A stretch of DNA of 64,000 nt from assembly GCF_022662575.1 (NCBI RefSeq), contig NZ_JALBFU010000002.1:372001-436000 (forward strand). Reading direction: 5' to 3'. Made by a program: the position numbers and the translations under genes. Positions 1-64,000 of this stretch are shown here, one piece after another. Below the pieces are notes generated by a model. It had not been told where the DNA came from and ran no database searches. It worked only from the letters and a program-made list of their open reading frames with translations. This stretch comes from Luteimonas aquatica (GTDB taxonomy: Bacteria; Pseudomonadota; Gammaproteobacteria; Xanthomonadales; Xanthomonadaceae). The stretch's first letter is position 1, and each line of letters begins with the position of its first letter.

Positions 1-1
1 G

Positions 2-1087
2 CTGGATCGCCCGCTGGCCTGCGCGCCGACGGGCGCGGGGCTGGCGAAAGGGGCGAACGGCTATTTCCCGCACCAGTACGTCTTGTCGAGCCTGTGGTTC
101 AAGGCCGCCTGCGCCGGCGGCATGCGCTTCGGCCAGTTCCTGTACGGCGCCAGGATGCTCAATCTGCTGCTGGCCACCGCGCTGGTCGCCTGGGGATTGG
201 CGTACGCGGCACGCGGCAAATGGGCGCTGTTCCTGATCGCCTTCCTGCCGATGACGCTGTCGCAGATGAGTTCGCTCTCGGCCGATTCGCTCACCCTGTC
301 CCTGAGCGTCGCCTGGCTCGGGCTGATCTCGGGCATCGCGGGAGGACGCCTGGATCCCGCGCGCGCCGCGCCGGCGCTATGGACGTTGTCGCTGGCGATC
401 GCCTTCCTGAAGCCGGGCACGGCCTGGGTGCTGGCCTGCCTGCTGTTCTGCAAGCCCGCCTACGATCGCGCCGGCGTGTCCTACCTGGGCGCGCTGTTGC
501 GGCATCTGGCATTGCCGTGGCTGGTGCACATCGCCTGGACGCTCTCGGCCAGGGGCGATGCGCAACCGTTGCAGGGCGTGGACTGGACGGCGAATCTGCA
601 TGCGCTGCTGGAGCATCCGGCGAGATTCCCGCTGGCGCTGGCCAGGACGATGACGGGAGAGCACGCCGTGCTGCTGCTGCAGAGAATGATCGGCGTTCTG
701 GGCTGGCTCGACGTCAAGCTGTCGGCGTGGACGTACTGGACGGCGGGCGCGATGCTGCTGGCGGCGTTCTGGGCCAACGATGCCGCGCGCGGCAGGCCGC
801 CGCGCTACGTGATGCCGCTGGCCGCGGCAATGGCGCTGGGGTCCGTCGTCGTGGTCGCGCTGCCGCTCTTCATCTACTGGACGCCCGCCGATTCGCCCGT
901 GGTGCAGGGATTGCAGGGCCGCTATTTCACCGTCACCGCCGCCTTCGCGCTGACTTGGTGCGCCTTCGGCGTGCCGGCCGGGCTGCGTTCCGTGCTGGGA
1001 TGGGCCTTCGTCGCGGTGGCGGTGGCGATCAACATCGACGCCGTGTACCGGCTGCACGAGGCCTATTTCGTCGTCGGACGGCCTTGA
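2..1087 (+). CDS. DUF2142-like polytopic membrane protein, 5' end beyond the window
   Basis: The reading frame is open from the first bases of the window, so the true start lies upstream. A TTG at 83 is only an internal codon. The visible part, about 361 residues, is almost entirely hydrophobic and holds roughly eight membrane segments. The pattern ARMLN...FLPMTLSQMSSLSADS recalls the conserved core of DUF2142, a family of predicted membrane proteins common in polysaccharide loci. It converges on the glycosyltransferase at 1103-2095 with a 15-bp gap. A role in moving or modifying a lipid-linked glycan is inferred from context only. Confidence 0.6.
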   Translation: MDRPLACAPTGAGLAKGANGYFPHQYVLSSLWFKAACAGGMRFGQFLYGARMLNLLLATALVAWGLAYAARGKWALFLIAFLPMTLSQMSSLSADSLTLSLSVAWLGLISGIAGGRLDPARAAPALWTLSLAIAFLKPGTAWVLACLLFCKPAYDRAGVSYLGALLRHLALPWLVHIAWTLSARGDAQPLQGVDWTANLHALLEHPARFPLALARTMTGEHAVLLLQRMIGVLGWLDVKLSAWTYWTAGAMLLAAFWANDAARGRPPRYVMPLAAAMALGSVVVVALPLFIYWTPADSPVVQGLQGRYFTVTAAFALTWCAFGVPAGLRSVLGWAFVAVAVAINIDAVYRLHEAYFVVGRP

Positions 1088-1102
1088 GGCGTCCGCGGGC
1101 GC

Positions 1103-2095
1103 CTATCGCTTCTGCAAGGGACGCCGCACCGGCGCGGCCATGTCGTAGGAAAGGAAGGCCAGCAGCAGCTGCAGCCCGGCCAGCAGCGACAGCGCCGAGA
1201 GAATGACGGTGCCGACCGGATTGGCGATGCCGGTGCGCAACGACTGCCACCAGTGGTAGCCGCCGAAGACCGTGCCGAACAGGAGCAGGGCGACGCCCGC
1301 GATCAGCTGCACGGAGGCGACGGAGAAGTCGCGCAGGAAATAGTTGTAGAAGATGCGCTTGCCGATGTTGCGCAGATGGCCGAACAGGAACGGGCCGACC
1401 ACGCGGGAGATGCGCAGGTTGCTGCTTTCCTCGCCGTACCTGGCTTCCATCGGCACGTCCTCGACCACGGCGCCGATCGTGTTCAGGCGGAACAGCATGT
1501 CGGTTTCGAAGAAGTAGCGGCGGCTGAGCTTGCCCAGCGGCAGGCGGCGCAGGGCGGCAGCGTGGATCGCGGTGTAGCCGTTGGTGGGGTCGAAGACGGC
1601 CCAGTAGCCGCTCGAAGCCTTGTTCATGAACGACAGCACGGCATTGCCGAACAGGCGCCTGGCGGGCATGCGTTCGACCACCGCCAGGTCGAAGAAGCGA
1701 TTGCCCTTGGTGTAGTCGGCCTCGCCGCGCAGCAGCGGGGCGAGCAGGTGCGGCAGTTGCGCGGGATCCATCTGCCCGTCGCCGTCGATCTTGATGGCGA
1801 TCGAGGCGCCGCACGCCAGCGCCTCGCGATAGCCGGTCGCCATGGCTGCGCCGACGCCGGCGTTGCTGGCATGGCGCAGCACGCGAACGCGTGGGTCCGG
1901 GCATTTGTCCTCGACCTCGGCGCCGGACCCTTCCGGGCAGGCGTCGTCGACGACGAGGATCCGGTCGACGAAGTCGGGGATGCCGGCAATGACGTCCAGG
2001 ATCTGCCGGCGGACGCGATAGCAGGGAATCACCGCGACGATGAGTCCCTGCGGGGCGATCCCGCCGAGAATCGAGTCCGCGTCCTCGCGCAGCAT
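1103..2095 (-). CDS. Family 2 glycosyltransferase (dolichyl-phosphate-mannose-synthase type) with membrane tail
   Basis: The product is 330 aa. The N-terminal GT-A domain (about residues 18-240) shows VAVIPCYRV, the nucleotide-binding LVVDDACPEGS and the metal-binding KIDGDGQMDP, which carries a D-G-D. Two hydrophobic segments at about 255-310 anchor it in the inner membrane. Such enzymes typically move a sugar from a nucleotide donor to a polyprenyl phosphate. It lies 15 bp after etfA on the same strand and may be the last gene of the surface-polysaccharide transcript. Donor and acceptor are unknown. Confidence 0.85.
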   Translation of the reverse strand: MLREDADSILGGIAPQGLIVAVIPCYRVRRQILDVIAGIPDFVDRILVVDDACPEGSGAEVEDKCPDPRVRVLRHASNAGVGAAMATGYREALACGASIAIKIDGDGQMDPAQLPHLLAPLLRGEADYTKGNRFFDLAVVERMPARRLFGNAVLSFMNKASSGYWAVFDPTNGYTAIHAAALRRLPLGKLSRRYFFETDMLFRLNTIGAVVEDVPMEARYGEESSNLRISRVVGPFLFGHLRNIGKRIFYNYFLRDFSVASVQLIAGVALLLFGTVFGGYHWWQSLRTGIANPVGTVILSALSLLAGLQLLLAFLSYDMAAPVRRPLQKR

Positions 2096-2110
2096 CTTAT
2101 CCCTGGCGCG

Positions 2111-3052
2111 TCATTGCAGCGCCTGCTCCAGTTCCGGCAGGAGCTTGAACAGGTCGCCCACCAGTCCGATGTCGGCGATCTCGAAGATCGGCGCCTCGCC
2201 GTCCTTGTTGATCGCGACGATGGTGCCCGCGTCCTTGATGCCGGTCAGGTGCTGGATCGCGCCGCTGATGCCCACGGCCACGTAGAGCTCCGGCGCGATG
2301 ATCTTGCCGGTCTGGCCGACCTGCAGCTCGTTGGGCACGTAGCCGGCATCGACCGCGGCGCGCGAGGCGCCGACCGCCGCGCCGAGCTTGTCGGCGAAGT
2401 CGTAGATGATCTTGAAGTTCTCCGCCGAGCCGACGCCGCGGCCGCCGGAGACCACGCGCTTGGCGCTCTGCAGGTCCGGGCGGTCCGACTTGCCGGCGGC
2501 CAGGCCGACGTAGCGGGTGTGGGTGGGCAGCGTCGCTTCCACGGCGGCCGCTTCGACGGCGGCACTGCCGCCCTTCGCGGCTTCCGGCCAGGAGGCGGTG
2601 CGCACGGTGGCGACCACGGTATGGTCGGCGGGCGCCTCGACGGTGACGATGGCGTTGCCGGCGTAGATCGGGCGCTTGAAGGTATGGCTGCCTTCCACGG
2701 CCATCACGTCGGAGACCTGGGCCACGCCGAGCAGGGCGGCCACGCAGGGCATCAGGTCCTTGCCGAAGGTGGTGCTGGGGCCGAAGACGTGGCTGTAGCC
2801 CTTGGCCAGCGCGGCGATCTGCGGCGCCAGCACCTGGGCGATGGCGTCGGCGTTGGCGGCGTTGGCCACGGCCAGCACCTTGGCGACGCCGGCGATCTGC
2901 GCGGCCTCGGCGGCGACGGCGGCGGGATCGGCGGCGAGCACGACGATGTCGATGGCCTCGGGTTCGAGCGCCTGCGCGGCGGACACGCACTTGGCGGTGG
3001 CGGCGTTGAGCTTGCCGCCCAGGTGTTCGGCGACGATGAGGACCTTGCCCAT
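2111..3052 (-). CDS. etfA: Electron transfer flavoprotein alpha subunit
   Basis: The product is 313 aa, the usual size for EtfA. It carries FAD and forms the EtfAB heterodimer that passes electrons from acyl-CoA dehydrogenases to ETF-ubiquinone oxidoreductase (encoded here at 15590-17260). The C-terminal FAD domain is clear: SGGRGVGSAENF, ELQVGQTGKIIAPELY, AVGISGAIQHLTG and IVAINKD. Its ATG overlaps the etfB stop by one base (TAATG), implying translational coupling. In Xanthomonas, etf genes mark one edge of the LPS locus, which fits the neighbours here. Confidence 0.97.
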   Translation of the reverse strand: MGKVLIVAEHLGGKLNAATAKCVSAAQALEPEAIDIVVLAADPAAVAAEAAQIAGVAKVLAVANAANADAIAQVLAPQIAALAKGYSHVFGPSTTFGKDLMPCVAALLGVAQVSDVMAVEGSHTFKRPIYAGNAIVTVEAPADHTVVATVRTASWPEAAKGGSAAVEAAAVEATLPTHTRYVGLAAGKSDRPDLQSAKRVVSGGRGVGSAENFKIIYDFADKLGAAVGASRAAVDAGYVPNELQVGQTGKIIAPELYVAVGISGAIQHLTGIKDAGTIVAINKDGEAPIFEIADIGLVGDLFKLLPELEQALQ

Positions 3053-3798
3053 TACAACAACCCCTTCTGCTTGAGTGCGGCGACCAGTTCGGCCGCGTCC
3101 TTGACCATCACGCCCTTGCTGCGCTTGGGCGGCGGCGCGTAATGGGTGGTCTTGAGCGTGTCGCCGGTGTCCACGCCGAGGTCGGCGAAGGCGAGCGTCT
3201 CCAGCGGCTTGCTCTTGGCTTTCATGATGTCGGGCAGCTTGATGAAGCGCGGCTCGTTCAGGCGCAGGTCGGTGGTGACCACCGCCGGCAGGTCGACTTC
3301 CAGCGTTTCCAGGCCGGCGTCGACTTCGCGGGTGACGGTGGCCTTGCTGCCATCGATCTCCAGCTTGCTGGCGAAGGTCGCCTGCGGGCGACCCCAGAGC
3401 GTGGCCAGCATCTGGCCGGTCTGGTTGGCGTCGTCGTCGATGGCCTGCTTGCCCAGGATCACCAGGTCCGGCTGTTCCTTCTCGATCAGCTTCAGCAGGG
3501 TGCGCGCGGCGGTCAGCGGCTGGATGGCCTGGTCGACCACCACGTGGACGGCGCGGTTGGCGCCCATCGCCAGGCCGTTGCGCAGGTGCGCCTGGGCGTC
3601 GGCGGGCGCGATGGTGGCGACCACGACCTCGCTGGCGATGCCCTTGTCGCGCAGGCGCAGGGCTTCTTCCAGGGCGATTTCGTCGAAGGGGTTGGCCGAG
3701 AGCTTGACGCCGTCGGTGACCACGCCGGAGCCGTCCGGCTTGACCTGGATGCGGACGTTGTAGTCCACCACGCGCTTGTAGGCGACGAGGATTTTCAT
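3052..3798 (-). CDS. etfB: Electron transfer flavoprotein beta subunit
   Basis: The product is 248 aa. It opens MKILVAYKRVVDYNVRI and has the ETF beta signature region VDLPAVVTTDLRLNEPRF. EtfB binds AMP and partners EtfA in cytoplasmic electron transfer. The ATG at 3798 is the family start. The 139 bp between it and the wecE-like stop at 3938 hold no gene. No promoter stood out there, so etfBA could be read from the upstream polysaccharide operon or from its own unseen promoter. Confidence 0.97.
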   Translation of the reverse strand: MKILVAYKRVVDYNVRIQVKPDGSGVVTDGVKLSANPFDEIALEEALRLRDKGIASEVVVATIAPADAQAHLRNGLAMGANRAVHVVVDQAIQPLTAARTLLKLIEKEQPDLVILGKQAIDDDANQTGQMLATLWGRPQATFASKLEIDGSKATVTREVDAGLETLEVDLPAVVTTDLRLNEPRFIKLPDIMKAKSKPLETLAFADLGVDTGDTLKTTHYAPPPKRSKGVMVKDAAELVAALKQKGLL

Positions 3799-3937
3799 CG
3801 TTCAGCGATTCCTATGGGGGGTGGAGCCGGCCCGGGCCAGCCTGAGGCCAATTCTAGCGGAGAGCAGACGGGGGCGCATGGAGCGCCGGCCCCGGGACGC
3901 GGGCGTCCGCGTCCGGACGGTCGACGCCGATGCCGCG

Positions 3938-5071
3938 CTAGGCGATTTCGCCCAGCACGGCGTCGGCGGCCTGCAGCACCTCGTCCAGGTGCGCTTCCAG
4001 GCCGATCCAGAGCGGCAGGCGAACCAGGCGATCGCTGATCGCGTCGGTGACCGCCAGATCGCCCTGCGCGCGCCCGTAGCGCTGCCCGGCGGGCGAGGAG
4101 TGCAGCGGGATGTAGTGGAACACCGTGCCCACGCCGCGCTGCTTCATGCCGGCGATGAACGCGGTGCGCGCCTCCAGCGACGGAAGCAGCAGGTAGTACA
4201 TGTGCGCGTTGTGGGTGCAGTGCCCGGGCACGATCGGGCGGCGCAGCACGCCGGCCTCCTCGTGCGCCCGCGCCCAGGCGTGGTACTGGTCCCACAGTGC
4301 CAGGCGCTGACCGGTGATGCTGTCGGCGGCGTCGGTCTGCGCGGCCAGGAAGGCGGCGGTGACTTCGCCCGGAAGGAACGAGGAGCCGAGCTCGACCCAG
4401 GTGTACTTGTCGACCTGGCCGCGGAAGAAGCGCGAACGGTTGGTGCCCTTCTCGCGGACGATCTCCGCCCGCTCGCCCATCTCCGGATCGCGGCACAGCA
4501 GCGCGCCGCCTTCGCCGGAGATGATGTTCTTGGTCTCGTGGAAGCTCAGCGCGCCCAGCTCGCCGATGGCGCCCAGGGGGCGACCGCGGTAGGTGGACAT
4601 GATGCCCTGCGCGGCGTCCTCGATGACGGACAGGCCATGGCGGGCGGCGATGGCGAGGATGGCGTCCATCTCGCAGGCGACGCCGGCGTAGTGGACCACG
4701 CAGATGGCCTTGGTGCGCGGCGTGATCGCCGCCTCGATCAGGCGCTCGTCCAGGTTGAGGGTGTCCTCGCGGATGTCCACGAACACGGGCACCGCGCCGC
4801 GCAGCACGAAGGCGTTGGCGGTGGAGACGAACGTGTACGAGGGCATGATCACCTCGTCGCCGGGCCGCAGGTCCAGCAGCAGCGCCGCCATCTCCAGCGA
4901 GGCGGTGCAGCTATGGGTCAGCAGGGCCCTGCTGGCGCCGGTGTTCGCCTCCAGCCAGGCATGGCAGCGCTTGGTGAACGGACCGTCGCCGGAGAGATGG
5001 CCGTTGGCGTGCGCCTGCGCGATCAGCCACAGCTCGCGGCCGGTCATGTAGGGCTTGTTGAACGGGATCAT
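3938..5071 (-). CDS. wecE: dTDP-4-amino-4,6-dideoxygalactose transaminase (WecE/RffA type)
   Basis: A PLP-dependent aminotransferase of the DegT/DnrJ/EryC1/StrS family, 377 aa. Long stretches match E. coli WecE as I recall it: LTHSCTASLEMAALLLD, GDEVIMPSYTFVSTANAFVL, VHYAGVACEMD, EKGTNRSRFFRGQVDKYTW and VFHYIPLH. The Schiff-base lysine is K181 in SFHETKN. WecE converts dTDP-4-keto-6-deoxyglucose to dTDP-Fuc4N. A longer reading to 5521 exists, but the start at 5071 gives the family N-terminus MIPFNKPY and overlaps the upstream methyltransferase stop by 4 bases. Its product is the likely substrate of the GNAT-MaoC protein at 7101-8231. Confidence 0.93.
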   Translation of the reverse strand: MIPFNKPYMTGRELWLIAQAHANGHLSGDGPFTKRCHAWLEANTGASRALLTHSCTASLEMAALLLDLRPGDEVIMPSYTFVSTANAFVLRGAVPVFVDIREDTLNLDERLIEAAITPRTKAICVVHYAGVACEMDAILAIAARHGLSVIEDAAQGIMSTYRGRPLGAIGELGALSFHETKNIISGEGGALLCRDPEMGERAEIVREKGTNRSRFFRGQVDKYTWVELGSSFLPGEVTAAFLAAQTDAADSITGQRLALWDQYHAWARAHEEAGVLRRPIVPGHCTHNAHMYYLLLPSLEARTAFIAGMKQRGVGTVFHYIPLHSSPAGQRYGRAQGDLAVTDAISDRLVRLPLWIGLEAHLDEVLQAADAVLGEIA

Positions 5072-5946
5072 GCGGGTTTTTTCTTCGCGACGAGCAGAAG
5101 GCTGCCGCCGAGCGGCAGCGACAGGCCCAGGTTGAGGAGGGCGAGCTCCAGCCGCATCGCGGCGTAGAGCAGGGAATTCATCCAGGAGGGAATGCGGAAC
5201 TCGCGATACGGATCGTCGGCCGCGGCGGCGGCCTTCTTGCCTTTGCGCGCCAGCAGCATCAGCGGCAGCAGCAGCGTCACGAAGGACGTGACCTTCACCA
5301 CGTCGAGCCCCGCGGCCTCGACGCGCTCGACCAGCTCGCGGCGCGAATAGCGCCGCACGTGATGGGCGATCTCGTCCTGCTCGCTCCAGAGCCACTGGTG
5401 CTGCGGCACGGTGACCAGCAGCGCACCGCCGTCCTTCAGGGCCTGGGCGGCCTGCGACAGCACCTTGCGGTCGTCCTCGATGTGCTCGATGACGTCGAAC
5501 GCGCCCACGGCATCGAAGCACCGCTCGAAGGGGATGGCGCGCGCGTCCATCTGGACGAACTCGACATCGGGCATGCGCTCGGCGGCATGCTGCAGTCCCG
5601 CGGTCAGCAGTTCGCTGCCCACGCAGTCCGCTTTCGGGAACGCCTCGCGCATCGCGCCCATGACGAAGCCGGTCCCGCAGCCGATCTCCAGGAAACTGGA
5701 CATTCCCGGTGCGTAGCGCCTGGCGGCGGTGACGATGAGGAGGTTGCGCGCGCGGAACCAGAAGTTGCCCGCCTCCAGCGCGGCCAGCGCATGGTGATGC
5801 TCGGGATCGAAGCCTTCGCTGCTGCTGGCCAGCGCAGGCGCGAAGGCGCGGAAGCCGTCGATCCTGCCCGGCGCGAAACCGCAGAAGGCGCAGGCCTCCT
5901 GCTTAAGATCGTTTCCGCCGCATGCGGGGCAGCGATTCATTTTCAT
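5068..5946 (-). CDS. Class I SAM-dependent methyltransferase with N-terminal zinc-ribbon-like knuckle
   Basis: The product is 292 aa. Residues 6-24 show CPACGG and CAFCGF, a probable zinc knuckle. The Rossmann core follows, with the SAM loop FLEIGCGTGFVMGAM, then AVGAFDVIEHIEDD and ALLVTVPQHQWLW. Two hydrophobic stretches near the C-terminus suggest membrane contact. This architecture is common in O-antigen loci, where such proteins cap or methylate glycans. The substrate cannot be read from the sequence. It is coupled to wecE by a 4-base overlap and follows the next methyltransferase by 85 bp containing a hairpin. Confidence 0.85.
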   Translation of the reverse strand: MKMNRCPACGGNDLKQEACAFCGFAPGRIDGFRAFAPALASSSEGFDPEHHHALAALEAGNFWFRARNLLIVTAARRYAPGMSSFLEIGCGTGFVMGAMREAFPKADCVGSELLTAGLQHAAERMPDVEFVQMDARAIPFERCFDAVGAFDVIEHIEDDRKVLSQAAQALKDGGALLVTVPQHQWLWSEQDEIAHHVRRYSRRELVERVEAAGLDVVKVTSFVTLLLPLMLLARKGKKAAAAADDPYREFRIPSWMNSLLYAAMRLELALLNLGLSLPLGGSLLLVAKKKPA

Positions 5947-5992
5947 CGGCGGCCGGTCCGGCGCATGCGAGCCATGCCGCGCACCCGCGGAT

Positions 5993-6023
5993 GGCCTTCC
6001 CGCCCGGCGGGAGCGGGAAGGCC
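5993..6023 (-). terminator. Strong 11-bp hairpin between the two methyltransferase genes
   Basis: A perfect inverted repeat, GGCCTTCCCGC and its complement, closes a 9-base loop just after the stop of the 6032-6652 gene. No T run follows on the minus strand, so it is more likely an mRNA 3'-end stabiliser or a weak terminator than a full intrinsic terminator. Confidence 0.4.
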
Positions 6024-6031
6024 GAGAAGCA

Positions 6032-6652
6032 TCACTTGGTGCATACGAGAATGGCGTGGCTGTAGGGGATGTTGAGCAGGTCGTCGCGCCGGATCAGCTC
6101 GACCCGGTCGAAGCTGGCGGCCGCCAGGTCGCGATACGCCTCGCCCGGGCGGACGTTCTGTCCGCGATCCTTGCTGATCAGCCAGCGGGCGGCGCGCGAT
6201 TGCGAAGGCCAGTAGCCGCCGTCCAGGGTGATCAGCCGGCCGCCGGGCGCCAGGCGCTTGTACAGGTGCGCGATCAGGCCGCGTGCGCCGTCGTCGTCGA
6301 GGTGGTGCAGCAGCCCGAGCGCCAGGGCGACCTGGCAGGGAGGGATGGCGTCGTCGGCGATCTGCGTGATGTCGGCGCAATGGAATTGGCCGCGGTCGCC
6401 GTATTGCTCGCGCGCGGTGTCGATGTAGGCCTGGGACAGGTCGAAGCCGTGATACCGGATCGAAGGGTCGAGATGGTCGAGGATCTCGGCCGGCCCGCAG
6501 CCGACATCGACCAGGATGTCGCCCGCGTTCGCCCTGATGTACTCGGCGCAGATCGCCTTCCGCAGGCGGGTGGCCCCGACCAGGGTCTGGAACGCGCTGT
6601 AGACGCCCGGGCTGGAGAGGACGGAGCGGAGACCGCTGGTGACCTGTGCCAT
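6032..6652 (-). CDS. Class I SAM-dependent methyltransferase
   Basis: The product is 206 aa, a compact Rossmann methyltransferase. Motif I is ILVDVGCGPAEILDHL. It is followed by RYHGFDLS, ALALGLLHHLDD and LAPGGRLITLDGGYWP, the normal order for methyltransferase domain families 11/25. There is no signal peptide or membrane helix. It sits 10 bp after the EamA-like flippase gene, so both are probably co-transcribed within the polysaccharide cluster. O- or N-methylation of the sugar made by the WecE branch is plausible but unproven. Confidence 0.85.
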   Translation of the reverse strand: MAQVTSGLRSVLSSPGVYSAFQTLVGATRLRKAICAEYIRANAGDILVDVGCGPAEILDHLDPSIRYHGFDLSQAYIDTAREQYGDRGQFHCADITQIADDAIPPCQVALALGLLHHLDDDGARGLIAHLYKRLAPGGRLITLDGGYWPSQSRAARWLISKDRGQNVRPGEAYRDLAAASFDRVELIRRDDLLNIPYSHAILVCTK

Positions 6653-6662
6653 AGACGATTGC

Positions 6663-7031
6663 TCATGCGGTGAGGGACATCACCACGATGCCCGCGACGA
6701 TCAGCGTGGTTCCCAGCGCCTTGCCCAGGGTGACGGGTTCGCCGAGGAACAGCGCTGCATATAGCATGATCAGCAGGAAACTGCTCGCCGTGAACGGATA
6801 GGCGGTGCTCAGCGGAAGCTTCTTCAGCGCGAGCATCCAGCACAGCGATCCGGCGAAGGCGGCGCCCAGGCCGCTGAGCACCCAGGGGTTGAGCAGCATG
6901 TGCGCGAGGAAGTTCAGTTTCGCGCCGAGGCCGGGGGGCAGCGGCCCCGACAGCGACGTTTGCCATTTGAGTACCAGCTGCCCGTACAGCGTGAGCAGGA
7001 CGGTCATCGAAATGAAGAGGTAGCCGCTCAT
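6663..7031 (-). CDS. Small EamA/SMR-type membrane protein, ArnE-like flippase candidate
   Basis: The product is 122 aa with four predicted membrane helices. Visible signatures are LTLYGQLVLKWQ in helix 1, AFAGSLCWMLALKKLPLSTAYPF in the middle and a final helix LGTTLIVAGIVVMSL. This resembles the EamA/small multidrug resistance fold used by ArnE/ArnF, which flip undecaprenyl-phosphate-linked aminoarabinose. Together with the ArnC/GtrB-like transferase at 8228 and the membrane glycosyltransferase at 9339, it completes a three-part periplasmic glycosylation cassette. That role is inferred from gene context. Confidence 0.75.
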   Translation of the reverse strand: MSGYLFISMTVLLTLYGQLVLKWQTSLSGPLPPGLGAKLNFLAHMLLNPWVLSGLGAAFAGSLCWMLALKKLPLSTAYPFTASSFLLIMLYAALFLGEPVTLGKALGTTLIVAGIVVMSLTA

Positions 7032-7100
7032 CGCATGTGCTTGCCGGGAATTGGGATGTTGGCCGTCGCGCCGCGCGCGATCCGCGCGAAAGTGGCCGCG

Positions 7101-8231
7101 TCAGCCGCGCAATAGGATACTCGAACGCATAATCGCGCAGGTCCGCCGCTCGGCGTCGAGGATCTGCGCCACGGCCAGCATCGGGCCGCTGGCGCGCAGT
7201 CCGCCGGGAATTTTCACCGCGATGCGATAGCCGACGTCGGCGACCAGCGGTCGGAGGAAGGCGATGTCCAGATGGCTGATGATGGTGCCGGGCCCCGGCG
7301 TCTGCGTACCCAGGATTCGCGACAGTTCGGCCGCCGCGAGCACGCCGTGGGCGATGCGGCCGGGGAAGCCGGCGGCCCGGGCCGCGGCATCGTCCACGTG
7401 CAGCGGGTTGTCGTCGCCGGAGGCATCGGCGAAGTGCCGGATCTGCTCGGCGGTGAAGACCAGGTCGCGGTCGACGATGGTCTCGCCGGCATCGAGCAGC
7501 GCGTTGACGTGGAACGTGTCCAGCGCCTGGTAAAGATGGAAGCCTTCGCGCGACCACACCTTCTGCACCGCGTAGTTGTGCACTTGCGTGGAGACCTTCA
7601 TGCCGCGCGCGCCGCGCGCCTTGGCCGCGGCCTGGGTGTGCCGGATCAGGTCGCCGTAGAGTCCGCCGCCGGCCGCGTCCGGTGCCACGCCGTAGAGCAC
7701 GCCTTCGGCCTCGCCGCTGTCGGCATGGTCGTGGCAGGCGGCGAACGCGACGATGCGGTCGCCGCGCCGCGCGGCCCACAGCGCGCGGTCGACGCCCGAG
7801 ACGTGGTTCTCGGCCCATTCCTGGTATCCGGCGAGGATGTTCTCGCGCGGCAGCAGCGGGTTGGCGTGGTAGTGGGAGACGTAGTCGCGGAAGGTGTGCG
7901 CGATCAGGCCGCGCAGCTCCGGCAGGTCGGCCGGCGTAGCCAGGGAGAAGGCGACGTCGCGGTTGCGGATCGCCTGGGGCTGGTAGCGCTCGAGATCGCA
8001 GCGGTAGTAGACCAGCGTATCGGCGTGCAGCGCGGGCAAGGCCCATCGCGAAAGCGCATCGACGCCGCCGGCCGCGCCGGCCGGCACGCGCAGGATGCAG
8101 ATGTCGCTGCGCGCGGCGATGATCTGCATCGCCAGGCCCTTGGCGTCGATCCGGTCGGCCGCGCAGCGGTAGATGCGCAGGCCGAAACGCGCGGAATCGA
8201 GCGGGGAATGCTGCAGGTCGTGGGCGCTCAT
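7101..8231 (-). CDS. Fused GNAT sugar N-acyltransferase and MaoC-like hydratase
   Basis: The product is 376 aa with two domains. Residues about 15-242 resemble WecD/FdtC-type acetyltransferases acting on dTDP-4-amino-6-deoxy sugars: a YYRCDLERYQP linker, then a GNAT core whose acetyl-CoA loop is degenerate (VAPDAAGGGLYGDLI). Residues about 250-375 are a MaoC hot-dog domain with the catalytic Asp/His pair D273 and H278 in SGDDNPLHVDD, followed by IAHGVLAAAELS. MaoC enzymes hydrate enoyl-CoA to (R)-3-hydroxyacyl-CoA. The inferred role is to make and transfer a 3-hydroxyacyl group to Fuc4N. The start at 8231 overlaps the upstream glycosyltransferase stop by 4 bases. Confidence 0.8.
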   Translation of the reverse strand: MSAHDLQHSPLDSARFGLRIYRCAADRIDAKGLAMQIIAARSDICILRVPAGAAGGVDALSRWALPALHADTLVYYRCDLERYQPQAIRNRDVAFSLATPADLPELRGLIAHTFRDYVSHYHANPLLPRENILAGYQEWAENHVSGVDRALWAARRGDRIVAFAACHDHADSGEAEGVLYGVAPDAAGGGLYGDLIRHTQAAAKARGARGMKVSTQVHNYAVQKVWSREGFHLYQALDTFHVNALLDAGETIVDRDLVFTAEQIRHFADASGDDNPLHVDDAAARAAGFPGRIAHGVLAAAELSRILGTQTPGPGTIISHLDIAFLRPLVADVGYRIAVKIPGGLRASGPMLAVAQILDAERRTCAIMRSSILLRG

Positions 8232-9208
8232 GGCGACGGGCCTCGGGAAGCGGGTACGGCAGGACCGTCGCCGCCGATTTCCTCGGCGAGGAGATAGTAC
8301 GGGCGGGCCTTGGCGTCCACGAACAGCCGGCCCAGGTACAGGCCGATGATGCCGATGCAGAAGATCGCCATGCCGCCGACCAGCCAGATGGAGGCGATCA
8401 CGCTGGTGAAGCCGGCGACCTGCACGTCGCCGTGCAGATAGCGCGCCACGCTGAGCGCGACCATGGCGAAGGCGACCGCGGCGAAGACCAGCCCGACCCG
8501 CACCACCAGCCGCAGCGGCTTGTCGGAGTAGGAGAGGATGATGCCGATGGCGAGCTTGCGCAGGCGCTTGAAGCTGTAGCCGCTTTTCCCGGCACTGCGG
8601 CTGGCATGGGCGACGGGCACCGCGATATGGCGGAAGCCGGTCCATTTCACCATCAGCGGGAAGCAGCGTTCGCGCTCGGGCATCGCATTGACGGCATCGA
8701 TGACCTTGCGCGAGTAGGCGCCGAAATTGGCGGTGGTATGGTCCTGCGCGACGCCGGTCATCCACGACAGGAGCTTGAAGAACAGCCAGGAGCCCAGGCG
8801 CTTGGAAACGCTGTCCTGCCGTTCGGCGCGTTGCGCGAACACCACCTCGATGCCATTGCCGAGGTGGCCGAGCAGGTTCGGGATCTCCTCCGGCACGTCC
8901 TGCAGGTCGCAGTCCATGACGACCACCCTGTCGCCGCGCGCCGATTCGATGCCGGCGGAAATCGCGTAGTGCTGGCCGAAATTGCGCGCCAGGCGCAGGC
9001 CCCGCAGCCAGGGGCGGGTGGCGGCGAGTTCGACGATGCGCGGCCATGCGCCGTCGGGACTGGCATCGTCGACCAGGATCACTTCGAAATCCCCGCCGCC
9101 GGACGACGCCAGCGCCAGGGCGATGCGGTCGACCAGGTCCTCAAGGCAGCCCGAACAGCCGTACACGGGAGAAACGACGGAAACGGCGGGGATTCGGGGA
9201 TTGGGCAT
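8228..9208 (-). CDS. Family 2 glycosyltransferase, ArnC/GtrB type, with two C-terminal membrane helices
   Basis: The product is 326 aa. Its GT-A domain shows SVVSPVYGC, VILVDDASPDG, LRLARNFGQHYAISAG, VVVMDCDLQDVPEEI and the R-S-A-G-K-SGYSFKRL region typical of ArnC, GtrB and bactoprenol glucosyltransferases. Two helices at about 235-305 anchor it. The usual reaction is transfer of a sugar from a nucleotide donor to undecaprenyl phosphate on the cytoplasmic face. It is the first gene of the leftward cluster, just downstream of a promoter-like sequence at 9277-9306. Confidence 0.92.
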   Translation of the reverse strand: MPNPRIPAVSVVSPVYGCSGCLEDLVDRIALALASSGGGDFEVILVDDASPDGAWPRIVELAATRPWLRGLRLARNFGQHYAISAGIESARGDRVVVMDCDLQDVPEEIPNLLGHLGNGIEVVFAQRAERQDSVSKRLGSWLFFKLLSWMTGVAQDHTTANFGAYSRKVIDAVNAMPERERCFPLMVKWTGFRHIAVPVAHASRSAGKSGYSFKRLRKLAIGIILSYSDKPLRLVVRVGLVFAAVAFAMVALSVARYLHGDVQVAGFTSVIASIWLVGGMAIFCIGIIGLYLGRLFVDAKARPYYLLAEEIGGDGPAVPASRGPSP

Positions 9209-9276
9209 GGGCCGATCGACGGGGTTCCGGGGAAGGGCGCCTATGGGGCGGATGAAGCCTGAACCGACATTTGACT

Positions 9277-9306
9277 ATTATGGACGATCGGAACAAGGGG
9301 TGTCAT
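9277..9306 (-). promoter_or_regulatory. Predicted sigma-70-type promoter for the leftward polysaccharide operon
   Basis: On the minus strand ATGACA (5 of 6 to TTGACA, 9301-9306) and CATAAT (5 of 6 to TATAAT, 9277-9282) are 18 bp apart. They lie 68 bp upstream of the ATG at 9208. The region is AT-richer than its surroundings and separates two divergent genes. Confidence 0.45.
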
Positions 9307-9338
9307 TGCCCCTTCCAGCGCGAAATGAACATATCCCG

Positions 9339-11435
9339 ATGAAGCGAGCAGACGGCGACCCGACTCCACCAGACAGCGTTGCCGGACGGCCGACGCCCGG
9401 CGCGCTGGGCACCATGGCGGTGATCGCGGCCGTGTTCTTCGGCCTGGTGCTGATCTTCGGCCGGCTGGGCGGGGATCGGCTCAACGGAGACGAGCACAAC
9501 GCCATCGTGTTCCTCAAGGACGGCTTGTGGGAGTACATCAAGACCTTCCACTACAGCGACATCATCAAGCTGCAGTTCTGGCTGTCGCATGCGCTGTTCG
9601 GAAACGATTTCTTCTGGTACCGGATGCCGGCCGCGCTGGCGGCGGGCGCGACCTTGCTGTGGCTGGCGCTGTACAGGATGGAAGGGTTCGCGCGCGGCGG
9701 CGTCGGCCGCGCCGCGGCGGTGCTGCTGGTCGCCGGAAACGCGGCTTTCCTGGGCTTTGCCCGCTGGGGGATGCCGATCTACACGGAAACCATCCTCGCC
9801 TGCTCGCTGCTGATGGGCGTGGTGCTGCGGGACGTCATGCGCGGGCGGATGCCGCGATGGACGGCGTTCAGGCTGCTGCTGATCGTGCTGCTGCCCTGGC
9901 TGTATCCGGCCACCGTCCTGCTGCTGGGCGGCATCACCGCCTATCTGCTGCTGTTCGTCGCCGTGCGCTGGTGGCGCGAGGGCCGCGCCGCGACCACCGT
10001 GAAAGCCTGGCTGTACGCCCTGACGCCCTTGCTGCTGGGGGCCGTCTCGGCGGCGCTGTACCGCCTGAGCGTTCCTGACGCGCACTGGAACCGCGCCCGC
10101 ATCCGCCACAAGGCCTTCAAGGCGTGGGTGGAGAACGGCGAGGGCGGCGCCGGCGCGTTCGTATGGGACTCGATGGCCAAGGTCGGCGGCGAGTTCCTGC
10201 GGGCGCCCGTGCTCGCCGACGGCGCCAAGCTGGCCTGGGTGCCGCAGGCGTATGCATGGTTCGTCCTGGCGCTGGCCGCGTCGACGCTGGTGGCGATCGC
10301 GCTGGCCGCCCGGCGCGTGCTGCGCAAGGGCCATGCGGCGCTGCCGCGGGAGGCCGGCCTGCTGCGCGGCGCCGCGTTCCTCGCGACGATCGTGCTGAGC
10401 ATCCTGGCGGTGACCAACGTCGCCGCGCTGCTCGATGCCTTTCCGAAGATCAGCCTGCGGCATCTGTTCTTCGTGATCACCGCGCCGGCCTTGCTGGTTT
10501 CGCTCGCGCTCGCGTACCTGGGCGTCCTGTGCGCGCAGGCGGCGCGCAGGGCGGAGGCCGACTGGACGATTCCCGCCTCGCGCGCGCTGGGCCTCGCGGC
10601 GATCGTCGCGCTCGGCGGCGCGCTGGCGCTGGCGGCGGTGGAGCAGCGCAAGCTGGAAGCGAGGAAATACCAGGAAATGCTCTCCATCCTGCATTCGCCC
10701 GCGAACGGCATCGTCTTCAGCTGGGCGCCGGGCTTCTATTTCGCGAACGCGACGCTGCCCGCCTCCGCGCAGTTCTTCGGCATGGATCGCGGCGAGAACA
10801 TTCCCGGCGCGCTGGAGAAGGCGATCCGGCAACGGCAGGCGGCCGGCGGCGGCCGCATGGCCATCCTCACCGGCGACGCCGTCAGCGCTGCGACGGGAGC
10901 GGGCGAGACGCCCCTGGCGCGCTTCGTCCACCGCTTCGACCTGAAGATCGAGCGGCAGGCGGAGTACGGCGGATACGAGGTGCTCTCGGCGCGGATCCCC
11001 GGGCGCCAGGAGCGGGGCGCCGAGGACGTGCGGACGATCAGTGCCGCGGTCGATCTTCCCGACGGCCCGATCGCGTCGATCCGCCTGGATCCGACGCCGT
11101 TCCTGCAGTCGCCGGTGACCATCGACGAGCTGACCTACGTCGACGGCAAGGGGAGCCGCGCGGTCGATGTCTGCGGCGATCGCGCGCTGGCCTCGATGCG
11201 CACCATTCGCCTGGGCAACCGCGAGAAATGCACGTTCGTGTTCGGCGACCAGGCCAATTCCGGCTGGATCGGGCCGAGCGCGCTGAAGAACCTTGGCGCG
11301 GATCCGGCCCGGCGCAGGCTGCAACTGCGCATGACCGGCGAATTCGGCGACGAAGTGCTGATCTACCTGGACACCGGCAAGGGCTACGGATCGCCGATAC
11401 GGGTTCGTCCCACGCCGTCCGCGCCGGGCGGCTGA
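9339..11435 (+). CDS. Large polytopic membrane protein, probable GT-C glycosyltransferase (ArnT/PMT-like)
   Basis: The product is 698 aa. The first helix spans about residues 20-42, and about ten more follow to residue 440. After helix 1 comes LGGDRLNGDEHNAI, an acidic loop motif in the place where GT-C enzymes such as ArnT carry catalytic acidic residues. The C-terminal 250 residues are a soluble, probably periplasmic domain. An in-frame ATG at 9252 would add 29 residues. Neither start has a convincing ribosome binding site. It probably accepts a polyprenyl-linked sugar made by the divergent cluster. The exact family is uncertain. Confidence 0.7.
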   Translation: MKRADGDPTPPDSVAGRPTPGALGTMAVIAAVFFGLVLIFGRLGGDRLNGDEHNAIVFLKDGLWEYIKTFHYSDIIKLQFWLSHALFGNDFFWYRMPAALAAGATLLWLALYRMEGFARGGVGRAAAVLLVAGNAAFLGFARWGMPIYTETILACSLLMGVVLRDVMRGRMPRWTAFRLLLIVLLPWLYPATVLLLGGITAYLLLFVAVRWWREGRAATTVKAWLYALTPLLLGAVSAALYRLSVPDAHWNRARIRHKAFKAWVENGEGGAGAFVWDSMAKVGGEFLRAPVLADGAKLAWVPQAYAWFVLALAASTLVAIALAARRVLRKGHAALPREAGLLRGAAFLATIVLSILAVTNVAALLDAFPKISLRHLFFVITAPALLVSLALAYLGVLCAQAARRAEADWTIPASRALGLAAIVALGGALALAAVEQRKLEARKYQEMLSILHSPANGIVFSWAPGFYFANATLPASAQFFGMDRGENIPGALEKAIRQRQAAGGGRMAILTGDAVSAATGAGETPLARFVHRFDLKIERQAEYGGYEVLSARIPGRQERGAEDVRTISAAVDLPDGPIASIRLDPTPFLQSPVTIDELTYVDGKGSRAVDVCGDRALASMRTIRLGNREKCTFVFGDQANSGWIGPSALKNLGADPARRRLQLRMTGEFGDEVLIYLDTGKGYGSPIRVRPTPSAPGG

Positions 11436-11516
11436 GCGCAGGCACCCTGTCCGAATGGACATATATCGGCGTGCCGCGGTGCAGTAAACTGCGGCGATTT
11501 CAACGCGGAGCCCGCC

Positions 11517-12239
11517 ATGATCCAGGCCGAGACAGACGTTCCCAAGGGCAAGCTTTATCCGAACGCCGATCGGGCGCTGCAAGGCGTGGTGGCGGACGGT
11601 CAGACCCTGGCGGTCGGCGGGTTCGGCCTGTGCGGGATTCCCGAGGCGCTGATCGCCGCGCTGCGCGAGAGCGGCGTCAAGGGCCTGACCGCGATCTCCA
11701 ACAACGCCGGCGTCGACGGCTTCGGCCTCGGCCTGCTGCTGGAAACCCGGCAGATCCGCAAGATGATTTCCTCCTACGTGGGCGAGAACAAGGAGTTCGA
11801 GCGCCAGTACCTGTCCGGCGAACTGGAACTCGAATTCAATCCCCAGGGCACCCTGGCCGAGCGCCTGCGCGCCGGCGGGGCGGGCATTCCCGCCTTCTTC
11901 ACCGCCACCGGCTACGGCACCATCGTGGCCGAGGGCAAGGAGACGCGGGAGATCGGCGGCAAGCACTACGTGCTGGAAACGGCGCTGACCGCCGACGTCG
12001 CGCTGGTCAAGGCCTGGAAGGCGGACAAGGCCGGCAACCTGGTGTTCCGCAAGACCGCGCGCAACTTCAACCCCGCCTGCGCCATGGCCGGAAAGGTCTG
12101 CATCGCCGAGGTGGAGGAAGTAGTGGAGATCGGCGCGCTCGATCCCGACCACGTGCATCTGCCCGGCATCTACGTCGACCGCATCGTGCACAACCCCAAC
12201 CCCGAAAAGCGCATCGAGCAACGCACGGTGCGGGGGTGA
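11517..12239 (+). CDS. scoA: 3-oxoacid CoA-transferase subunit A
   Basis: The product is 240 aa. It opens with a CoA-transferase family I alpha subunit pattern: [19 protein letters not shown], then [16 protein letters not shown] and [20 protein letters not shown]. With subunit B it moves CoA between succinyl-CoA and acetoacetate or related 3-oxo acids. The start has GGAG 8 bp upstream. Subunit B follows, but the 140-bp gap between them holds a perfect hairpin and one copy of the bipartite repeat, which is unusual for a two-subunit operon. Confidence 0.93.
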
Positions 12240-12240
12240 G

Positions 12241-12277
12241 CGCCTTGGCCGATGCCTGATCGGCATCGGCCAAGGCG
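12241..12277 (+). repeat. Perfect 16-bp hairpin directly after the scoA stop
   Basis: The arms CGCCTTGGCCGATGCC and its exact complement enclose a 5-base loop. It begins two bases after the scoA stop codon, and there is no T tract. The bipartite repeat starts 2 bp further on. Each copy of that repeat in the window has an unrelated strong hairpin in this position, so this looks like part of a composite element. Confidence 0.75.
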
Positions 12278-12278
12278 T

Positions 12279-12349
12279 GAACGCCCGGTCATGGACGGCC
12301 GGGCTGGACGTTCAGGAATCGCAATGTCACGCCAGGGACGGCAGCGATG
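12279..12349 (+). repeat. Bipartite repeat, copy A
   Basis: Block 1 is GAACG plus a CCCGGTCATGGACGGCCGGG hairpin plus CTGGACG. Block 2, 19 bases later, is CGCCAGGGACGGCAGCGATG. The 19-base spacer shows no conservation with the other copies. It separates scoA from scoB. Confidence 0.8.
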
Positions 12350-12379
12350 TCACGTGATCAATTCAGTGGAGAACTTGAA

Positions 12380-13015
12380 ATGGCCTGGACCCGCGACGAA
12401 ATGGCCCAGCGCGCCGCGCGCGAACTCACCGACGGCGCCTACGTCAACCTCGGCATCGGCCTGCCGACGCTGGTGGCCAACCATATCCCCGAGGGCGTCG
12501 ACGTCTGGCTGCAGTCCGAAAACGGCCTGCTCGGCATCGGCCCGTTCCCGACCGAGGACGAGGTCGACCCCGACCTGATCAACGCCGGCAAGCAGACGGT
12601 CACCGCGCGCCAGGGCGCCAGCTACTTCGGCAGCCACGATTCCTTCGCGATGATCCGCGGCGGACACATCGACCTGGCGATCCTGGGCGCGATGCAGGTC
12701 ACCGGCAAGGGCGACCTGGCCAACTGGATGGTGCCCGGCAAGATGGTCAAGGGCATGGGCGGGGCGATGGACCTGGTGGCCGGCGTCAAGCGCGTGGTGG
12801 TGCTGATGGAACATACGGCCAAGAACGGCGAGCACAAGATCCTGCCCGAGTGCACGCTGCCGCTGACCGGCGTAGGCGTGGTGGACCGGATCATCACCGA
12901 CCTGGCGGTCCTGGACGTGACGCCGGAAGGCCTGGTGCTGCGGGAGCTGGCGCCCGGCACCACGCGGGAAGAGCTGCAGGACAAGACCGGCGTCAAATTT
13001 TCCGACGCAAGCTGA
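12380..13015 (+). CDS. scoB: 3-oxoacid CoA-transferase subunit B
   Basis: The product is 211 aa. The catalytic glutamate lies in [10 protein letters not shown], preceded by [20 protein letters not shown] and followed by [14 protein letters not shown], all standard for family I beta subunits. An upstream in-frame ATG at 12347 exists. The start at 12380 is preferred because GGAGA sits 7 bp upstream and it gives the family N-terminus [13 protein letters not shown]. The stop codon is embedded in a small hairpin (AAGCTGA/TCAGCTT, 13009-13028), possibly a weak terminator. Confidence 0.93.
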
Positions 13016-13144
13016 ATAGGCTCAGCTTCCCGGGCATAATCGGCGTGCGCGGCCCGCCCAAGACGTATATCTTCCCAGTCCCGGGATTCGCGGCGGCGCG
13101 CCATGCGCCTGCCGCGCAACAAGTTTCCACCAAGGAAAAAGCTC

Positions 13145-15520
13145 ATGCGTAACTATCTCACCGGAGCGCTTGTCATCGGATTGGGGATGATGGCCGGCTG
13201 CTCCTCCGACACCACGCCCGTCTCGAAGCGCGGCCAGGACGCGCAGCCTTCCGCTCGAGCGGCGAAGGGCGCGTTGAGCCTGATCCAGCGCCACGAATCG
13301 GCGCCCGGCTTCGCTTCCCTGCCGGACCGCGGCGAGCTGCTGGCTTACGACAGCATGCTGAAGGTGAAGCGCGTGGGCGCGTTCACCGCCTATCCGGTGG
13401 CGATCAGCGAGGAGCACGCGCTCAACGCGATCGTCAAGGGCGATCTCGTGGTCAACACGCCCAACGGCGAACAGGTCCGCCTCAAATACGGCAGCTACGT
13501 CGAGCACGACAACGGCGACTGGTCGTGGATCGGCCGCGACGCGAGCGGCGCCGAGGCGATCCTGACATTCGGCCAGGGCGCCGTGTTCGGCACGATCCCG
13601 CAGCAGGGCGGCGGTGACTGGCGCCTGACGATGGCCGGCGGACGCGCCTGGATGGTGTCGACCGACCGCAGCAAGCTCGGCAACGTCCACCTGGCCGGCA
13701 AGCCCGACGTGATGGTGCCGCCGAAGTTCGCCGTGGGCGCGGTCGCGGCCTCCGCGCCGGAGGCTGCCGGCATGGCGGCGCCGCTCGCGGGCGAGGCCTC
13801 GGCGGTCGCGACGACCGTGGTCGACGTCCAGTTCGGGTACAGCAACGGCTTCGCCGACATGTACGGCGGGCAGGGTGGTGCCGTCACCCGCATCAACAAC
13901 CTGATCGACCGTACCAACCAGGCGTACGCCAACAGCGGCATCAGCATGCGCATCCGATATGTGGGCGCGCTGCAGGTGACCTATGCCGACAACACCGACA
14001 ACGGCGGCGTGCTGCAGAAGATGTCGGGCTTCGACTCCAGCGGCTCGATCCCGGTCGATCCGGCCTTCACCGCGCTGCGCACCGCGCGCGAGACCAACGG
14101 CGCGGACCTGGTGGTGTTCATGCGCCGCTTCCGCGCGCCGGAGAACGCCGGCTGCGGCATCGCCTGGATCCTGGGCGGCCATACCGGCGGCGGCAATTCC
14201 AGCATCTCCGTCGGCGACGCGCCCTACGGCTATTCGGTGGTCAGCGACGGCGACGACCTGGGTGACGACGGCAACAGCTACTACTGCCTGAACGAGACGC
14301 TGGCGCACGAGCTCGGCCACAACATGGGCCAGGCGCACAACACCCAGGACAGCCAGACCGACGAGGGCGAGCTGATCTACGGCGTCCATACCTATTCGTT
14401 CGGCTACCGCGAGGCCACGTCGGTGGGCCGGTTCCACACGGTGATGGCGTATCCGCTCTCCGATGCCAGCGGCGTCCAGGAACCCATCAACTACTTCGCG
14501 AACCCGTCGATCACCTATCAGGGACGCCCGACCGGCGTGGCGAACCAGTCCGACAACGCCCGCAGCCTGAACCAGACGATGCCGATCATTTCGCAGTTCC
14601 GCGCGACGGTGAAGCCGGTCAGGTCGCGGCTGCGCGACGACATCAACAAGGACGGCAAGTCGGACCTGGTCTGGCACAGCGCGTCGCTGCAGAAGCAGCA
14701 GGGCTGGCGGATGGACGGCGCCAAGATCGCCACCTACGCGCCGGTCAACAACATCGGCAGCATCTATTCCTCCAGCGGCCTGGGCGACTTCAACGGCGAC
14801 GGCTACTCGGACATCGTCTGGGTCGACAGCGGCAAGACCGAAGTCTGGATCTGGCAGGGCAAGGCGGACGGCATCTACACCCCGATGAAGGTGCGCGCCT
14901 ATCCGGCCGGCTGGAACATCGTCGCCATCGCCGATACCAATGGCGATCTCCGCGACGACATCGTCTGGCACAACGCGACCACCGGCCAGGTGCAGGTCTG
15001 GCGCATGAACGGCAAGACCATCAGCTACGGTCCGGTCAGCACGATCGGCACCTACAAGGTGGCGGCGGTGGGCGACTTCAACGGCGACGGTCTCGAGGAC
15101 CTGATCTGGATCGACAACGGCAAGACCCGCGTGTGGGAGTGGCTCTCGCAGGCCAACGGCACGTTCACGGCGGTATCGGTGCGCTCGTTCCCGGGCGGCG
15201 ACTGGACCATCGTGGGCACCGGCGACTCCAACGGCGACGGCCGTTCCGATCTGTTCTGGCATAGCCAGAGCCTGGGTCGCCTGCAGGTCTGGAAGATGAT
15301 CGGCGCCACCGTCACCTACGGCCCGACGATCACCTTCCCGGGCCTGGTCGGCGCGGTGGGCGATTTCAACGGCGACGGCTACAGCGACGTGGTGCGGCTC
15401 GATGCCGGCAAGACGCGCGTGGAGCTGTACACGGGCAAGGCGAACGGCACCTACGGCGTCGCCCTGATCCGCGCCTATCCCGCCGGATGGTCGCTGCTGA
15501 ACCGCAAGCCGTTCCAGTGA
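13145..15520 (+). CDS. Secreted lipoprotein zinc metalloprotease with FG-GAP/VCBS repeats
   Basis: The product is 791 aa. A lipoprotein signal with lipobox MMAGC places the mature N-terminus at Cys19. The zinc motif HELGHNMGQAH spans residues 388-398 and has the HExxHxxGxxH form of metzincins (reprolysin-like). A VMAYP sequence about 45 residues later could be the Met-turn. From about residue 495, FG-GAP-type repeats containing D-F-N-G-D-G and D-S-N-G-D-G calcium loops probably form a beta-propeller. AAGGAAAA lies 8 bp before the start. Similar proteases are typical of predatory Lysobacter. The substrate is unknown. Confidence 0.88.
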   Translation: MRNYLTGALVIGLGMMAGCSSDTTPVSKRGQDAQPSARAAKGALSLIQRHESAPGFASLPDRGELLAYDSMLKVKRVGAFTAYPVAISEEHALNAIVKGDLVVNTPNGEQVRLKYGSYVEHDNGDWSWIGRDASGAEAILTFGQGAVFGTIPQQGGGDWRLTMAGGRAWMVSTDRSKLGNVHLAGKPDVMVPPKFAVGAVAASAPEAAGMAAPLAGEASAVATTVVDVQFGYSNGFADMYGGQGGAVTRINNLIDRTNQAYANSGISMRIRYVGALQVTYADNTDNGGVLQKMSGFDSSGSIPVDPAFTALRTARETNGADLVVFMRRFRAPENAGCGIAWILGGHTGGGNSSISVGDAPYGYSVVSDGDDLGDDGNSYYCLNETLAHELGHNMGQAHNTQDSQTDEGELIYGVHTYSFGYREATSVGRFHTVMAYPLSDASGVQEPINYFANPSITYQGRPTGVANQSDNARSLNQTMPIISQFRATVKPVRSRLRDDINKDGKSDLVWHSASLQKQQGWRMDGAKIATYAPVNNIGSIYSSSGLGDFNGDGYSDIVWVDSGKTEVWIWQGKADGIYTPMKVRAYPAGWNIVAIADTNGDLRDDIVWHNATTGQVQVWRMNGKTISYGPVSTIGTYKVAAVGDFNGDGLEDLIWIDNGKTRVWEWLSQANGTFTAVSVRSFPGGDWTIVGTGDSNGDGRSDLFWHSQSLGRLQVWKMIGATVTYGPTITFPGLVGAVGDFNGDGYSDVVRLDAGKTRVELYTGKANGTYGVALIRAYPAGWSLLNRKPFQ

Positions 15521-15552
15521 TCGGCTAGTTCGGCTTCGACAGCGTCGTACGC

Positions 15553-15586
15553 ACGAGGCACTGGCCGTCACCGGCCAGTGCCTCGT
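15553..15586. terminator. Bidirectional terminator between the protease and etf-QO genes
   Basis: A perfect 15-bp stem (ACGAGGCACTGGCCG and complement) with a 4-base loop TCAC lies between convergent stops at 15520 and 15590. A CGTTT tail follows on the plus strand. Confidence 0.8.
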
Positions 15587-15589
15587 CGT

Positions 15590-17260
15590 TTACAGGTTCT
15601 GGTAGTTCGGTCCCGATCCGCCCTCGGGCGTGACCCAGTTGATGATCTCGTACGGATCCTTGATGTCGCAGGTCTTGCAGTGCACGCAGTTGGCGGCATT
15701 GATCTGCAGGCGCTTGCCGGACCGGCCGTCCTCGGACACGTCCTCGACGATTTCGTAGACGGCGGCGGGGCAGAAGCGTGTGCAGGGATTGCCGTATTCC
15801 TCGGTGCAGCGCGTGACGCAGATCGAGGTGTCGGCCACCTTGAGGTGGACCGGCTGGTCCTCGTCGTGCTCGGTGGCGGCGAAGTACACCCCGGCCAGGC
15901 GGTCGCGCGGGGCGAGGGTGCGCTCGACGTAGTCGCGCTTGGGCTTTTCGGCCTCGGCCAGCTTCTGCAGCGACGACCAGTCCGGCTTGTTCTTCAGCGT
16001 CCACGGCGAGAGCCCGCCGGTGACCGTTTCCCAGGCGGCGTTGAACATGCCGAACCAGAGGCCGCGCTTGAAGCCCGGCTTGACGTTGCGCACCTTCTTC
16101 AGCTCGGCCATCGCCTCGGAGGCGCGCAGCTTGGCGTCGAAGCCGCGGCTGTCGAGCGACTGCGCCAGGTGCTCGGCGGCGAGCATGCCGCTGCGGATGG
16201 CCTGGTGCGTGCCCTTGATCTTGGGCACGTTGAGCAGGCCGGCGGTGTCGCCGATCAGCAGCGCGCCGGGCATCTCGGTCCTGGGCAGCGACTGGTAGCC
16301 GCCGGTGACGATGGCGCGCGCGCCGGCCGAGACGAGGTTGCCGCCCTCGAGCAGGGGCTTGACCATCGGGTGGTTCTTCCATTGCTGGAAGGCCTCCCAC
16401 GGCTTGTAGTCCGGGTCGCGGTAGTCCAGGCCGCTGACGTAGCCCAGCGCGATCCGTCCCTTGTCCAGGTGGTAGAGGAAGCTGCCGCCGTAGGTGCGCG
16501 AATCGGCCGGCCAGCCGAAGCTGTGCACGATCTTGCCCGGGCTGACGCGCTCCTCCGGCACCTGCCAGAGCTCCTTGATGCCGATCGAGTAGCCCTGCGG
16601 ATCGCTGTCGGCGTCGAGATTGAAGCGCTTGATCAGGCGCTTGGTGAGATGGCCGCGCGCGCCCTCGGCCAGCACCGTGACCTTGGCGCGGATGTCGATG
16701 CCGGGCGTGTAGCCGGGCTTGTGCGATCCGTCCTTGGCCACGCCCATGTCGCCGATGCGAACGCCCAGCACGCGGCCCTCGCTGCCATCGGCATTCACGT
16801 CGTGCAGCGTTTCGGCCGCGGCGAAGCCGGGATAGATCTCCACGCCCAGCGCTTCGGCCTGCGGCGCCAGCCAGGCGCACATCGCGCCGAGGCTGACGAT
16901 GACGTTGCCCTTGTTGTGCATGCCGGGCGGCACCGGCAGCCTGTGGCCGCCGGTCTTGTTGAGCAGCCAGAATTCGTCCTCGGTCGCCGGCACGCAGATC
17001 GGCGGCGGATTCTCCCGCCAGTCCGGCAGCAGCGCGTCCAGCGGCCCGGTCTCGATGACGGCGCCGGAGAGGATGTGCGCGCCGATGGTGCTGGCCTTCT
17101 CGATCACGCAGACCGACAGCTCGGGTTGCAGCTGCTTGAGCCGGATCGCGAACGACAGGCCGGCCGGGCCGGCGCCGACGGCGACGACGTCGTACTCCAT
17201 GACGTCGCGTTCGACGCTCGTCTCGGTCTGCTGGTCTGCGGTGCTGCTGGGTTCGCTCAT
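15590..17260 (-). CDS. Electron transfer flavoprotein-ubiquinone oxidoreductase
   Basis: The product is 556 aa. The FAD motif VVAVGAGPAGLSFAIRL is near residue 25, and GALLIGDTAGLLNVPKIKGTH is the ETF-QO flavin signature. The C-terminal [4Fe-4S] site is visible in CTRFCPAAVYE and NCVHCKTCDIKDP. The membrane-bound enzyme takes electrons from EtfAB (encoded at 2111-3798) and reduces ubiquinone. A longer frame to 17359 exists. The start at 17260 is chosen because the added residues are arginine-rich and non-family-like. It is divergent from alkB. Confidence 0.96.
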   Translation of the reverse strand: MSEPSSTADQQTETSVERDVMEYDVVAVGAGPAGLSFAIRLKQLQPELSVCVIEKASTIGAHILSGAVIETGPLDALLPDWRENPPPICVPATEDEFWLLNKTGGHRLPVPPGMHNKGNVIVSLGAMCAWLAPQAEALGVEIYPGFAAAETLHDVNADGSEGRVLGVRIGDMGVAKDGSHKPGYTPGIDIRAKVTVLAEGARGHLTKRLIKRFNLDADSDPQGYSIGIKELWQVPEERVSPGKIVHSFGWPADSRTYGGSFLYHLDKGRIALGYVSGLDYRDPDYKPWEAFQQWKNHPMVKPLLEGGNLVSAGARAIVTGGYQSLPRTEMPGALLIGDTAGLLNVPKIKGTHQAIRSGMLAAEHLAQSLDSRGFDAKLRASEAMAELKKVRNVKPGFKRGLWFGMFNAAWETVTGGLSPWTLKNKPDWSSLQKLAEAEKPKRDYVERTLAPRDRLAGVYFAATEHDEDQPVHLKVADTSICVTRCTEEYGNPCTRFCPAAVYEIVEDVSEDGRSGKRLQINAANCVHCKTCDIKDPYEIINWVTPEGGSGPNYQNL

Positions 17261-17440
17261 GCTCGCGGCCTGGCTTGCTCGGGTGGAGGGTGCGCACGGG
17301 AACGTGCGCGTTGCTGCGGCGCAATCCGCCTGCCGCCGGCGTCCCGCGGGGCGCCGCATCGTCGACGCAGGGCGTCATTTTGCGGCATTGCCGCATTATT
17401 CTCACTTGTGGCGCGTGCGGCAAATCGGCAGGCTCGGCCG

Positions 17441-18031
17441 ATGGATGGCGCCATTGCCCTTGAACTGCCCGATGCCGACGTGCGCCTGGTCCGCGGCTGG
17501 CTGCCCCGCGCGCAGGCCGACGCGCTGTTCGCGGCCCTGCGCGCGGACGTGCCCTGGCAGGTGCACCGCATCCGCCTGTTCGGGCGCGAGGTCGATTCGC
17601 CGCGCCTGAGCTGCTGGATCGGCGATCCCGGCGCGGTCTATGTCTATTCCGGCATGCGCCATGCGCCCGAGCCCTGGCCGCCGGCGTTGCGGGCGGTGCG
17701 CGCCCGGCTCACGCGGACGCTCGCGCATCCCTTCAACAGCGTGCTCGCCAATCTCTACCGCGACGGACGCGACGCGATGGGCTGGCACAGCGACGACGAG
17801 CCCGAGCTCGGGCCCGAACCGCTGATCGCCTCGCTTTCGCTCGGCGCCACGCGGCGCTTCTCGCTCAAGCGCCGCGCGGGCCCCGCCGCGAAATGCACGG
17901 TCGAGCTCGAGCACGGCAGCATGTTGCTGATGGCCGCGGCCACCCAGCGGCATTATCGCCACGCCTTGCCCCGCACCGGCCGTCCGGTGGGCGAGCGCAT
18001 CAACCTGACCTTCCGGCGGATCCTGGCCTAG
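17441..18031 (+). CDS. alkB: AlkB-family alpha-ketoglutarate-dependent dioxygenase
   Basis: The product is 196 aa, similar to the ALKBH2/3-type bacterial AlkB. Iron and 2-oxoglutarate ligands are visible: the HxD in GWHSDDEPELG, the distal His in QRHYRHALPRTG, and the arginine motif RINLTFRRI at the C-terminus. LSLGATRRFSLK matches the family core. It should repair alkylated bases by oxidative demethylation. Its start lies 180 bp from the divergent etf-QO start, and the gene stands alone. Confidence 0.93.
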   Translation: MDGAIALELPDADVRLVRGWLPRAQADALFAALRADVPWQVHRIRLFGREVDSPRLSCWIGDPGAVYVYSGMRHAPEPWPPALRAVRARLTRTLAHPFNSVLANLYRDGRDAMGWHSDDEPELGPEPLIASLSLGATRRFSLKRRAGPAAKCTVELEHGSMLLMAAATQRHYRHALPRTGRPVGERINLTFRRILA

Positions 18032-18101
18032 GCGCGCTTCGCGGGGCGGGCGAGGCGCCGGGCAGCGTCGCAACCCGCATCGCCCGCGGGCCGCACGCGC
18101 A

Positions 18102-18461
18102 TCAGTCGAGATACTTCCAGCTGGAAGCGCCGTCGAGGCGGCGGATTCTCGCCCGGGCGAGAACTTCGGGCGGGAAGTTGCGCGCGTTCACGCCCACCGT
18201 GCTGTCCGGACGCTTCCGGCTGCGCTCGTGGTGCGTGACGCATCCGCAGCGCCGGCAGCGGAAGAATTCCAGCCGCCTGCCGCCCCAGGCATAGGCGGCG
18301 AGCGCATCGGACGCGGCGACCACGCGCACCGAGCCGGCGCGATAGTAGGCCCACAGGCTGCCATAGCGCCGGCAGATCGAGCAGTTGCAGTCGGTCAGGG
18401 TGCGCGGCCTGCGCACCACCTCGATGCGCACCGCGCCGCAATGGCAGGTGGCCGCGAGCAT
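18102..18461 (-). CDS. GFA/CENP-V domain protein (putative glutathione-dependent formaldehyde-activating type)
   Basis: The product is 119 aa. Zinc-binding cysteines occur in CHCGAVRIEV, CNCSICRRYGSLWAYY and FFRCRRCGCVTHHER, the usual order for the GFA fold. Many members with this fold have no demonstrated formaldehyde activity, so only the domain is claimed. A second, longer GFA-like protein occurs at 38668-39204. It follows the Mla-type operon 15 bp downstream of the lipoprotein stop and may be read with it. Confidence 0.85.
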   Translation of the reverse strand: MLAATCHCGAVRIEVVRRPRTLTDCNCSICRRYGSLWAYYRAGSVRVVAASDALAAYAWGGRRLEFFRCRRCGCVTHHERSRKRPDSTVGVNARNFPPEVLARARIRRLDGASSWKYLD

Positions 18462-18476
18462 GCCGGCGCCCTGCCG

Positions 18477-19175
18477 CTAGGGCGTCGTCGGCCTCGCCGG
18501 CGGCGCGGCATTGCCGGTCTGCAGGGTCCAGCCGGCGATCTCGCCGCCGACGCGTTCCAGGCTGCGCGAGAACGCCTCCACCACCTGCGCCACCTCCTTG
18601 TCGGCGGCCGGTTCGGCATGGCGGAAGGTGCGCGCGCCGACCACGCTCTGGTCGCTGGTGCGCAGCAGCTTGGCGCTGATCTCGATGGTGGCCGAGGGCA
18701 GGGCGTTGCCGGCGTAGTCGGCCTCGAAGCGGCGCATGTCCATGACCAGCTTGTAGTCGGCGGCGATGCCGGTGCCCTGGCGCGCGATCGCGTGGATGCG
18801 CCCGGAGTCCTCCAGCGCGCGGATGATGGTGTCCTCGAGCATGTCGCTGGGCAGCTTGGCCCAGGCGGCGCCCTTGTAGACCTGCACCTCGTCGGGCGTG
18901 GGGCGCACGGCGATGCGGAAGGTGTCGATCATGCGCGCGGCGGTCGGCGCACTCAGCGAGAGCTGCCAGTTCACCGCCGGCCACGACGGGTCCGCGGCGA
19001 CGCGCGGATCGGGCGCGTACAGCGTGGACTGCGCGCGATCGCCGCCGCCGCCGAGCAGGGCGCAGCCGCCGAGCAGGGCGGTGCAGGCCAGCAGCAGCGC
19101 GGCGGCCGCGGTGCGGGCCGGAATGCGCGGCGTGACGCGCGGCGAGGCATGGGAATGGGTGTCGGGCGTGCTCAT
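18477..19175 (-). CDS. ABC-type transport auxiliary lipoprotein (PqiC/YmbA-like)
   Basis: The product is 232 aa. A signal anchor followed by the lipobox LLGGC (Cys at about residue 38) marks a lipoprotein. The body resembles the ABC transport auxiliary family (PF03886 type): STLYAPDPRV, FRIAVRPTPDEVQVYKGAAWA and LEDTIIRALEDSG. Such proteins bridge MCE proteins to the outer membrane in Pqi and Mla-like systems. The ATG overlaps the MCE gene stop by 4 bases. It is the fourth gene of the lipid transport operon. Confidence 0.85.
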   Translation of the reverse strand: MSTPDTHSHASPRVTPRIPARTAAAALLLACTALLGGCALLGGGGDRAQSTLYAPDPRVAADPSWPAVNWQLSLSAPTAARMIDTFRIAVRPTPDEVQVYKGAAWAKLPSDMLEDTIIRALEDSGRIHAIARQGTGIAADYKLVMDMRRFEADYAGNALPSATIEISAKLLRTSDQSVVGARTFRHAEPAADKEVAQVVEAFSRSLERVGGEIAGWTLQTGNAAPPARPTTP

Positions 19176-20098
19176 TTGGGCTCGAACTCCTTGGGTGCGT
19201 CGCGTCCCAGCAGGTAGCGCGCCGGGCTTGCGTCGAGGCGGTCGCTGATGCGGCGCAGGTCGCGGATCAGCGATCGCAGCTCGCCCAGCGTCGGTCCCAG
19301 CTGCGACAGCCCGTCGTTGGCGAAGCTGCTGATGGCCGCGCGGTTCTCGTTGAGGATCTTGTCGGCGCCGCCGGCGGCCGAGTCGAGCCGGTTGAGCGTG
19401 CTGTCGAGCTTGGAGATCAGCGCCGGCAGCTTCTGCACCAGCTCGCGGTCGACGCTGCTGACGGCGCGATTGGTCGAATCGAGGGTGGTGTTGAGCTGCT
19501 CGGTGGCCTTGCGCGCATTGGCGACCAGCGCGCGCAGGTCCTCGCGCTGGTCGGAGATCGAGCCGGTGAGCGTATCGATGTTCTCCAGCGTCTTGGAGAC
19601 GTGGGCGATGTTCTTCTCGCTGAGCATGTTGTCCAGCCGCTCGAACAGCCGGTTGGCGGTGTCGGCGATGTTCTGCAGCGCCGAGGGCTCGGTGAGGATG
19701 ATCGGCACCTCGTGTCCCGGCGTTTCCAGCAGCGGCGGGCTGCGCGGATCGCCGCCGGTGAGCTGGATGATCGGGCTGCCGGTGAGGCTGGTCATCGACA
19801 GCTTGGCGCGCGTATCGGTCTTGATCGGCGCGGTGGCCTGCAGCTTCAGCCGCGCCACCACCGCGCGCGGGTCGTTGGGCGCCAGCTGCAGGCTCTCCAC
19901 CGTGCCGATGGCGATGCCGTTGTACTGCACGCTGCTGCCCTGGGTCAGGCCGGTCACCGGCTCGTGGAAGACCACGTCGTATTCGCGCCAGCTCCTGTCC
20001 GAGGAGTACTTGGCCGCCCACAGGCCGAAGCCGAGCAGGAACAGCGACACCAGGATGGTGAAGGTGCCGATCAGGACGTAATTGGCTTTGGTTTCCAT
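19172..20098 (-). CDS. MCE-domain (MlaD-like) lipid transport protein
   Basis: The product is 308 aa. One N-terminal helix (about residues 7-28) is followed by a single MCE domain: YDVVFHEPVTGLTQGSSVQYNGI, TKAKLSMTSLTG-like RAKLSMTSLTGSPIIQL. From about residue 140 to the end the protein is a long, probably helical, coiled region. MCE proteins form periplasmic rings that carry phospholipids between membranes. It works with the permease at 21072 and ATPase at 20248. A copy of the bipartite repeat separates it from the ATPase gene. Confidence 0.9.
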   Translation of the reverse strand: METKANYVLIGTFTILVSLFLLGFGLWAAKYSSDRSWREYDVVFHEPVTGLTQGSSVQYNGIAIGTVESLQLAPNDPRAVVARLKLQATAPIKTDTRAKLSMTSLTGSPIIQLTGGDPRSPPLLETPGHEVPIILTEPSALQNIADTANRLFERLDNMLSEKNIAHVSKTLENIDTLTGSISDQREDLRALVANARKATEQLNTTLDSTNRAVSSVDRELVQKLPALISKLDSTLNRLDSAAGGADKILNENRAAISSFANDGLSQLGPTLGELRSLIRDLRRISDRLDASPARYLLGRDAPKEFEPK

Positions 20099-20144
20099 GC
20101 GTGGAGTCTCTGAATCACGTTTCCGTATTCACTGGATCATGGCG

Positions 20145-20217
20145 ACTGCGCCGCCATCCGTGGCGCAGCCTTGTTGGCTCCGGACGGTCCGGCCCGGCCA
20201 TCCATGGCCGGGCGCTC
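20145..20217 (-). repeat. Bipartite repeat, copy D (inverted)
   Basis: Read on the minus strand it gives GAGCG, the hairpin CCCGGCCATGGATGGCCGGG, CCGGACCG, a 19-base unconserved spacer and then CGCCACGGATGGCGGCGCAG. It lies within the Mla operon between the ATPase and MCE genes. GCGGCGCG/CGCGCCGC at 20218-20262 forms the adjacent flanking hairpin and overlaps the ATPase stop. Confidence 0.75.
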
Positions 20218-20247
20218 GCGGCGCGGCAAACGCCTTGTGGGCGCTTG

Positions 20248-21075
20248 CTAAGCACGCGCCGCTCGCCCGCGCGGGCCGTTGAAGTATTCCTGCACCCAGG
20301 GATGGTCCAGCCGCTCCAGCTCCGCGACCGGGCCGACGGCGATGACGCGCTTGTCGGCCAGCACGGCGATCCGGTCGCAGATAGCGTACAGGGTGTCGAG
20401 GTCGTGGGTGATGAGGAAGACGGTCAGGCCCAGCGCCTGCTGCAGGGTGCGGATGAGGTGGTCGAAGGCGGCCGCGCCGATCGGGTCGAGACCCGCGGTG
20501 GGCTCGTCGAGGAACAGCAGCGGCGGGTCCATCGCCAGCGCGCGCGCCAGGCCGGCGCGCTTGCGCATGCCGCCGGACAGCTGCGAGGGCAGCTTGTCGA
20601 TGGCGTCGGCCGGCAGGCCGGCCAGCTTCACCTTCAGCAGCGCCAGCTCGTAGCGCCAGCTGTCCGGCAGCTGGCCGTGGTATTCCTTCAGCGGCACCTG
20701 CACGTTCTCGCCCACGGTCAGCGAGGAGAACAGCGCGCCGTCCTGGAACAGCACGCCGGTGTTGCGCTCGATGTGCTTGCGCACGCGGCTGTCGTCGGAG
20801 CGGGCGTCGACGCCCAGCACCTCGATCTGTCCGGCGTCGGGCTTGCGCAGGCCGAGGATGGAGCGCATCAGCACCGACTTGCCGGTGCCCGAGCCGCCGA
20901 CCACGCCGAGGATCTCGCCGCGCCTGACGTCGAGGTCGAGGTTCTCGTGCACGGTCTGCTCGCCGAAGCGGTTGACCAGGCCGCGGATGCGGATGATCGG
21001 TTCGCTCGCGCCCTCGTCGGCGGCTTCGCGTGCGGGATTCGGATCGGCGGGCGTCGAATGTTCCTGCATCGTCAC
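20248..21075 (-). CDS. MlaF-like ABC transporter ATP-binding protein
   Basis: The product is 275 aa. Walker A is GGSGTGKS, the signature LSGGMRKRAGLARALAMDP, Walker B LLFLDEPTAGLDP and the switch LITHDLDT. The GMRKR form of the signature is typical of Mla/Ttg2A-type ATPases. It powers lipid movement by the permease encoded immediately upstream, with which it overlaps by 4 bases. The N-terminal 25 residues are acidic and disordered-looking. Confidence 0.93.
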   Translation of the reverse strand: MTMQEHSTPADPNPAREAADEGASEPIIRIRGLVNRFGEQTVHENLDLDVRRGEILGVVGGSGTGKSVLMRSILGLRKPDAGQIEVLGVDARSDDSRVRKHIERNTGVLFQDGALFSSLTVGENVQVPLKEYHGQLPDSWRYELALLKVKLAGLPADAIDKLPSQLSGGMRKRAGLARALAMDPPLLFLDEPTAGLDPIGAAAFDHLIRTLQQALGLTVFLITHDLDTLYAICDRIAVLADKRVIAVGPVAELERLDHPWVQEYFNGPRGRAARA

Positions 21076-22193
21076 CAGCCCATGTGCATGAACCAGATCG
21101 CCGCCAGCGCGTCGATCACGATCACCAGCGAGATCGTCTGCACCACGCTGGAGGTGGTGCGCTCGCCCACCGACTGCGCGGTGCCTTCCACGCGCAGCCC
21201 TTCCAGGCAGCCGATCAGGCCGATGATGATGGCGAAGATCGGCGCCTTCGACATGCCCACCAGCACGTGGCGCAGCTCGACGGTGTCGTGCATGCGCGCG
21301 TAGTAGGCCTGCGGCGGGATGTCGAGGCTGAAGGCGCCCACCGACATGCCGCCGAGCAGGCCGGCGATCATCGCGATGAAAGTGAGCAGCGGCAGCATGA
21401 TCAGCAGCGCCAGCACGCGCGGGATCACCAGCAGGTCGATCGGATCCAGGCCGAGCGTGCGGATGGCGTCGACCTCCTCGCGGCTGACCATCGCGCCGAT
21501 CTGCGCGGTGAAGGCGCTGGCGGTGCGGCCGGCGAGCAGGATGGCGGTCAGCAGCACGCCGAACTCGCGCAGGAAGGCGATATTGACCAGCTCCACCACC
21601 AGGATGGTGGCGCCGAAGTCGGCCAGGATGGTCGAGCCGAGGAAGGCGATCACCGCGCCGACCAGGTACGAGAGCAGCGCCACCAGCGGCACCGCGTCCA
21701 GGCCGACCTGCTCCATGTGGTGCACGGTGGCGGTCAGGCGCAGCCGCCGCGGCTGCAGCGCGACCCGGCCGAGCTTGACCAGGTTCTCGCCGAGGAAGCT
21801 GACCAGGGCGACGATCGAATCCCAGTTGCCGCTCACCCCGCGGCCCAGGCGTTCCAGCGCCGCGGCCACGCCGTATTCGCGCTTGCGCTTGGGGCGCTCG
21901 TCGGCGACGTCCTCGATGGCCGCGACCAGGGCGTGGTGGTCCTCGCGGAAGACGAAGGCGTCGTAGTCCAGGCCGCTGCGCCGCGCGAAGCGCAGCAGCT
22001 GCAGCACGCCGGCCGAATCCAGGCGCTCGACCGCGCTCGCGTCCACGGCGCTGACCGTACCGGCCTCCTGCTCGCGCAGGACCGCGGCCACGTCCTCGGC
22101 CGTGTCCAGCGTCCAGTGCCCGCCCAGGCGCAGCCGACCACCGTCCTGCGGATCGGCGGTGATGCTGGGGGCCTGGGGCGCGGCGACACTCAT
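21072..22193 (-). CDS. STAS-fused MlaE-type permease
   Basis: The product is 373 aa. Residues about 15-95 form a STAS-like domain (VDASAVERLDSAGVLQLLRFA), a domain that in E. coli Mla is the separate protein MlaB. The rest is an MlaE permease with EQVGLDAVPLVALLSYLVGAV, VVELVNIAFLREFGVLLTAI, LAGRTASAFTAQIGAM and EVDAIRTLGLDPIDLLVIPR. The start at 22193 is preferred over 22265 because the extra residues are basic and non-homologous. It heads a four-gene lipid transport operon. No MlaC-like gene is visible. Confidence 0.92.
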   Translation of the reverse strand: MSVAAPQAPSITADPQDGGRLRLGGHWTLDTAEDVAAVLREQEAGTVSAVDASAVERLDSAGVLQLLRFARRSGLDYDAFVFREDHHALVAAIEDVADERPKRKREYGVAAALERLGRGVSGNWDSIVALVSFLGENLVKLGRVALQPRRLRLTATVHHMEQVGLDAVPLVALLSYLVGAVIAFLGSTILADFGATILVVELVNIAFLREFGVLLTAILLAGRTASAFTAQIGAMVSREEVDAIRTLGLDPIDLLVIPRVLALLIMLPLLTFIAMIAGLLGGMSVGAFSLDIPPQAYYARMHDTVELRHVLVGMSKAPIFAIIIGLIGCLEGLRVEGTAQSVGERTTSSVVQTISLVIVIDALAAIWFMHMGW

Positions 22194-22358
22194 GCGTGGA
22201 TAGGCGAGCCTGCTGGGAGGGGATGGTGGGCGCTGCCGGCGCAGCATACAGAGTAACGGATGCATGAAAACGGGGCTTTCATGAACGCATCATGGTGGCC
22301 GAGCCGCCGCGATGCGCCCAGGCCCGGCAAAAGCCGCGAAGGGGCGATGCCCGGGCCG

Positions 22359-22364
22359 TAGAAT
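22359..22364 (+). promoter_or_regulatory. Candidate -10 element for the ThrE-like gene
   Basis: TAGAAT matches the sigma-70 -10 consensus at 5 of 6 positions in the 259-bp divergent region between the permease and exporter genes, 89 bp before the ATG at 22453. No good -35 was found. The rest of the region shows nothing recognisable. Confidence 0.3.
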
Positions 22365-22452
22365 GCGCGATCCATGCCGATGCGCCCGCATCGCGCCCGC
22401 CCTCCGGCCTCGGGGACGCCGGACGAATACCGAACCCTTCCTTTCCGCCGCA

Positions 22453-23700
22453 ATGCGCCAGGCCTTTCCCACGACCATCGGCTACGCCGCCCGCATCGCC
22501 TTCGTGGCCGAGCTGGCCGAGCGCCTGCACAGCTACGGCACCACCGCGCAGCGGCTGGAAGGCGCGATCGTGGCCGTCTCGCAGACGCTCGGGCTGGAGT
22601 GCGAGCCCTGGGTCAATCCGACCGGGATGATCCTGGCCTTCAGCGATCCCAGCCGCCCGCCCGGCGACAGCGACACCACGCGGGTGATCCGCGTGCCGCC
22701 CGGCGACACCGACCTGTACAAGCTGTGCGAGGCCGACCGCATCGCCGAGGAGGTGATGGCGGGCAGGATCGGCCTGGCCGAGGGGCACGCCGCGCTGCGG
22801 GCGCTGGACCGTCCGGCGGGCTGGCGCGGCGTTTCGCTGCGGGTGCTGGCCTTCGGCCTGGCCTCGGCCAGCGTGGCCGGCCTGCTGCGCCTGCCGTGGC
22901 TGGACATCGCCACCGCCGGCCTGATCGGCGTGCTGGTGGGCTTGATCGAATGGTTCACGCCGCGGCGGCCGCGCCTGCGCGAGGCCAGCGATGCCATCGC
23001 CGCGATGGTGGCGGCCACGGTGGCGATCGCGGTCGCCGGCTTCGTCGGTCCGCTCAACCTCAATACCGTGGTGATCGCGTCCCTGATCGTGCTCATGCCG
23101 GGCATGGCGCTGACCAACGCGGTCAACGAACTCACCAGCCAGCACCTGGTCTCGGGCACCGCGCGCTTCGCCGGCGCGGTGAGCACGATGCTCAAGCTCA
23201 CCGTCGGCACCATGATCGCGCTGACCTTCGCGCAGATGCTCGGCATCGCGCCGCACGTGCGCGCGCTGCGCCCGCAGCCGGACTGGGTGGAATGGTGCGC
23301 GCTGCTCTCGGCCGCGTTCGCCTTCGCCGTGCTGTTCCGCGCCAACCGCCGCGATTATCCGGTGGTCATGCTGTCGGCGGCCACGGGTTATCTGGTCTCG
23401 CGCCTGGGCGGCGAGGCCTGGGGCAGCCCGGTGGGGATTTTCCTCTCGGCGATGATATTGACCGCCGCCGGCAACGGCTATGCGCGCTGGATCAAGCGTC
23501 CGGGCGCGGTGGTGCGCGTGCCCGGCATTATCCTGCTGGTGCCCGGCAGCACCAGCGTGCGCAGCCTGCTGACCTCGATCCAGCAGCAGGACCTGGCCGC
23601 GGGCCAGGAGGCCGCGCTGACCGTGCTGAACGTGCTGCTGGCGCTGGTGGCCGGCCTGCTGTTCGGCAACCTGCTGCTGCCGGCGCGGCGGAATCTGTAG
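22453..23700 (+). CDS. ThrE-family threonine/serine exporter-like membrane protein
   Basis: The product is 415 aa. A soluble N-terminal half contains LAERLHSYGTTAQRLE, the DUF1212-type motif. About ten membrane helices follow from residue 130, with FTPRRPRLREASDAIAAM and GIILLVPGSTSVRSL near the ends of the two halves. ThrE proteins export L-threonine and L-serine by proton exchange. The threonine operon lies elsewhere in this window, so the pairing is only thematic. Start 22453 is chosen because upstream in-frame residues are low-complexity. No ribosome binding site is visible. Confidence 0.88.
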   Translation: MRQAFPTTIGYAARIAFVAELAERLHSYGTTAQRLEGAIVAVSQTLGLECEPWVNPTGMILAFSDPSRPPGDSDTTRVIRVPPGDTDLYKLCEADRIAEEVMAGRIGLAEGHAALRALDRPAGWRGVSLRVLAFGLASASVAGLLRLPWLDIATAGLIGVLVGLIEWFTPRRPRLREASDAIAAMVAATVAIAVAGFVGPLNLNTVVIASLIVLMPGMALTNAVNELTSQHLVSGTARFAGAVSTMLKLTVGTMIALTFAQMLGIAPHVRALRPQPDWVEWCALLSAAFAFAVLFRANRRDYPVVMLSAATGYLVSRLGGEAWGSPVGIFLSAMILTAAGNGYARWIKRPGAVVRVPGIILLVPGSTSVRSLLTSIQQQDLAAGQEAALTVLNVLLALVAGLLFGNLLLPARRNL

Positions 23701-23726
23701 CGCCGCGCCGGCGCGACTCGCCCGAC

Positions 23727-23754
23727 AAAAAAACGCCGGCGGGGGCCGGCGTTT
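23727..23754. terminator. Bidirectional intrinsic terminator between thrE-like and hns-like genes
   Basis: A perfect 10-bp stem, AAACGCCGGC and its complement, with a GGGG loop. On the minus strand it is followed by seven T residues, giving a strong terminator for the H-NS-like gene. On the plus strand it ends in GTTTGG. Confidence 0.85.
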
Positions 23755-23772
23755 GGTTCGATTCCCGATCGA

Positions 23773-24141
23773 TCACTTCTTGATCAGAAAATCCTCGGGC
23801 TTCTTGCCTTTCTTGACCTGCGCGGCCATCCACAGCGGCTGCTTGCCGCGCCCGCTCCAGGTTTCCTTGGGATTGGCGGGGTTGCGGTACTTCGGCGCCA
23901 CCTTGCCGAGCTTGCGTCCCTTGCGCGCGGGCGCCTTCTTGGCCGGACGGCCGGCGGACTTCCTGGCCGCGGCGCCGAACAGTTCCGCCAGGCTGTAGCC
24001 CTCGGCGGCGGCGGCGGCGACCAGCTTGGCGCGCACCGTGGCCACGGGCTTGCGCTTCTTCAGCGTGGTCTTGCGCTTCTTGGCCTGCGTGATCAGCGTA
24101 TCGAGTTCTTTGGCGGAAAGGCCGTTCAAGTCGATCGACAT
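23773..24141 (-). CDS. H-NS-like nucleoid protein
   Basis: The product is 122 aa. The C-terminal DNA-binding motif is unmistakable: KYRNPANPKETWSGRGKQP, preceded by a lysine/alanine-rich linker with GRPAKKAPARKGR, an AT-hook-like segment. The N-terminus, LSAKELDTLITQAKKRK, should form the coiled dimerisation part. H-NS proteins silence AT-rich DNA, notably transferred genes. GGAG lies 7 bp before the ATG. It is transcribed downstream of proS but separated by mutually exclusive hairpins at 24225-24269. Confidence 0.9.
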   Translation of the reverse strand: MSIDLNGLSAKELDTLITQAKKRKTTLKKRKPVATVRAKLVAAAAAEGYSLAELFGAAARKSAGRPAKKAPARKGRKLGKVAPKYRNPANPKETWSGRGKQPLWMAAQVKKGKKPEDFLIKK

Positions 24142-24224
24142 TCATGACTCCGGATTATGGCTAGGGGAATGCCAATCCGTGGCTCGTGGGTCGGCCTAGC
24201 CTAGCAAATTATGAATCGATGCCA

Positions 24225-24269
24225 AAATCGCGCGCGGGGATAATCCCGGCGCGCGATTTGCGCGCCGGG
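24225..24269 (-). terminator. proS terminator with an overlapping alternative hairpin
   Basis: Hairpin 1 (24225-24259) has 16-bp arms with one mismatch and a TAA loop, and on the minus strand ends in TTTT. Hairpin 2 (24245-24269) has perfect 10-bp arms CCCGGCGCGC/GCGCGCCGGG around a 5-base loop and uses one arm of hairpin 1. Both cannot form together. The pair sits between proS and the hns-like gene in the direction of transcription. Confidence 0.65.
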
Positions 24270-24307
24270 AATATCGTCCTGGCGATGCCGCCGGGCTCGC
24301 GCGAAAA

Positions 24308-26032
24308 TCAGCCCTGGGCGGGCGTCCGCAGGCGTTCCAGCAACGCCTCGCGCGTGATGTTTTCCGCGTCGCCGCCGCTGCGCGCGCGATATTCGAAGGT
24401 GCCCGCGGCCAGGCCGCGCTCGGAGACCACCACGCGATGCGGAATGCCGATCAGTTCGATGTCGGCGAACATCGCGCCGGGGCGCAGCCCGCGATCGTCG
24501 AGCAGCGTTTCGATGCCGGCGGCGTTGAGTTCGCCGTACAGGGCTTCGGCGGCGGCGGCGACGCCGGCGTCCTGCTTCGGATTGATCACGCACACCGCCA
24601 CCTGCCAGGGCGCCATCGGCGCCGGCCAGAGGATACCGGCCTCGTCGTGGTTCTGTTCGATCGCGGCGGCGACGATGCGGGTGACGCCGATGCCGTAGCA
24701 GCCCATCGCCAGCGGCTGCGCGCGTCCCTGCTCGTCGAGCACGGTGGCCTGCATGGCCTCGGAATACTTGCGTCCGAGCTGGAAGATGTGGCCGACCTCG
24801 ATGCCGCGGGCGATGGCGAGCGTGCCGCGGCCGTCGGGCGAGAGGTCGCCGGCGACGGCGTTGCGGATGTCGGCCACCGCGTCGGGTTCGGGCAGGTCGC
24901 GGCCCCAGTTGACGCCGGTCAGGTGGAAGCCGTCCTCGTTGGCGCCGACGACGAAGTCCGCCATCGCCGCGACTTCGCGGTCGGCGACCACGCGGATCTT
25001 GCCGCGCGGCCCGACCGGACCGAGGAAGCCGGGCTCGGCGCCGAGCGCTTCGAGGATTTCCGCCTCGGTGGCCAGGCGGTACTCGGCCAGGCCGTCCACC
25101 TTCGCCAGCTTGATCTCGTTGACCGCGTGATCGCCGCGCACCAGCGCCAGCACGAATTGCGGATTCGAATCGGCGTCGCGGCCGATGACGGCCACCGATT
25201 TCACCGTGCGCGCCAGCGGCAGGCCGAGCAGGGCGGCGACGTCCTCGCAGGTCTTCTGCGTGGGCGTGGAGGCCTTGCGCATGTCCTCGCCCGCCGCCGG
25301 ACGCGGGCCGGGCGGCAGCGCCTCGGCCGCCTCGACGTTGGCGGCGTAGTCGGAGCCGTCGGAGAAGATGATCGCGTCCTCGCCGGAGTCGGCCAGCACC
25401 TGGAATTCCTGGCTGGTGTCGCCGCCGATCTCGCCGCTGTCGGCGCGCACGGCGCGGAAGCGCAGGCCCAGGCGGGTGAATATCCGCGAATAGGCCTCGT
25501 GCATGTTGCGGTATTCGCGCGCCAGGTCCTCGTCGCTGAGGTGGAAGGAGTAGGCGTCCTTCATGATGAACTCGCGCGCGCGCATCACGCCGAAGCGCGG
25601 ACGCAGCTCGTCGCGGAACTTGGTGTTGATCTGGTAGAAGTTCACCGGCAGCTGCTTGTAGCTGGCCAGCTCGTTGCGCGCGAAATCGGTGATGACTTCC
25701 TCGGCCGTGGGCGCGTAGCAGAATTCCTGCTCCTTGCGGTCCTGCAGGCGCAGCAGCAGGTGGCCGTAGCGCTGCCAGCGGCCGGTCTCTTCCCACAGCT
25801 CCTTGGGCTGGACGGTGGGCATCAGCACCTCGATCGCGCCGGCGCGGTTCATCTCCTCGCGCACGGCCGTCTCCACCTTGCGCAGCACGCGCAGGCCCAG
25901 CGGCGACCAGGTGTAGATGCCGGCGGCGAGTTTGCGCAGCATGCCGGCCTTGAGCATCAGCTTGTGGCTGACGATCTCGGCGTCGGCGGGAGTTTCCTTT
26001 TCGGTGCGGAGGTGGAACTGCGACAGGCGCAT
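24308..26032 (-). CDS. proS: Prolyl-tRNA synthetase
   Basis: The product is 574 aa, the bacterial type with an inserted editing domain (about residues 225-400). Class II motifs are visible: [21 protein letters not shown] (motif 2), [29 protein letters not shown], and motif 3 in [18 protein letters not shown]. It charges tRNA-Pro. A start at 26077 would add 15 residues. The ATG at 26032 gives [19 protein letters not shown], colinear with E. coli ProS, and is preferred. Confidence 0.97.
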
Positions 26033-26186
26033 GCGAGGCGGTCGGGAAGCGGGGAGATCCGACATTCTGCCATGCATGGACGCGCCCCGGCGGGCGCGGC
26101 GGGGTCATCGGCGGTGCGCCCGCGGCGCCGACGCGGGGCGGATTCGCCGGGGTTTTGCGCGGCGAACGCCCGGCCGCCGGCGCGCC

Positions 26187-26618
26187 TCAGCCGCAGTTGG
26201 CTTTCAGCGTGGCGCGCGCCAGCTCCATCTGGTTGCTGCGCTCGTCCGCGCTGAGGGTCTTGTCGGGCTTGCCGTCGCCGTCGGTGTCGCGCACCACGTC
26301 GCCCTTGCTTTCCAGGATCTCGAGATTCTTGCGCGCGGCCACGCACTGCGCGTTTTCCCCGGCGGGCTTGCCCTGGTCCGCGGCGGGCTTGGGCGCAGCC
26401 GCGGCCGTGGCGGTCTTGGCCGGCGGGGAGACGTCGTCCCGCGCGACCTTCTGCTGCTGGTACTGGCCGTTGGGCGGCGGGGTTTCCGAATAATGGGTCA
26501 CGCCGCGGGCGTCCTTCCACTGGTAGACCTCCTGCGCCGGCACGGCCAGGGAGATCAGGGCGAGGGCCGGGAGCAGCAATGCCTGGCCGAGCAGGGTCGA
26601 GGGCGATTTGCGGGACAT
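26187..26618 (-). CDS. DUF4124 periplasmic protein
   Basis: The product is 143 aa. A signal peptide covers about residues 1-28 (ends VPAQE). The DUF4124 motif VYQWKDARGVTHYSETPPP follows, then an alanine/proline-rich linker, and a C-terminal part with DTDGDGKPDKTLS, which resembles an EF-hand-like calcium loop. The family is common in Xanthomonadaceae, and no function is established to my knowledge. The start at 26618 is chosen to give a normal signal peptide. It lies 154 bp downstream-coded from proS and divergent from pssA. Confidence 0.8.
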   Translation of the reverse strand: MSRKSPSTLLGQALLLPALALISLAVPAQEVYQWKDARGVTHYSETPPPNGQYQQQKVARDDVSPPAKTATAAAAPKPAADQGKPAGENAQCVAARKNLEILESKGDVVRDTDGDGKPDKTLSADERSNQMELARATLKANCG

Positions 26619-26790
26619 GCGGGACCTGTACGCGGAAAGGGCCGGTCGATTGCAGCATCGCGGGGCCATGGCCGCAAGCCCGCGCGCCCGAATACGCGGG
26701 GCCGGAGCGGCGAAAAGCGACACGCGTCATGGCGGGCGCGGCCCGTCGGCGGCACGGACCGGCCGCGAGCACACCCCGGCTCGCCGCAGT

Positions 26791-26796
26791 TAAACT
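26791..26796 (+). promoter_or_regulatory. Candidate -10 element implying a leaderless pssA mRNA
   Basis: TAAACT lies so close to the pssA ATG (26803) that a normal start point, about 7 bases downstream, would fall on the A of the start codon. No Shine-Dalgarno sequence precedes the ATG and the -35 is poor. The element is suggestive only. Confidence 0.3.
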
Positions 26797-26802
26797 GGCG
26801 AA

Positions 26803-27585
26803 ATGGACGATCAGCCCCTGCAACGCCCGCGCGGCCGCGGCATTTACCTGCTCCCCAACCTGTTCACCACCGGTGGCCTGTTCGGCGGTTTCTTCGCGAT
26901 CATCGCCGCCTCGCAGGGCCGCATCGAGGCCGCCTGCGTGGCGATCTTCGTCGCCGGCATCCTCGACGGCCTGGACGGGCGGGTGGCGCGGCTGACCAAT
27001 ACGCAGAGCGAATTCGGCGTGCAGTACGACTCGCTCGCCGATCTGGTCAGTTTCGGCATGGCGCCGGCGCTGGTGATGTACCACTGGGCCTTGATGTCGC
27101 TCAAGCTCGACGGCGTGACCATCGGCCGGATCGGCTGGCTGGCGGCGTTCCTCTACGCCGCCTGCGCGGCGTTGCGGCTGGCGCGCTTCAACAGCCAGGT
27201 CGGCAAGGTCGACAAGCGCTGGTTCATCGGCCTGGCCAGCCCGGCCGCGGCGGGGCTGATGGCCAGCTTCGTCTGGACCTTCCACGATCTGGACCTCAGC
27301 GGCGAGGAGCTGCGCTACGTCGCGCTCGGCGTCACCATCGTCGCCGGCCTGCTGATGGTCAGCGGCATCCGCTACAACAGCTTCAAGGGCGGGCGCGGCG
27401 CCAAGTCCGACCGCGTGCCGTTCTTCGCGCTGCTGCTGGTGGTGGCGGTACTGATCGCGCTGGTGATCGATCCGGCCAAGACGCTGCTGACGGCCACGGT
27501 GCTGTACGCGCTGTCCGGGCCGCTGCTGTGGTTCAAGCGCCGCCGCCTGCCGGCCGAGACCCCGGATACGGGCGCGGACGCATGA
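26803..27585 (+). CDS. pssA: CDP-diacylglycerol-serine O-phosphatidyltransferase
   Basis: The product is 260 aa and an integral membrane protein. The CDP-alcohol phosphotransferase motif D-G-x2-A-R-x8-G-x3-D-x3-D is present in DGLDGRVARLTNTQSEFGVQ followed by YDSLAD. LLPNLFTTGGLFGGFF opens helix 1. It makes phosphatidylserine, the precursor of phosphatidylethanolamine. Its stop overlaps the next ATG by 4 bases (ATGA), so pssA, the 88-aa protein and rimI form a tight operon. Confidence 0.95.
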   Translation: MDDQPLQRPRGRGIYLLPNLFTTGGLFGGFFAIIAASQGRIEAACVAIFVAGILDGLDGRVARLTNTQSEFGVQYDSLADLVSFGMAPALVMYHWALMSLKLDGVTIGRIGWLAAFLYAACAALRLARFNSQVGKVDKRWFIGLASPAAAGLMASFVWTFHDLDLSGEELRYVALGVTIVAGLLMVSGIRYNSFKGGRGAKSDRVPFFALLLVVAVLIALVIDPAKTLLTATVLYALSGPLLWFKRRRLPAETPDTGADA

Positions 27586-27848
27586 GCTGGGATCCGCTGC
27601 AGCGCGACGTGCTGGAGGCCCTGGGGCATACCTTGTACCGGGCCGCCCCGGCGCAGGCCGCGGAGACGGCGCTGCCCGAGGACGCGCTGCTGCACGCCCT
27701 GCTGCGCGCGGCCGGACGCGATGCCGGCGCCGCCGATGCCGCGGCGCTGTTCCGCGAATGGGGGCCGACCTCGCGCCTGCGCGCGGCCGCCGCCAAGCGC
27801 GCGCTGTGGCCGCGCCTGCGCGCGCTGCGGGGACGCCTGCCCGCATGA
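27582..27848 (+). CDS. Small conserved protein, candidate DNA polymerase III psi subunit (HolD-like)
   Basis: The product is 88 aa. It has no signal peptide or membrane helix. The N-terminus WDPLQRDVLEALGHTLYR resembles the chi-binding N-terminal segment of E. coli HolD (LQQLGITQWSLRRP), and the C-terminus SRLRAAAAKRALWPRLRAL resembles HolD's DLRANPTARAALWQQI. It lies directly before rimI, as holD does in E. coli. It is 50 residues shorter than E. coli HolD and the similarity is faint, so the assignment is a hypothesis. It overlaps both neighbours by 4 bases. Confidence 0.45.
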   Translation: MSWDPLQRDVLEALGHTLYRAAPAQAAETALPEDALLHALLRAAGRDAGAADAAALFREWGPTSRLRAAAAKRALWPRLRALRGRLPA

Positions 27849-28333
27849 CGAGCGCGGTGGCCACGCGCGGAATGGCGGCCGACGAGGGGTTGCGGCCGAT
27901 GCGCGAGGCCGATCTCGACGCGGTGATGGAGATCGAACGCCGCGCCTATCCCTTCCCGTGGACGCCGGGCATCTTCCGCGACTGCCTGCGCGCCGACTAT
28001 CCGGCGTGGGTGCTGCTGGGCAGCGACGGCATCATCGGCTACGGCGTGCTCAGCGTGGCCGCCGACGAGGCGCACGTGCTCAATGTCTGCGTCGATCCGC
28101 TGCGCCACGGCCGCGGGCATGGGCGCCGCCTGCTGCGCGCGCTGGTGAAGATCGCCCACGGCCTCGGCGCGCGCCGCGTCTTCCTCGAAGTTCGGCCCTC
28201 GAATCCGTACGCCATCGCCCTCTACCACGACGAGGGCTTCAACGAGATCGGGCGGCGGCCGCGCTACTACCCGGCGCGGCAGGGGCGGGAGGACGCGATC
28301 GTGATGGCGAAGGAATTGCTCGAGGACGCCTAG
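27845..28333 (+). CDS. rimI: Ribosomal protein S18 alanine N-acetyltransferase
   Basis: The product is 162 aa with a GNAT fold. RimI hallmarks are LDAVMEIERRAYPFPWTPGIFRDCL, the acetyl-CoA loop VDPLRHGRGHGRRLL and LEVRPSNPYAIALYHDEGF ending RYYPA. It acetylates the N-terminal alanine of ribosomal protein S18. The ATG at 27845 overlaps the upstream stop. It converges on the DUF4189 gene with a 57-bp gap in which no clear terminator was seen. Confidence 0.93.
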   Translation: MTSAVATRGMAADEGLRPMREADLDAVMEIERRAYPFPWTPGIFRDCLRADYPAWVLLGSDGIIGYGVLSVAADEAHVLNVCVDPLRHGRGHGRRLLRALVKIAHGLGARRVFLEVRPSNPYAIALYHDEGFNEIGRRPRYYPARQGREDAIVMAKELLEDA

Positions 28334-28390
28334 CGGGCGAGGCGCTCCGCGCACGGTTTCTGCGGCGGCGATGGGGCGCCGTCCGCGGCG

Positions 28391-28918
28391 CTATTCCTGC
28401 CAGGGCGTGACGCAGTCGGCGTAGGCGGGTTCGCACATCGGCGAGCCGGCGGCGCCGCACTGGGCCTTGGCGTTTTCCTGCGCGGCTTCCACGTTTCCGC
28501 CCTTGCCGACGTAGATGGCGACTTTGGCGCCGCTGGCGTCGGTGGCACCGAGCACGGTGACCGCACACTCGTTCTTGAAGGTGGCGATGATCTTGCACTG
28601 GGTGCCGCCGTTCTGCTTGCAGCTCTTGAGCGCCGAGCGCTTGGCCTGTCCGGAGCTGCCGTGGGAGGTCTTGGCGTCGCTGACCCCCACCTTGAGGTTC
28701 GCCTCGTCGAAGGCGTAGGCGCCGTAGCCGTTGTAGCTGGACGGCGCGGCCGGTTCCTCGCCGCCGCCCCAGGTCTGCATCCGCCCCGGGACGCACGGCT
28801 GGCCCGGAGTGCCGGCGGCGTTGGGCATGAAACCGTCGGGGCAGCCCTGTTCCGCGCTGGCCGAGCCGGAGAACAGCAGCGCGCACGCCAATGCCAGAAG
28901 ACCGATGAGATCTTTCAT
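28391..28918 (-). CDS. DUF4189 secreted protein
   Basis: The product is 175 aa. The signal peptide spans residues 1-22 (cut after SASA). The mature part has a cysteine-rich N-terminus (CPDGFMPN...QPCVPG). The DUF4189 region follows, with YGAYAFDEANLKVGVSDAK, a repeat-like A-x2-A-L-x-S-C helix and the paired cysteines CKQNGGTQC, ECAVTV, CGAAG and CEPAYADC. Disulfides are likely. Function is unknown. The family is frequent in Xanthomonadaceae. Confidence 0.8.
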   Translation of the reverse strand: MKDLIGLLALACALLFSGSASAEQGCPDGFMPNAAGTPGQPCVPGRMQTWGGGEEPAAPSSYNGYGAYAFDEANLKVGVSDAKTSHGSSGQAKRSALKSCKQNGGTQCKIIATFKNECAVTVLGATDASGAKVAIYVGKGGNVEAAQENAKAQCGAAGSPMCEPAYADCVTPWQE

Positions 28919-29005
28919 CGCGATCGAATCCTTTCGAAGAATGCAGCGGCGGGTGGAGAGCGGCGCATGCTATCACCAGGCGCCGCCCGCGCAACGCCGC
29001 GGCGG

Positions 29006-31825
29006 CTACGGCGCGCCGAGCCGCGCGCGCTGCGCGGCGAGCGTCTCCAGCTGCGCGGTCCAGTCGGCCAGGCGCTTGCGCTCCTGCTCCACGACCGCGG
29101 CGGGGGCGTTCTGCACGAAGGTGTCGCTGGCCAGCTTGCCCTGCGATTTCGCCTGCTCGCCAGCGACGCGCTTGAGCTCCTTGTCCAGGCGCGCGCGTTC
29201 GGCGTCCAGGTCGACCAGTCCTTCCAGCGGCACCAGCAGCTTCAGCGTTCCGACCAGGGCGGCGGCGGCCGGCGGCACCTCGCCGGCGACCGCTTCGATG
29301 CCGTCGAGGCGGTTGAGGAATTTCAGCTGCGAGGCGTGGCGCGCCAGGCGCACGGCATCCTCGGCGTCGCCGCCCTGCGTCAGCAGCCGGACCGAGCGCG
29401 TCGGCGAGACGCCCAGCTCGCTGCGGATGCGGCGCAGCGCCGAGACCATCGCCTTGAGCCATTCGATGTCGGCCTCGGCCTCGCCGTAGGCCTGCACGGC
29501 GAAGTCGGCGCTGTGCGGGTAGCGCTGCAGCATCACGGTGCGTCCGTCGACGCCCAGCCTGGGGGCGACCTGCTGCCAGAGCTCCTCGGTGACGAAGGGC
29601 ACCAGCGGATGCAGCAGGCACAGCATGCGCTCGAGCACGAACAGCAGGGTGCGGCGGGTGCTGTCGGCGGCCGTGGCGTCGTCGCCGTTCAAGGCGGGCT
29701 TGGCCAGCTCCACGAACCAGTCGCAGAACTCGTTCCAGGCGAACTCGTACAGTGTCTGCGCCAGCAGGTCGAAGCGGTAGGCGGCGAAATGCGCCTCGGC
29801 CTCGGCGGCGGTCTTGGCCAGGCGGGCGAGGATCCAGCGCTCGGCGTCGGTGGCCGCGGCCTCGGGCGCCGACGCCGCCGAGAACCCCTCGGTGTTCATC
29901 AGCACGAAGCGGGTGGCGTTCCACAGCTTGTTGCAGAAGTTCTTGTAGCCCTCGCAGCGCGCCAGGTCGAACTTGATGTCGCGCCCGGGGCCGGCGAGCG
30001 CGGCCATGGTGAAGCGCAGCGCGTCGGCGCCGAAGGCGGGGATGCCCTGCGGGAATTCCTTGCGCGTGGCCTTCTCGATCTTCTCGGCCATCTTCGGCTG
30101 CATCAGGCCGCTGGTGCGCTTGGCGAGCAGGTCGTCGAGAGTGATGCCGTCGATCAGGTCGAGCGGGTCGAGGATGTTGCCCTTCGACTTCGACATCTTC
30201 TGCCCGTCCTTGTCGCGCACCAGGCCGGTCATGTAGACGTCCTTGAACGGCACGCGCCCGGCGTCGGGCACCCCGGCGGGCAGCAGGCGGTCGGTCATCA
30301 TGATCATCCGCGCCACCCAGAAGAAGATGATGTCGAAGCCGGTGACCAGCACGCTGGAGGGCACGAAGCGGTCGAAGCCGCGCGCCTGCATCGCGTCCGC
30401 GTCGGGCCAGCCCATGGTGCTCAGCGGCCACAGCGCCGAGGAGAACCAGGTTTCCAGCACGTCGGCGTCCTGCGACAGCGCGCCTTCGTAGCCGTCGGCC
30501 TGCGCCAGCGCGCGCGCGCCGGCCTCGTCGCGGGCGACGTAGGGCTTGCCGGCGTCGGAATACCAGGCCGGGATGCGGTGCCCCCACCACAGCTGGCGGC
30601 TGATGCACCAGTCCTGGATGTTCTCCATCCAGTGGCGGTAGGTGTTGATCCAGTTCGGCGGCACGAAGCGCACCTGGCCCTGCTCGGCCAGCGCCAGTCC
30701 GCGCGCGGCGAAATCGTCCATCTTCACGAACCACTGGTCGGTGAGATAGGGCTCGATCACCTGGTTGGTGCGGTCGCCGCGCGGCACCTGCAGCTTGTGC
30801 GGCTTGGTCTCGGCCAGCCGGCCCTCGGCCTCCAGGTCGGCGAGCACCGTCTTGCGCGCGGCGAAACGGTCGAGGCCGCGATAGCGTTCCGGCGCGTTGT
30901 CGTTGACGGCCGCCTCGGGCGTGAAGATGTTGATCATCGGCAGGCCATGGCGCTGGCCGACCGCGTAGTCGTTGAAGTCGTGCGCCGGCGTCACCTTGAC
31001 CACGCCGGTGCCGAACTCGCGATCGACGTAGGCGTCGGCGATGATCGGGATCTCGCGGCCGGTGAGCGGCAGGCGCACGCGCTTGCCGATCAGGTGCGCG
31101 TAGCGCTCGTCCTCGGGATGCACCATCACCGCGGTGTCGCCGAGCATGGTCTCCGGGCGCGTGGTGGCCACGGTGAGCGTGGCGCTGCCGTCGCCCTGCC
31201 GGCCGTCGACGAGGGGGTAGTCGATCGACCAGAGGAAGCCGTCCTCCTCCTCGTTGACCACCTCCAGGTCGGAGATCGCGGTCTTCAGCACCGGATCCCA
31301 GTTGACCAGGCGCTGGCCGCGGTAGATCAGGCCCGCCTCGTGCAGGCGCACGAAGGCCTCGACCACCGCCGCGGAGGGCATCGGGTCCATGGTGAAGACG
31401 CTGCGCGACCAGTCGCCGGAGGCGCCCAGGCGGCGCATCTGCCGCTCGATGGTGTCGCCCGACTGGCCCTTCCACTCCCAGACCTTTTCGATGAAGCGCT
31501 CGCGCCCGAGCCCGTCGCGGGTCAGCCCGTCGCGGCCGAGGTTGCGCGCCACCACCATCTCGGTGGCGATGCCGGCGTGGTCGCTGCCCATCTGCCACAG
31601 CGTGCGGTAGCCGCGCATGCGGTGGTAGCGGACCAGCGCGTCCATCAGCGTGTGCTGGAAGGCGTGGCCCATGTGCAGCGTGCCGGTGACGTTGGGCGGC
31701 GGCAGCAGGATGCTGTAGGCCGGTCCGTCGCCCTGCGGCGCGAACACGCCGCTGCCTTCCCACTCGGCGTAGAGGCGGGTTTCGAATTGCTTGGGGTCGT
31801 AGCCGGGGGCGAGCGTTTGGGTCAT
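29006..31825 (-). CDS. valS: Valyl-tRNA synthetase
   Basis: The product is 939 aa, the normal length. Class I motifs are HMGH at residues 51-54 ([13 protein letters not shown]) and KMSKS near residue 540 ([11 protein letters not shown]). The C-terminal arm ends in the coiled-coil LERxRLxKELKRV region. The ATG at 31825 is preferred to 31840 because [12 protein letters not shown] is the family-like start. The order pepA-holC-valS is that of E. coli, with an extra small zinc-ribbon gene inserted before valS. Confidence 0.97.
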
Positions 31826-31857
31826 GAGTGTGGGAATCAAAGAGTCGAGCCGTGTTC

Positions 31858-32103
31858 CTACCAGAACCAGGTCTTGCGCATGGCCGAAAGGAATTCTTTG
31901 TTGACGGGATAGCCGGATGCGTCGCCGATTACGGAATCAATGCCACAGATCGGGCAAATGGCCGTCATGCCCTGATCGGCCCATTTTTCGATTTTGGACG
32001 GCATGTAGATTTCTCCGCAATAGAAACAACCGCACGTTGCGCTGATCTCGATTTCATGCCGATGGCCGGACGAGTGGCGATGTGCCTGAATGACGTCGTT
32101 CAT
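31858..32103 (-). CDS. Small zinc-ribbon protein of unknown function, low GC
   Basis: The product is 81 aa (85 if the ATG at 32115 is used). Two cysteine pairs, CGCFYC and CPICGID, with an N-terminal [10 protein letters not shown] suggest a zinc ribbon. [15 protein letters not shown] is the most conserved-looking part and recalls small cytoplasmic proteins found in scattered bacteria. By hand count over 31861-32100 the GC is about 54 %, well below the roughly 70 % around it. The low GC and its position inside a conserved operon suggest insertion by transfer. Confidence 0.75.
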
Positions 32104-32118
32104 CACGCGGCCCATGAC

Positions 32119-32544
32119 TCACATGTCGTGCTTGCTGACGTCCAGGCCGCGCGACTTGTATTGCGTCCAGCGCTCGCGCAGCGGGCCGCGCGCGGATTCG
32201 TCGGCGGGCACCACTTCCAGCACGCGCTCGAACTCGCCGCGCACCGGATCGTCGCGCAGGTTGATCACCAGCGGGCGCAGCGGCGCGTCGAACTCGGGCG
32301 GGGCGATCAGCACCGGGGTGAGCTCGTCCTCTTCGTCGGTGCCGGCGATCTGGTGCGGGATGTAGGCGTCCTCGCCCATGTCCCACAGCAGCTCGTCCAG
32401 GGCCTCGGCCTGGGCCGCGTCGCGCGCCAGCACCAGCGTCCAGTGGTTGGCGTCGTAGGCCTTGCGCGCCAGCTCGCACACCAGGCGCAGCGGCTCGTCG
32501 CGGAAGCGCGGCTTGGCGATCAGGTAGAAGTCGGCGCGCGGCAT
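32119..32544 (-). CDS. holC: DNA polymerase III chi subunit
   Basis: The product is 141 aa, the usual size for HolC. The start PRADFYLIAKPRF, CELARKAYDANHWTLVLARD, LDELLWDMGEDAYIPHQIAG and PLVINLRDD follow the family order. Chi binds psi (HolD) and the SSB tail at the replication fork. A candidate psi gene is at 27582. It starts 16 bp after pepA stops and is part of the pepA-holC-valS operon. Confidence 0.93.
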   Translation of the reverse strand: MPRADFYLIAKPRFRDEPLRLVCELARKAYDANHWTLVLARDAAQAEALDELLWDMGEDAYIPHQIAGTDEEDELTPVLIAPPEFDAPLRPLVINLRDDPVRGEFERVLEVVPADESARGPLRERWTQYKSRGLDVSKHDM

Positions 32545-32560
32545 CGGACGGGAGCGGGAC

Positions 32561-34042
<1,482 letters not shown>

Positions 34043-34099
34043 GGGCTCGGTTCGGGCGGTGTGCGCTGACGCCGCGGTGCCGGCGGCGTGCGTGTTGTC

Positions 34100-34105
34100 T
34101 ACAAT
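34100..34105 (+). promoter_or_regulatory. Candidate -10 element for lptF
   Basis: TACAAT (5 of 6) within GTTGTCTACAATCGG lies in the 200-bp divergent pepA/lptF region, 138 bp before the lptF ATG. No clear -35 was found. The remainder of the region shows no hairpin or repeat. Confidence 0.3.
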
Positions 34106-34242
34106 CGGCTGTTCACGATGCGACAGGGATACTACCCGTCCCCGTCGGGCGGGGCGGCCGGCAATGTCCGCGTCGCGAACTCTCTAGTCTATCAGGGCTC
34201 CGCCGACCCCACCGCCGCTCCAGAGACCGTCCCCTCGTTTTG

Positions 34243-35340
34243 ATGCCCAAGCTCGACTCCTACCTGTTCCGCGAATTTGCCCAGGCCACGTTCGCGGTCC
34301 TGGTGGTGCTGTTGATCGTCAGCCTGGGCGGCGTCTTCGCCGACGTGCTGCGCAACATCGCCGGCGGCCGGATGCCGGCGGGGCTGATGCTCTCCCAGCT
34401 GGGCCTGCAGCTGCTGAACTACCTGCCGCTGATCCTGCCGCTGGGCCTGATGCTGGGCCTGCTGCTGGGGGTGAGCCGCCTGTACCGGGACTCGGAAATG
34501 CCGGTGCTGGCCTCCATCGGGGTCGGCCCGCGGCGTCTGGCGCGGCCGGTGCTGATGCTGGTGGTGCCGCTGGTGGTGTTCATCGGCATGTGCTCGCTGT
34601 GGCTCGGCCCGTGGGCGCGCAACTATTCCCAGCAGCTGATCGAGGCCGGCAACCGCAGCCTGCTGGTGGCGGGGCTGGAGCCCGGGCGCTTCATCGAGTT
34701 GCCCGGCGGCGACGGCGTGGTCTACGTCGGCGGCATGACCACCGACGGACGCGGCATGTCGCGGGTGTTCGTCTACCGCCAGACCGACAAGCGCCTGGAC
34801 GTGACCACCGCGCTCACCGGCCAGCTCGAGGTCGAGGGCGTGGAGCGCTATCTCAAGCTCAACGAGGGCTTCCGCGTCGAGGGGCCGCTGGCCGAGGGCC
34901 GCGACTACCGGCTGATGCGCTACGCCAGCAACGACGTGCGCCTGCCGACGGCCGAGCAGCAGGCCAAGAAGGACGATCCGGAGCTGCTCTCCACCGCCGC
35001 CCTGCTCGGCGATCCGCGCCGGCAGGCGGCCGCGCAGCTGCACCAGCGCCTGACGCCGCCGCTGCTGGCGCTGGCCTTCGCGCTGCTGGCGATCCCGCTG
35101 GCGCGCAGTTCGCCGCGGCAGTCGCGCTACGGCCGCGTGCTGCTCGGCTTCCTCGCCTACCTGGTCGGCACCAACCTGATGTGGATGGGCACCGACTGGC
35201 TGTCGAAGGGCAAAATCCCGACGGCGCTGGGCCTGTGGTGGCTGACCGTGCCGCTGCTGGGTTTCGCGATCTGGTCGTACCTGCATGACGGGCGCCTGGG
35301 CAAGCGCCGCCTGCGCCGCGCGGCGGGGCAGCCGGCATGA
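34243..35340 (+). CDS. lptF: LPS export permease LptF
   Basis: The product is 365 aa with six predicted membrane helices, three at each end, and a periplasmic jellyroll domain between. LDSYLFREFAQATFAVL and the YLPLILPLGLMLGLLLGVSRLYRDSEM block are typical of the LptF/G/YjgP family. With LptG and the ATPase LptB (not in the window) it extracts LPS from the inner membrane. ATG 34243 is preferred over the TTG at 34240. It overlaps lptG by 4 bases. Confidence 0.95.
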   Translation: MPKLDSYLFREFAQATFAVLVVLLIVSLGGVFADVLRNIAGGRMPAGLMLSQLGLQLLNYLPLILPLGLMLGLLLGVSRLYRDSEMPVLASIGVGPRRLARPVLMLVVPLVVFIGMCSLWLGPWARNYSQQLIEAGNRSLLVAGLEPGRFIELPGGDGVVYVGGMTTDGRGMSRVFVYRQTDKRLDVTTALTGQLEVEGVERYLKLNEGFRVEGPLAEGRDYRLMRYASNDVRLPTAEQQAKKDDPELLSTAALLGDPRRQAAAQLHQRLTPPLLALAFALLAIPLARSSPRQSRYGRVLLGFLAYLVGTNLMWMGTDWLSKGKIPTALGLWWLTVPLLGFAIWSYLHDGRLGKRRLRRAAGQPA

Positions 35341-36446
35341 CGCCGTTCCCCAAGATCCACGACCAGTACGTCGCGCGCACCGTGGCGGTGACCGTGCTGC
35401 TGACCTGGACGGTGCTGGTGGGCCTGGACGTGATCAACGGCCTGGTCGACGAGTTCGGCGACGTCGGCAAGGGCAGCTACGGCTTCTTCGACGCCATCAC
35501 CTACATGATCTACACGATCCCGCGCCGGGCCTACACCATGTTCCCGACCGCGGCGGTGATCGGCGCGCTGATGGGGCTGGGCCAGCTGGCGGCGAGCTCC
35601 GAGCTCACCGCGCTGCGCGCGGTGGGCTTGTCGCGGCGGCGCCTGAGCGTGTCGGTGGCGGCGCCGCTGCTGATGCTCACCGCGCTGATGGTGCTCAGCG
35701 GCGAGACGCTCGGTCCCTGGGCGCAGCGCAGCGCCGACGGGCTGAAGGCGGCGGCGAAATCCAAGGACATGACGGTGGCGCAGTATTCCGGCCTGTGGGC
35801 GCGCGAGGGCGACACCTTCCTCAACGCGCAGAAGGGGCAGGAGCACGCCAAGGGCCGCGATACCTGGCTGGAGCTCAACGACGTGCGCCTGTTCGAGTTC
35901 GCCAAGGACGGGCGGCTGGAGTCGATCGCGCGGGTGAGCAGCGCCGAGCACCGCAAGGGCGGCTGGCTGCTGCGCAACGTCAAGCGCACCTATTTCGAGA
36001 CCAATTCGGTCACCCAGACCGAAGTGCTGGAAGAGCACTGGTCCTCCAAGCTCGACGCCGCCGCGCTCGCGGCCAGCGCGCGCAACATCTGGCGGCCGCG
36101 CTACATGACCTCGCACGACCTGCGCGAGGGTATCAACTACCGCCAGCGCAACAACCTCGACGCCAGCGAGTTCGAGCAGCACTACTGGGGCCGCTGGTTC
36201 TACCCGCTCAACGTGCTGGCGCTGTGCCTGGCGGCGATTCCCTTCGCCTTCGGCACCCTGCGCAGCGGCGGCGCGGGCAAGCGGCTGTTCATCGGCATGG
36301 TGTTCGCGCTCGGCTTCTGGCTGCTGCAGACGCAGTTCGTCTCGCTCGCGGGCGTGTACAAGTTCGACTATCGCATCGCCTACCTGATGCCGTCCGTGCT
36401 GCTGATGACGATCTCCTTCTTCCTGTTCCGCCGACGGAGTGGGTGA
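35337..36446 (+). CDS. lptG: LPS export permease LptG
   Basis: The product is 369 aa with the same fold as LptF. IHDQYVARTVAVTVLLTWTVLV opens helix 1. MFPTAAVIGALMGLGQLAASSELTALRAVG is the YjgQ-type coupling-helix region, and LNVLALCLAAIPFAFGTLRSG lies in the C-terminal bundle. It is coupled to lptF by an ATGA overlap. Downstream lie a hairpin at 36460 and a copy of the bipartite repeat. Confidence 0.95.
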   Translation: MTPFPKIHDQYVARTVAVTVLLTWTVLVGLDVINGLVDEFGDVGKGSYGFFDAITYMIYTIPRRAYTMFPTAAVIGALMGLGQLAASSELTALRAVGLSRRRLSVSVAAPLLMLTALMVLSGETLGPWAQRSADGLKAAAKSKDMTVAQYSGLWAREGDTFLNAQKGQEHAKGRDTWLELNDVRLFEFAKDGRLESIARVSSAEHRKGGWLLRNVKRTYFETNSVTQTEVLEEHWSSKLDAAALAASARNIWRPRYMTSHDLREGINYRQRNNLDASEFEQHYWGRWFYPLNVLALCLAAIPFAFGTLRSGGAGKRLFIGMVFALGFWLLQTQFVSLAGVYKFDYRIAYLMPSVLLMTISFFLFRRRSG

Positions 36447-36459
36447 GGGGCCGCAAGCT

Positions 36460-36483
36460 AGCGGACGCCCATAGGCGTCCGCT
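36460..36483 (+). repeat. 10-bp hairpin after lptG, flanking repeat copy B
   Basis: The arms AGCGGACGCC and complement surround a CATA loop, beginning 13 bp after the lptG stop. There is no T tract. It lies 7 bp before repeat copy B, the same placement as the flanking hairpins of the other copies. Confidence 0.6.
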
Positions 36484-36490
36484 GCGGCCC

Positions 36491-36562
36491 CGAACGCCCG
36501 GCCATGGAGGGCCGGGCCGGACGTGCCGAAGTCGAAGTGCACCGCCATGGACGGCAGCGATA
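36491..36562 (+). repeat. Bipartite repeat, copy B
   Basis: CGAACG, hairpin CCCGGCCATGGAGGGCCGGG and CCGGACG form block 1. After 19 unconserved bases block 2 reads CGCCATGGACGGCAGCGATA. It sits in the 248-bp gap between lptG and the flavoprotein gene. The remaining 130 bp of that gap show only a purine-rich ribosome binding site before 36695. Confidence 0.8.
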
Positions 36563-36694
36563 GCTCAGACCGAAGTAACGCACACCCTCCGAAGAAGCCT
36601 GTGGCACAAACACCGCCTCCACAGTCCCCATCCCCCATGCACCCACTCTGACGATCGGTTAACGTTCCCCCCATCAACCCTGGGAGTGGGGGAC

Positions 36695-38350
36695 ATGCAC
36701 AACCCGACCGACGCGATCGTCATCGGCGCCGGCCTCGCCGGCCTGGTCGCGGCCACCGAGCTGGCCGATGCCGGCAAGCGCGTGCTGGTGCTGGAGCAGG
36801 AACCCGAGCAGAGCCTCGGCGGCCAGGCGTTCTGGTCCTTCGGCGGCCTGTTCTTCGTCGATTCGCCCGAGCAGCGGCGCATGGGCGTGCGCGATTCGCA
36901 CGCGCTGGCGCTGGCCGACTGGATGGGCACGGCCGCGTTCGACCGCGAGGAGGACCTGTGGCCGCGGCGCTGGGCGGAGGCCTACGTGGACTTCGCCGCC
37001 GGCGAGAAGCGCGCCTGGCTGCATGCCATGGGCATGCGCTGGTTTCCGGTGGTGGGCTGGGCCGAGCGCGGCGGCTACGGCGCGGTCGGCCACGGCAATT
37101 CGGTGCCGCGCTTCCACGTCACCTGGGGCACCGGCCCGGGCGTGATCGAGCCGTTCGTGCGCCGTGCGCGTGAGGCCGAGCGCAAGGGCCTGCTGCGCTT
37201 CGCCTTCCGCCATCGCGTCGACGGGCTGATCGTGGAGCACGGCGCGGTGGCCGGCGCGCGCGGCAGCGTGCTGGCGCCCGACGGCATGGCGCGCGGCAAG
37301 CCGAGTTCGCGCGAGGTGGTCGGCGATTTCGAGCAGCGCGCGCCGGCGGTGATCGTCTGTTCCGGCGGCATCGGCGGCAACCACGAGATGGTGCGCCGCT
37401 ACTGGCCCGAGCGCCTGGGCCGCGCGCCCGAACGGATGATCTGCGGTGTGCCGGCGCACGTGGACGGACGCATGCTCGACATCGGCGCCGAGGCCGGCGC
37501 GCGCCTGATCAACCGCGACCGCATGTGGCACTACGTGGAAGGCATCGAGAACTGGAATCCGATCTGGCCGATGCATGCCATCCGCATCCTGCCCGGGCCG
37601 TCCTCGCTGTGGTTCGACGCCACCGGGCGACGCCTGCCGACGCCGCTGTGGCCGGGCTTCGACACGCTCGGCACGCTGCAACACCTGCGCGGCACCGGCC
37701 ACGACTACAGCTGGTTCATCCTCGACCAGGCGATCATCAAGCGCGAGTTCGCGCTCTCCGGTTCGGAGCAGAATCCCGATCTGACCGGCAAGAGCTGGCG
37801 CCAGGTGCTCAAGCGCGCCGTCGGCAAGCGCGCGCCGGGGCCGGTGGAGGCGTTCAAGGAACACGGCCGCGACTTCATCGTGCGCGACACGCTGGAGGAG
37901 CTGGTCGCGGGCATGAACGCGCTCAGCGGCGAGCATCTGCTCGACGCGGCGCAGATCCGCCGCGAGATCGAGGCGCGCGACCTGCAGTTCGACAACCCCT
38001 ACGCCAAGGACAGCCAGGTGATGGCGATCCACAACGCGCGCCGCTATCGCGGCGACCGGCTCACGCGCGTGGCCAAGCCGCACCGCATCCTCGGCGCCGG
38101 CAACGGGCCGCTGATCGCGGTGCGCCTGCACATCCTCACCCGCAAGAGCCTGGGCGGTTTCGAGACCGACCTGGACGCGCGCGTGCTGGCGCCCGACGGC
38201 CAGCCGCTGCCCGGCCTGTACGCGGCGGGCGAGGCCGCCGGCTTCGGCGGCGGCGGCGTGCACGGCTACCGCGCGCTGGAGGGCAGCTTCCTCGGCGGTT
38301 GCCTGTTCTCGGGACGCTGCGCCGGGCGCGCCGCGGCCGCGGCGGTCTGA
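36695..38350 (+). CDS. FAD-binding dehydrogenase of the fumarate reductase/ketosteroid dehydrogenase family
   Basis: The product is 551 aa. The Rossmann FAD motif AIVIGAGLAGLVAATELADAG is at residue 7, and the C-terminal flavin-binding motif LPGLYAAGEAAGFGGGGVHG near residue 515. The middle matches the FAD_binding_2 family, which includes KstD and fumarate reductase flavoproteins. The true substrate is not evident. A strong ribosome binding site (GGGAGTGGGGGA) precedes the ATG. It is a single gene converging on the DUF6958-like gene at 38373. Confidence 0.85.
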   Translation: MHNPTDAIVIGAGLAGLVAATELADAGKRVLVLEQEPEQSLGGQAFWSFGGLFFVDSPEQRRMGVRDSHALALADWMGTAAFDREEDLWPRRWAEAYVDFAAGEKRAWLHAMGMRWFPVVGWAERGGYGAVGHGNSVPRFHVTWGTGPGVIEPFVRRAREAERKGLLRFAFRHRVDGLIVEHGAVAGARGSVLAPDGMARGKPSSREVVGDFEQRAPAVIVCSGGIGGNHEMVRRYWPERLGRAPERMICGVPAHVDGRMLDIGAEAGARLINRDRMWHYVEGIENWNPIWPMHAIRILPGPSSLWFDATGRRLPTPLWPGFDTLGTLQHLRGTGHDYSWFILDQAIIKREFALSGSEQNPDLTGKSWRQVLKRAVGKRAPGPVEAFKEHGRDFIVRDTLEELVAGMNALSGEHLLDAAQIRREIEARDLQFDNPYAKDSQVMAIHNARRYRGDRLTRVAKPHRILGAGNGPLIAVRLHILTRKSLGGFETDLDARVLAPDGQPLPGLYAAGEAAGFGGGGVHGYRALEGSFLGGCLFSGRCAGRAAAAAV

Positions 38351-38372
38351 GCGCGGCGCAGCGCCTTCGCGG

Positions 38373-38675
38373 CTAGCGCGCGCCCTGCCGGTACAGATGC
38401 ACCGGCTTGATCGCCGCGCGCCTGATCGCGCCCTTCGCCTCGAGGTCGAGCTGCACGGCCTTCAGCCACCATCCCGCGGTCCTGCCCTGCGGGAACAGGT
38501 CCTCCGGCAGCAGGGGCAGCAGCGCTTGCTTGGCCGCGTCCACCTTCAGCCCGGGCGCCTCGGCCGGCAGCACGGCCAGCAGCGCCTGGCGCATCGCCAG
38601 GTATTTCGCGCGGTCGACCCGTTCGGTACGGCCGGGCGCATTGACGTTCTCGATCTCGATCTTCGCCTCAGGCAT
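38373..38675 (-). CDS. Small protein resembling DUF6958
   Basis: The product is 100 aa. KIEIENVNAPGRTERVDRAKYLAMRQALL, cited here only for its opening motif ENVNAPGR, and LLPEDLFPQGRTAGWWLKAV recall a small family I know as DUF6958. The family name is from memory. There is no signal peptide or membrane helix. It overlaps the preceding GFA-like gene by 8 bases and is the last gene of the TetR-headed operon. Confidence 0.65.
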   Translation of the reverse strand: MPEAKIEIENVNAPGRTERVDRAKYLAMRQALLAVLPAEAPGLKVDAAKQALLPLLPEDLFPQGRTAGWWLKAVQLDLEAKGAIRRAAIKPVHLYRQGAR

Positions 38676-39204
38676 CGATCTTCTCCGTCACCGCAATCTT
38701 CGGATTGCGGAAGCCCATCGCGATCCACGCGCCCAGCAGCTTGGCGTAGAAGGACACCGTGTGGGTCTTCAGGTTGGGAATGTCGTCGGGCAGGGCGCTG
38801 GCGTCGGGCAGGTCGCCGGTCATCGTGCGCAGCTGCGCTTTCGGGCGCATCGCCTCCGGCCATAGCGGCAGGTACATGCTCAGCCAGTGCGCGCCTTTCA
38901 TCTCCAGGAACAGCGGCGTGTTGCAGCAGGTCGCCACGACGCGGCGCGAGCCGGCTCCGGGCGTGAGCCGGAATTCGCCCAGGCGCTCGGCGCCGGACAG
39001 GAAGCGCACGCGATCCTTGCGGTATTCGGCCGAGGGCGTGGCGCCGTAGGCGGTGAGCAGTGTCCTCGCGCCGGGCAGCGCCGCGAGGCGGGCCGCGGCC
39101 TTGCGGCAGCTGTCGCACAGGCATTCGGAGACGAGGATCGGCGCGCCGTCCACCGCCAGGCGGGTGTGCCCGCAGGCGCAGGCGAGTTGGGTGGTGTCGT
39201 TCAT
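38668..39204 (-). CDS. GFA-like zinc protein (DUF6151 type)
   Basis: The product is 178 aa. Cysteine pairs LACACGHTRL, ECLCDSCRKAA and VVATCCNTPLFLEM resemble the GFA/CENP-V fold, though the third pair is the less common CC form. No activity can be assigned. Its ATG overlaps the tetR stop by 4 bases and GAGGG precedes it, so it is the second gene of a regulator-led operon and a plausible effector of whatever the regulator senses. Confidence 0.75.
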   Translation of the reverse strand: MNDTTQLACACGHTRLAVDGAPILVSECLCDSCRKAAARLAALPGARTLLTAYGATPSAEYRKDRVRFLSGAERLGEFRLTPGAGSRRVVATCCNTPLFLEMKGAHWLSMYLPLWPEAMRPKAQLRTMTGDLPDASALPDDIPNLKTHTVSFYAKLLGAWIAMGFRNPKIAVTEKIDA

Positions 39205-39911
39205 GGCGCGCCCTCCGGCGTTGTGTGGGACGAGTGGGCGTGGGGCGAGTCGACCTGGGCCGAACCGACTTGGGGCGAACCGACATGGGGCGAACCGACT
39301 AGGAACAGGCGGCGGATGTAGCGGTCGAGGTGGTCGAGGCTTTCGCGCGCGAGGTCGGGGTCGTTGCCGGCCTTGGCCAGCACGAAGCCGCCCTGGATCA
39401 CCGCCTGCGTGTGCCGGGCAAGGCTGTCGGCGGTCCAGTCGCCGGTGATGCCGCGCTCGCGGCGCGCGGCCTCGATGTCCGCCTCCAGCGTGGCGGTGTG
39501 GCCGAAGATGCTGCGGCCGCAGGCGTCGCGGATCTCGGGCGCGCTGGCGAAGACCTCCTGGGCGAGCGTGCCGGCCAGGCAGGTGAACTCGGCGATCTCG
39601 CCCGCGATGATCGCCTTGCGGAACGCGACGTAGGCCAGCACCCGGGCCAGCGCGTCGGGCGCGGCGTGGTAGGGCGCGGCGGCGAAAAAGTCGCCGGTGG
39701 TCTCGGCCCAGAACTCGGCGGCGGCCACGCCCAGCGCGTCCTTGCTGGCGAAGTGATGGAAGAAGGCCCCCTTGGTGACGCCGGCCGCGGTGCACAGGTC
39801 GTCCACGCTGGTGGCGGCGAAGCCCTTGGCGCGGATGACGTCGCGGGCCGCCTCGAGGAGCCGGGTCCTGGCGCCGCCGCGTTCCGGGGACTGCTTGGTG
39901 GGTCTAGCCAT
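39201..39911 (-). CDS. TetR-family repressor with repetitive C-terminal tail
   Basis: The product is 236 aa. The N-terminal helix-turn-helix is clear: RTRLLEAARDVIRAKGFAATSVDDLCTAAGVTKGAFFHHFASKD. The ligand domain spans about residues 75-200. The last 30 residues contain VGSPH, VGSPQ, VGSAQ and VDSPH, encoded by four 15-bp tandem units. The start at 39911 is chosen over 39992 because the operator and promoter lie directly upstream. It probably represses its own operon (GFA-like and DUF6958-like genes). Confidence 0.9.
   Translation of the reverse strand: MARPTKQSPERGGARTRLLEAARDVIRAKGFAATSVDDLCTAAGVTKGAFFHHFASKDALGVAAAEFWAETTGDFFAAAPYHAAPDALARVLAYVAFRKAIIAGEIAEFTCLAGTLAQEVFASAPEIRDACGRSIFGHTATLEADIEAARRERGITGDWTADSLARHTQAVIQGGFVLAKAGNDPDLARESLDHLDRYIRRLFLVGSPHVGSPQVGSAQVDSPHAHSSHTTPEGAP
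39241..39300. repeat. Four tandem 15-bp repeats in the 3' end of the tetR gene
   Basis: Four contiguous units with plus-strand consensus TGGGGCGAACCGACT begin at 39241, 39256, 39271 and 39286, with one to three changes each. The unit length is a multiple of three, so copy-number change would lengthen or shorten the protein tail without shifting frame. Confidence 0.85.
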
Positions 39912-39917
39912 GGTTGA

Positions 39918-39946
39918 AACATACCGTTCAGTTGGTATGTTGTCAA
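39918..39946 (-). promoter_or_regulatory. tetR promoter with embedded operator
   Basis: On the minus strand a perfect -35 TTGACA (39941-39946) and -10 TATGTT (39918-39923) are 17 bp apart. The inverted repeat AACATACC-N8-GGTATGTT (39918-39941) spans the -10 and the spacer and abuts the -35. The expected start point coincides with the A of the ATG at 39911, so the mRNA would be leaderless. Confidence 0.75.
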
Positions 39947-39962
39947 GCGCAACAATCCCTGG

Positions 39963-39991
39963 TGCGCAGCGGATTAAAAGTCCGCTGCGCA
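39963..39991 (-). other. 11-bp hairpin resembling a tRNA-Lys anticodon arm
   Basis: The perfect stem TGCGCAGCGGA and complement encloses a 7-base loop, which reads CTTTTAA on the minus strand. That is the anticodon loop of tRNA-Lys(UUU), and the surrounding GCGGACTTTTAATCCGC is identical to the arm I recall for that tRNA. No other tRNA arm is present. It may be a tRNA fragment left by integration, or a terminator for the acyltransferase gene ending at 40045. Confidence 0.45.
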
Positions 39992-40044
39992 TCGCAGGGG
40001 CAAGGATGAGCGCGCTTTGCCTCGTGGCTCGGAGCGCTCCGTGA

Positions 40045-40968
40045 TTATTGGTACGGCGAGGTCCCGTCCGGCCGGCGCTTGAAGCGGCGGTGGATCCACA
40101 GGTATTGCGACGGCACCGCGCGCGCCATGGCCTCGATGCCGGCCATCACCCGCGCGGTGTCGGCGGTGGCGTCGGCGGAGGGAAAGGCCTCCAGCGCCGG
40201 CCACAGCTTCATCGTGTAGCCGCCGTCCGGGCGCCGCTCGTGCTGGAACAGCACCACCGCCGCGCCCGAGAGCCGGGCGAGCTGGTGGGTGGAGGTGAGG
40301 CTATGCGCCGGCTGCCCGAAGAAGGGCACGTAGACGCTGTCGCCGCGGCTGGGGTCCTGGTCCGGCGCGTACCACAGCAGGCCGCCGCGCTTGAGATGCC
40401 GCACCGTGCCGCGCACGTCCTGCTTGGGGAACATCGCCTGGGCATAGCGCGCGCGGCCGCGGCGCACCGCCCATTCCATGGCCGGTTCGGCGTGCGGCCG
40501 GTACATGCCGGCCAGCGGCAGGTAGTCGCACATCAGCCGCGCGGCCGCCTCCAGCGTGGTGAAGTGGCCCGAAACCACGATCACGCCGCGGCCGTTGGCG
40601 CGCGCGGCTTCGATGTGCTCCAGGCCTTCCACGCGGATGCCGCGGCGCAGCGGCGCGATCGAGCCCCACCAGGCACGCGCGAATTCGAACAGGCCGATGC
40701 CCAGCGCGGCGAAGTGCTCGCGCAGCAGGGCCTCGCGCGCGGCCGCGTCCAGCTCGGGAAAGCAAAGCTCGAGATTGCGCGCGGCGATCGCGCGGCGTTC
40801 GGCCAGCAGCCGGCGCAGCAGGCCGCCGATGCCGCGCCCGAGCCATCGCTGCCACGACCAGGGCAGGCGCGCCAGCAGCGCCATCGCGCCGATGTTGATC
40901 CAGGTCGGCCAATGGCGGATGCCGAGCGGAGGCCGGGTGGACGGCGCGGAAGACGTGGCGGCGGACAT
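40045..40968 (-). CDS. Lipid A biosynthesis lauroyl/myristoyl acyltransferase (LpxL/HtrB family)
   Basis: The product is 307 aa. A single N-terminal helix (about 25-45) anchors it. The catalytic H-x4-E motif is present in VVSGHFTTLEAA. RNLELCFPEL, YRPHAEPAMEW and LWYAPDQDPSRGDSVYVPFFG are typical of the late acyltransferases of lipid A. It uses acyl-ACP to complete Kdo-lipid A. It lies divergent from waaA across 150 bp, and the pairing of Kdo transfer and late acylation fits. Confidence 0.93.
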   Translation of the reverse strand: MSAATSSAPSTRPPLGIRHWPTWINIGAMALLARLPWSWQRWLGRGIGGLLRRLLAERRAIAARNLELCFPELDAAAREALLREHFAALGIGLFEFARAWWGSIAPLRRGIRVEGLEHIEAARANGRGVIVVSGHFTTLEAAARLMCDYLPLAGMYRPHAEPAMEWAVRRGRARYAQAMFPKQDVRGTVRHLKRGGLLWYAPDQDPSRGDSVYVPFFGQPAHSLTSTHQLARLSGAAVVLFQHERRPDGGYTMKLWPALEAFPSADATADTARVMAGIEAMARAVPSQYLWIHRRFKRRPDGTSPYQ

Positions 40969-41118
40969 GCGCGGATTTTAAGGCAATGCCGCGCAAGTCC
41001 GTCCGGGTCCGCATCGGCGCCATTGCCGGGGCTTGGCCGCCGACCGCGCGGACTCCCGCACGGTCCGGCGCTGCGGCTATCCTGTCGCGGTGATGGCCGA
41101 TCCCGCAGCGAACGACTC

Positions 41119-42435
41119 GTGACCGCCCCCCTCGTGACCGACCGCTTCGTGGAGCGGCTGCTGCGCGGGCTGTATTCGGCCGCCCTCTACGTGCTCGCGC
41201 CGATCACGATCTACCACCTGATCTGGCGCGGATTCCGCCAGCCGGAATACTTCCAGCGCTGGAACGAGCGCTATTCGGTGTACGCCGCCGCGCCGCACGC
41301 GCAGAGCGTGTGGGTGCATGCCGTCTCGGTGGGCGAGGTGAATGCCGCCGCGCCCCTGGTCGACAGCCTGCTGCGCGAGCGTCCGGACCTGCGCCTGCTG
41401 GTCACCACCATCACCCCCACCGGTTCGATGCGCGTGCGCGCGCTGTGGGGCGACCGCGTCGAACACGTCTATCTGCCCTACGACCTCTCCGGCGCGGTGA
41501 AGCGCTTCCTCGCCCACTTCCGGCCGCGCCTGGGCATGATCGTGGAAACCGAGCTGTGGCCGAACCTGCTGTTCTGCTGCCGCGACCAGGACATCCCGGT
41601 GTACATCGTCAACGCGCGGCTGTCGGAACGCTCGCTGCGCGGCTATCGCGTGCTGCGCGCACTGGTCGGCCGCGCGCTGCGCACGGTGCGCAAGGTGGCG
41701 GCGCAGTCGCGCCGCGACGGCGAGCGCTTCGTGCGCCTGGGCGCCGCGCGCGAGGCGGTGGTGGTCACCGGCAACCTCAAGTTCGACATCGCCGTCGACG
41801 AGGGGCTGCGCGCCTCGGCCGAGGCCTTCCGCGCGCGCGTGGGCGCGCGGCCGATCTGGATCGCGGCCAGCACGCACGTGGAAGAGGAGGCGGTGGTGAT
41901 CGCCCTGCATCGCCGCCTGCGCGCGCGCTGGCCCGACGCGCTGCTGCTGTGGGCCCCGCGCCATCCCGAGCGCTTCCGCGGCGTCACGCAGCAGGCGGTC
42001 GATGCCGGCTGGCGGGTGGCCACGCGCCAGCTCACGCAGTGGCCGGACCGCGACGACGGCGTGTTCGTGATCGATACCCTGGGCGAGCTGATGGACTTCT
42101 ACGCCTGCGCCGACGTCGCCTTCGTCGGCGGCAGCCTGCAGGACATCGGCGGGCACAACCTGCTGGAACCCGCGGCCGTGGGCACGGCGACGGTGACCGG
42201 GCCGCACTTGCACAACTTCACCGATATCGCGCGCCAGCTGGACGCCGCCGGCGCGCTGCGCATCTGCCGTGACGCCGAGGCGGTGGGGGATGCGGTCGAG
42301 GCCCTGCTGGGCGAGCCGGACGCGCGCGCGGCGATGGCCGAGGCCGGCCTGGCGCTGGTGGAGCAGGGGCGTGGCGCGCTGCAGCGCACGCTGGAACTGG
42401 TGGCGGGCGACCTGCCGCCGCGCCGGACGGGCTGA
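41119..42435 (+). CDS. waaA: 3-deoxy-D-manno-octulosonic acid transferase
   Basis: The product is 438 aa. A membrane anchor near residues 12-33 is followed by the GT30 pattern: VWVHAVSVGEVNAAAPLVDSL, TTITPTGS, IVETELWPNLLFCC, GNLKFD and FVGGSLQDIGGHNLLEPAA. It adds Kdo to lipid IVA at the cytoplasmic face of the inner membrane. No ATG fits. GTG at 41119 is used, and GTG at 41134 is the alternative. It converges on tolC with a large shared terminator. Confidence 0.94.
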   Translation: MTAPLVTDRFVERLLRGLYSAALYVLAPITIYHLIWRGFRQPEYFQRWNERYSVYAAAPHAQSVWVHAVSVGEVNAAAPLVDSLLRERPDLRLLVTTITPTGSMRVRALWGDRVEHVYLPYDLSGAVKRFLAHFRPRLGMIVETELWPNLLFCCRDQDIPVYIVNARLSERSLRGYRVLRALVGRALRTVRKVAAQSRRDGERFVRLGAAREAVVVTGNLKFDIAVDEGLRASAEAFRARVGARPIWIAASTHVEEEAVVIALHRRLRARWPDALLLWAPRHPERFRGVTQQAVDAGWRVATRQLTQWPDRDDGVFVIDTLGELMDFYACADVAFVGGSLQDIGGHNLLEPAAVGTATVTGPHLHNFTDIARQLDAAGALRICRDAEAVGDAVEALLGEPDARAAMAEAGLALVEQGRGALQRTLELVAGDLPPRRTG

Positions 42436-42445
42436 GAAAGCAAAA

Positions 42446-42494
42446 CGGATTCCGCAGCGGGCGCCGCGTTGCGGCGCGCCCGTCGCGGAATCCG
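42446..42494. terminator. Bidirectional terminator between waaA and tolC
   Basis: Outer 10-bp arms CGGATTCCGC/GCGGAATCCG enclose an inner imperfect GC-rich stem (GCGGGCGCCGC against GCGGCGCGCCCG) with a GTT loop. On the minus strand TTTTGCTTT follows, giving a T-rich tail for tolC transcripts. Confidence 0.75.
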
Positions 42495-42509
42495 CGCGTG
42501 CTTGCGTTC

Positions 42510-43964
42510 CTACTGCTGTTGCTGCGCGGCCGGCGTCGGCAGGGGGCCGGCGTCGATCTTGTCCGGCGCCAGCTGGGCGTTGGCGTCGGCCGTCAGCAGG
42601 CGATTGACGTCGCGCACGTCCTCGATGTCGAGGCTGCCCGCGGCCTGGTCCAGCAGCAGGCGGTTCTGCAGGAACTGGTACTTGGCCACCGCGTACTGGG
42701 TCTGCGCGTCGAACAGGTTCTGCTGGTTGATCAGCACGTCGAGCACGGTGCGCGTGCCGACTTCCAGGCCGACCTGGGAGGCGTCGTAGGCGGCCTTGGC
42801 CGAGACCACCGCCAGGCGGCGGGCCTCGACCTCGCTCACGCCGGCGACCAGCGCCTGGTAGGCGTTGCGCGTGTTGCGTTCCAGCGCGCGCTTCTGCTGC
42901 TCGTAGGTGTCCTGCGCCACGTCGCGGTTGGCGATCGCCTGCCGCACCCGGGACTGGGTCACGCCGCCGGAGAAGATCGGCACGGTCAGGGTGAGGCCGA
43001 TGGTGCGATCGTGTCCGTCGCTGCCGTCGATGGCGCCGAGCGAGGTGTTGCTGCCCCAGGTCGTGTTGCGGCCGTAGGTGGCGTTAAAGCCCAGCGTCGG
43101 AAGATGCCCGGCGCGGGCCACGTCGACGCCGAGCGCGGCCGACTTGCTCTGGTATTCGGCCGACTTCAGGCCGGGATTGTTGCTCAGCGCGGAGCTCACC
43201 CAGGTGTCGACGCCCTGCTCGGACGGCAGCTCGGGACGGAAGTCGTCCGGCAGCGCCTTCAGGTCGACCACGCGCGTGCCGGTGATCTCGGTCAGCGCCT
43301 GGTAGGCGTCCTGCAGGGCGTTGCGCTGCAGGATGGTGGCGGCGCGCGCGCTGTCGTAGTTGGCGCGCGCTTCGTGCACGTCGGTGATCGGCGCAAGGCC
43401 GACTTCCAGCCGCTTGTCGGCGTAGTCGAAGTTGCGCTTGGCCGCGGCCTCGGCGGCTTCGGCCGCGGCCAGGGTCTCGATCTGCACCAGCACGTTGAAA
43501 TAGGTGTTGGCGGTGCGCGTGATCAGGTCGCCGCCGGCGTTGTCCAGCGTGAAGTCGGCGGCCTTGCTCAGCGCGCGCTGCACGCGCACGTTGCTGATCG
43601 CGCCCCAGTCGAAGACCGACTGCGACAGCTCGGCGCCGTAGGAGCGGCCGCGGCTGCGGCCGACGCCGTTGCTCGGGATGCGGATCGGGTTGCCGTTGCC
43701 GTCGACGCGGCCGGTGTTGATCAGCCCGTCCTGGTCGTTGCTGTGCGAGCGGGTCAGCCGGGCGCTGCCGTTGATCTGCGGCAACAGCGCGCCACGCGCC
43801 TGCACCGCGCCTTCCTTGTCGGCGAGGCGCTGGGATTCGGCGGCCGCGTATTGCGGGTCGCCGGTGCGCGCCAGCTCGTAGGTCTGCAGCAGGTCTTCGG
43901 CGTAGGCCGAGGCCGGCAGCAGGGCGGCCATGGCGAGGGCGAGTGCGAGGGGACGGCGACTCAT
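42510..43964 (-). CDS. tolC: TolC-family outer membrane efflux protein
   Basis: The product is 484 aa. Signal peptide residues 1-22 (LPASAYA). The protein has the duplicated OEP fold: first half with DLLQTYELARTGDPQY, second with SALSNNPGLKSAEYQ and RVRQAIANRDVAQDTYEQQ, and long helical stretches. It forms the trimeric exit duct for tripartite efflux pumps and type I secretion. The start at 43964 gives the signal peptide, and the 36 residues of a longer frame do not look coding. It follows the pcm-like gene by 19 bp. Confidence 0.94.
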   Translation of the reverse strand: MSRRPLALALAMAALLPASAYAEDLLQTYELARTGDPQYAAAESQRLADKEGAVQARGALLPQINGSARLTRSHSNDQDGLINTGRVDGNGNPIRIPSNGVGRSRGRSYGAELSQSVFDWGAISNVRVQRALSKAADFTLDNAGGDLITRTANTYFNVLVQIETLAAAEAAEAAAKRNFDYADKRLEVGLAPITDVHEARANYDSARAATILQRNALQDAYQALTEITGTRVVDLKALPDDFRPELPSEQGVDTWVSSALSNNPGLKSAEYQSKSAALGVDVARAGHLPTLGFNATYGRNTTWGSNTSLGAIDGSDGHDRTIGLTLTVPIFSGGVTQSRVRQAIANRDVAQDTYEQQKRALERNTRNAYQALVAGVSEVEARRLAVVSAKAAYDASQVGLEVGTRTVLDVLINQQNLFDAQTQYAVAKYQFLQNRLLLDQAAGSLDIEDVRDVNRLLTADANAQLAPDKIDAGPLPTPAAQQQQ

Positions 43965-43983
43965 CTTGGGGGATTCCTTGGTC

Positions 43984-44646
43984 TTAAAAATCGAACTTGG
44001 GCGCGGGGGCGGCCCCGGCAAGGTAGGCAAGGTCGGTTTCGAACAACGATTCGGTGCGGGCGCCGTTGACATCGGCGCGCACCCGCACCGCGTCCATCAC
44101 CGGCGAGACGCCCTGCACCGCGAACAGGCGCCCGCCGGGGCGCAGCCATTGCAGGAAGCGCGGCGGCAGCGAGGCCACCGCGCCGCTGACGCAGATCGCG
44201 TCGAACTGGCCGTCGCCCGGCCAGGCGAGGGCGTCGGCGGTCTCGATGCGCACGTTGGCGATGCCCTGCGCCTGCAGGCGCGCGCGCGCGGCCTCGGCCA
44301 GGTCGGCATGCCGCTCCAGGCCCACGACCTCGCGGGCCAGTCTGCCCAGGCAGGCGGCGAGGAAGCCGCTGCCGCTGCCGATTTCCAGTACGCGGTCGCC
44401 CGGGTCGATCTCCAGCGCCTGCAGGGCGCGCCCTTCCAGCACCGGCTTCATCATCTTCTCGCCGTGGCCGATCGGCAGTTCGAGGTCGCTGTAGGCCAGC
44501 GCGCGATGCGCCTCGCTCACGAAGTCCTCGCGCGGCAGGGTCGCCAGCACCTCGAGCACGCGGACATCGAGCACGTCCCAGGGACGCACCTGCTGTTCCA
44601 CCATGGTTTCGCGGGCTTTGGCGTAGTCCATCGTCGGCACCATCAT
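43984..44646 (-). CDS. Protein-L-isoaspartate O-methyltransferase-like protein
   Basis: The product is 220 aa. MVEQQVRPWDVLDVRVLEVL, PREDFVSEAHRALAYSD, EKMMKPVLEGRALQAL and the SAM motif VLEIGSGSGFLAACL are the pattern of the Pcm-like proteins that precede tolC in Pseudomonas and Xanthomonas. The substrate-binding residues of true Pcm were not checked. Start candidates are ATGs at 44646, 44643 and 44631. None has a strong ribosome binding site. It is probably co-transcribed with tolC. Confidence 0.88.
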   Translation of the reverse strand: MMVPTMDYAKARETMVEQQVRPWDVLDVRVLEVLATLPREDFVSEAHRALAYSDLELPIGHGEKMMKPVLEGRALQALEIDPGDRVLEIGSGSGFLAACLGRLAREVVGLERHADLAEAARARLQAQGIANVRIETADALAWPGDGQFDAICVSGAVASLPPRFLQWLRPGGRLFAVQGVSPVMDAVRVRADVNGARTESLFETDLAYLAGAAPAPKFDF

Positions 44647-44766
44647 CGGTGTAGGGCTCTCATGCGGGCGGCCCGCGATTTTAACGGGCTTCTGCGTCGG
44701 GGGATGAAGACAGGATGGCTGTTGCAGCACACCAGCACGCAGTGCCGGAAGTCACCGCGACCGAGG

Positions 44767-45456
44767 TCACGATGCCCGCGTCCTGGCGGCGCCCGGGCGC
44801 TGTCCGTAGGCGCGCAGGAACATCTCGATCGAGGCCTTCAGGTGCTCGTCCACGCTGCCGGTGGTTTCCAGGGCGCAGCCCATCACCAGGCGGTCGTGGA
44901 ACTCGCCCTTGAGCAGGGAGAAGAACTGCACCGCGGCGCGGGGAACGTCGTCGATCTCCAGCTCCCCGGCTTCGATCCGCCGCTGCAGCAGGGCCGCGAA
45001 TCCGTTCTGGATGCGCCGCGGCCCGGCTTCCCAGAACAGGTTGGGCAGCGGCGAATCGGCGATCTGCGGGGTGCACATCAGGCGGTGCCCGGCGACCGCC
45101 TCGGGCGAGCTGATCATGGCGTGGAAGGCCGCGGCGATATCCAGCAGGCGCTCGCGCAGCGGGGTGGCCGGCGAGGGCTCGAACAGGGCCTCGGGCAGCT
45201 GCTGCTCGCAGTGCGCCTTCACCGCTTCCAGGAACAGGGTCTGCTTGTCCCCGTAGTGGCTGTAGACCGTGAGCTTGGAGACCCCGGCCTCGGCCGCGAT
45301 CTGGTCCATGCTCATCCGCTCGTAGCCGTGCAGCAGGAACATCCGCTTGGCGGCTTCCAGGATCGCCGCGCCCTTGGCCAGGTCCTTGGGACGGCCGGGA
45401 CTGGCGGGCTTGCTGGCGCCGGCGGAGGCGGGCTGACGGGTCGGGCGGGCTGACAT
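44767..45456 (-). CDS. TetR/AcrR-family regulator
   Basis: The product is 229 aa. A basic N-terminal tail precedes the helix-turn-helix ILEAAKRMFLLHGYERMSMDQIAAEAGVSKLTVYSHYGDK, quoted here in two familiar halves. The C-terminal domain (RLMCTPQIADSPL...FWEAGPRRI) resembles the AefR-like TetR subgroup. It lies upstream of the pcm-like gene and tolC, so efflux control is a natural guess. The 111-bp region upstream includes ACCGATTGGT, a near-palindrome that could be its operator. Confidence 0.87.
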   Translation of the reverse strand: MSARPTRQPASAGASKPASPGRPKDLAKGAAILEAAKRMFLLHGYERMSMDQIAAEAGVSKLTVYSHYGDKQTLFLEAVKAHCEQQLPEALFEPSPATPLRERLLDIAAAFHAMISSPEAVAGHRLMCTPQIADSPLPNLFWEAGPRRIQNGFAALLQRRIEAGELEIDDVPRAAVQFFSLLKGEFHDRLVMGCALETTGSVDEHLKASIEMFLRAYGQRPGAARTRAS

Positions 45457-45531
45457 GACCTAATACTAGACCAATCGGTTTTGTATTTATAGGCGCGGCC
45501 GCTGAACGCAGGTTCCCGTCCGCAGGGCCAA

Positions 45532-45556
45532 TCCACGGGGTGCGGGTCCCCGTGGA
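45532..45556 (-). terminator. Terminator-like hairpin after leuB
   Basis: A perfect 9-bp stem, TCCACGGGG and complement, with a 7-base loop starts 12 bp after the leuB stop in the direction of transcription. Only a weak ATTGG tail follows, so termination may need help from Rho. Confidence 0.5.
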
Positions 45557-45567
45557 CGGCGGATCCG

Positions 45568-46656
45568 TCAGTCGCGCAGCTCGGCGACCTGGCAGCCGGT
45601 TTCCATGCGGTCGCGTACGGCGGTCGTCACCTCGGCCGTGGTGGCCGCCTGTCCGGCCACCGCCAGGTCGGCGCTGAGGATGCCGGCGTCCAGGGTGGCG
45701 GCGACCGCCTGCTCGATGCAGGCGGCCTCGCGCTCCAGCCCGAGCGAGTGGCGCAGCAGCAGCGCGGCGCTGAGGATCGCGCCGACCGGGTTGGCGATGC
45801 CGCGCCCGGCGATGTCCGGGGCCGAGCCGTGGATGGGCTCGTAAAGTCCGACGCGGCCCTCGCCGAGCGAGGCCGACGGCAGCAGGCCCATCGAGCCGGC
45901 CAGCATCGAGGCCTCGTCGGTGAGGATGTCGCCGAACATGTTCTCGGTGACCACCACGTCGTAGGCGCGCGGGCGCGAGAGCAGGTGCATGGCCATCGAG
46001 TCGACCAGCTGGTGCTCCAGCGTGACGTCCGGGAATTCCTCGCGCGCCACGCGCGATGCGACGTCGCGCCACAGGCGCGAGGTCTCCAGCACGTTGGCCT
46101 TGTCCACCGAGGTGACGTGGCGGCGGCGCTCGCGCGCCAGCGCGCAGGCGCGCCGCACCACGCGCTCGATCTCGGCAGTGGAGTATTCGCACAGGTCGCT
46201 GGCCCGGTCGGCCTCGCGCCGCTTCTGGCCGAAATAGATGCCGCCGGTGAGCTCGCGCACCACCAGCAGGTCGACCCCGGCCAGCAGGTGCGGCTTGATC
46301 GGCGCGGCGCCGAGCGTGGCCGGATGCGGCCGCACCGGCCGCAGGTTGGCGTACAGGCCCAGGCCCTTGCGCAGCGCCAGCAGGCCCTGCTCCGGGCGCA
46401 CCTTGGCGTTGGGGTCGGACCACTTCGGCCCGCCGACGGCGCCCAGCAGCACCGCGTCGGCCTGGCGGCAGGCCTCCAGGGTGGCGGCGGGCAGCGGTTC
46501 GCCGGTGGCGTCGATGGCGGCGCCGCCGATCAGGTGCTCGCGCAGGCGGAAGGTGTGGCCGTAGCGCTGCGCGGTGAACTGCAGCGCCTCCACGGCGGCG
46601 GCGGTGACTTCGGGGCCGATGCCGTCCCCGGGCAGGACGACGATGTCAGCGTGCAT
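45568..46656 (-). CDS. leuB: 3-isopropylmalate dehydrogenase
   Basis: The product is 362 aa. The decarboxylating dehydrogenase signature is intact: [13 protein letters not shown] at the N-terminus, [41 protein letters not shown] and [19 protein letters not shown]. It oxidises 3-isopropylmalate with NAD in leucine synthesis. The start at 46656 overlaps leuD by 11 bases and has GAGG upstream. The alternative at 46677 would add 7 residues. It is the last gene of the ilv-leu operon. Confidence 0.97.
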
Positions 46657-47263
46657 GTTGGCGTGCCTCGTGAGCATGGGTTTCGTAGATTTGAATCTGC
46701 GGCTGGCGGGCGAGCAGGTAGCCCAGTTCGTCGACGCCCTCGAGCAGGCAGGTCTGCGCGAAGGTGTCGAGCGGGAAGGCGTAGGCGCGGCCGTCGGGCG
46801 TGCGCAGCTCGCGCGCGCGCACGTCGACGGTCAGCTCGTCGTCGGGGCGCTGCATCAGCGCCTGCACGTCGGCCTCGTCCAGCACCACCGGCAGCAGGCC
46901 GTTCTTGAGCGCGTTGTTGCGGAAGATGTCGGCGATCTCGCTGCTGACGATGGCCTGCAGGCCGAGGTCGGTCAGCGCCCAGGGCGCGTGCTCGCGCGAG
47001 GAGCCGCAGCCGAAGTTGCGGCCGGCCAGCAGGATGGCGCGATCGGCGTTCTCCGGCCGGTTGAAGGCGAATGCGGGATTCGGCGCGGGTTCGTCCGGCG
47101 CGCTTCCATCGCCCTGCAGGTAGCGCCAGTCGTTGAACGCGTAGCGGCCCAGGCCCTTGCGCTCGGTGGTGGAGAGAAAGCGCGCCGGGATGATCTGGTC
47201 GGTGTCGATGTTGGTCTGGCGCAGCACCACGCTGCGCGAGCGCACGAATTGCAGGCCGCTCAT
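46646..47263 (-). CDS. leuD: 3-isopropylmalate dehydratase small subunit
   Basis: The product is 205 aa. The aconitase swivel domain is clear: [35 protein letters not shown] and [15 protein letters not shown]. With LeuC it isomerises 2- to 3-isopropylmalate. Its ATG overlaps the leuC stop by 4 bases (ATGA). Length and motif spacing are normal for the proteobacterial form. Confidence 0.97.
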
Positions 47264-48735
47264 CGCGCCACCTCGGCCGTCTGGCGGGCGGCTTCGGCCT
47301 TGCGCGATGCCGCCGCGATCTGGTTGCGCGGATCGCAGACGCGGCCGTTGACCGCGGCCCAGGCGGCGGTCAGCGGCGAGGCCAGCAGGGTGCGCGCCCC
47401 CGGCCCCTGGCGGCCCTCGAAGTTGCGGTTGCTGGTGCTCACCGCCAGCTGTCCCGGTGCGACCAGGTCGCCGTTCATCGCGATGCACATGCTGCAGCCC
47501 GGCTCGCGCCATTCGGCGCCGGCCGCGCGCACCACGGCGTCGATGCCTTCGGCCTCCGCCTCGCGCTTGACCTGTTCGGAGCCGGGCACCACCAGCATGC
47601 GCACGCTGGCGGCGACGGTGCGCCCGCGCAGCACCTGGGCGACGGCGCGCATGTCGCTCAGGCGGCCGTTGGTGCAGGAGCCGACGAAGACCACGTCCAC
47701 CGGCGTGCCGTCCAGCGCGCGGCCCGGTTCCAGGCCCATGTAGTCGAGCGACTTGCGCGCGGCCTCGTCGCCGTCGGCGGGGGCGGGGATCGGCGCGTCG
47801 ACCGCGATCGCGGTGCCGGGATGGGTGCCCCAGGTCAGCGTCGGGCGGATGTCGCGCGCGTCGACGCGCACCTCGCGGTCGAAACGCGCGCCTTCGTCGC
47901 CGACGAACCGCGACCAGCGCGCCCTGGCGTGCGCGAACTCGACGCTCCCGGCGATGCCGGCGCCCGGCGCGCGCGGCGCGCGCGCCAGCCAGGCGTAGGT
48001 GGTCTCGTCCGGCGCCACCATGCCGGCGCGCGCCCCGGCCTCGATGGACATGTTGCACAGGGTCATGCGCTGCTCCATGTCCATCGCGCGGATGGTGGAG
48101 CCGCGGTACTCGATGACGTGGCCGGTGCCGCCGTTGACGCCGATCCTGCCGATGATGTGCAGGATCACGTCCTTGGCGCCGACGCCGGGCGCCAGCTCGC
48201 CCTCGACGGTGATCGCCATGGTCCGCGGCTTGCGCTGCAGCAGGCACTGCGTGGCCAGCACATGGCCGACCTCGCTGGTGCCGATGCCGAAGGCCAATGC
48301 GCCGAAGGCGCCGTGGGTGGAGGTGTGGCTGTCGCCGCAGACGATGGTCATGCCGGGCTGGGTGAAGCCGAGCTCGGGCGCGATCACGTGCACGATGCCG
48401 CGCTGCGCCGAGCCGATGTCGAACAGTTCGATGCCGAACTCGGCGCAGTTGCGCGCCAGCGTTTCCACCTGCAGCGCCGAGGCCTGGCTGGCGTAGGGCA
48501 GCTTGCCGTCTTCGCCGGCCGGCAGCGTCGGCGTGGAATGGTCCATGGTCGCCTTGGTGCGCTCCGGACGGGCCGGCGACAGCCCGCGCGCGCGCAGCTC
48601 GGAGAAGGCCTGCGGCGAGGTGACCTCGTGGATCAGGTGCAGGTCGACGTAGAGCACGGCCGGCGCGGCTTCGCTCTCGGGGACGACGACGTGCGCGTCC
48701 CACAGCTTGTCGAACAGGGTGCGGGGCGCGGTCAT
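47260..48735 (-). CDS. leuC: 3-isopropylmalate dehydratase large subunit
   Basis: The product is 491 aa. Aconitase-family signatures are present: [49 protein letters not shown] in outline, and the [4Fe-4S] ligands in VGSCTNGR and [10 protein letters not shown]. The start at 48735 overlaps the leuA stop by 4 bases. There is nothing unusual except its place inside a ten-gene ilv-leu transcript rather than a separate leu operon. Confidence 0.97.
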
Positions 48736-50348
48736 GCGGCCACCATGTCGGCGTCGGCATGGCGGCGCGCGCGCAGCACGCGGTTGGCGATGTCCAGCCA
48801 GGCGAGCGCGCTGGCCTCGATGATGTCGCGGCTGGTGCCGCGGCCTTCATAAGTAGTGCCCTCGTAGGCGCGGCCGTCGTCGTCGTCGCAGCGCACGCTC
48901 AGGTTGGCCTCGCCGCGCGCGTCGGCGCCGATGCCGACGCTGTGCACCTGGTAGCTCTCCAGGGTGAGGTTGACGCCCGTGGCCGAGGCCAGCGCCGCGA
49001 ACAGCGCATCGACCGGGCCATCGCCGAGCGCGCTCTCGCTCACGCGCTTGCCGTCCGGGTCGGACAGCTCGACCTGGGCGCTGGCGCGCTGGCCGCGGTC
49101 GCTGACCGTCATCGAGGCCAGGCGGAAGCCCTGGCCGCGCCCGCCCTCGTAGGCGTCGGTGCCGTGCATCAGCGCTTCCAGGTCGCCGTCGTCGATCACC
49201 CGCTGCTGTTCGCACAGCGCCTTGAAGTCGGCGAAGACGCGATCCAGCTGCTCGTCCTCCAGCGCGTAGCCCAGCGCGCGCAGGCGGTGCGCGACCGCGG
49301 CGCGGCCGCTGTGGCGGCCCAGCACCATTTGCGAATCCGGCCAGCCCACGTCCTCCGGACGCATGATCTCGTAGGTGCCGCGGTGGCGCAGCATGCCGTG
49401 CTGGTGGATGCCCGATTCGTGGGCGAAGGCGTTGGCGCCGACGATGGCCTTGTTGCGCTGCACCGGCATGCCGATCAGGCGGGTGAGCAGCTGCGAGGCC
49501 GGCAGCAGGCGCTGCGTGTCGATGCCGGTGTCGGCCTCGAACCAGGCGTTGCGCACCTTCAGCGCCATCACCAGCTCTTCCATCGCGCAGTTGCCGGCGC
49601 GCTCGCCGATGCCGTTGACGGTGCACTCGACCTGGCGCGCGCCGCCCTCGATCGCGGCCAGCGAGTTGGCGACCGCCATGCCGAGATCGTTGTGGCAGTG
49701 GGCGCTGAAGATCACCCCGCGGGCGCCTGGCACGGTGCCGATCAGGAATTCGAACAGCGCGCGTATTTCCTGCGGCGTGGTGTAGCCCAGGGTATCCGGC
49801 ACGTTGATGGTGCCGGCGCCGTTGACGATGGCCGCGGCGCAGGCCTCGGCCAGGAAGTCGCGCTCGGTGCGGATGCCGTCCTCGGCGGAGAACTCGACGT
49901 CGTCGACCAGGGCGCGCGCCTGCGCGACGCTGGCGGCGATGGAGTCCAGCACCTGCTGCTTGCTCATGCGCAGCTTGTGCTCGCGGTGCAGCGGGCTGGT
50001 GGACAGGAACAGGTGCAGGCGCGGGTTGGCGGCGCCTTCCAGCGCGCGCACCGAGGCCTCGATGTCCGTGGGCAGGCAGCGCGAAAGCACGCACAGCGTC
50101 GGCCGGCGCAGCTCCTTGGCGATCATCGCCGCGGCCTCGCGGTCGGATTGCGAGCTGGCCGGGAAGCCGGTCTCGATCACGTCCACGCCGAGCTCGTCGA
50201 GCGCCCGCGCCATCACCAGCTTCTGCTGCGGCGACATGCTGCAGCCGGGCGATTGCTCGCCGTCGCGCAGGGTGGTGTCGAAGATGCGCACGCGGGCGCC
50301 GCCCGGGGAGGCCGGGCTGGTCGGTACTCGACCTTCTGTCGTGTTCAT
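48732..50348 (-). CDS. leuA: 2-isopropylmalate synthase
   Basis: The product is 538 aa. [18 protein letters not shown] is the DRE-TIM metallolyase motif, with [17 protein letters not shown] for the metal site and the C-terminal leucine-binding regulatory domain ([18 protein letters not shown]). It condenses acetyl-CoA with 2-ketoisovalerate. Its ATG overlaps the ilvA stop by 4 bases, and the likely ribosome binding site GAGGAAAT lies inside the ilvA tail derived from a repeat. Confidence 0.97.
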
Positions 50349-51547
50349 GCGGGGATTTCCTCGGGGATTTCGTGTTGCGCGTTCGTCAGGGGAGAGGGAG
50401 CGGAGGCGTCGTTCCCGCGGGAGCGGGAATCCGCTGGCTTCGCGATCGCGCGGGGCGCGCCGAAGTCAGCGGATTCCCGCCTGCGCGGGAACGACGGCGT
50501 AAGTCGGGCACGCGTCGGCGGCGTGGCGGCGTCGACCTCGCGCACCCGGCGGCGCGGCTTGCGCGGCGGGCGCGGGCGCACTTCCGACAGCAGCCTGGCC
50601 AGCACCAGGGCGTCGACGTTGCCGCCGGAGACGACCGCGCACTTGCGCTTGCCGACCACGCGGCGCCCGGCCGCCAGCGCCAGGGCGCCGGCGCCCTCGG
50701 CGATGACGTGTTCCTCCAGCGCCAGCCGCACCAGGGTTTCGCGCAGCTCGGCCTCGCGCACGATGACGACGTCGTCGAGCAGGGTGTCCAGCACGCGGCG
50801 CGTCAGCTGCCCGGGCACCTTCACGCGCACGCCGTCGGCCAGGGTGGCGGCGGGTTCGCGCGCGGCGGTGTCGCCGCGCAGCGCGCGCGCCATCGCGTCC
50901 ACGCCCTCGACCTGGGCGCCGACGATGCGCACGCCCTGCCGCCGCGACGCCTGTGTCGCGGATAGGCACGTTTTCAATGCCAGCGCGACACCGGCCGCCA
51001 GGCCGCCGCCGCCGATCGGCACCAGCACCACGTCCGGCGACAGCGCCGCCAGTTCCAGGCCGACCGTGCCCTGGCCGGCGATCACGTCGGCATCGTCGAA
51101 GGCCGACAGCAGCCGGTAGTCGTGCTGCGCGGCCAGTTCCGCGGCGAAGGCCTTGGCCTCGTCGTAGCTTTCGCCGTGCAGGCGCACGGTGGCGCCCCAG
51201 TGGGCGACGCCGGCGACCTTGGTTTCCGGCGCGCAGCGCGGCATCACCGTGATCACCGGCATGCCCAGCCGGTAGGCGGCCCAGGCCAGGCCCTGGGCAT
51301 GGTTGCCGGCCGAGGCGGTGATCACCGTGCGCTCGTCGCCGCGCTCGCGCGCGGCCAGCAGGGCGTTCATCGCGCCGCGCACCTTGTAGGAGCCGGTGCG
51401 CTGCAGGTTTTCGAGCTTGAGCCAGCAGCCGAAGCGTTCGGCGTAATGGGTCGGGGTGACGTCCAGATAGCGCCGCAGCCGCGCCTGCGCCGCCAGCACG
51501 TCGGCGGCGGAGACGGGGGTGTCGCTGGCTACGGCGGGATCGTTCAT
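50345..51547 (-). CDS. ilvA: Threonine dehydratase with repeat-derived C-terminal tail
   Basis: The product is 400 aa. The PLP lysine lies in [10 protein letters not shown], followed by [15 protein letters not shown] and the cofactor loop [11 protein letters not shown]. It makes 2-ketobutyrate from threonine, the entry to isoleucine. It is the short type with no full ACT-domain regulatory region. Residues about 325-400 are a basic, proline-rich tail. Within it, SFPRRRES and DSRSRGND are the in-frame translation of a palindromic repeat at 50407-50496. Confidence 0.93.
50407..50496. repeat. 90-bp palindromic repeat inside the 3' end of ilvA
   Basis: Arms of 30 bp (50407-50436 and 50467-50496) match at 27 of 30 positions. 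Each contains the CGTTCCCGCG...GCGGGAATCC core typical of a widespread class of bacterial palindromic repeats that translate as SFPRRRES/SRxRGND. A further GGCTTCG/CGAAGTC pairing extends the hairpin inward. Confidence 0.85.
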
Positions 51548-51560
51548 GGTCGTGTCGGCC

Positions 51561-52550
51561 TCAGACCGGCGTCAGCCACTGCGCCGACGCCGATTCCTCG
51601 CCGCGCACCACGCGCGCGTACAGCGCCGCCAGCTCGCGCGTGACCGGGTTGTCGCCGAAGCGGCGCTCCTCGATCTCGGCGATCGGCGCCACTTCCGCGG
51701 CGGTGCCGCAGGCGAACACCTCGTCGGCCTCCAGCAGTTCCTCGAACGTCAGCGATCGCGACACCGCGCCGGAGAGCGTCATCAGCGTGTCGCGGGTGAT
51801 GCCGGGCAGGGCGTCGCGATGCTCGACGGCGGTGACGCGGCCGTCCTTCACGGCGAACACGTTCGCGCCGGTGCACTCGACCACGAAGCCGTCCCTGTCC
51901 ACGAACAGCGCCTCGTCGAAGCCGCGCGCCTTGCTCTCGCGCTTGGCCAGGATCGAGTTGACGTAGGCGCCGCACAGCTTCAGCGGCGGCAGCGAATCGG
52001 CGGGGTTGCGCCGCCAGCTCGACACCGCGACCCGCGCGCGCGACCCGGCCAGGTGCACCAGGGTGGGCGTGGTGGATACCATCATGTGCTGCGGGCGCCC
52101 GCTCACGTCCAGGCCGAAACCGCCCTCGCCGTACCAGGCCAGCGGGCGGATGTAGGCGTCGCGGTGGCGATTGGCGCGCAGCGTCGCCAGCGTGGCCTCG
52201 GTGGCCTGCTGCGCGTCGAACTGCATGCCCAGCAGCTCGGCGCCGCGGCGCATGCGCTCCAGGTGCTCGGGCAGGCGGAACACGGCCGCACCGCTCGCGG
52301 TGGCGTAGGCGCGGATGCCCTCGAACACGCCGCTGCCGTAATGCATGGCGTGGGTGGTCAGGTCGGCCTGCAGCGCGTCGACGTCGGCGATCTGCCCGTC
52401 GAACCAGAGCTTGGGGCGAGCATCGGCCGCTTGCGCGCCATTGGCGCGCGCCGATGCGAGCGCCCGGCCATGGACGGCCGGGCCGGACGTCATGGTGTCC
52501 GATTGCGTCGCCATGGAAGGCTGCGATGATTCCAAGAGGGTCACGGACAC
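51561..52550 (-). CDS. ilvE: Branched-chain amino-acid aminotransferase with repeat-derived N-terminus
   Basis: The product is 329 aa if the GTG at 52550 is used. The fold-IV core starts at PKLWFDGQIADVDALQ. HAMHYGSGVFEGIRAY is the family pattern, with AYVNSILAKRESKARGFDEAL carrying the PLP lysine. It makes Ile, Val and Leu from their 2-oxo acids. Residues about 10-45 are encoded by bipartite repeat copy C and its flanking hairpin. No ATG, GTG or TTG lies between the repeat and the conserved core. Starts are GTG 52550 or 52544 (overlapping ilvM), or ATG 52514 or 52493, both inside the repeat. Confidence 0.94.
   Translation of the reverse strand: MSVTLLESSQPSMATQSDTMTSGPAVHGRALASARANGAQAADARPKLWFDGQIADVDALQADLTTHAMHYGSGVFEGIRAYATASGAAVFRLPEHLERMRRGAELLGMQFDAQQATEATLATLRANRHRDAYIRPLAWYGEGGFGLDVSGRPQHMMVSTTPTLVHLAGSRARVAVSSWRRNPADSLPPLKLCGAYVNSILAKRESKARGFDEALFVDRDGFVVECTGANVFAVKDGRVTAVEHRDALPGITRDTLMTLSGAVSRSLTFEELLEADEVFACGTAAEVAPIAEIEERRFGDNPVTRELAALYARVVRGEESASAQWLTPV
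52433..52449. repeat. 8-bp GC hairpin flanking repeat copy C
   Basis: GCGCGCCA and its complement are separated by a single T, 8 bp before repeat copy C and inside the ilvE coding region. The sequence is unrelated to the hairpins that flank the other three copies. Confidence 0.6.
52458..52528 (+). repeat. Bipartite repeat, copy C, inside the ilvE coding sequence
   Basis: GAGCG, hairpin CCCGGCCATGGACGGCCGGG, CCGGACG, a 19-base unconserved spacer and CGCCATGGAAGGCTGCGATG. It reads in frame on the minus strand as the N-terminal extension of IlvE (for example SGPAVHGRA) and contains both ATG candidates for ilvE. Confidence 0.85.
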
Positions 52551-52777
52551 GGCACCACCTCGACCGACAGGCAGTCGTAGAGCTTGGCCAGCTGCTGCTG
52601 CAGCGACTCGTCGGAGCGCTCGCCCTCGACGGTCATGCGCAGGTGCCAGCGGTCGCCGTCGGGCTGCGCCTCGCCGTCCACCGACACCGGGCGGAAGCCG
52701 CGCCGCTCGGCGGTGCCGAGCACGCGGGCGAGCGCGCCCTCGGCGTGTCGCAGGGTGAGTTCAAGCTGGTATCGCAT
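52541..52777 (-). CDS. ilvM: Acetolactate synthase small subunit, IlvM type
   Basis: The product is 78 aa, a single ACT domain: MRYQLELTLRHAEGALARVLGTAERRGF in outline, with VDGEAQPDGDRWHLRMTVEG. Short IlvM-type subunits pair with IlvG in acetohydroxyacid synthase II. The ATG at 52777 overlaps the ilvG stop by 17 bases, the classic ilvGM arrangement. A longer frame to 52843 lies wholly within ilvG and is rejected. Its stop overlaps the ilvE GTG. Confidence 0.9.
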   Translation of the reverse strand: MRYQLELTLRHAEGALARVLGTAERRGFRPVSVDGEAQPDGDRWHLRMTVEGERSDESLQQQLAKLYDCLSVEVVPCP

Positions 52778-54578
52778 GGGGCAGCACCTCGGGGGGAGTG
52801 GAAGCCGGGGGCGCGGCAGGCTGCGCGGCGGCCTGCTCGGCATCCAGCATCTGCGCGTTGTTGTGGTTGGGCGGCACCAGCGGCCAGACGTTCGCGGCGG
52901 TGTCGATCGCCACGTGCAGCAGCGCCGGGCCGGGGGCGTCGAGCAGGGCGCGCAGCGCGTCCTCGACGTCGGCGGCGCGGTCCACCGACAGCGCCTCGAT
53001 GCCGAAGGCGCGCGCGACGACCGCGAAGTCCGGGTTGTCGGACAGGTCGATCTCGGAATAGCGGCGGTCGAAGAACAGTTCCTGCCACTGCCGCACCATG
53101 CCCAGGGCCTGGTTGTCGAGCAGCACGATCTTCACCGGCAGGCCGTAGCGGCGCAGCGTGGCCAGCTCCTGCACGTTCATCAGGAACGAGCCGTCGCCGC
53201 TCACGCACACCACCTGCGCCTTGGGGTTTTCCTGCTTTTGGAAAGCGAGCAGCGCGCCGATCGCCGCCGGCAGGCCGAAGCCCATCGCGCCCAGCGCGCC
53301 GCTGGTCAGGTGCTGGCGCGGATGCGCGAAGCGCCAGTGCTGCGCCACCCACATCTGGTGCTGGCCGACGTCGCAGGCGACGATGGCCTCGGGCGCCAGC
53401 TCCGACATGCGCTTGAGCAGGGACGGCGCGTAGACGCGGTCGCCGGGCGCGTCGTAGCGCGCGCCGAAGCGCAGCTTGCGCTCCAGGCACAGGCCGCGCC
53501 AGGCGCGGCGCGCCGCGGCGTGGCGGCCGTGCATCTGCGCCGCGCACGGCGGCGCCAGCCGCGACAGGCTGGCGGCCACGTCGCCCGGCACGCGCACGTC
53601 GGCCTCGCGCAGCTTGCCGATCTCGCACGCGTCCGCGTCCAGGTGCACGACGCGCGCATTGGGCGCGAACTCGGCCAGCTTGCCGGTGGCGCGGTCGTCG
53701 AAGCGGGCGCCGGCCACGATCAGCAGATCGGCTTCCTGCACCGCCATGTTCGCCGCGCGGGTGCCGTGCATGCCCAGCATGCCCAGGTTGCAGGGGTGCG
53801 CGGCCGGCAGCGCGCCTTGTGCTTTCAATGTCAGCACGGTGGGGATGCGGGTCTGCTCGACGAAATCGCGGAAGGCGTCCACCGCCTCGCCGAGCACGAG
53901 TCCGCCGCCGCCGTACACCACCGGCTTCCTCGCCTGCGCGATCAGCGCGGCGGCCTCGTGCATGGCGGCGTCCGAGGGCGGCGGCACCGCGTCGCAGGCC
54001 GCCGGCGCGTGCGCGGGCAGGTGCGAGGCGTCGGCGATCTGCACGTCCTTGGGCAGGTCGATCAGCACCGGGCCGGGCCGGCCGCTGCGCGCCAGGCGGA
54101 AGGCCTCGGCGACCACGCGCGGCAGTTCGTCGACGCGGCGCGGCAGGAAGCTGTGCTTGACGATGGGCATGGTCATGCCGAACACGTCCAGTTCCTGGAA
54201 CGCGTCGGTCCCCATCAATGCGGTCGGCACCTGGCCGGTGATGCACACCATCGGCACCGAATCGAGCATCGCGTCGGCGATGCCGGTGACCAGGTTGGAG
54301 GCGCCGGGGCCGGAGGTGGCCACGCACACGCCGACGCGGCCGCTGGCGCGCGCATAGCCGTTCGCGGCGAAGGCCGCGCCCTGCTCGTGGCGCACCAGGA
54401 TGTGTTTCAGGTCCGCACCGTGCAGGGCGTCGTAGAAGGGCATGATCGCGCCGCCCGGATAGCCGAACAGCGTGTCCACGCCCTCGGCGGCCAGCGCCTG
54501 CACCAGCCAGCGCGCCCCGTTGACCGGGGCTTGGGCGGGTTGTGCGGAGGGTTGATCGGAAGGCTCGGAGGATGACAT
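52761..54578 (-). CDS. ilvG: Acetolactate synthase large subunit, IlvG type
   Basis: The product is 605 aa. ThDP-enzyme landmarks: VDTLFGYPGGAIMPFYDAL, the catalytic Glu in LVRHEQGAAFAANGYA, FQELDVFGMTMPIVKHSF, and the ThDP motif CVSGDGSFLMNVQELATLRRYGLP, read as GDG through LLDNQALGMVRQWQ. It makes acetolactate and acetohydroxybutyrate. The C-terminus has an extra alanine/proline-rich tail. Start 54578 is preferred over 54686 because upstream residues come from the hairpin element at 54600-54713. Confidence 0.95.
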   Translation of the reverse strand: MSSSEPSDQPSAQPAQAPVNGARWLVQALAAEGVDTLFGYPGGAIMPFYDALHGADLKHILVRHEQGAAFAANGYARASGRVGVCVATSGPGASNLVTGIADAMLDSVPMVCITGQVPTALMGTDAFQELDVFGMTMPIVKHSFLPRRVDELPRVVAEAFRLARSGRPGPVLIDLPKDVQIADASHLPAHAPAACDAVPPPSDAAMHEAAALIAQARKPVVYGGGGLVLGEAVDAFRDFVEQTRIPTVLTLKAQGALPAAHPCNLGMLGMHGTRAANMAVQEADLLIVAGARFDDRATGKLAEFAPNARVVHLDADACEIGKLREADVRVPGDVAASLSRLAPPCAAQMHGRHAAARRAWRGLCLERKLRFGARYDAPGDRVYAPSLLKRMSELAPEAIVACDVGQHQMWVAQHWRFAHPRQHLTSGALGAMGFGLPAAIGALLAFQKQENPKAQVVCVSGDGSFLMNVQELATLRRYGLPVKIVLLDNQALGMVRQWQELFFDRRYSEIDLSDNPDFAVVARAFGIEALSVDRAADVEDALRALLDAPGPALLHVAIDTAANVWPLVPPNHNNAQMLDAEQAAAQPAAPPASTPPEVLPHAIPA

Positions 54579-54599
54579 CGAAAGGTCCCGGATTTTGAG

Positions 54600-54713
54600 C
54601 CCCTCTCCCGCTGGCGGGAGAGGGGTTGGGGTGAGGGCGCTTTTCGCGAAAAGCCGTCCCCTCACCCTCGCTCGCTGCGCTCGCATTTCCCTCTCCCGCC
54701 TTGCGGGAGAGGG
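54600..54713. repeat. Composite hairpin repeat between ilvC and ilvG
   Basis: Two near-identical hairpins, CCCCTCTCCCGC-TG-GCGGGAGAGGGG (54600-54625) and CCCTCTCCCGC-CTT-GCGGGAGAGGG (54689-54713), flank a GGTGAGGG/CCCTCACC pairing and a CGCTTTTCGCGAAAAG palindrome-like centre. This CCCTCTCCC...GTGAGGG motif is a familiar repeat in many proteobacterial genomes. Only one copy is in the window. It fills the 142-bp ilvC-ilvG gap. Confidence 0.8.
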
Positions 54714-54720
54714 GCTTGGG

Positions 54721-55749
54721 TCAGGCCGCCGCTTCCTCGGGCTGGGGCGATACCGGCGCGGGCGCCTTGGCGGCGGGCTTGGGCGCGTTGTCGAGCCACT
54801 TCATCGCGCCGCGCAGCTTCCTGCCGACGGCCTCGATCGGATGGTCGAGATCGGCCTGCTTGAGCGCCTTGTAGTGGGCGTTGCCGGCCGCGTACTCGGC
54901 GATCCATTGCCGGGCGAAGGTGCCGTCCTGGATCTCGGCCAGGATCTTCCTCATCTGCGCGCGCGCATGCTCGTCGATCACGTAGGGGCCGCGGGTGAGG
55001 TCGCCGTATTGCGCGGTCTCGCTGATGAACTCGTGCATGCGGGTGATGCCGCCCTCGTACAGCAGGTCGACGATCAGCTTCAGCTCGTGCAGGCACTCGT
55101 AGTAGGCGATCTCCGGCTGGTAGCCGGCCTCGACCAGGGTTTCCCAGCCGGCCTGCACCAGCTTGGTGGCGCCGCCGCACAGCACGGCCTGTTCGCCGAA
55201 CAGGTCGGTCTCGGTCTCTTCCTTGAACGTGGTCCTGATCGCGTTCTGGCGCGCGCCGCCGATGCCGCCGCAGTAGGCCAGCGCGAGCTGCTCGGCGCGG
55301 CCGCTGGAATCCTGGTGCACGGCGTAGACGGCGGGCACGCCGCGGCCGATCTCGTACTCGCGGCGCACCAGCGCGCCGGGACCCTTGGGCGCGACCAGCA
55401 CCACGTCGAGGTCGGCGCGCGGCGCGATCTGGCCGTAGTGCACGTTGAAGCCGTGCGCGAACAGCAGGCAGGCGCCGACGCGGATGTGCGGCTCGATCAC
55501 GGTGCGATAGAGCTGCGCCTGCACCATGTCCGGGGTGAGCACGGCGACGAGATCGGCATCGGCGACGGCGGCGTCGGGCGTCTTCACCTTGAAGCCGTCG
55601 GCCTTGGCCTTCTGCTCGGTGGGGCCGCCGGGACGCAGGCCGACGGTGACGTCGAAGCCGGAGTCGCGCAGGTTGAGGGCATGGGCGCGGCCCTGGCTGC
55701 CGTAGCCGATCACGGCGATCTTGGGTTGGAAGGCGGTCGTGGCGTTCAT
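54721..55749 (-). CDS. ilvC: Ketol-acid reductoisomerase, class I
   Basis: The product is 342 aa. The Rossmann motif [20 protein letters not shown] is followed by a cofactor loop [13 protein letters not shown]. The C-terminal knotted domain shows [17 protein letters not shown] and [18 protein letters not shown]. It performs the second step of Ile/Val synthesis with NADPH and magnesium. An alanine/proline-rich tail of about 20 residues ends the protein. It starts 57 bp after the ilvD stop. Confidence 0.97.
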
Positions 55750-55806
55750 GGGGAGGGTTCCAGTGGATGTGTTGGGCGGAAGGGCGGTCGGGTCAGGCGA
55801 AGCGAA

Positions 55807-57552
55807 TCAAGCAAGAGCGATTTGCGTGCGTTCGTCGGGGGCCGAGGCCACCAGCGTCGCGGCGATGCGTTTGTTCTCGTCGAGCGGTCCGGGCGCGGTC
55901 ACCGCGCCCTTCGAGGCCGAGCCGACGTCGCGCGCGTACTTGGCCAGCACGCCGGTGGTCACGCGCGGGGCGATGCGCGCGGGCGCGCGCTGCGCCAGGT
56001 CGGCATCGGCGTCGAGTCGGCGCGTGGCGACGTCGATGGTCACGCGGTCGCCGTCGCGCAGCCGCGCGATCGGACCGCCGCGCGCGGCCTCCGGGCAGAC
56101 GTGGCCGACCATGAAGCCGTGCGTGGCGCCGCTGAAGCGGCCGTCGGTGAGCAGGGCGACGTCGTTGCCCAGCCCCTGGCCGACCAGGGCGGCGGTGACC
56201 GCCAGCATCTCGCGCATGCCGGGGCCGCCGGCCGGGCCCTCGAAGCGGATCACCACCACGTCGCCGGCGCGGATCTGCCGCGCCTGCACGGCGGCGAAGG
56301 CGGCTTCCTCGCTGTCGAACACGCGCGCCGGGCCGGTGTGGCGCTCGCGGCCGTGGCCGGCGAGCTTGACGATGCAGCCCTCGGGCGCGAGGTTGCCGTA
56401 GAGGATGGAATAGCCGCCGCGCGGCTTGATCGGGTCGCCGATCGGGCGCACCACGTCCTGCGCCGCCGACACGGCGGCGGCGTCGACCTCCGCGAAGAAG
56501 CTGCGGCCGGTGACCGTCGGAATGTCCTCGATCAGGCTGGCCGCCCGCAGCTCGCGCGCCACCAGCGCCGCGCCGCCGTACTCGAACATTTCCGCCGCGG
56601 TGTAGCGGCCGCCCGGCTTCAGGTCGGCGATCACCGGCGTGGCGGCGCTGGCCGCCTCGAATTCCTCCAGGTCGAAGGGCACGCCGGCCTCGTGCGCGAT
56701 CGCCAGCAGGTGCAGCGCCGCGTTGGTGGAACCGGCGGTGGCCGAGACCGCGCGCGCCGCGTTGCGCAGCGCGGCGAGAGAGAGAAGGTCGCGCGGTCTC
56801 GGTCCGCCATCGCGCATGCGCGCCATCACCAGCTCGCCGCATGCGCGGGCGGCGGCCGGTTTCTCGGCGTGGATCGCCGGAATGTCGTTCAGCCCCAGCG
56901 GCGACAGGCCGAGGAAGGTGAGCACCATCGCCATGGTGTTGGCGGTGAACTGGCCGCCGCAGGCGCCGGCGCCGGGGCAGGCGTGCGATTCGATGCGGTG
57001 CAGCTCGGCGTCGTCGATGCGCCCGGCCGAATGCGCGCCGACCGCTTCGAACACGTCCTGCACGGTCAGCGGCTTGTCGTCGCTGGCGCCCTGCTTGGAC
57101 GGGCAGCGGCCCGGCATGATGGTGCCGCCGTACAGGATCACCGTCGGGATATCCAATCGCGCGGCCGCCATCGCCGCGGCGGGGATGGTCTTGTCGCAGC
57201 CCACCAGCAGCACCATCGCGTCCAGGCAGTGGCCGCTGACCGCCAGCTCGATCGAATCGGCGATGGTCTCGCGCGAGGCCAGCGAGGCGCGCATGCCGTC
57301 CGAGCCCATGGCGATGCCGTCGGTGACGGCGATGGTGTTGAACTCGATCGGCGTGCCGCCCGCCTCCAGCACGCCGCGGCGCACGTCCTGGGCCAGGTCG
57401 CGCAGGGTGATGTTGCAGGGCGAGACGTCGGACCAGGTGTGGATCACGCCGACGAAGGGCTTGGCGATGGCCGCATCGTCCAGCCCGGTGGCGCGCAGCA
57501 TGGCGCGCGCGGGGGCGTGGGCGGGGCCTTGCTTGATGGAGTTGCTTCTCAC
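55807..57552 (-). CDS. ilvD: Dihydroxy-acid dehydratase
   Basis: The product is 581 aa from a GTG start. Fe-S ligands are visible in [12 protein letters not shown] and [34 protein letters not shown] and [16 protein letters not shown] match the IlvD/Edd family. It makes 2-ketoisovalerate and 2-keto-3-methylvalerate. The GTG at 57552 gives [10 protein letters not shown], colinear with the family. The longer frame to 57636 enters the attenuator region and is rejected. It is the first structural gene after the attenuator. Confidence 0.96.
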
Positions 57553-57640
57553 GAACCAGTGTTCCGTTGCTGCGAATCCTTCGCAGGAACCCGCGCATCC
57601 GCGCGCGGGCGTTGATTTCGGAATCCAGGCCGTCAAAACG

Positions 57641-57669
57641 AAAAACCCCGCGCCTTTTGGGCGCGGGGT
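57641..57669 (-). terminator. ilv attenuator terminator
   Basis: On the minus strand the stem CCCCGCGCC/GGCGCGGGG (plus an outer A-T pair) with a 5-base loop is followed by TTTTTCGTTTT. It lies between the ilvL stop (57704) and the ilvD start (57552). Its 5' arm can pair instead with GGCGCGGG in the leader (57720-57727), forming an antiterminator. Confidence 0.88.
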
Positions 57670-57703
57670 CTTGGTTCTTTCGACCTGGGTTTTGCTTTTT
57701 TAC

Positions 57704-57856
57704 TTACGCAAACCCGACTCCCGCGCCTGTTTGGACGGTAATAAGGACGAGTACGAGAATAAGGCCGACGATCGGCAGCGACGGCAGCAGCCAGTCCTTC
57801 GCCACGTCGTTCGACGTGGTCTGCAGGACTCGCGGATGGTTGTTGCGCTGCGTCAT
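57704..57856 (-). CDS. ilvL: ilv operon leader peptide (attenuator)
   Basis: A 50-codon frame beginning MTQRNNHPRV and ending GAGVGFA. Codons 29-41 read IVGLILVLVLITV, and the first eleven of these include CTT twice, ATT twice and GTA, codons that are scarce in genes of this GC content. Directly downstream lies GGCGCGGG, complementary to the terminator's first arm. Ribosome stalling at the branched-chain codons would therefore favour the antiterminator. No Shine-Dalgarno sequence precedes the ATG. A short single-helix membrane protein is the alternative reading but is less likely. Confidence 0.85.
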   Translation of the reverse strand: MTQRNNHPRVLQTTSNDVAKDWLLPSLPIVGLILVLVLITVQTGAGVGFA

Positions 57857-57863
57857 GTGGGCG

Positions 57864-57893
57864 AGAAAACCATGCCCGAAGCGGGCTTGTCAA
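57864..57893 (-). promoter_or_regulatory. Candidate promoter of the ilv-leu operon
   Basis: A perfect -35 TTGACA on the minus strand (57888-57893) is followed 18 bp later by TTTTCT, a poor -10 (3 of 6). The implied start point is within a base or two of the ilvL ATG, consistent with a leaderless leader peptide. It lies in the 114 bp after thrC. Confidence 0.4.
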
Positions 57894-57970
57894 CAGTTTC
57901 AGTTAGAACTTTTCGCCATGAAGCGGTTTTCGTCGCACCGGGCGGGGAAGCCTGCCTGAAGGCGCCGCGC

Positions 57971-59314
57971 TTAATAGGAGCCGCGCTCAATGGGCGCGGC
58001 GGCGAGCAGCGCGCGCAGCGCGGCGTAGTCGGCCGGCAGCGCATCGGCCCGCGCCGGCTGCGCCAGCGAGGCGGCCAGGGCCGGCGGCGGTTCGACCGGA
58101 TGCCCCACCAGGGGCTCGACGATGCTCTCGAACTTGGCCGGATGCGCGGTGGCCGCCACCGCCCAGGGGCGCTCGTCCCCCTGTTCGCGCAATCGTTCCA
58201 GCAGAAACAATCCGGTCGCGGTATGCGGGCAGGGCACGACGCCGTGCCGGCGCGGCGCCGCGGCGATGGTGGCGCGAATGGTCGCATCGTCCACGCCCTG
58301 GACCTGGATCGCGCCGCGCAGCCGGGCGTCGTCGCCGTCATGCCAATGGCGCAGCCGCTCGAAGTTGCTGGGCGCGCCGACGTCCATGGCATTGGCCAGG
58401 GTGGCGCGGGTCGGCCGCGGCGCGTAGTCCTCGCCGGCGAAATAGCGCGGCAGGGTGTCGTTGGCATTGGTGGCCAGGCGGATCTCGCCGACCGGCGCGC
58501 CCATGCGCCGCGCCACCAGCGCGGCGCAGGCGTTGCCGAGGTTGCCGGTGGGCACGATGACATTGAGCGCATCGCCGTGTTCGGCCGCGAAGCGGGTCGC
58601 CGCGTGCGCGTAGTAGGCCGCCTGCGGCAGCAGCCGGCCGAGGCTGATGCTGTTGGCCGAGCTCAGCGGCACCAGGCGGCGCAGGTCGCCGTCGGCGAGC
58701 GCCTGCTTGGCCAGGCGCTGGCAGTCGTCGAAGCTGCCGTCGATGCGGAAGGCGCGCACGTTCTCGCCCCAGCAGCCCAGTCCATGCGCCTGGCGCGGCG
58801 AGACCTTGCCGTCGGGGTACAGGATCACGACCTGGAAGCCGGGACGGCGGTGGAAGGCGGCGGCCACCGCGGCGCCGGTGTCGCCGGAGGTGGCGACCAG
58901 GATCGTGTTGGTCGGAGCCGTGCCGGTCGCCGCGTCGGCGGCACGCAGGCCGGCAAGCGCGCCGGCCAGGAAGCGCGCCGCGTAATCCTTGAACGCCGCC
59001 GTGGGGCCGTGGAACAGCTCGAACAGGAAATCGCGATCTGGCCCGGCGCCATCGCCGCGCATCGGGCGCAGCGGCGCGTCGAAGGAATAGGCCTGGTCGC
59101 AGATCGCAGCCAGCCGGTCGCGCAGCGACGACTCGGCGAAGTAGGGCGCCAGCACCGCCTGCGCGGTGTCGGCGAGGCGGGCCGTCGGTTGCCAGGATGC
59201 GAGCATCGGAATGCGCTCGGGTACGTACAGGCCGCCATCGGGGGCGAGGCCGGCACTGAGGGCATCGTCGATGGCGGTGGGCGGGATCTGTCCGCGCGTG
59301 CTGACGAATTTCAT
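57971..59314 (-). CDS. thrC: Threonine synthase
   Basis: The product is 447 aa. KFVSTRG opens the protein, and the PLP lysine lies in FHGPTAAFKDYAARF. ILVATSGDTGAAVAAAF, NSISLGRLLPQAAYY and VPTGNLGNACAALVARRMG follow, the long (type I) threonine synthase pattern. It converts O-phosphohomoserine to threonine. The ATG at 59314 lies 10 bp after the thrB stop. It is the last thr gene, and the ilv promoter region follows its stop. Confidence 0.96.
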   Translation of the reverse strand: MKFVSTRGQIPPTAIDDALSAGLAPDGGLYVPERIPMLASWQPTARLADTAQAVLAPYFAESSLRDRLAAICDQAYSFDAPLRPMRGDGAGPDRDFLFELFHGPTAAFKDYAARFLAGALAGLRAADAATGTAPTNTILVATSGDTGAAVAAAFHRRPGFQVVILYPDGKVSPRQAHGLGCWGENVRAFRIDGSFDDCQRLAKQALADGDLRRLVPLSSANSISLGRLLPQAAYYAHAATRFAAEHGDALNVIVPTGNLGNACAALVARRMGAPVGEIRLATNANDTLPRYFAGEDYAPRPTRATLANAMDVGAPSNFERLRHWHDGDDARLRGAIQVQGVDDATIRATIAAAPRRHGVVPCPHTATGLFLLERLREQGDERPWAVAATAHPAKFESIVEPLVGHPVEPPPALAASLAQPARADALPADYAALRALLAAAPIERGSY

Positions 59315-59324
59315 GCGGACGGCT

Positions 59325-60266
59325 TCATGCGGGCATGACCTCCGCGCGCGGCGCGTTGACCGGCGAGACGTAGGCGCGCGCGTCGAACCCGGACTCGACG
59401 AAGCCGGCGCGCATCGCCGGCGCGGCCGCCTCGGCCTCGGCCTTGGAGGCGAACCAGGCGAACACGCTCGGCCCGCCGCCGGAAATGCTCGCGCCCAGCG
59501 CGCCATGCGCGAGCGCGGCGGCCTTGACCTGCGCGAAGCCCGGGATCAGCGGCGCGCGGCGCGGCTCCACCAGGCCGTCGCGCAGGCCTTCGCGGAGCAA
59601 TCCGGCGTCGCCGCGCTGCAGGCCGGTCAGGAACAGCGCGAGCGACGTGCTCTGCTCGACGAAGGCGTGCAGCGCATAGGGTTCGGACAGCACGGCGCGC
59701 GCGCGCCGCGTCTCCAGCACCTGGTCGGGATGCACCGCCACGCAGTGCAGCCAGTCGGGCGCGGCGAGCGCGATCATGCGCGTGGGCGTGGCCATCGCCA
59801 CGCCGCCGAGCAGCATCGGCGCGACGTTGTCGCCGTGGCGGCTGCCGCTGGACACCGATTCGCCGTCCAGCGCGAATCCGTACAGCGCCTCGCGTTCCAG
59901 CGGCGCGTCGAGCAGGGCGTTGGCCGCCACCACCGCGGCCACGCACGAGGCCGCCGAGCCGCCGAGTCCGGAGCCGAGCGCGATGCCCTTCTCCAGCGTG
60001 AGTTCGAAGCCGTGCGGCAGTTGCAGGCTTTCGCGCATCGAGAGCAGCGCGCGGCCGGCGGTGTTGCGCTCGGCCTCCAGCGGCAGCGCGTCGGCGCCGG
60101 GCACGTCGCCGCGGATCGCCGCGATGCGCACCGTGGGCGCGTCGATGCGCCGCACCAGCGCGACGTCGCGCGGCCCGACGATGGCATGGCCGAGCAGGTC
60201 GAAGCCGACGCCGATGTTGCCGACGCTGGCGGGCGCGAAGGCGCGGACTTGATGGGGAGGAGTCAT
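59325..60266 (-). CDS. thrB: Homoserine kinase
   Basis: The product is 313 aa, a GHMP kinase. The ATP loop [20 protein letters not shown] is intact. [20 protein letters not shown] is the ThrB N-terminus, and [16 protein letters not shown] the C-terminal GHMP motif. It phosphorylates homoserine. It begins 51 bp after thrA and is followed closely by thrC, the classic thrABC order. Confidence 0.96.
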
Positions 60267-60317
60267 GGGAATGAATCTATATCAGGTCGATGGAGTGGTG
60301 CGCGCCGAAGGCGTCGG

Positions 60318-62873
60318 CTAGACGCGCGCGCCCAACCCGTGCGCGATCATCAGCACGTCGCCGAACACGCCGGCCGCGGTCACCTGCGGGCCTGCGCCCG
60401 GTCCCTGCACCACCAGCGTGTTCTCCGAATAGCGTTCGCTGCGGAACTGCACCAGGTTGTCGGTGAGCCGGGTCTTGCAGCAGGCGTGTCCGGGCGGCAG
60501 CGCGACCACGCCGACGCTGGCGCGGCCGTCGCGGTCGAGCTTGGCGATGTGGCGCAGCGCCAGCCCTTGCGCGCGCGCGGCCTCCAGGCGCTGCCGCATG
60601 GGCTCGTCGAGTTCCTCCAGGCGCGCCAGGAACTCCTCGCGGCCGACGCCTTGCAGCTGCGGCGGGACCAGGCTTTCCACCGCCACGTCCTCGACCGACA
60701 GCTCGCGCCCGGCCTCGCGCGCCAGGATCACCAGCTTGCGCGCCACGTCGAGCCCGGACAGGTCGTCGCGCGGATCGGGTTCGGTGTAGCCCATCTCGCG
60801 GGCCTGCCGCACCAGGGCCGAGAACGGCTGGCTACCGTCGTAGCTGTTGAACAGCCAGGCCAGGGTGCCGGAGAACATGCCGTCCACCTCGTGCAGCACG
60901 TCGCCGGTGTCGAGCAGGTTGCGCAGGGTAAGGATGACCGGCAGGCCGGCGCCGACGGTGGCCTCATAGAGGAAGCTGCCGCCGCCGCGCTGCGCCTCGC
61001 GGATCGCCGCGTAGCGCGACCAGTCGCCGCTGCCGGCGTGCTTGTTGGGGGTGACCACGTGGATGCCGGCCGCCAGCCATTGCGGATACCGGGCCGCGAC
61101 CGCATCGCTGGCGCTGCAATCGACGATCAGCGCGTGCGGCAGATGCTCGGCGCGCACGTGCGCGGCGAAGGCGTCCAGGTCGACCGCGGCCGTGCCATCG
61201 CCGTCGCCGCCTTCCTGCTTGAGCGCCTCGTGCGCGGCGGACGGGTCGAGAGCGCCCGGGGAGAGCAGCATCCGCCGGCTGTCGGCCACCGCGCGCAGGC
61301 GCAGGTCGACGTTCGACTGCGCGCGCAGGCGCGGCAGCGTCGCCGCCAGTTGCGAGAGCAGGGCGCGGCCGACCTGCCCGGGGCCGATCACGCCGACCGA
61401 GATGGTCTGCGGCGACAGCCAGAACGCCGCGTGCGCGGCGCGCAGCGCGCGCGTGGCATCGGACTTGGCCACCGCCACCGAGATGTTGCGCTCGCTGGCG
61501 CCCTGCGCGATCGCGCGCACGTTCACGCGCGCCTGGGAGAGGCCGCCGAGCAGCCGCGCCGCCACGCCGGGGGTGCCGACCATGCCGTCGCCGACCGCCG
61601 CCAGCACGCAGATCTCGTAGGTGATGTTCACGCCCTGGGTCTGCGCGTCGGCCATCTCGCCGGCGAAGGCGGCCAGGATCGCCTTGCGGCCGCGCTCGGC
61701 CTGCTCGGCGCGCACCAGGCAGCAGATCGAATGCTCGGAGGAGCCCTGCGAGATCATCGTCACCGATACGCCGGCCTCGTGCAGCGCGGCGAACAGGCGC
61801 TGCGCCGAGCCGGGCACGCCGATCATGCCGTTGCCGACCAGCTCCAGCACCGCCAGCCCGTCGATCAGGCTCAGGCCCTTGACCGGTCCGCCGTTGCCGC
61901 CGTGCGCCTGCGCGCCCGACTGCGCCAGGATCCAGGTGCCGGGCGCGCCGGGGCGCAGCGTGTTGCGGATGTGCAGCGGGATGCCGCGCCATTGCACCGG
62001 CGCCAGCGTCTGCGGATGCAGCACCTTGGCGCCGAAGTAGGCCAGTTCGCAGGCCTCGGCGTAGGAGAGCACCGGCAGGCAGACCGCGTCCGGCACCAGG
62101 CGCGGATCGGCGGAGAGCACGCCGTCGACATCGGTCCAGATGGTCAGCGTGTCGGCGTCGGCGAGGTTGGCGAAGATCGCCGCCGAGTAGTCGCTGCCGT
62201 TGCGGCCGAGCGTGGTGTCGCGCCCGCGCGCGTCGCGCGCGACGAAGCCGGTGACGATGGTGTCGCGGCCGGGATTGCGCGCGCGCCACTGCGCGAAATT
62301 GCGGCGGCTGGCGTCCCAGTCCACGCCCGCGCCCATCTCGCCCGGATGCACCACCAGCACCTCGCGCGCGTCCAGGCGCTGCCAGTCGCCGGCGCCGAGC
62401 GCGGCCTGCACCAGGCGCGAGGAGCAGATCTCGCCGAGCCCATGCACGCGCGCCAGCACGTTCTCCAGTTCCATGGTGCCGGCGGCCAGCGTGGCGAGGT
62501 CCTCGCGCAGCGCGGCGAAGTCGGCGGCCAGGGCTTCGCCCAGCGCGGCGTCCTGCGGCGCGAGCGCCCGCGCCGCGTCGAGATGGCGTTGCAGCAGCGC
62601 CTGCCAGGCGGCGTTCCAGTCCTGGCGTTCGCCGGCGGCGGTGCCCAGCGCGACCAGGGCGTTGGTGGTGCCCTGCATCGCCGAGACCACCACCAGGCGC
62701 GTGGCCGCGCCGTCGTCGATCAGCGCCGGCAGCACGCGCATGTGCGCGGCGTCGGCGAGGCTGCTGCCGCCGAACTTGTGGACGTGACAGCGCACGGGTT
62801 GCGGCGCCGGGCCCGGCGAGGCGATGCCGGGGGCAGCGGGGACAGGATCTTTCGAGGGCGGCGCGGACGACAT
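60318..62873 (-). CDS. thrA: Bifunctional aspartate kinase/homoserine dehydrogenase I
   Basis: The product is 851 aa. The kinase domain starts KFGGSSLADAAHMR at about residue 32, with GRNGSDYSAAIFAN for the active site. ACT regulatory modules follow (VTMISQGSSEHSICC; VRAIAQGASERNISVAV). The C-terminal dehydrogenase begins VGVIGPGQVGRALLSQL and includes VVTPNKHA and GLDVARKLVILARE. It commits aspartate to threonine. The ATG at 62873 has GGAG 8 bp upstream. A longer frame to 62930 runs into the attenuator and is rejected. Confidence 0.97.
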   Translation of the reverse strand: MSSAPPSKDPVPAAPGIASPGPAPQPVRCHVHKFGGSSLADAAHMRVLPALIDDGAATRLVVVSAMQGTTNALVALGTAAGERQDWNAAWQALLQRHLDAARALAPQDAALGEALAADFAALREDLATLAAGTMELENVLARVHGLGEICSSRLVQAALGAGDWQRLDAREVLVVHPGEMGAGVDWDASRRNFAQWRARNPGRDTIVTGFVARDARGRDTTLGRNGSDYSAAIFANLADADTLTIWTDVDGVLSADPRLVPDAVCLPVLSYAEACELAYFGAKVLHPQTLAPVQWRGIPLHIRNTLRPGAPGTWILAQSGAQAHGGNGGPVKGLSLIDGLAVLELVGNGMIGVPGSAQRLFAALHEAGVSVTMISQGSSEHSICCLVRAEQAERGRKAILAAFAGEMADAQTQGVNITYEICVLAAVGDGMVGTPGVAARLLGGLSQARVNVRAIAQGASERNISVAVAKSDATRALRAAHAAFWLSPQTISVGVIGPGQVGRALLSQLAATLPRLRAQSNVDLRLRAVADSRRMLLSPGALDPSAAHEALKQEGGDGDGTAAVDLDAFAAHVRAEHLPHALIVDCSASDAVAARYPQWLAAGIHVVTPNKHAGSGDWSRYAAIREAQRGGGSFLYEATVGAGLPVILTLRNLLDTGDVLHEVDGMFSGTLAWLFNSYDGSQPFSALVRQAREMGYTEPDPRDDLSGLDVARKLVILAREAGRELSVEDVAVESLVPPQLQGVGREEFLARLEELDEPMRQRLEAARAQGLALRHIAKLDRDGRASVGVVALPPGHACCKTRLTDNLVQFRSERYSENTLVVQGPGAGPQVTAAGVFGDVLMIAHGLGARV

Positions 62874-62924
62874 GGGAGGAGCTCCGGTTGGGCTCCGCGC
62901 CGCGATTCGGGGGAGGCTGCCGCC

Positions 62925-62945
62925 CCGCACCCGGTTCGGGTGCGG
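62925..62945 (-). promoter_or_regulatory. thr attenuator hairpin without a U tract
   Basis: Perfect 9-bp stem CCGCACCCG/CGGGTGCGG with a 3-base loop between thrL and thrA. The 5' arm can pair instead with GGTGCGG in the leader (62977-62983). On the minus strand GGCGGCAGCC follows rather than a T run, so intrinsic termination here would be atypical. Confidence 0.6.
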
Positions 62946-62958
62946 AGGGCGTGATCGA

Positions 62959-63081
62959 TTAGGTGGACACGCCCGTCCGCACCTCGGTCGAGGTGGTGGT
63001 CGTGGTGGTAATCGTCATCGCGGCCGCGACCGGGCCGATGGCCGGGCGGACGGGGCGGGCGAGGGCGGGGACGGCGTGCAT
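62959..63081 (-). CDS. thrL: thr operon leader peptide
   Basis: A 40-codon frame from the ATG at 63081 ends MTITTTTTTSTEVRTGVST. Seven of the eight codons after Met22 specify Thr, and one Ile, as expected for control by threonine and isoleucine charging. A shorter start at 63018 would give 19 residues. Neither has a Shine-Dalgarno sequence. The 63081 start is favoured because a promoter (-35 TTGACG at 63114-63119, weak -10 near 63091) would begin the mRNA almost at that ATG. Confidence 0.8.
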   Translation of the reverse strand: MHAVPALARPVRPAIGPVAAAMTITTTTTTSTEVRTGVST

Positions 63082-63090
63082 GGCGCCTAG

Positions 63091-63119
63091 GATTACCGGA
63101 TCGTGGTGCGGTGCGTCAA
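63091..63119 (-). promoter_or_regulatory. Candidate promoter of the thr operon
   Basis: TTGACG (5 of 6) on the minus strand at 63114-63119 with a poor -10 GTAATC 17 bp downstream. The implied start point near 63084 is about 3 bases before the thrL ATG. Confidence 0.35.
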
Positions 63120-63163
63120 GCGCCGGTCGCCGGTCGCGGAACACAAGCGTGGGCGAGGCAGCC

Positions 63164-64000
63164 TCACGCCGCCCGGGCGCGCCGCTCCAGCAGCAGCGGC
63201 GAGGCGAGCGTGCATTGCGGATGCAGCCGGCTCAGGCCATGGATCGCGCCGGCCAGGCCGGTCATCAGCCCCGGGGTGAACGCGGCGCGGGTCAGGCCGC
63301 CGACCATGCCGCGGTGCTCCTCGATGGCCGAGACGATCTGCATCGCGCCCTCGTCGGGATCGCCGGCGCATCCCTCGGGATCGAGCGCGGCGGCGCGCGC
63401 GAACAGCTCGTGCAGCGACATGTCGCCGTGGCAGAGCGTGTGGCTGGACCCCCATTTGCCGCGCGAGGCGGCGACGGCGCGGCGCAGCGTGCACAGGTGG
63501 CGCGCCTCGCCGGTGCGCGCATACAGATCCCCCGCGCACAGGCCGATGCCGACGCTGCCGTGGCACCAGGTCGGGAAGGTGAAGCTGCCATCGTGCTCGC
63601 GCGCGTCGATCCAGTTGCCCAGCACCGCGTCGTAGCAGGATTCCTGGAAGGCGAAGCCCTGCTCGGACAGCGTCCGCCAGCGCGCGCGGTCCGCCGCGTC
63701 GCCGGCGTCGGACAGCGCCAGTCGCGCCAGCGCCCAGGCGATGCCGGTGGCGCCGTGGGCGAAGCCGTGCGAGGGATCCTGCGACTCCGCCGTCGGCCAG
63801 CGCGCGCCGCGCGCATCGACGATGGCGGACGCCTCCAGCCGTCGCGCCGCCTGCGCGGCCAGCGTGCGCCAGCGCGCGTCGCCGCTGGCATCGGCCAGGT
63901 GCAGCAGCGGCACGATGGCGCCGGCGGCGCCATCGACCACGTCGAAGCGCTGGTCCGCGTCGAATCCGTGCAGTTCCAAGGCCTGCGCGCGCGCGACGGC
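63164..64000 (-). CDS. Lanthionine synthetase C-like domain (LanM C-terminus or LanC), cut by the window edge
   Basis: At least 278 residues are visible. The frame is open to the last base, so the N-terminus lies outside the window. LanC motifs occur in order: GFAHGATGIAWALARL, TWCHGSVGIGL and LCHGDMSLHELF. The two cysteines and adjoining histidine are the zinc ligands that activate precursor thiols for lanthionine ring closure. The alpha-barrel repeat pattern is complete to the stop. Whether it is a class II LanM or a stand-alone cyclase cannot be told. No precursor peptide gene lies between it and the thr operon. Confidence 0.85.
   Translation of the reverse strand, partial: AVARAQALELHGFDADQRFDVVDGAAGAIVPLLHLADASGDARWRTLAAQAARRLEASAIVDARGARWPTAESQDPSHGFAHGATGIAWALARLALSDAGDAADRARWRTLSEQGFAFQESCYDAVLGNWIDAREHDGSFTFPTWCHGSVGIGLCAGDLYARTGEARHLCTLRRAVAASRGKWGSSHTLCHGDMSLHELFARAAALDPEGCAGDPDEGAMQIVSAIEEHRGMVGGLTRAAFTPGLMTGLAGAIHGLSRLHPQCTLASPLLLERRARAA

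Follow-up and report, generated by a model that had tools for sequence, protein, structure and literature searches.

A predicted leaderless attenuator of the ilv-leu operon in Luteimonas aquatica and its homologues across the order Lysobacterales

The attenuators of the enterobacterial ilvGMEDA, ilvBN, and leu operons share with the element described here a leader peptide whose regulatory codons stand in runs, an antiterminator and a terminator that exclude each other, and a biosynthetic operon downstream. Unlike the enterobacterial systems as they are generally known, the Lysobacterales leaders have their ATG at the predicted transcription start, without a Shine-Dalgarno sequence, and possess a longer ORF (34 to 62 codons) and a predicted antiterminator in which a three-way junction surrounds the hairpin with the stop codon. 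The Rfam Leu_leader model (RF00512) aligned end to end with 29.7 bits (E = 2.6e-4), below its gathering score of 50; no Rfam family matched at curated gathering thresholds, and relaxed thresholds returned only the sub-threshold Leu_leader and chance matches. Leaderless attenuation has been described elsewhere. In Sinorhizobium meliloti, the leader ORF's own ATG stands at the head of the trpLE(G) RNA (peTrpL / rnTrpL), which carries a terminator/antiterminator switch (PMC7298713). The Lysobacterales leader resembles it in this switch and in its ATG-first RNA, predicted here, whereas the S. meliloti system senses tryptophan, has 14 codons, belongs to an alphaproteobacterium, and is unrelated in sequence. 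In actinobacteria, leaderless small ORFs with regulatory codons precede amino acid genes, including Streptomyces LeuL1/LeuL2 and Corynebacterium glutamicum ilvBNC (PMC8079986; PMC11857589), and PMC13236596 cites Canestrari et al. 2020 for the mycobacterial polycysteine leaders as leaderless attenuator ORFs. The actinobacterial examples differ in having short ORFs, other structures and, in some cases, no intrinsic terminator. To our knowledge, there is no reason to expect sequence kinship with them. The mechanism considered below is classical, and its leaderless start is not new in kind, since leaderless attenuator ORFs are already established in S. meliloti and actinobacteria. Full-text literature searches returned no description of the present leader family and no report of leaderless attenuation as the rule for a gammaproteobacterial order, with the most relevant older survey lying outside the search; the work of Vitreschak et al. 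2004 would be the likeliest earlier prediction of proteobacterial attenuators.

Within the window, the whole 64,000-nt stretch of L. aquatica DNA that was analyzed, the minus strand ahead of ilvD very probably encodes a leaderless leader mRNA that serves the ilv-leu operon as a ribosome-mediated transcription attenuator. The leader ORF (ilvL; 57704 to 57856) runs from an ATG at 57856 to a TAA at 57706 to 57704, and its 50 codons specify MTQRNNHPRVLQTTSNDVAKDWLLPSLPIVGLILVLVLITVQTGAGVGFA, whose densest 12-residue segment contains 10 residues that are isoleucine, leucine, or valine. The initial annotation of this region had named such a 50-codon leader, and this ORF and all other elements that it listed were recovered on the minus strand between 57641 and 57856. 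The RNA of that interval is predicted to fold more stably than dinucleotide shuffles (z = -3.9), none of which equaled it. Downstream, NCBIfam models identified ilvD, ilvC, ilvG, ilvE, threonine dehydratase (ilvA), leuA, leuC, leuD, and leuB, and inspection added an IlvM-like ORF at 52777 to 52541, between ilvG and ilvE. Between 57640 and 45500, the minus strand has no site resembling an intrinsic terminator. These data agree with the earlier proposal that the leader controls ten genes, and the predicted controlled operon is ilvD-ilvC-ilvG-ilvM-ilvE-ilvA-leuA-leuC-leuD-leuB (45568 to 57552). By homology (MRSD/VKSD...KxGPxRAPARAML), ilvD starts with the GTG at 57552, 89 nt below 57641.

Searches with ilvD and with the leader peptide yielded 55 distinct leaders, mostly from Lysobacteraceae and including those of Luteimonas, Lysobacter, Thermomonas, and Arenimonas. 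Of these, 51 went into a covariance model (R1), which had matches in 198 of 300 genomes from the order Lysobacterales (Xanthomonadales). In a class-wide sample, 26 of 274 genomes were matched, three from Lysobacteraceae and the others weakly (best 1.1e-6). The same layout was found in all 20 stretches sampled from other genera and families, where the branched-chain genes behind the element were ilvC, leuA, ilvD, ilvG, or an ilvE-type transaminase gene. After 40 stretches were added, 124 nonredundant leaders of the order were retained, located upstream of ilvD, ilvC, leuA, ilvG, or ilvE, all of which keep a short leader ORF rich in isoleucine, leucine, and valine.

Promoter architecture across these leaders points to a transcript that begins at the leader ATG. 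The -35 element TTGACA (57888 to 57893, minus strand), which had gone unnoticed previously, occurs without mismatch in 118 of the 124 homologues, and the other six match it at 5/6 positions. In all 118, the in-frame leader ATG lies 35 to 40 nt from the first base of TTGACA, mostly 36 to 37, and this distance is 37 nt in L. aquatica. Here, an extended -10 (57864 to 57872) consists of TG (57872 to 57871), one base, and the hexamer TTTTCT (57869 to 57864), a weak match to TATAAT. Column frequencies over the 124 promoters likewise show TG at spacer positions 16 and 17 (57% and 62%) and T at positions 1 (87%) and 6 (85%) of the hexamer, so that the extended -10 (TG, one base, T....T) ends about 7 nt ahead of the ATG. 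Position -1 is C in 96% of leaders, which with A at +1 gives a pyrimidine/purine initiator. No conserved Shine-Dalgarno sequence precedes the ATG in the 124 leaders, and in 109 of them no match to TAAGGAGGTGA exceeds 3 nt. Read most simply, these features would place +1 or +2 at the A of this ATG, and in L. aquatica transcription is predicted to start at 57856 to 57857, on that A or on the base preceding it. This start would lie 7 nt below the -10, at a C/A initiator. The spacing, the C at -1, and the missing Shine-Dalgarno sequence thus favor the earlier suggestion of an ATG at the transcription start with no ribosome binding site. An attenuator of the same kind might instead be translated from a longer 5' UTR made from another promoter, and the weak -10 hexamer, together with a strict sigma-70 scan in which no promoter passed at this locus, speaks for that arrangement. 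We consider it very unlikely given the fixed spacing of TTGACA and the extended -10, the near-invariant C at -1, and the short matches to TAAGGAGGTGA; an AGGAG does precede the ATG of L167, an out-of-order leader of another type.

The leader ORF is followed by a 13-pair intrinsic terminator hairpin (57642 to 57672, minus strand) and the U-tract TTTTTCGTTTT (57635 to 57645), in keeping with the strong terminator originally annotated 89 nt before ilvD. Its stem is paired in 97.8% of cells in 50 sequences, with compensatory changes in three pairs. The 5' arm of the terminator contains CCCGCGCC (57667 to 57660), and we confirmed that GGCGCGGG (57727 to 57720) is its exact complement; CCCGCGCC would therefore be common to the terminator 5' arm and the 3' strand of an antiterminator helix, P1, whose 5' strand is GGCGCGGG. 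Alignment A1 was fitted without using structure, and 94.8% of its P1 cells are paired. One P1 position is C-G in 37 sequences, U-A in nine, and A-U in one, and the terminator pair switches along with it (G-C 36, A-U 8, U-A 2, C-G 1). The same P1 pair is U-A in 51, C-G in 11, and A-U in 10 of 85 further matches, loci outside model building that were aligned with the model, an alignment that leans toward the structure; in these model-aligned matches the P1 covariation score was reached by none of 500 shuffles. Independently of any alignment, the computed pairing energies of each leader's arm region and its own terminator arm average -16.5 kcal/mol, as against -14.6 +/- 0.15 kcal/mol when arms are permuted, and no permutation fell below -15.1 kcal/mol.

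When the RNA is folded before the terminator 3' arm is made, most family members are predicted to form a three-way junction in which P1 closes two further hairpins, and these antiterminator-state folds have a mean z of -4.3 (n = 53 sequences). In L. aquatica, the loop of P2 (GGGTTTGC / GCAAAACCC; 57687 to 57715, minus strand) contains the stop codon of the leader, and this hairpin is predicted for the antiterminator state of most homologues. P3 (GGTCGAAAGAACC; 57673 to 57685) is a mini-hairpin that is weaker outside the family. In the further sequences under the model-fitted alignment, each of the six P2 pairs has compensatory changes, and 60% of P2 and 71% of P3 cells are paired; both are less regular outside the family. 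The initial annotation had proposed a single antiterminator helix and had not noticed P2 or P3 within it. A covarying helix exclusive with the terminator stands, but modeling suggests that it is one part of a larger three-way junction and not the entire antiterminator. In ribosome-free folds the arm is mostly paired to upstream RNA, with a partner that forms no conserved, covarying helix, and no covariation was found for a conserved 1:2 protector helix in the homologous leaders. With the exception of that protector helix, the locus carries the testable defining features of classical ilv and leu attenuators.

From the elements, covariation, codon choice, and promoter-to-ATG spacing seen by comparison, we infer the RNA ends, ribosome positions, and starvation response of the following model. 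Transcription would start at or beside the A of the first leader codon, with ribosomes loading on the 5'-terminal AUG. When charged leucine, isoleucine, or valine tRNA is scarce, a ribosome would stall on CTT ATT CTC GTA CTC GTC CTT ATT, and with its A-site on the last ATT its front edge would halt just before GGCGCGGG. The free GGCGCGGG could then pair with CCCGCGCC, enclosing P2 and P3 in the three-way junction, which would block the terminator and allow the ten genes to be transcribed. With amino acids plentiful, the ribosome would reach the stop codon in the P2 loop, covering P2 and about half of the arm and releasing CCCGCGCC for the terminator. Without translation, the arm would be mostly sequestered by upstream RNA, which would make termination the default. 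A ribosome occupies about 11 nt ahead of the first A-site base. On this assumed footprint, stalling with the last ATT (57742 to 57740) in the A-site would put the ribosome's edge near 57731 and keep the arm, which begins at 57727, free, and a ribosome at the stop codon (57706) would reach back to about 57723, blocking P2 and half of P1. The distance from the last ATT to the arm is 15 nt in 69 leaders, including that of L. aquatica, and 12 nt in 36, which together are nearly all.

The regulatory codon run, CTT ATT CTC GTA CTC GTC CTT ATT ACC GTC (57734 to 57763, minus strand), contains no CTG, ATC, or GTG from 57763 onward, and its bias is conserved across the order in the direction opposite to that of downstream genes. 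With the genes downstream of the leaders as the background, ATT accounts for 93% of the isoleucine codons that all leaders have in their 12-codon core (7% in the background). For valine, GTA accounts for 55% (3%) and GTG for 5% (54%), and for leucine, CTT accounts for 43% (3%) and CTG for 4% (68%). The N-terminal part of the leaders is much nearer to normal usage than the core. The replacement of CTG, ATC, and GTG by CTT, ATT, and GTA first noted in L. aquatica therefore holds order-wide. Because ATT and ATC are decoded by one tRNA, isoacceptor charging alone is insufficient for the ATT preference. Protector pairing was rejected as the main cause of codon choice, as synonymous recoding from downstream-gene usage shifts arm sequestration just from 0.85 to 0.82. 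On these two grounds, slow wobble decoding is our preferred, if unproven, cause of the rare-codon choice. Selection of sensitive synonymous codons is expected on theoretical grounds (PMC1183508).

Across related leaders, codons and paired arms are thus conserved, with compensatory changes, and we saw no relatives that keep the peptide's other residues while losing the hairpins; its N-terminal half changes in both length and sequence, and the codon run, arm, and terminator stay. This pattern bears on two readings in which the peptide itself matters. Could the terminator merely end the upstream thrABC operon, with the ORF being the gene of a small membrane protein? The thrC gene ends at 57971 with no terminator-like site between it and the ilv promoter (57893 to 57971), and the leader peptide, with its hydrophobic helix LLPSLPIVGLILVLVLITVQTGAG, could span a membrane. 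However, the element stands before different branched-chain genes in other genera and families, has its own promoter at a conserved spacing, and conserves synonymous codons and RNA arms while the N-terminal half is free to vary. It is also lost along with the pathway: 35 of 52 genomes of the genus of L. aquatica carry the element, and ilvC is missing in all 17 that do not, as it is in all 12 of the listed same-family genomes without the element, which ties the element to the pathway. We therefore reject this reading on operon context, codon and arm conservation, the separate promoter, and co-loss, and accord it almost no probability.

Nearly as improbable is a nascent-chain arrest peptide or a trans-acting peptide, for whose function MTQR and GAGxGF would be kept. 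Conservation of MTQR/MTHR/MSQR and (T/S)GAGxGF does extend beyond the branched residues, and action of an attenuator peptide in trans has a precedent in the S. meliloti peTrpL (PMC7298713). Against this, the GAG and GF codons fall on the P1 and P2 strands, a changed arm (GGTAGCGGG) converts the residues to GSG, many leaders end directly after GAG, and selection acts on the core codons beyond the residues that they encode. Order-wide, the first leader codons ATGACGCAGCGC (57845 to 57856 and the homologous leaders) are conserved at 59 to 90% per base, and neither a base-pairing nor a peptide cause was found for this.

Since nothing resembling a terminator separates thrC from the ilv promoter, thrABC transcripts may likewise end at the terminator of the attenuator. 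It is conceivable, though we tend to doubt it, that the leaderless start is part of the logic: the 5'-terminal AUG exists only on RNAs begun at the ilv promoter, so in thrABC transcripts that run in, the leader would go untranslated and termination would always follow. If true, this would insulate the ten genes from transcription of the threonine operon, tie their expression to 70S-type initiation, and possibly represent a general design for the branched-chain and threonine attenuators of the order. The neighboring thrABC operon has a leader of its own, a second predicted leaderless one upstream of its first gene, thrA (62959 to 63081, minus strand; MHAVPALARPVRPAIGPVAAAMTITTTTTTSTEVRTGVST), with the threonine/isoleucine run TITTTTTTST. 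A TTGACG lies 38 nt ahead of its ATG, and in most thr leaders of family relatives the -35-to-ATG distance is 36 to 38 nt when the start is picked by the best -35 match. In this ORF, GGTGCGGA is complementary to TCCGCACC at the hairpin behind it; a U-tract is absent there in the L. aquatica genome. Before hisG, no histidine-run leader was found under the rule used. A few thr leaders also start with MTQR or MTHR (L217, L218).

Taken at the level of the order, these leaders constitute a well-bounded gammaproteobacterial attenuator family that is apparently invariably leaderless, and annotate a regulator that Rfam misses. The family makes it testable how a leaderless start affects the synchrony of ribosome and polymerase during attenuation, and why the rarest synonymous codons are chosen for the runs, with ATT preferred to ATC although the two share one tRNA.

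The genus genomes without ilvC (Pfam PF01450; 17 of 52) are G003, G007, G013, G016-G019, G026, G029, G033, G036, G037, G040, G044, and G049-G051, which suggests that branched-chain auxotrophy is widespread in the genus. Dokdonella fugitiva RH2WT43 (L049 / L161), which is placed outside Lysobacteraceae, has an ilvD (82%) and a leader that are both near the Lysobacteraceae type, and its operon was possibly transferred horizontally. In a genome of family f3 (G096), locus L159 contains three R1 matches within 11 kb (2686 to 2827, 7494 to 7627, and 7966 to 8104), standing before leuA and an ilvE-type gene, among others, as clustered attenuators.
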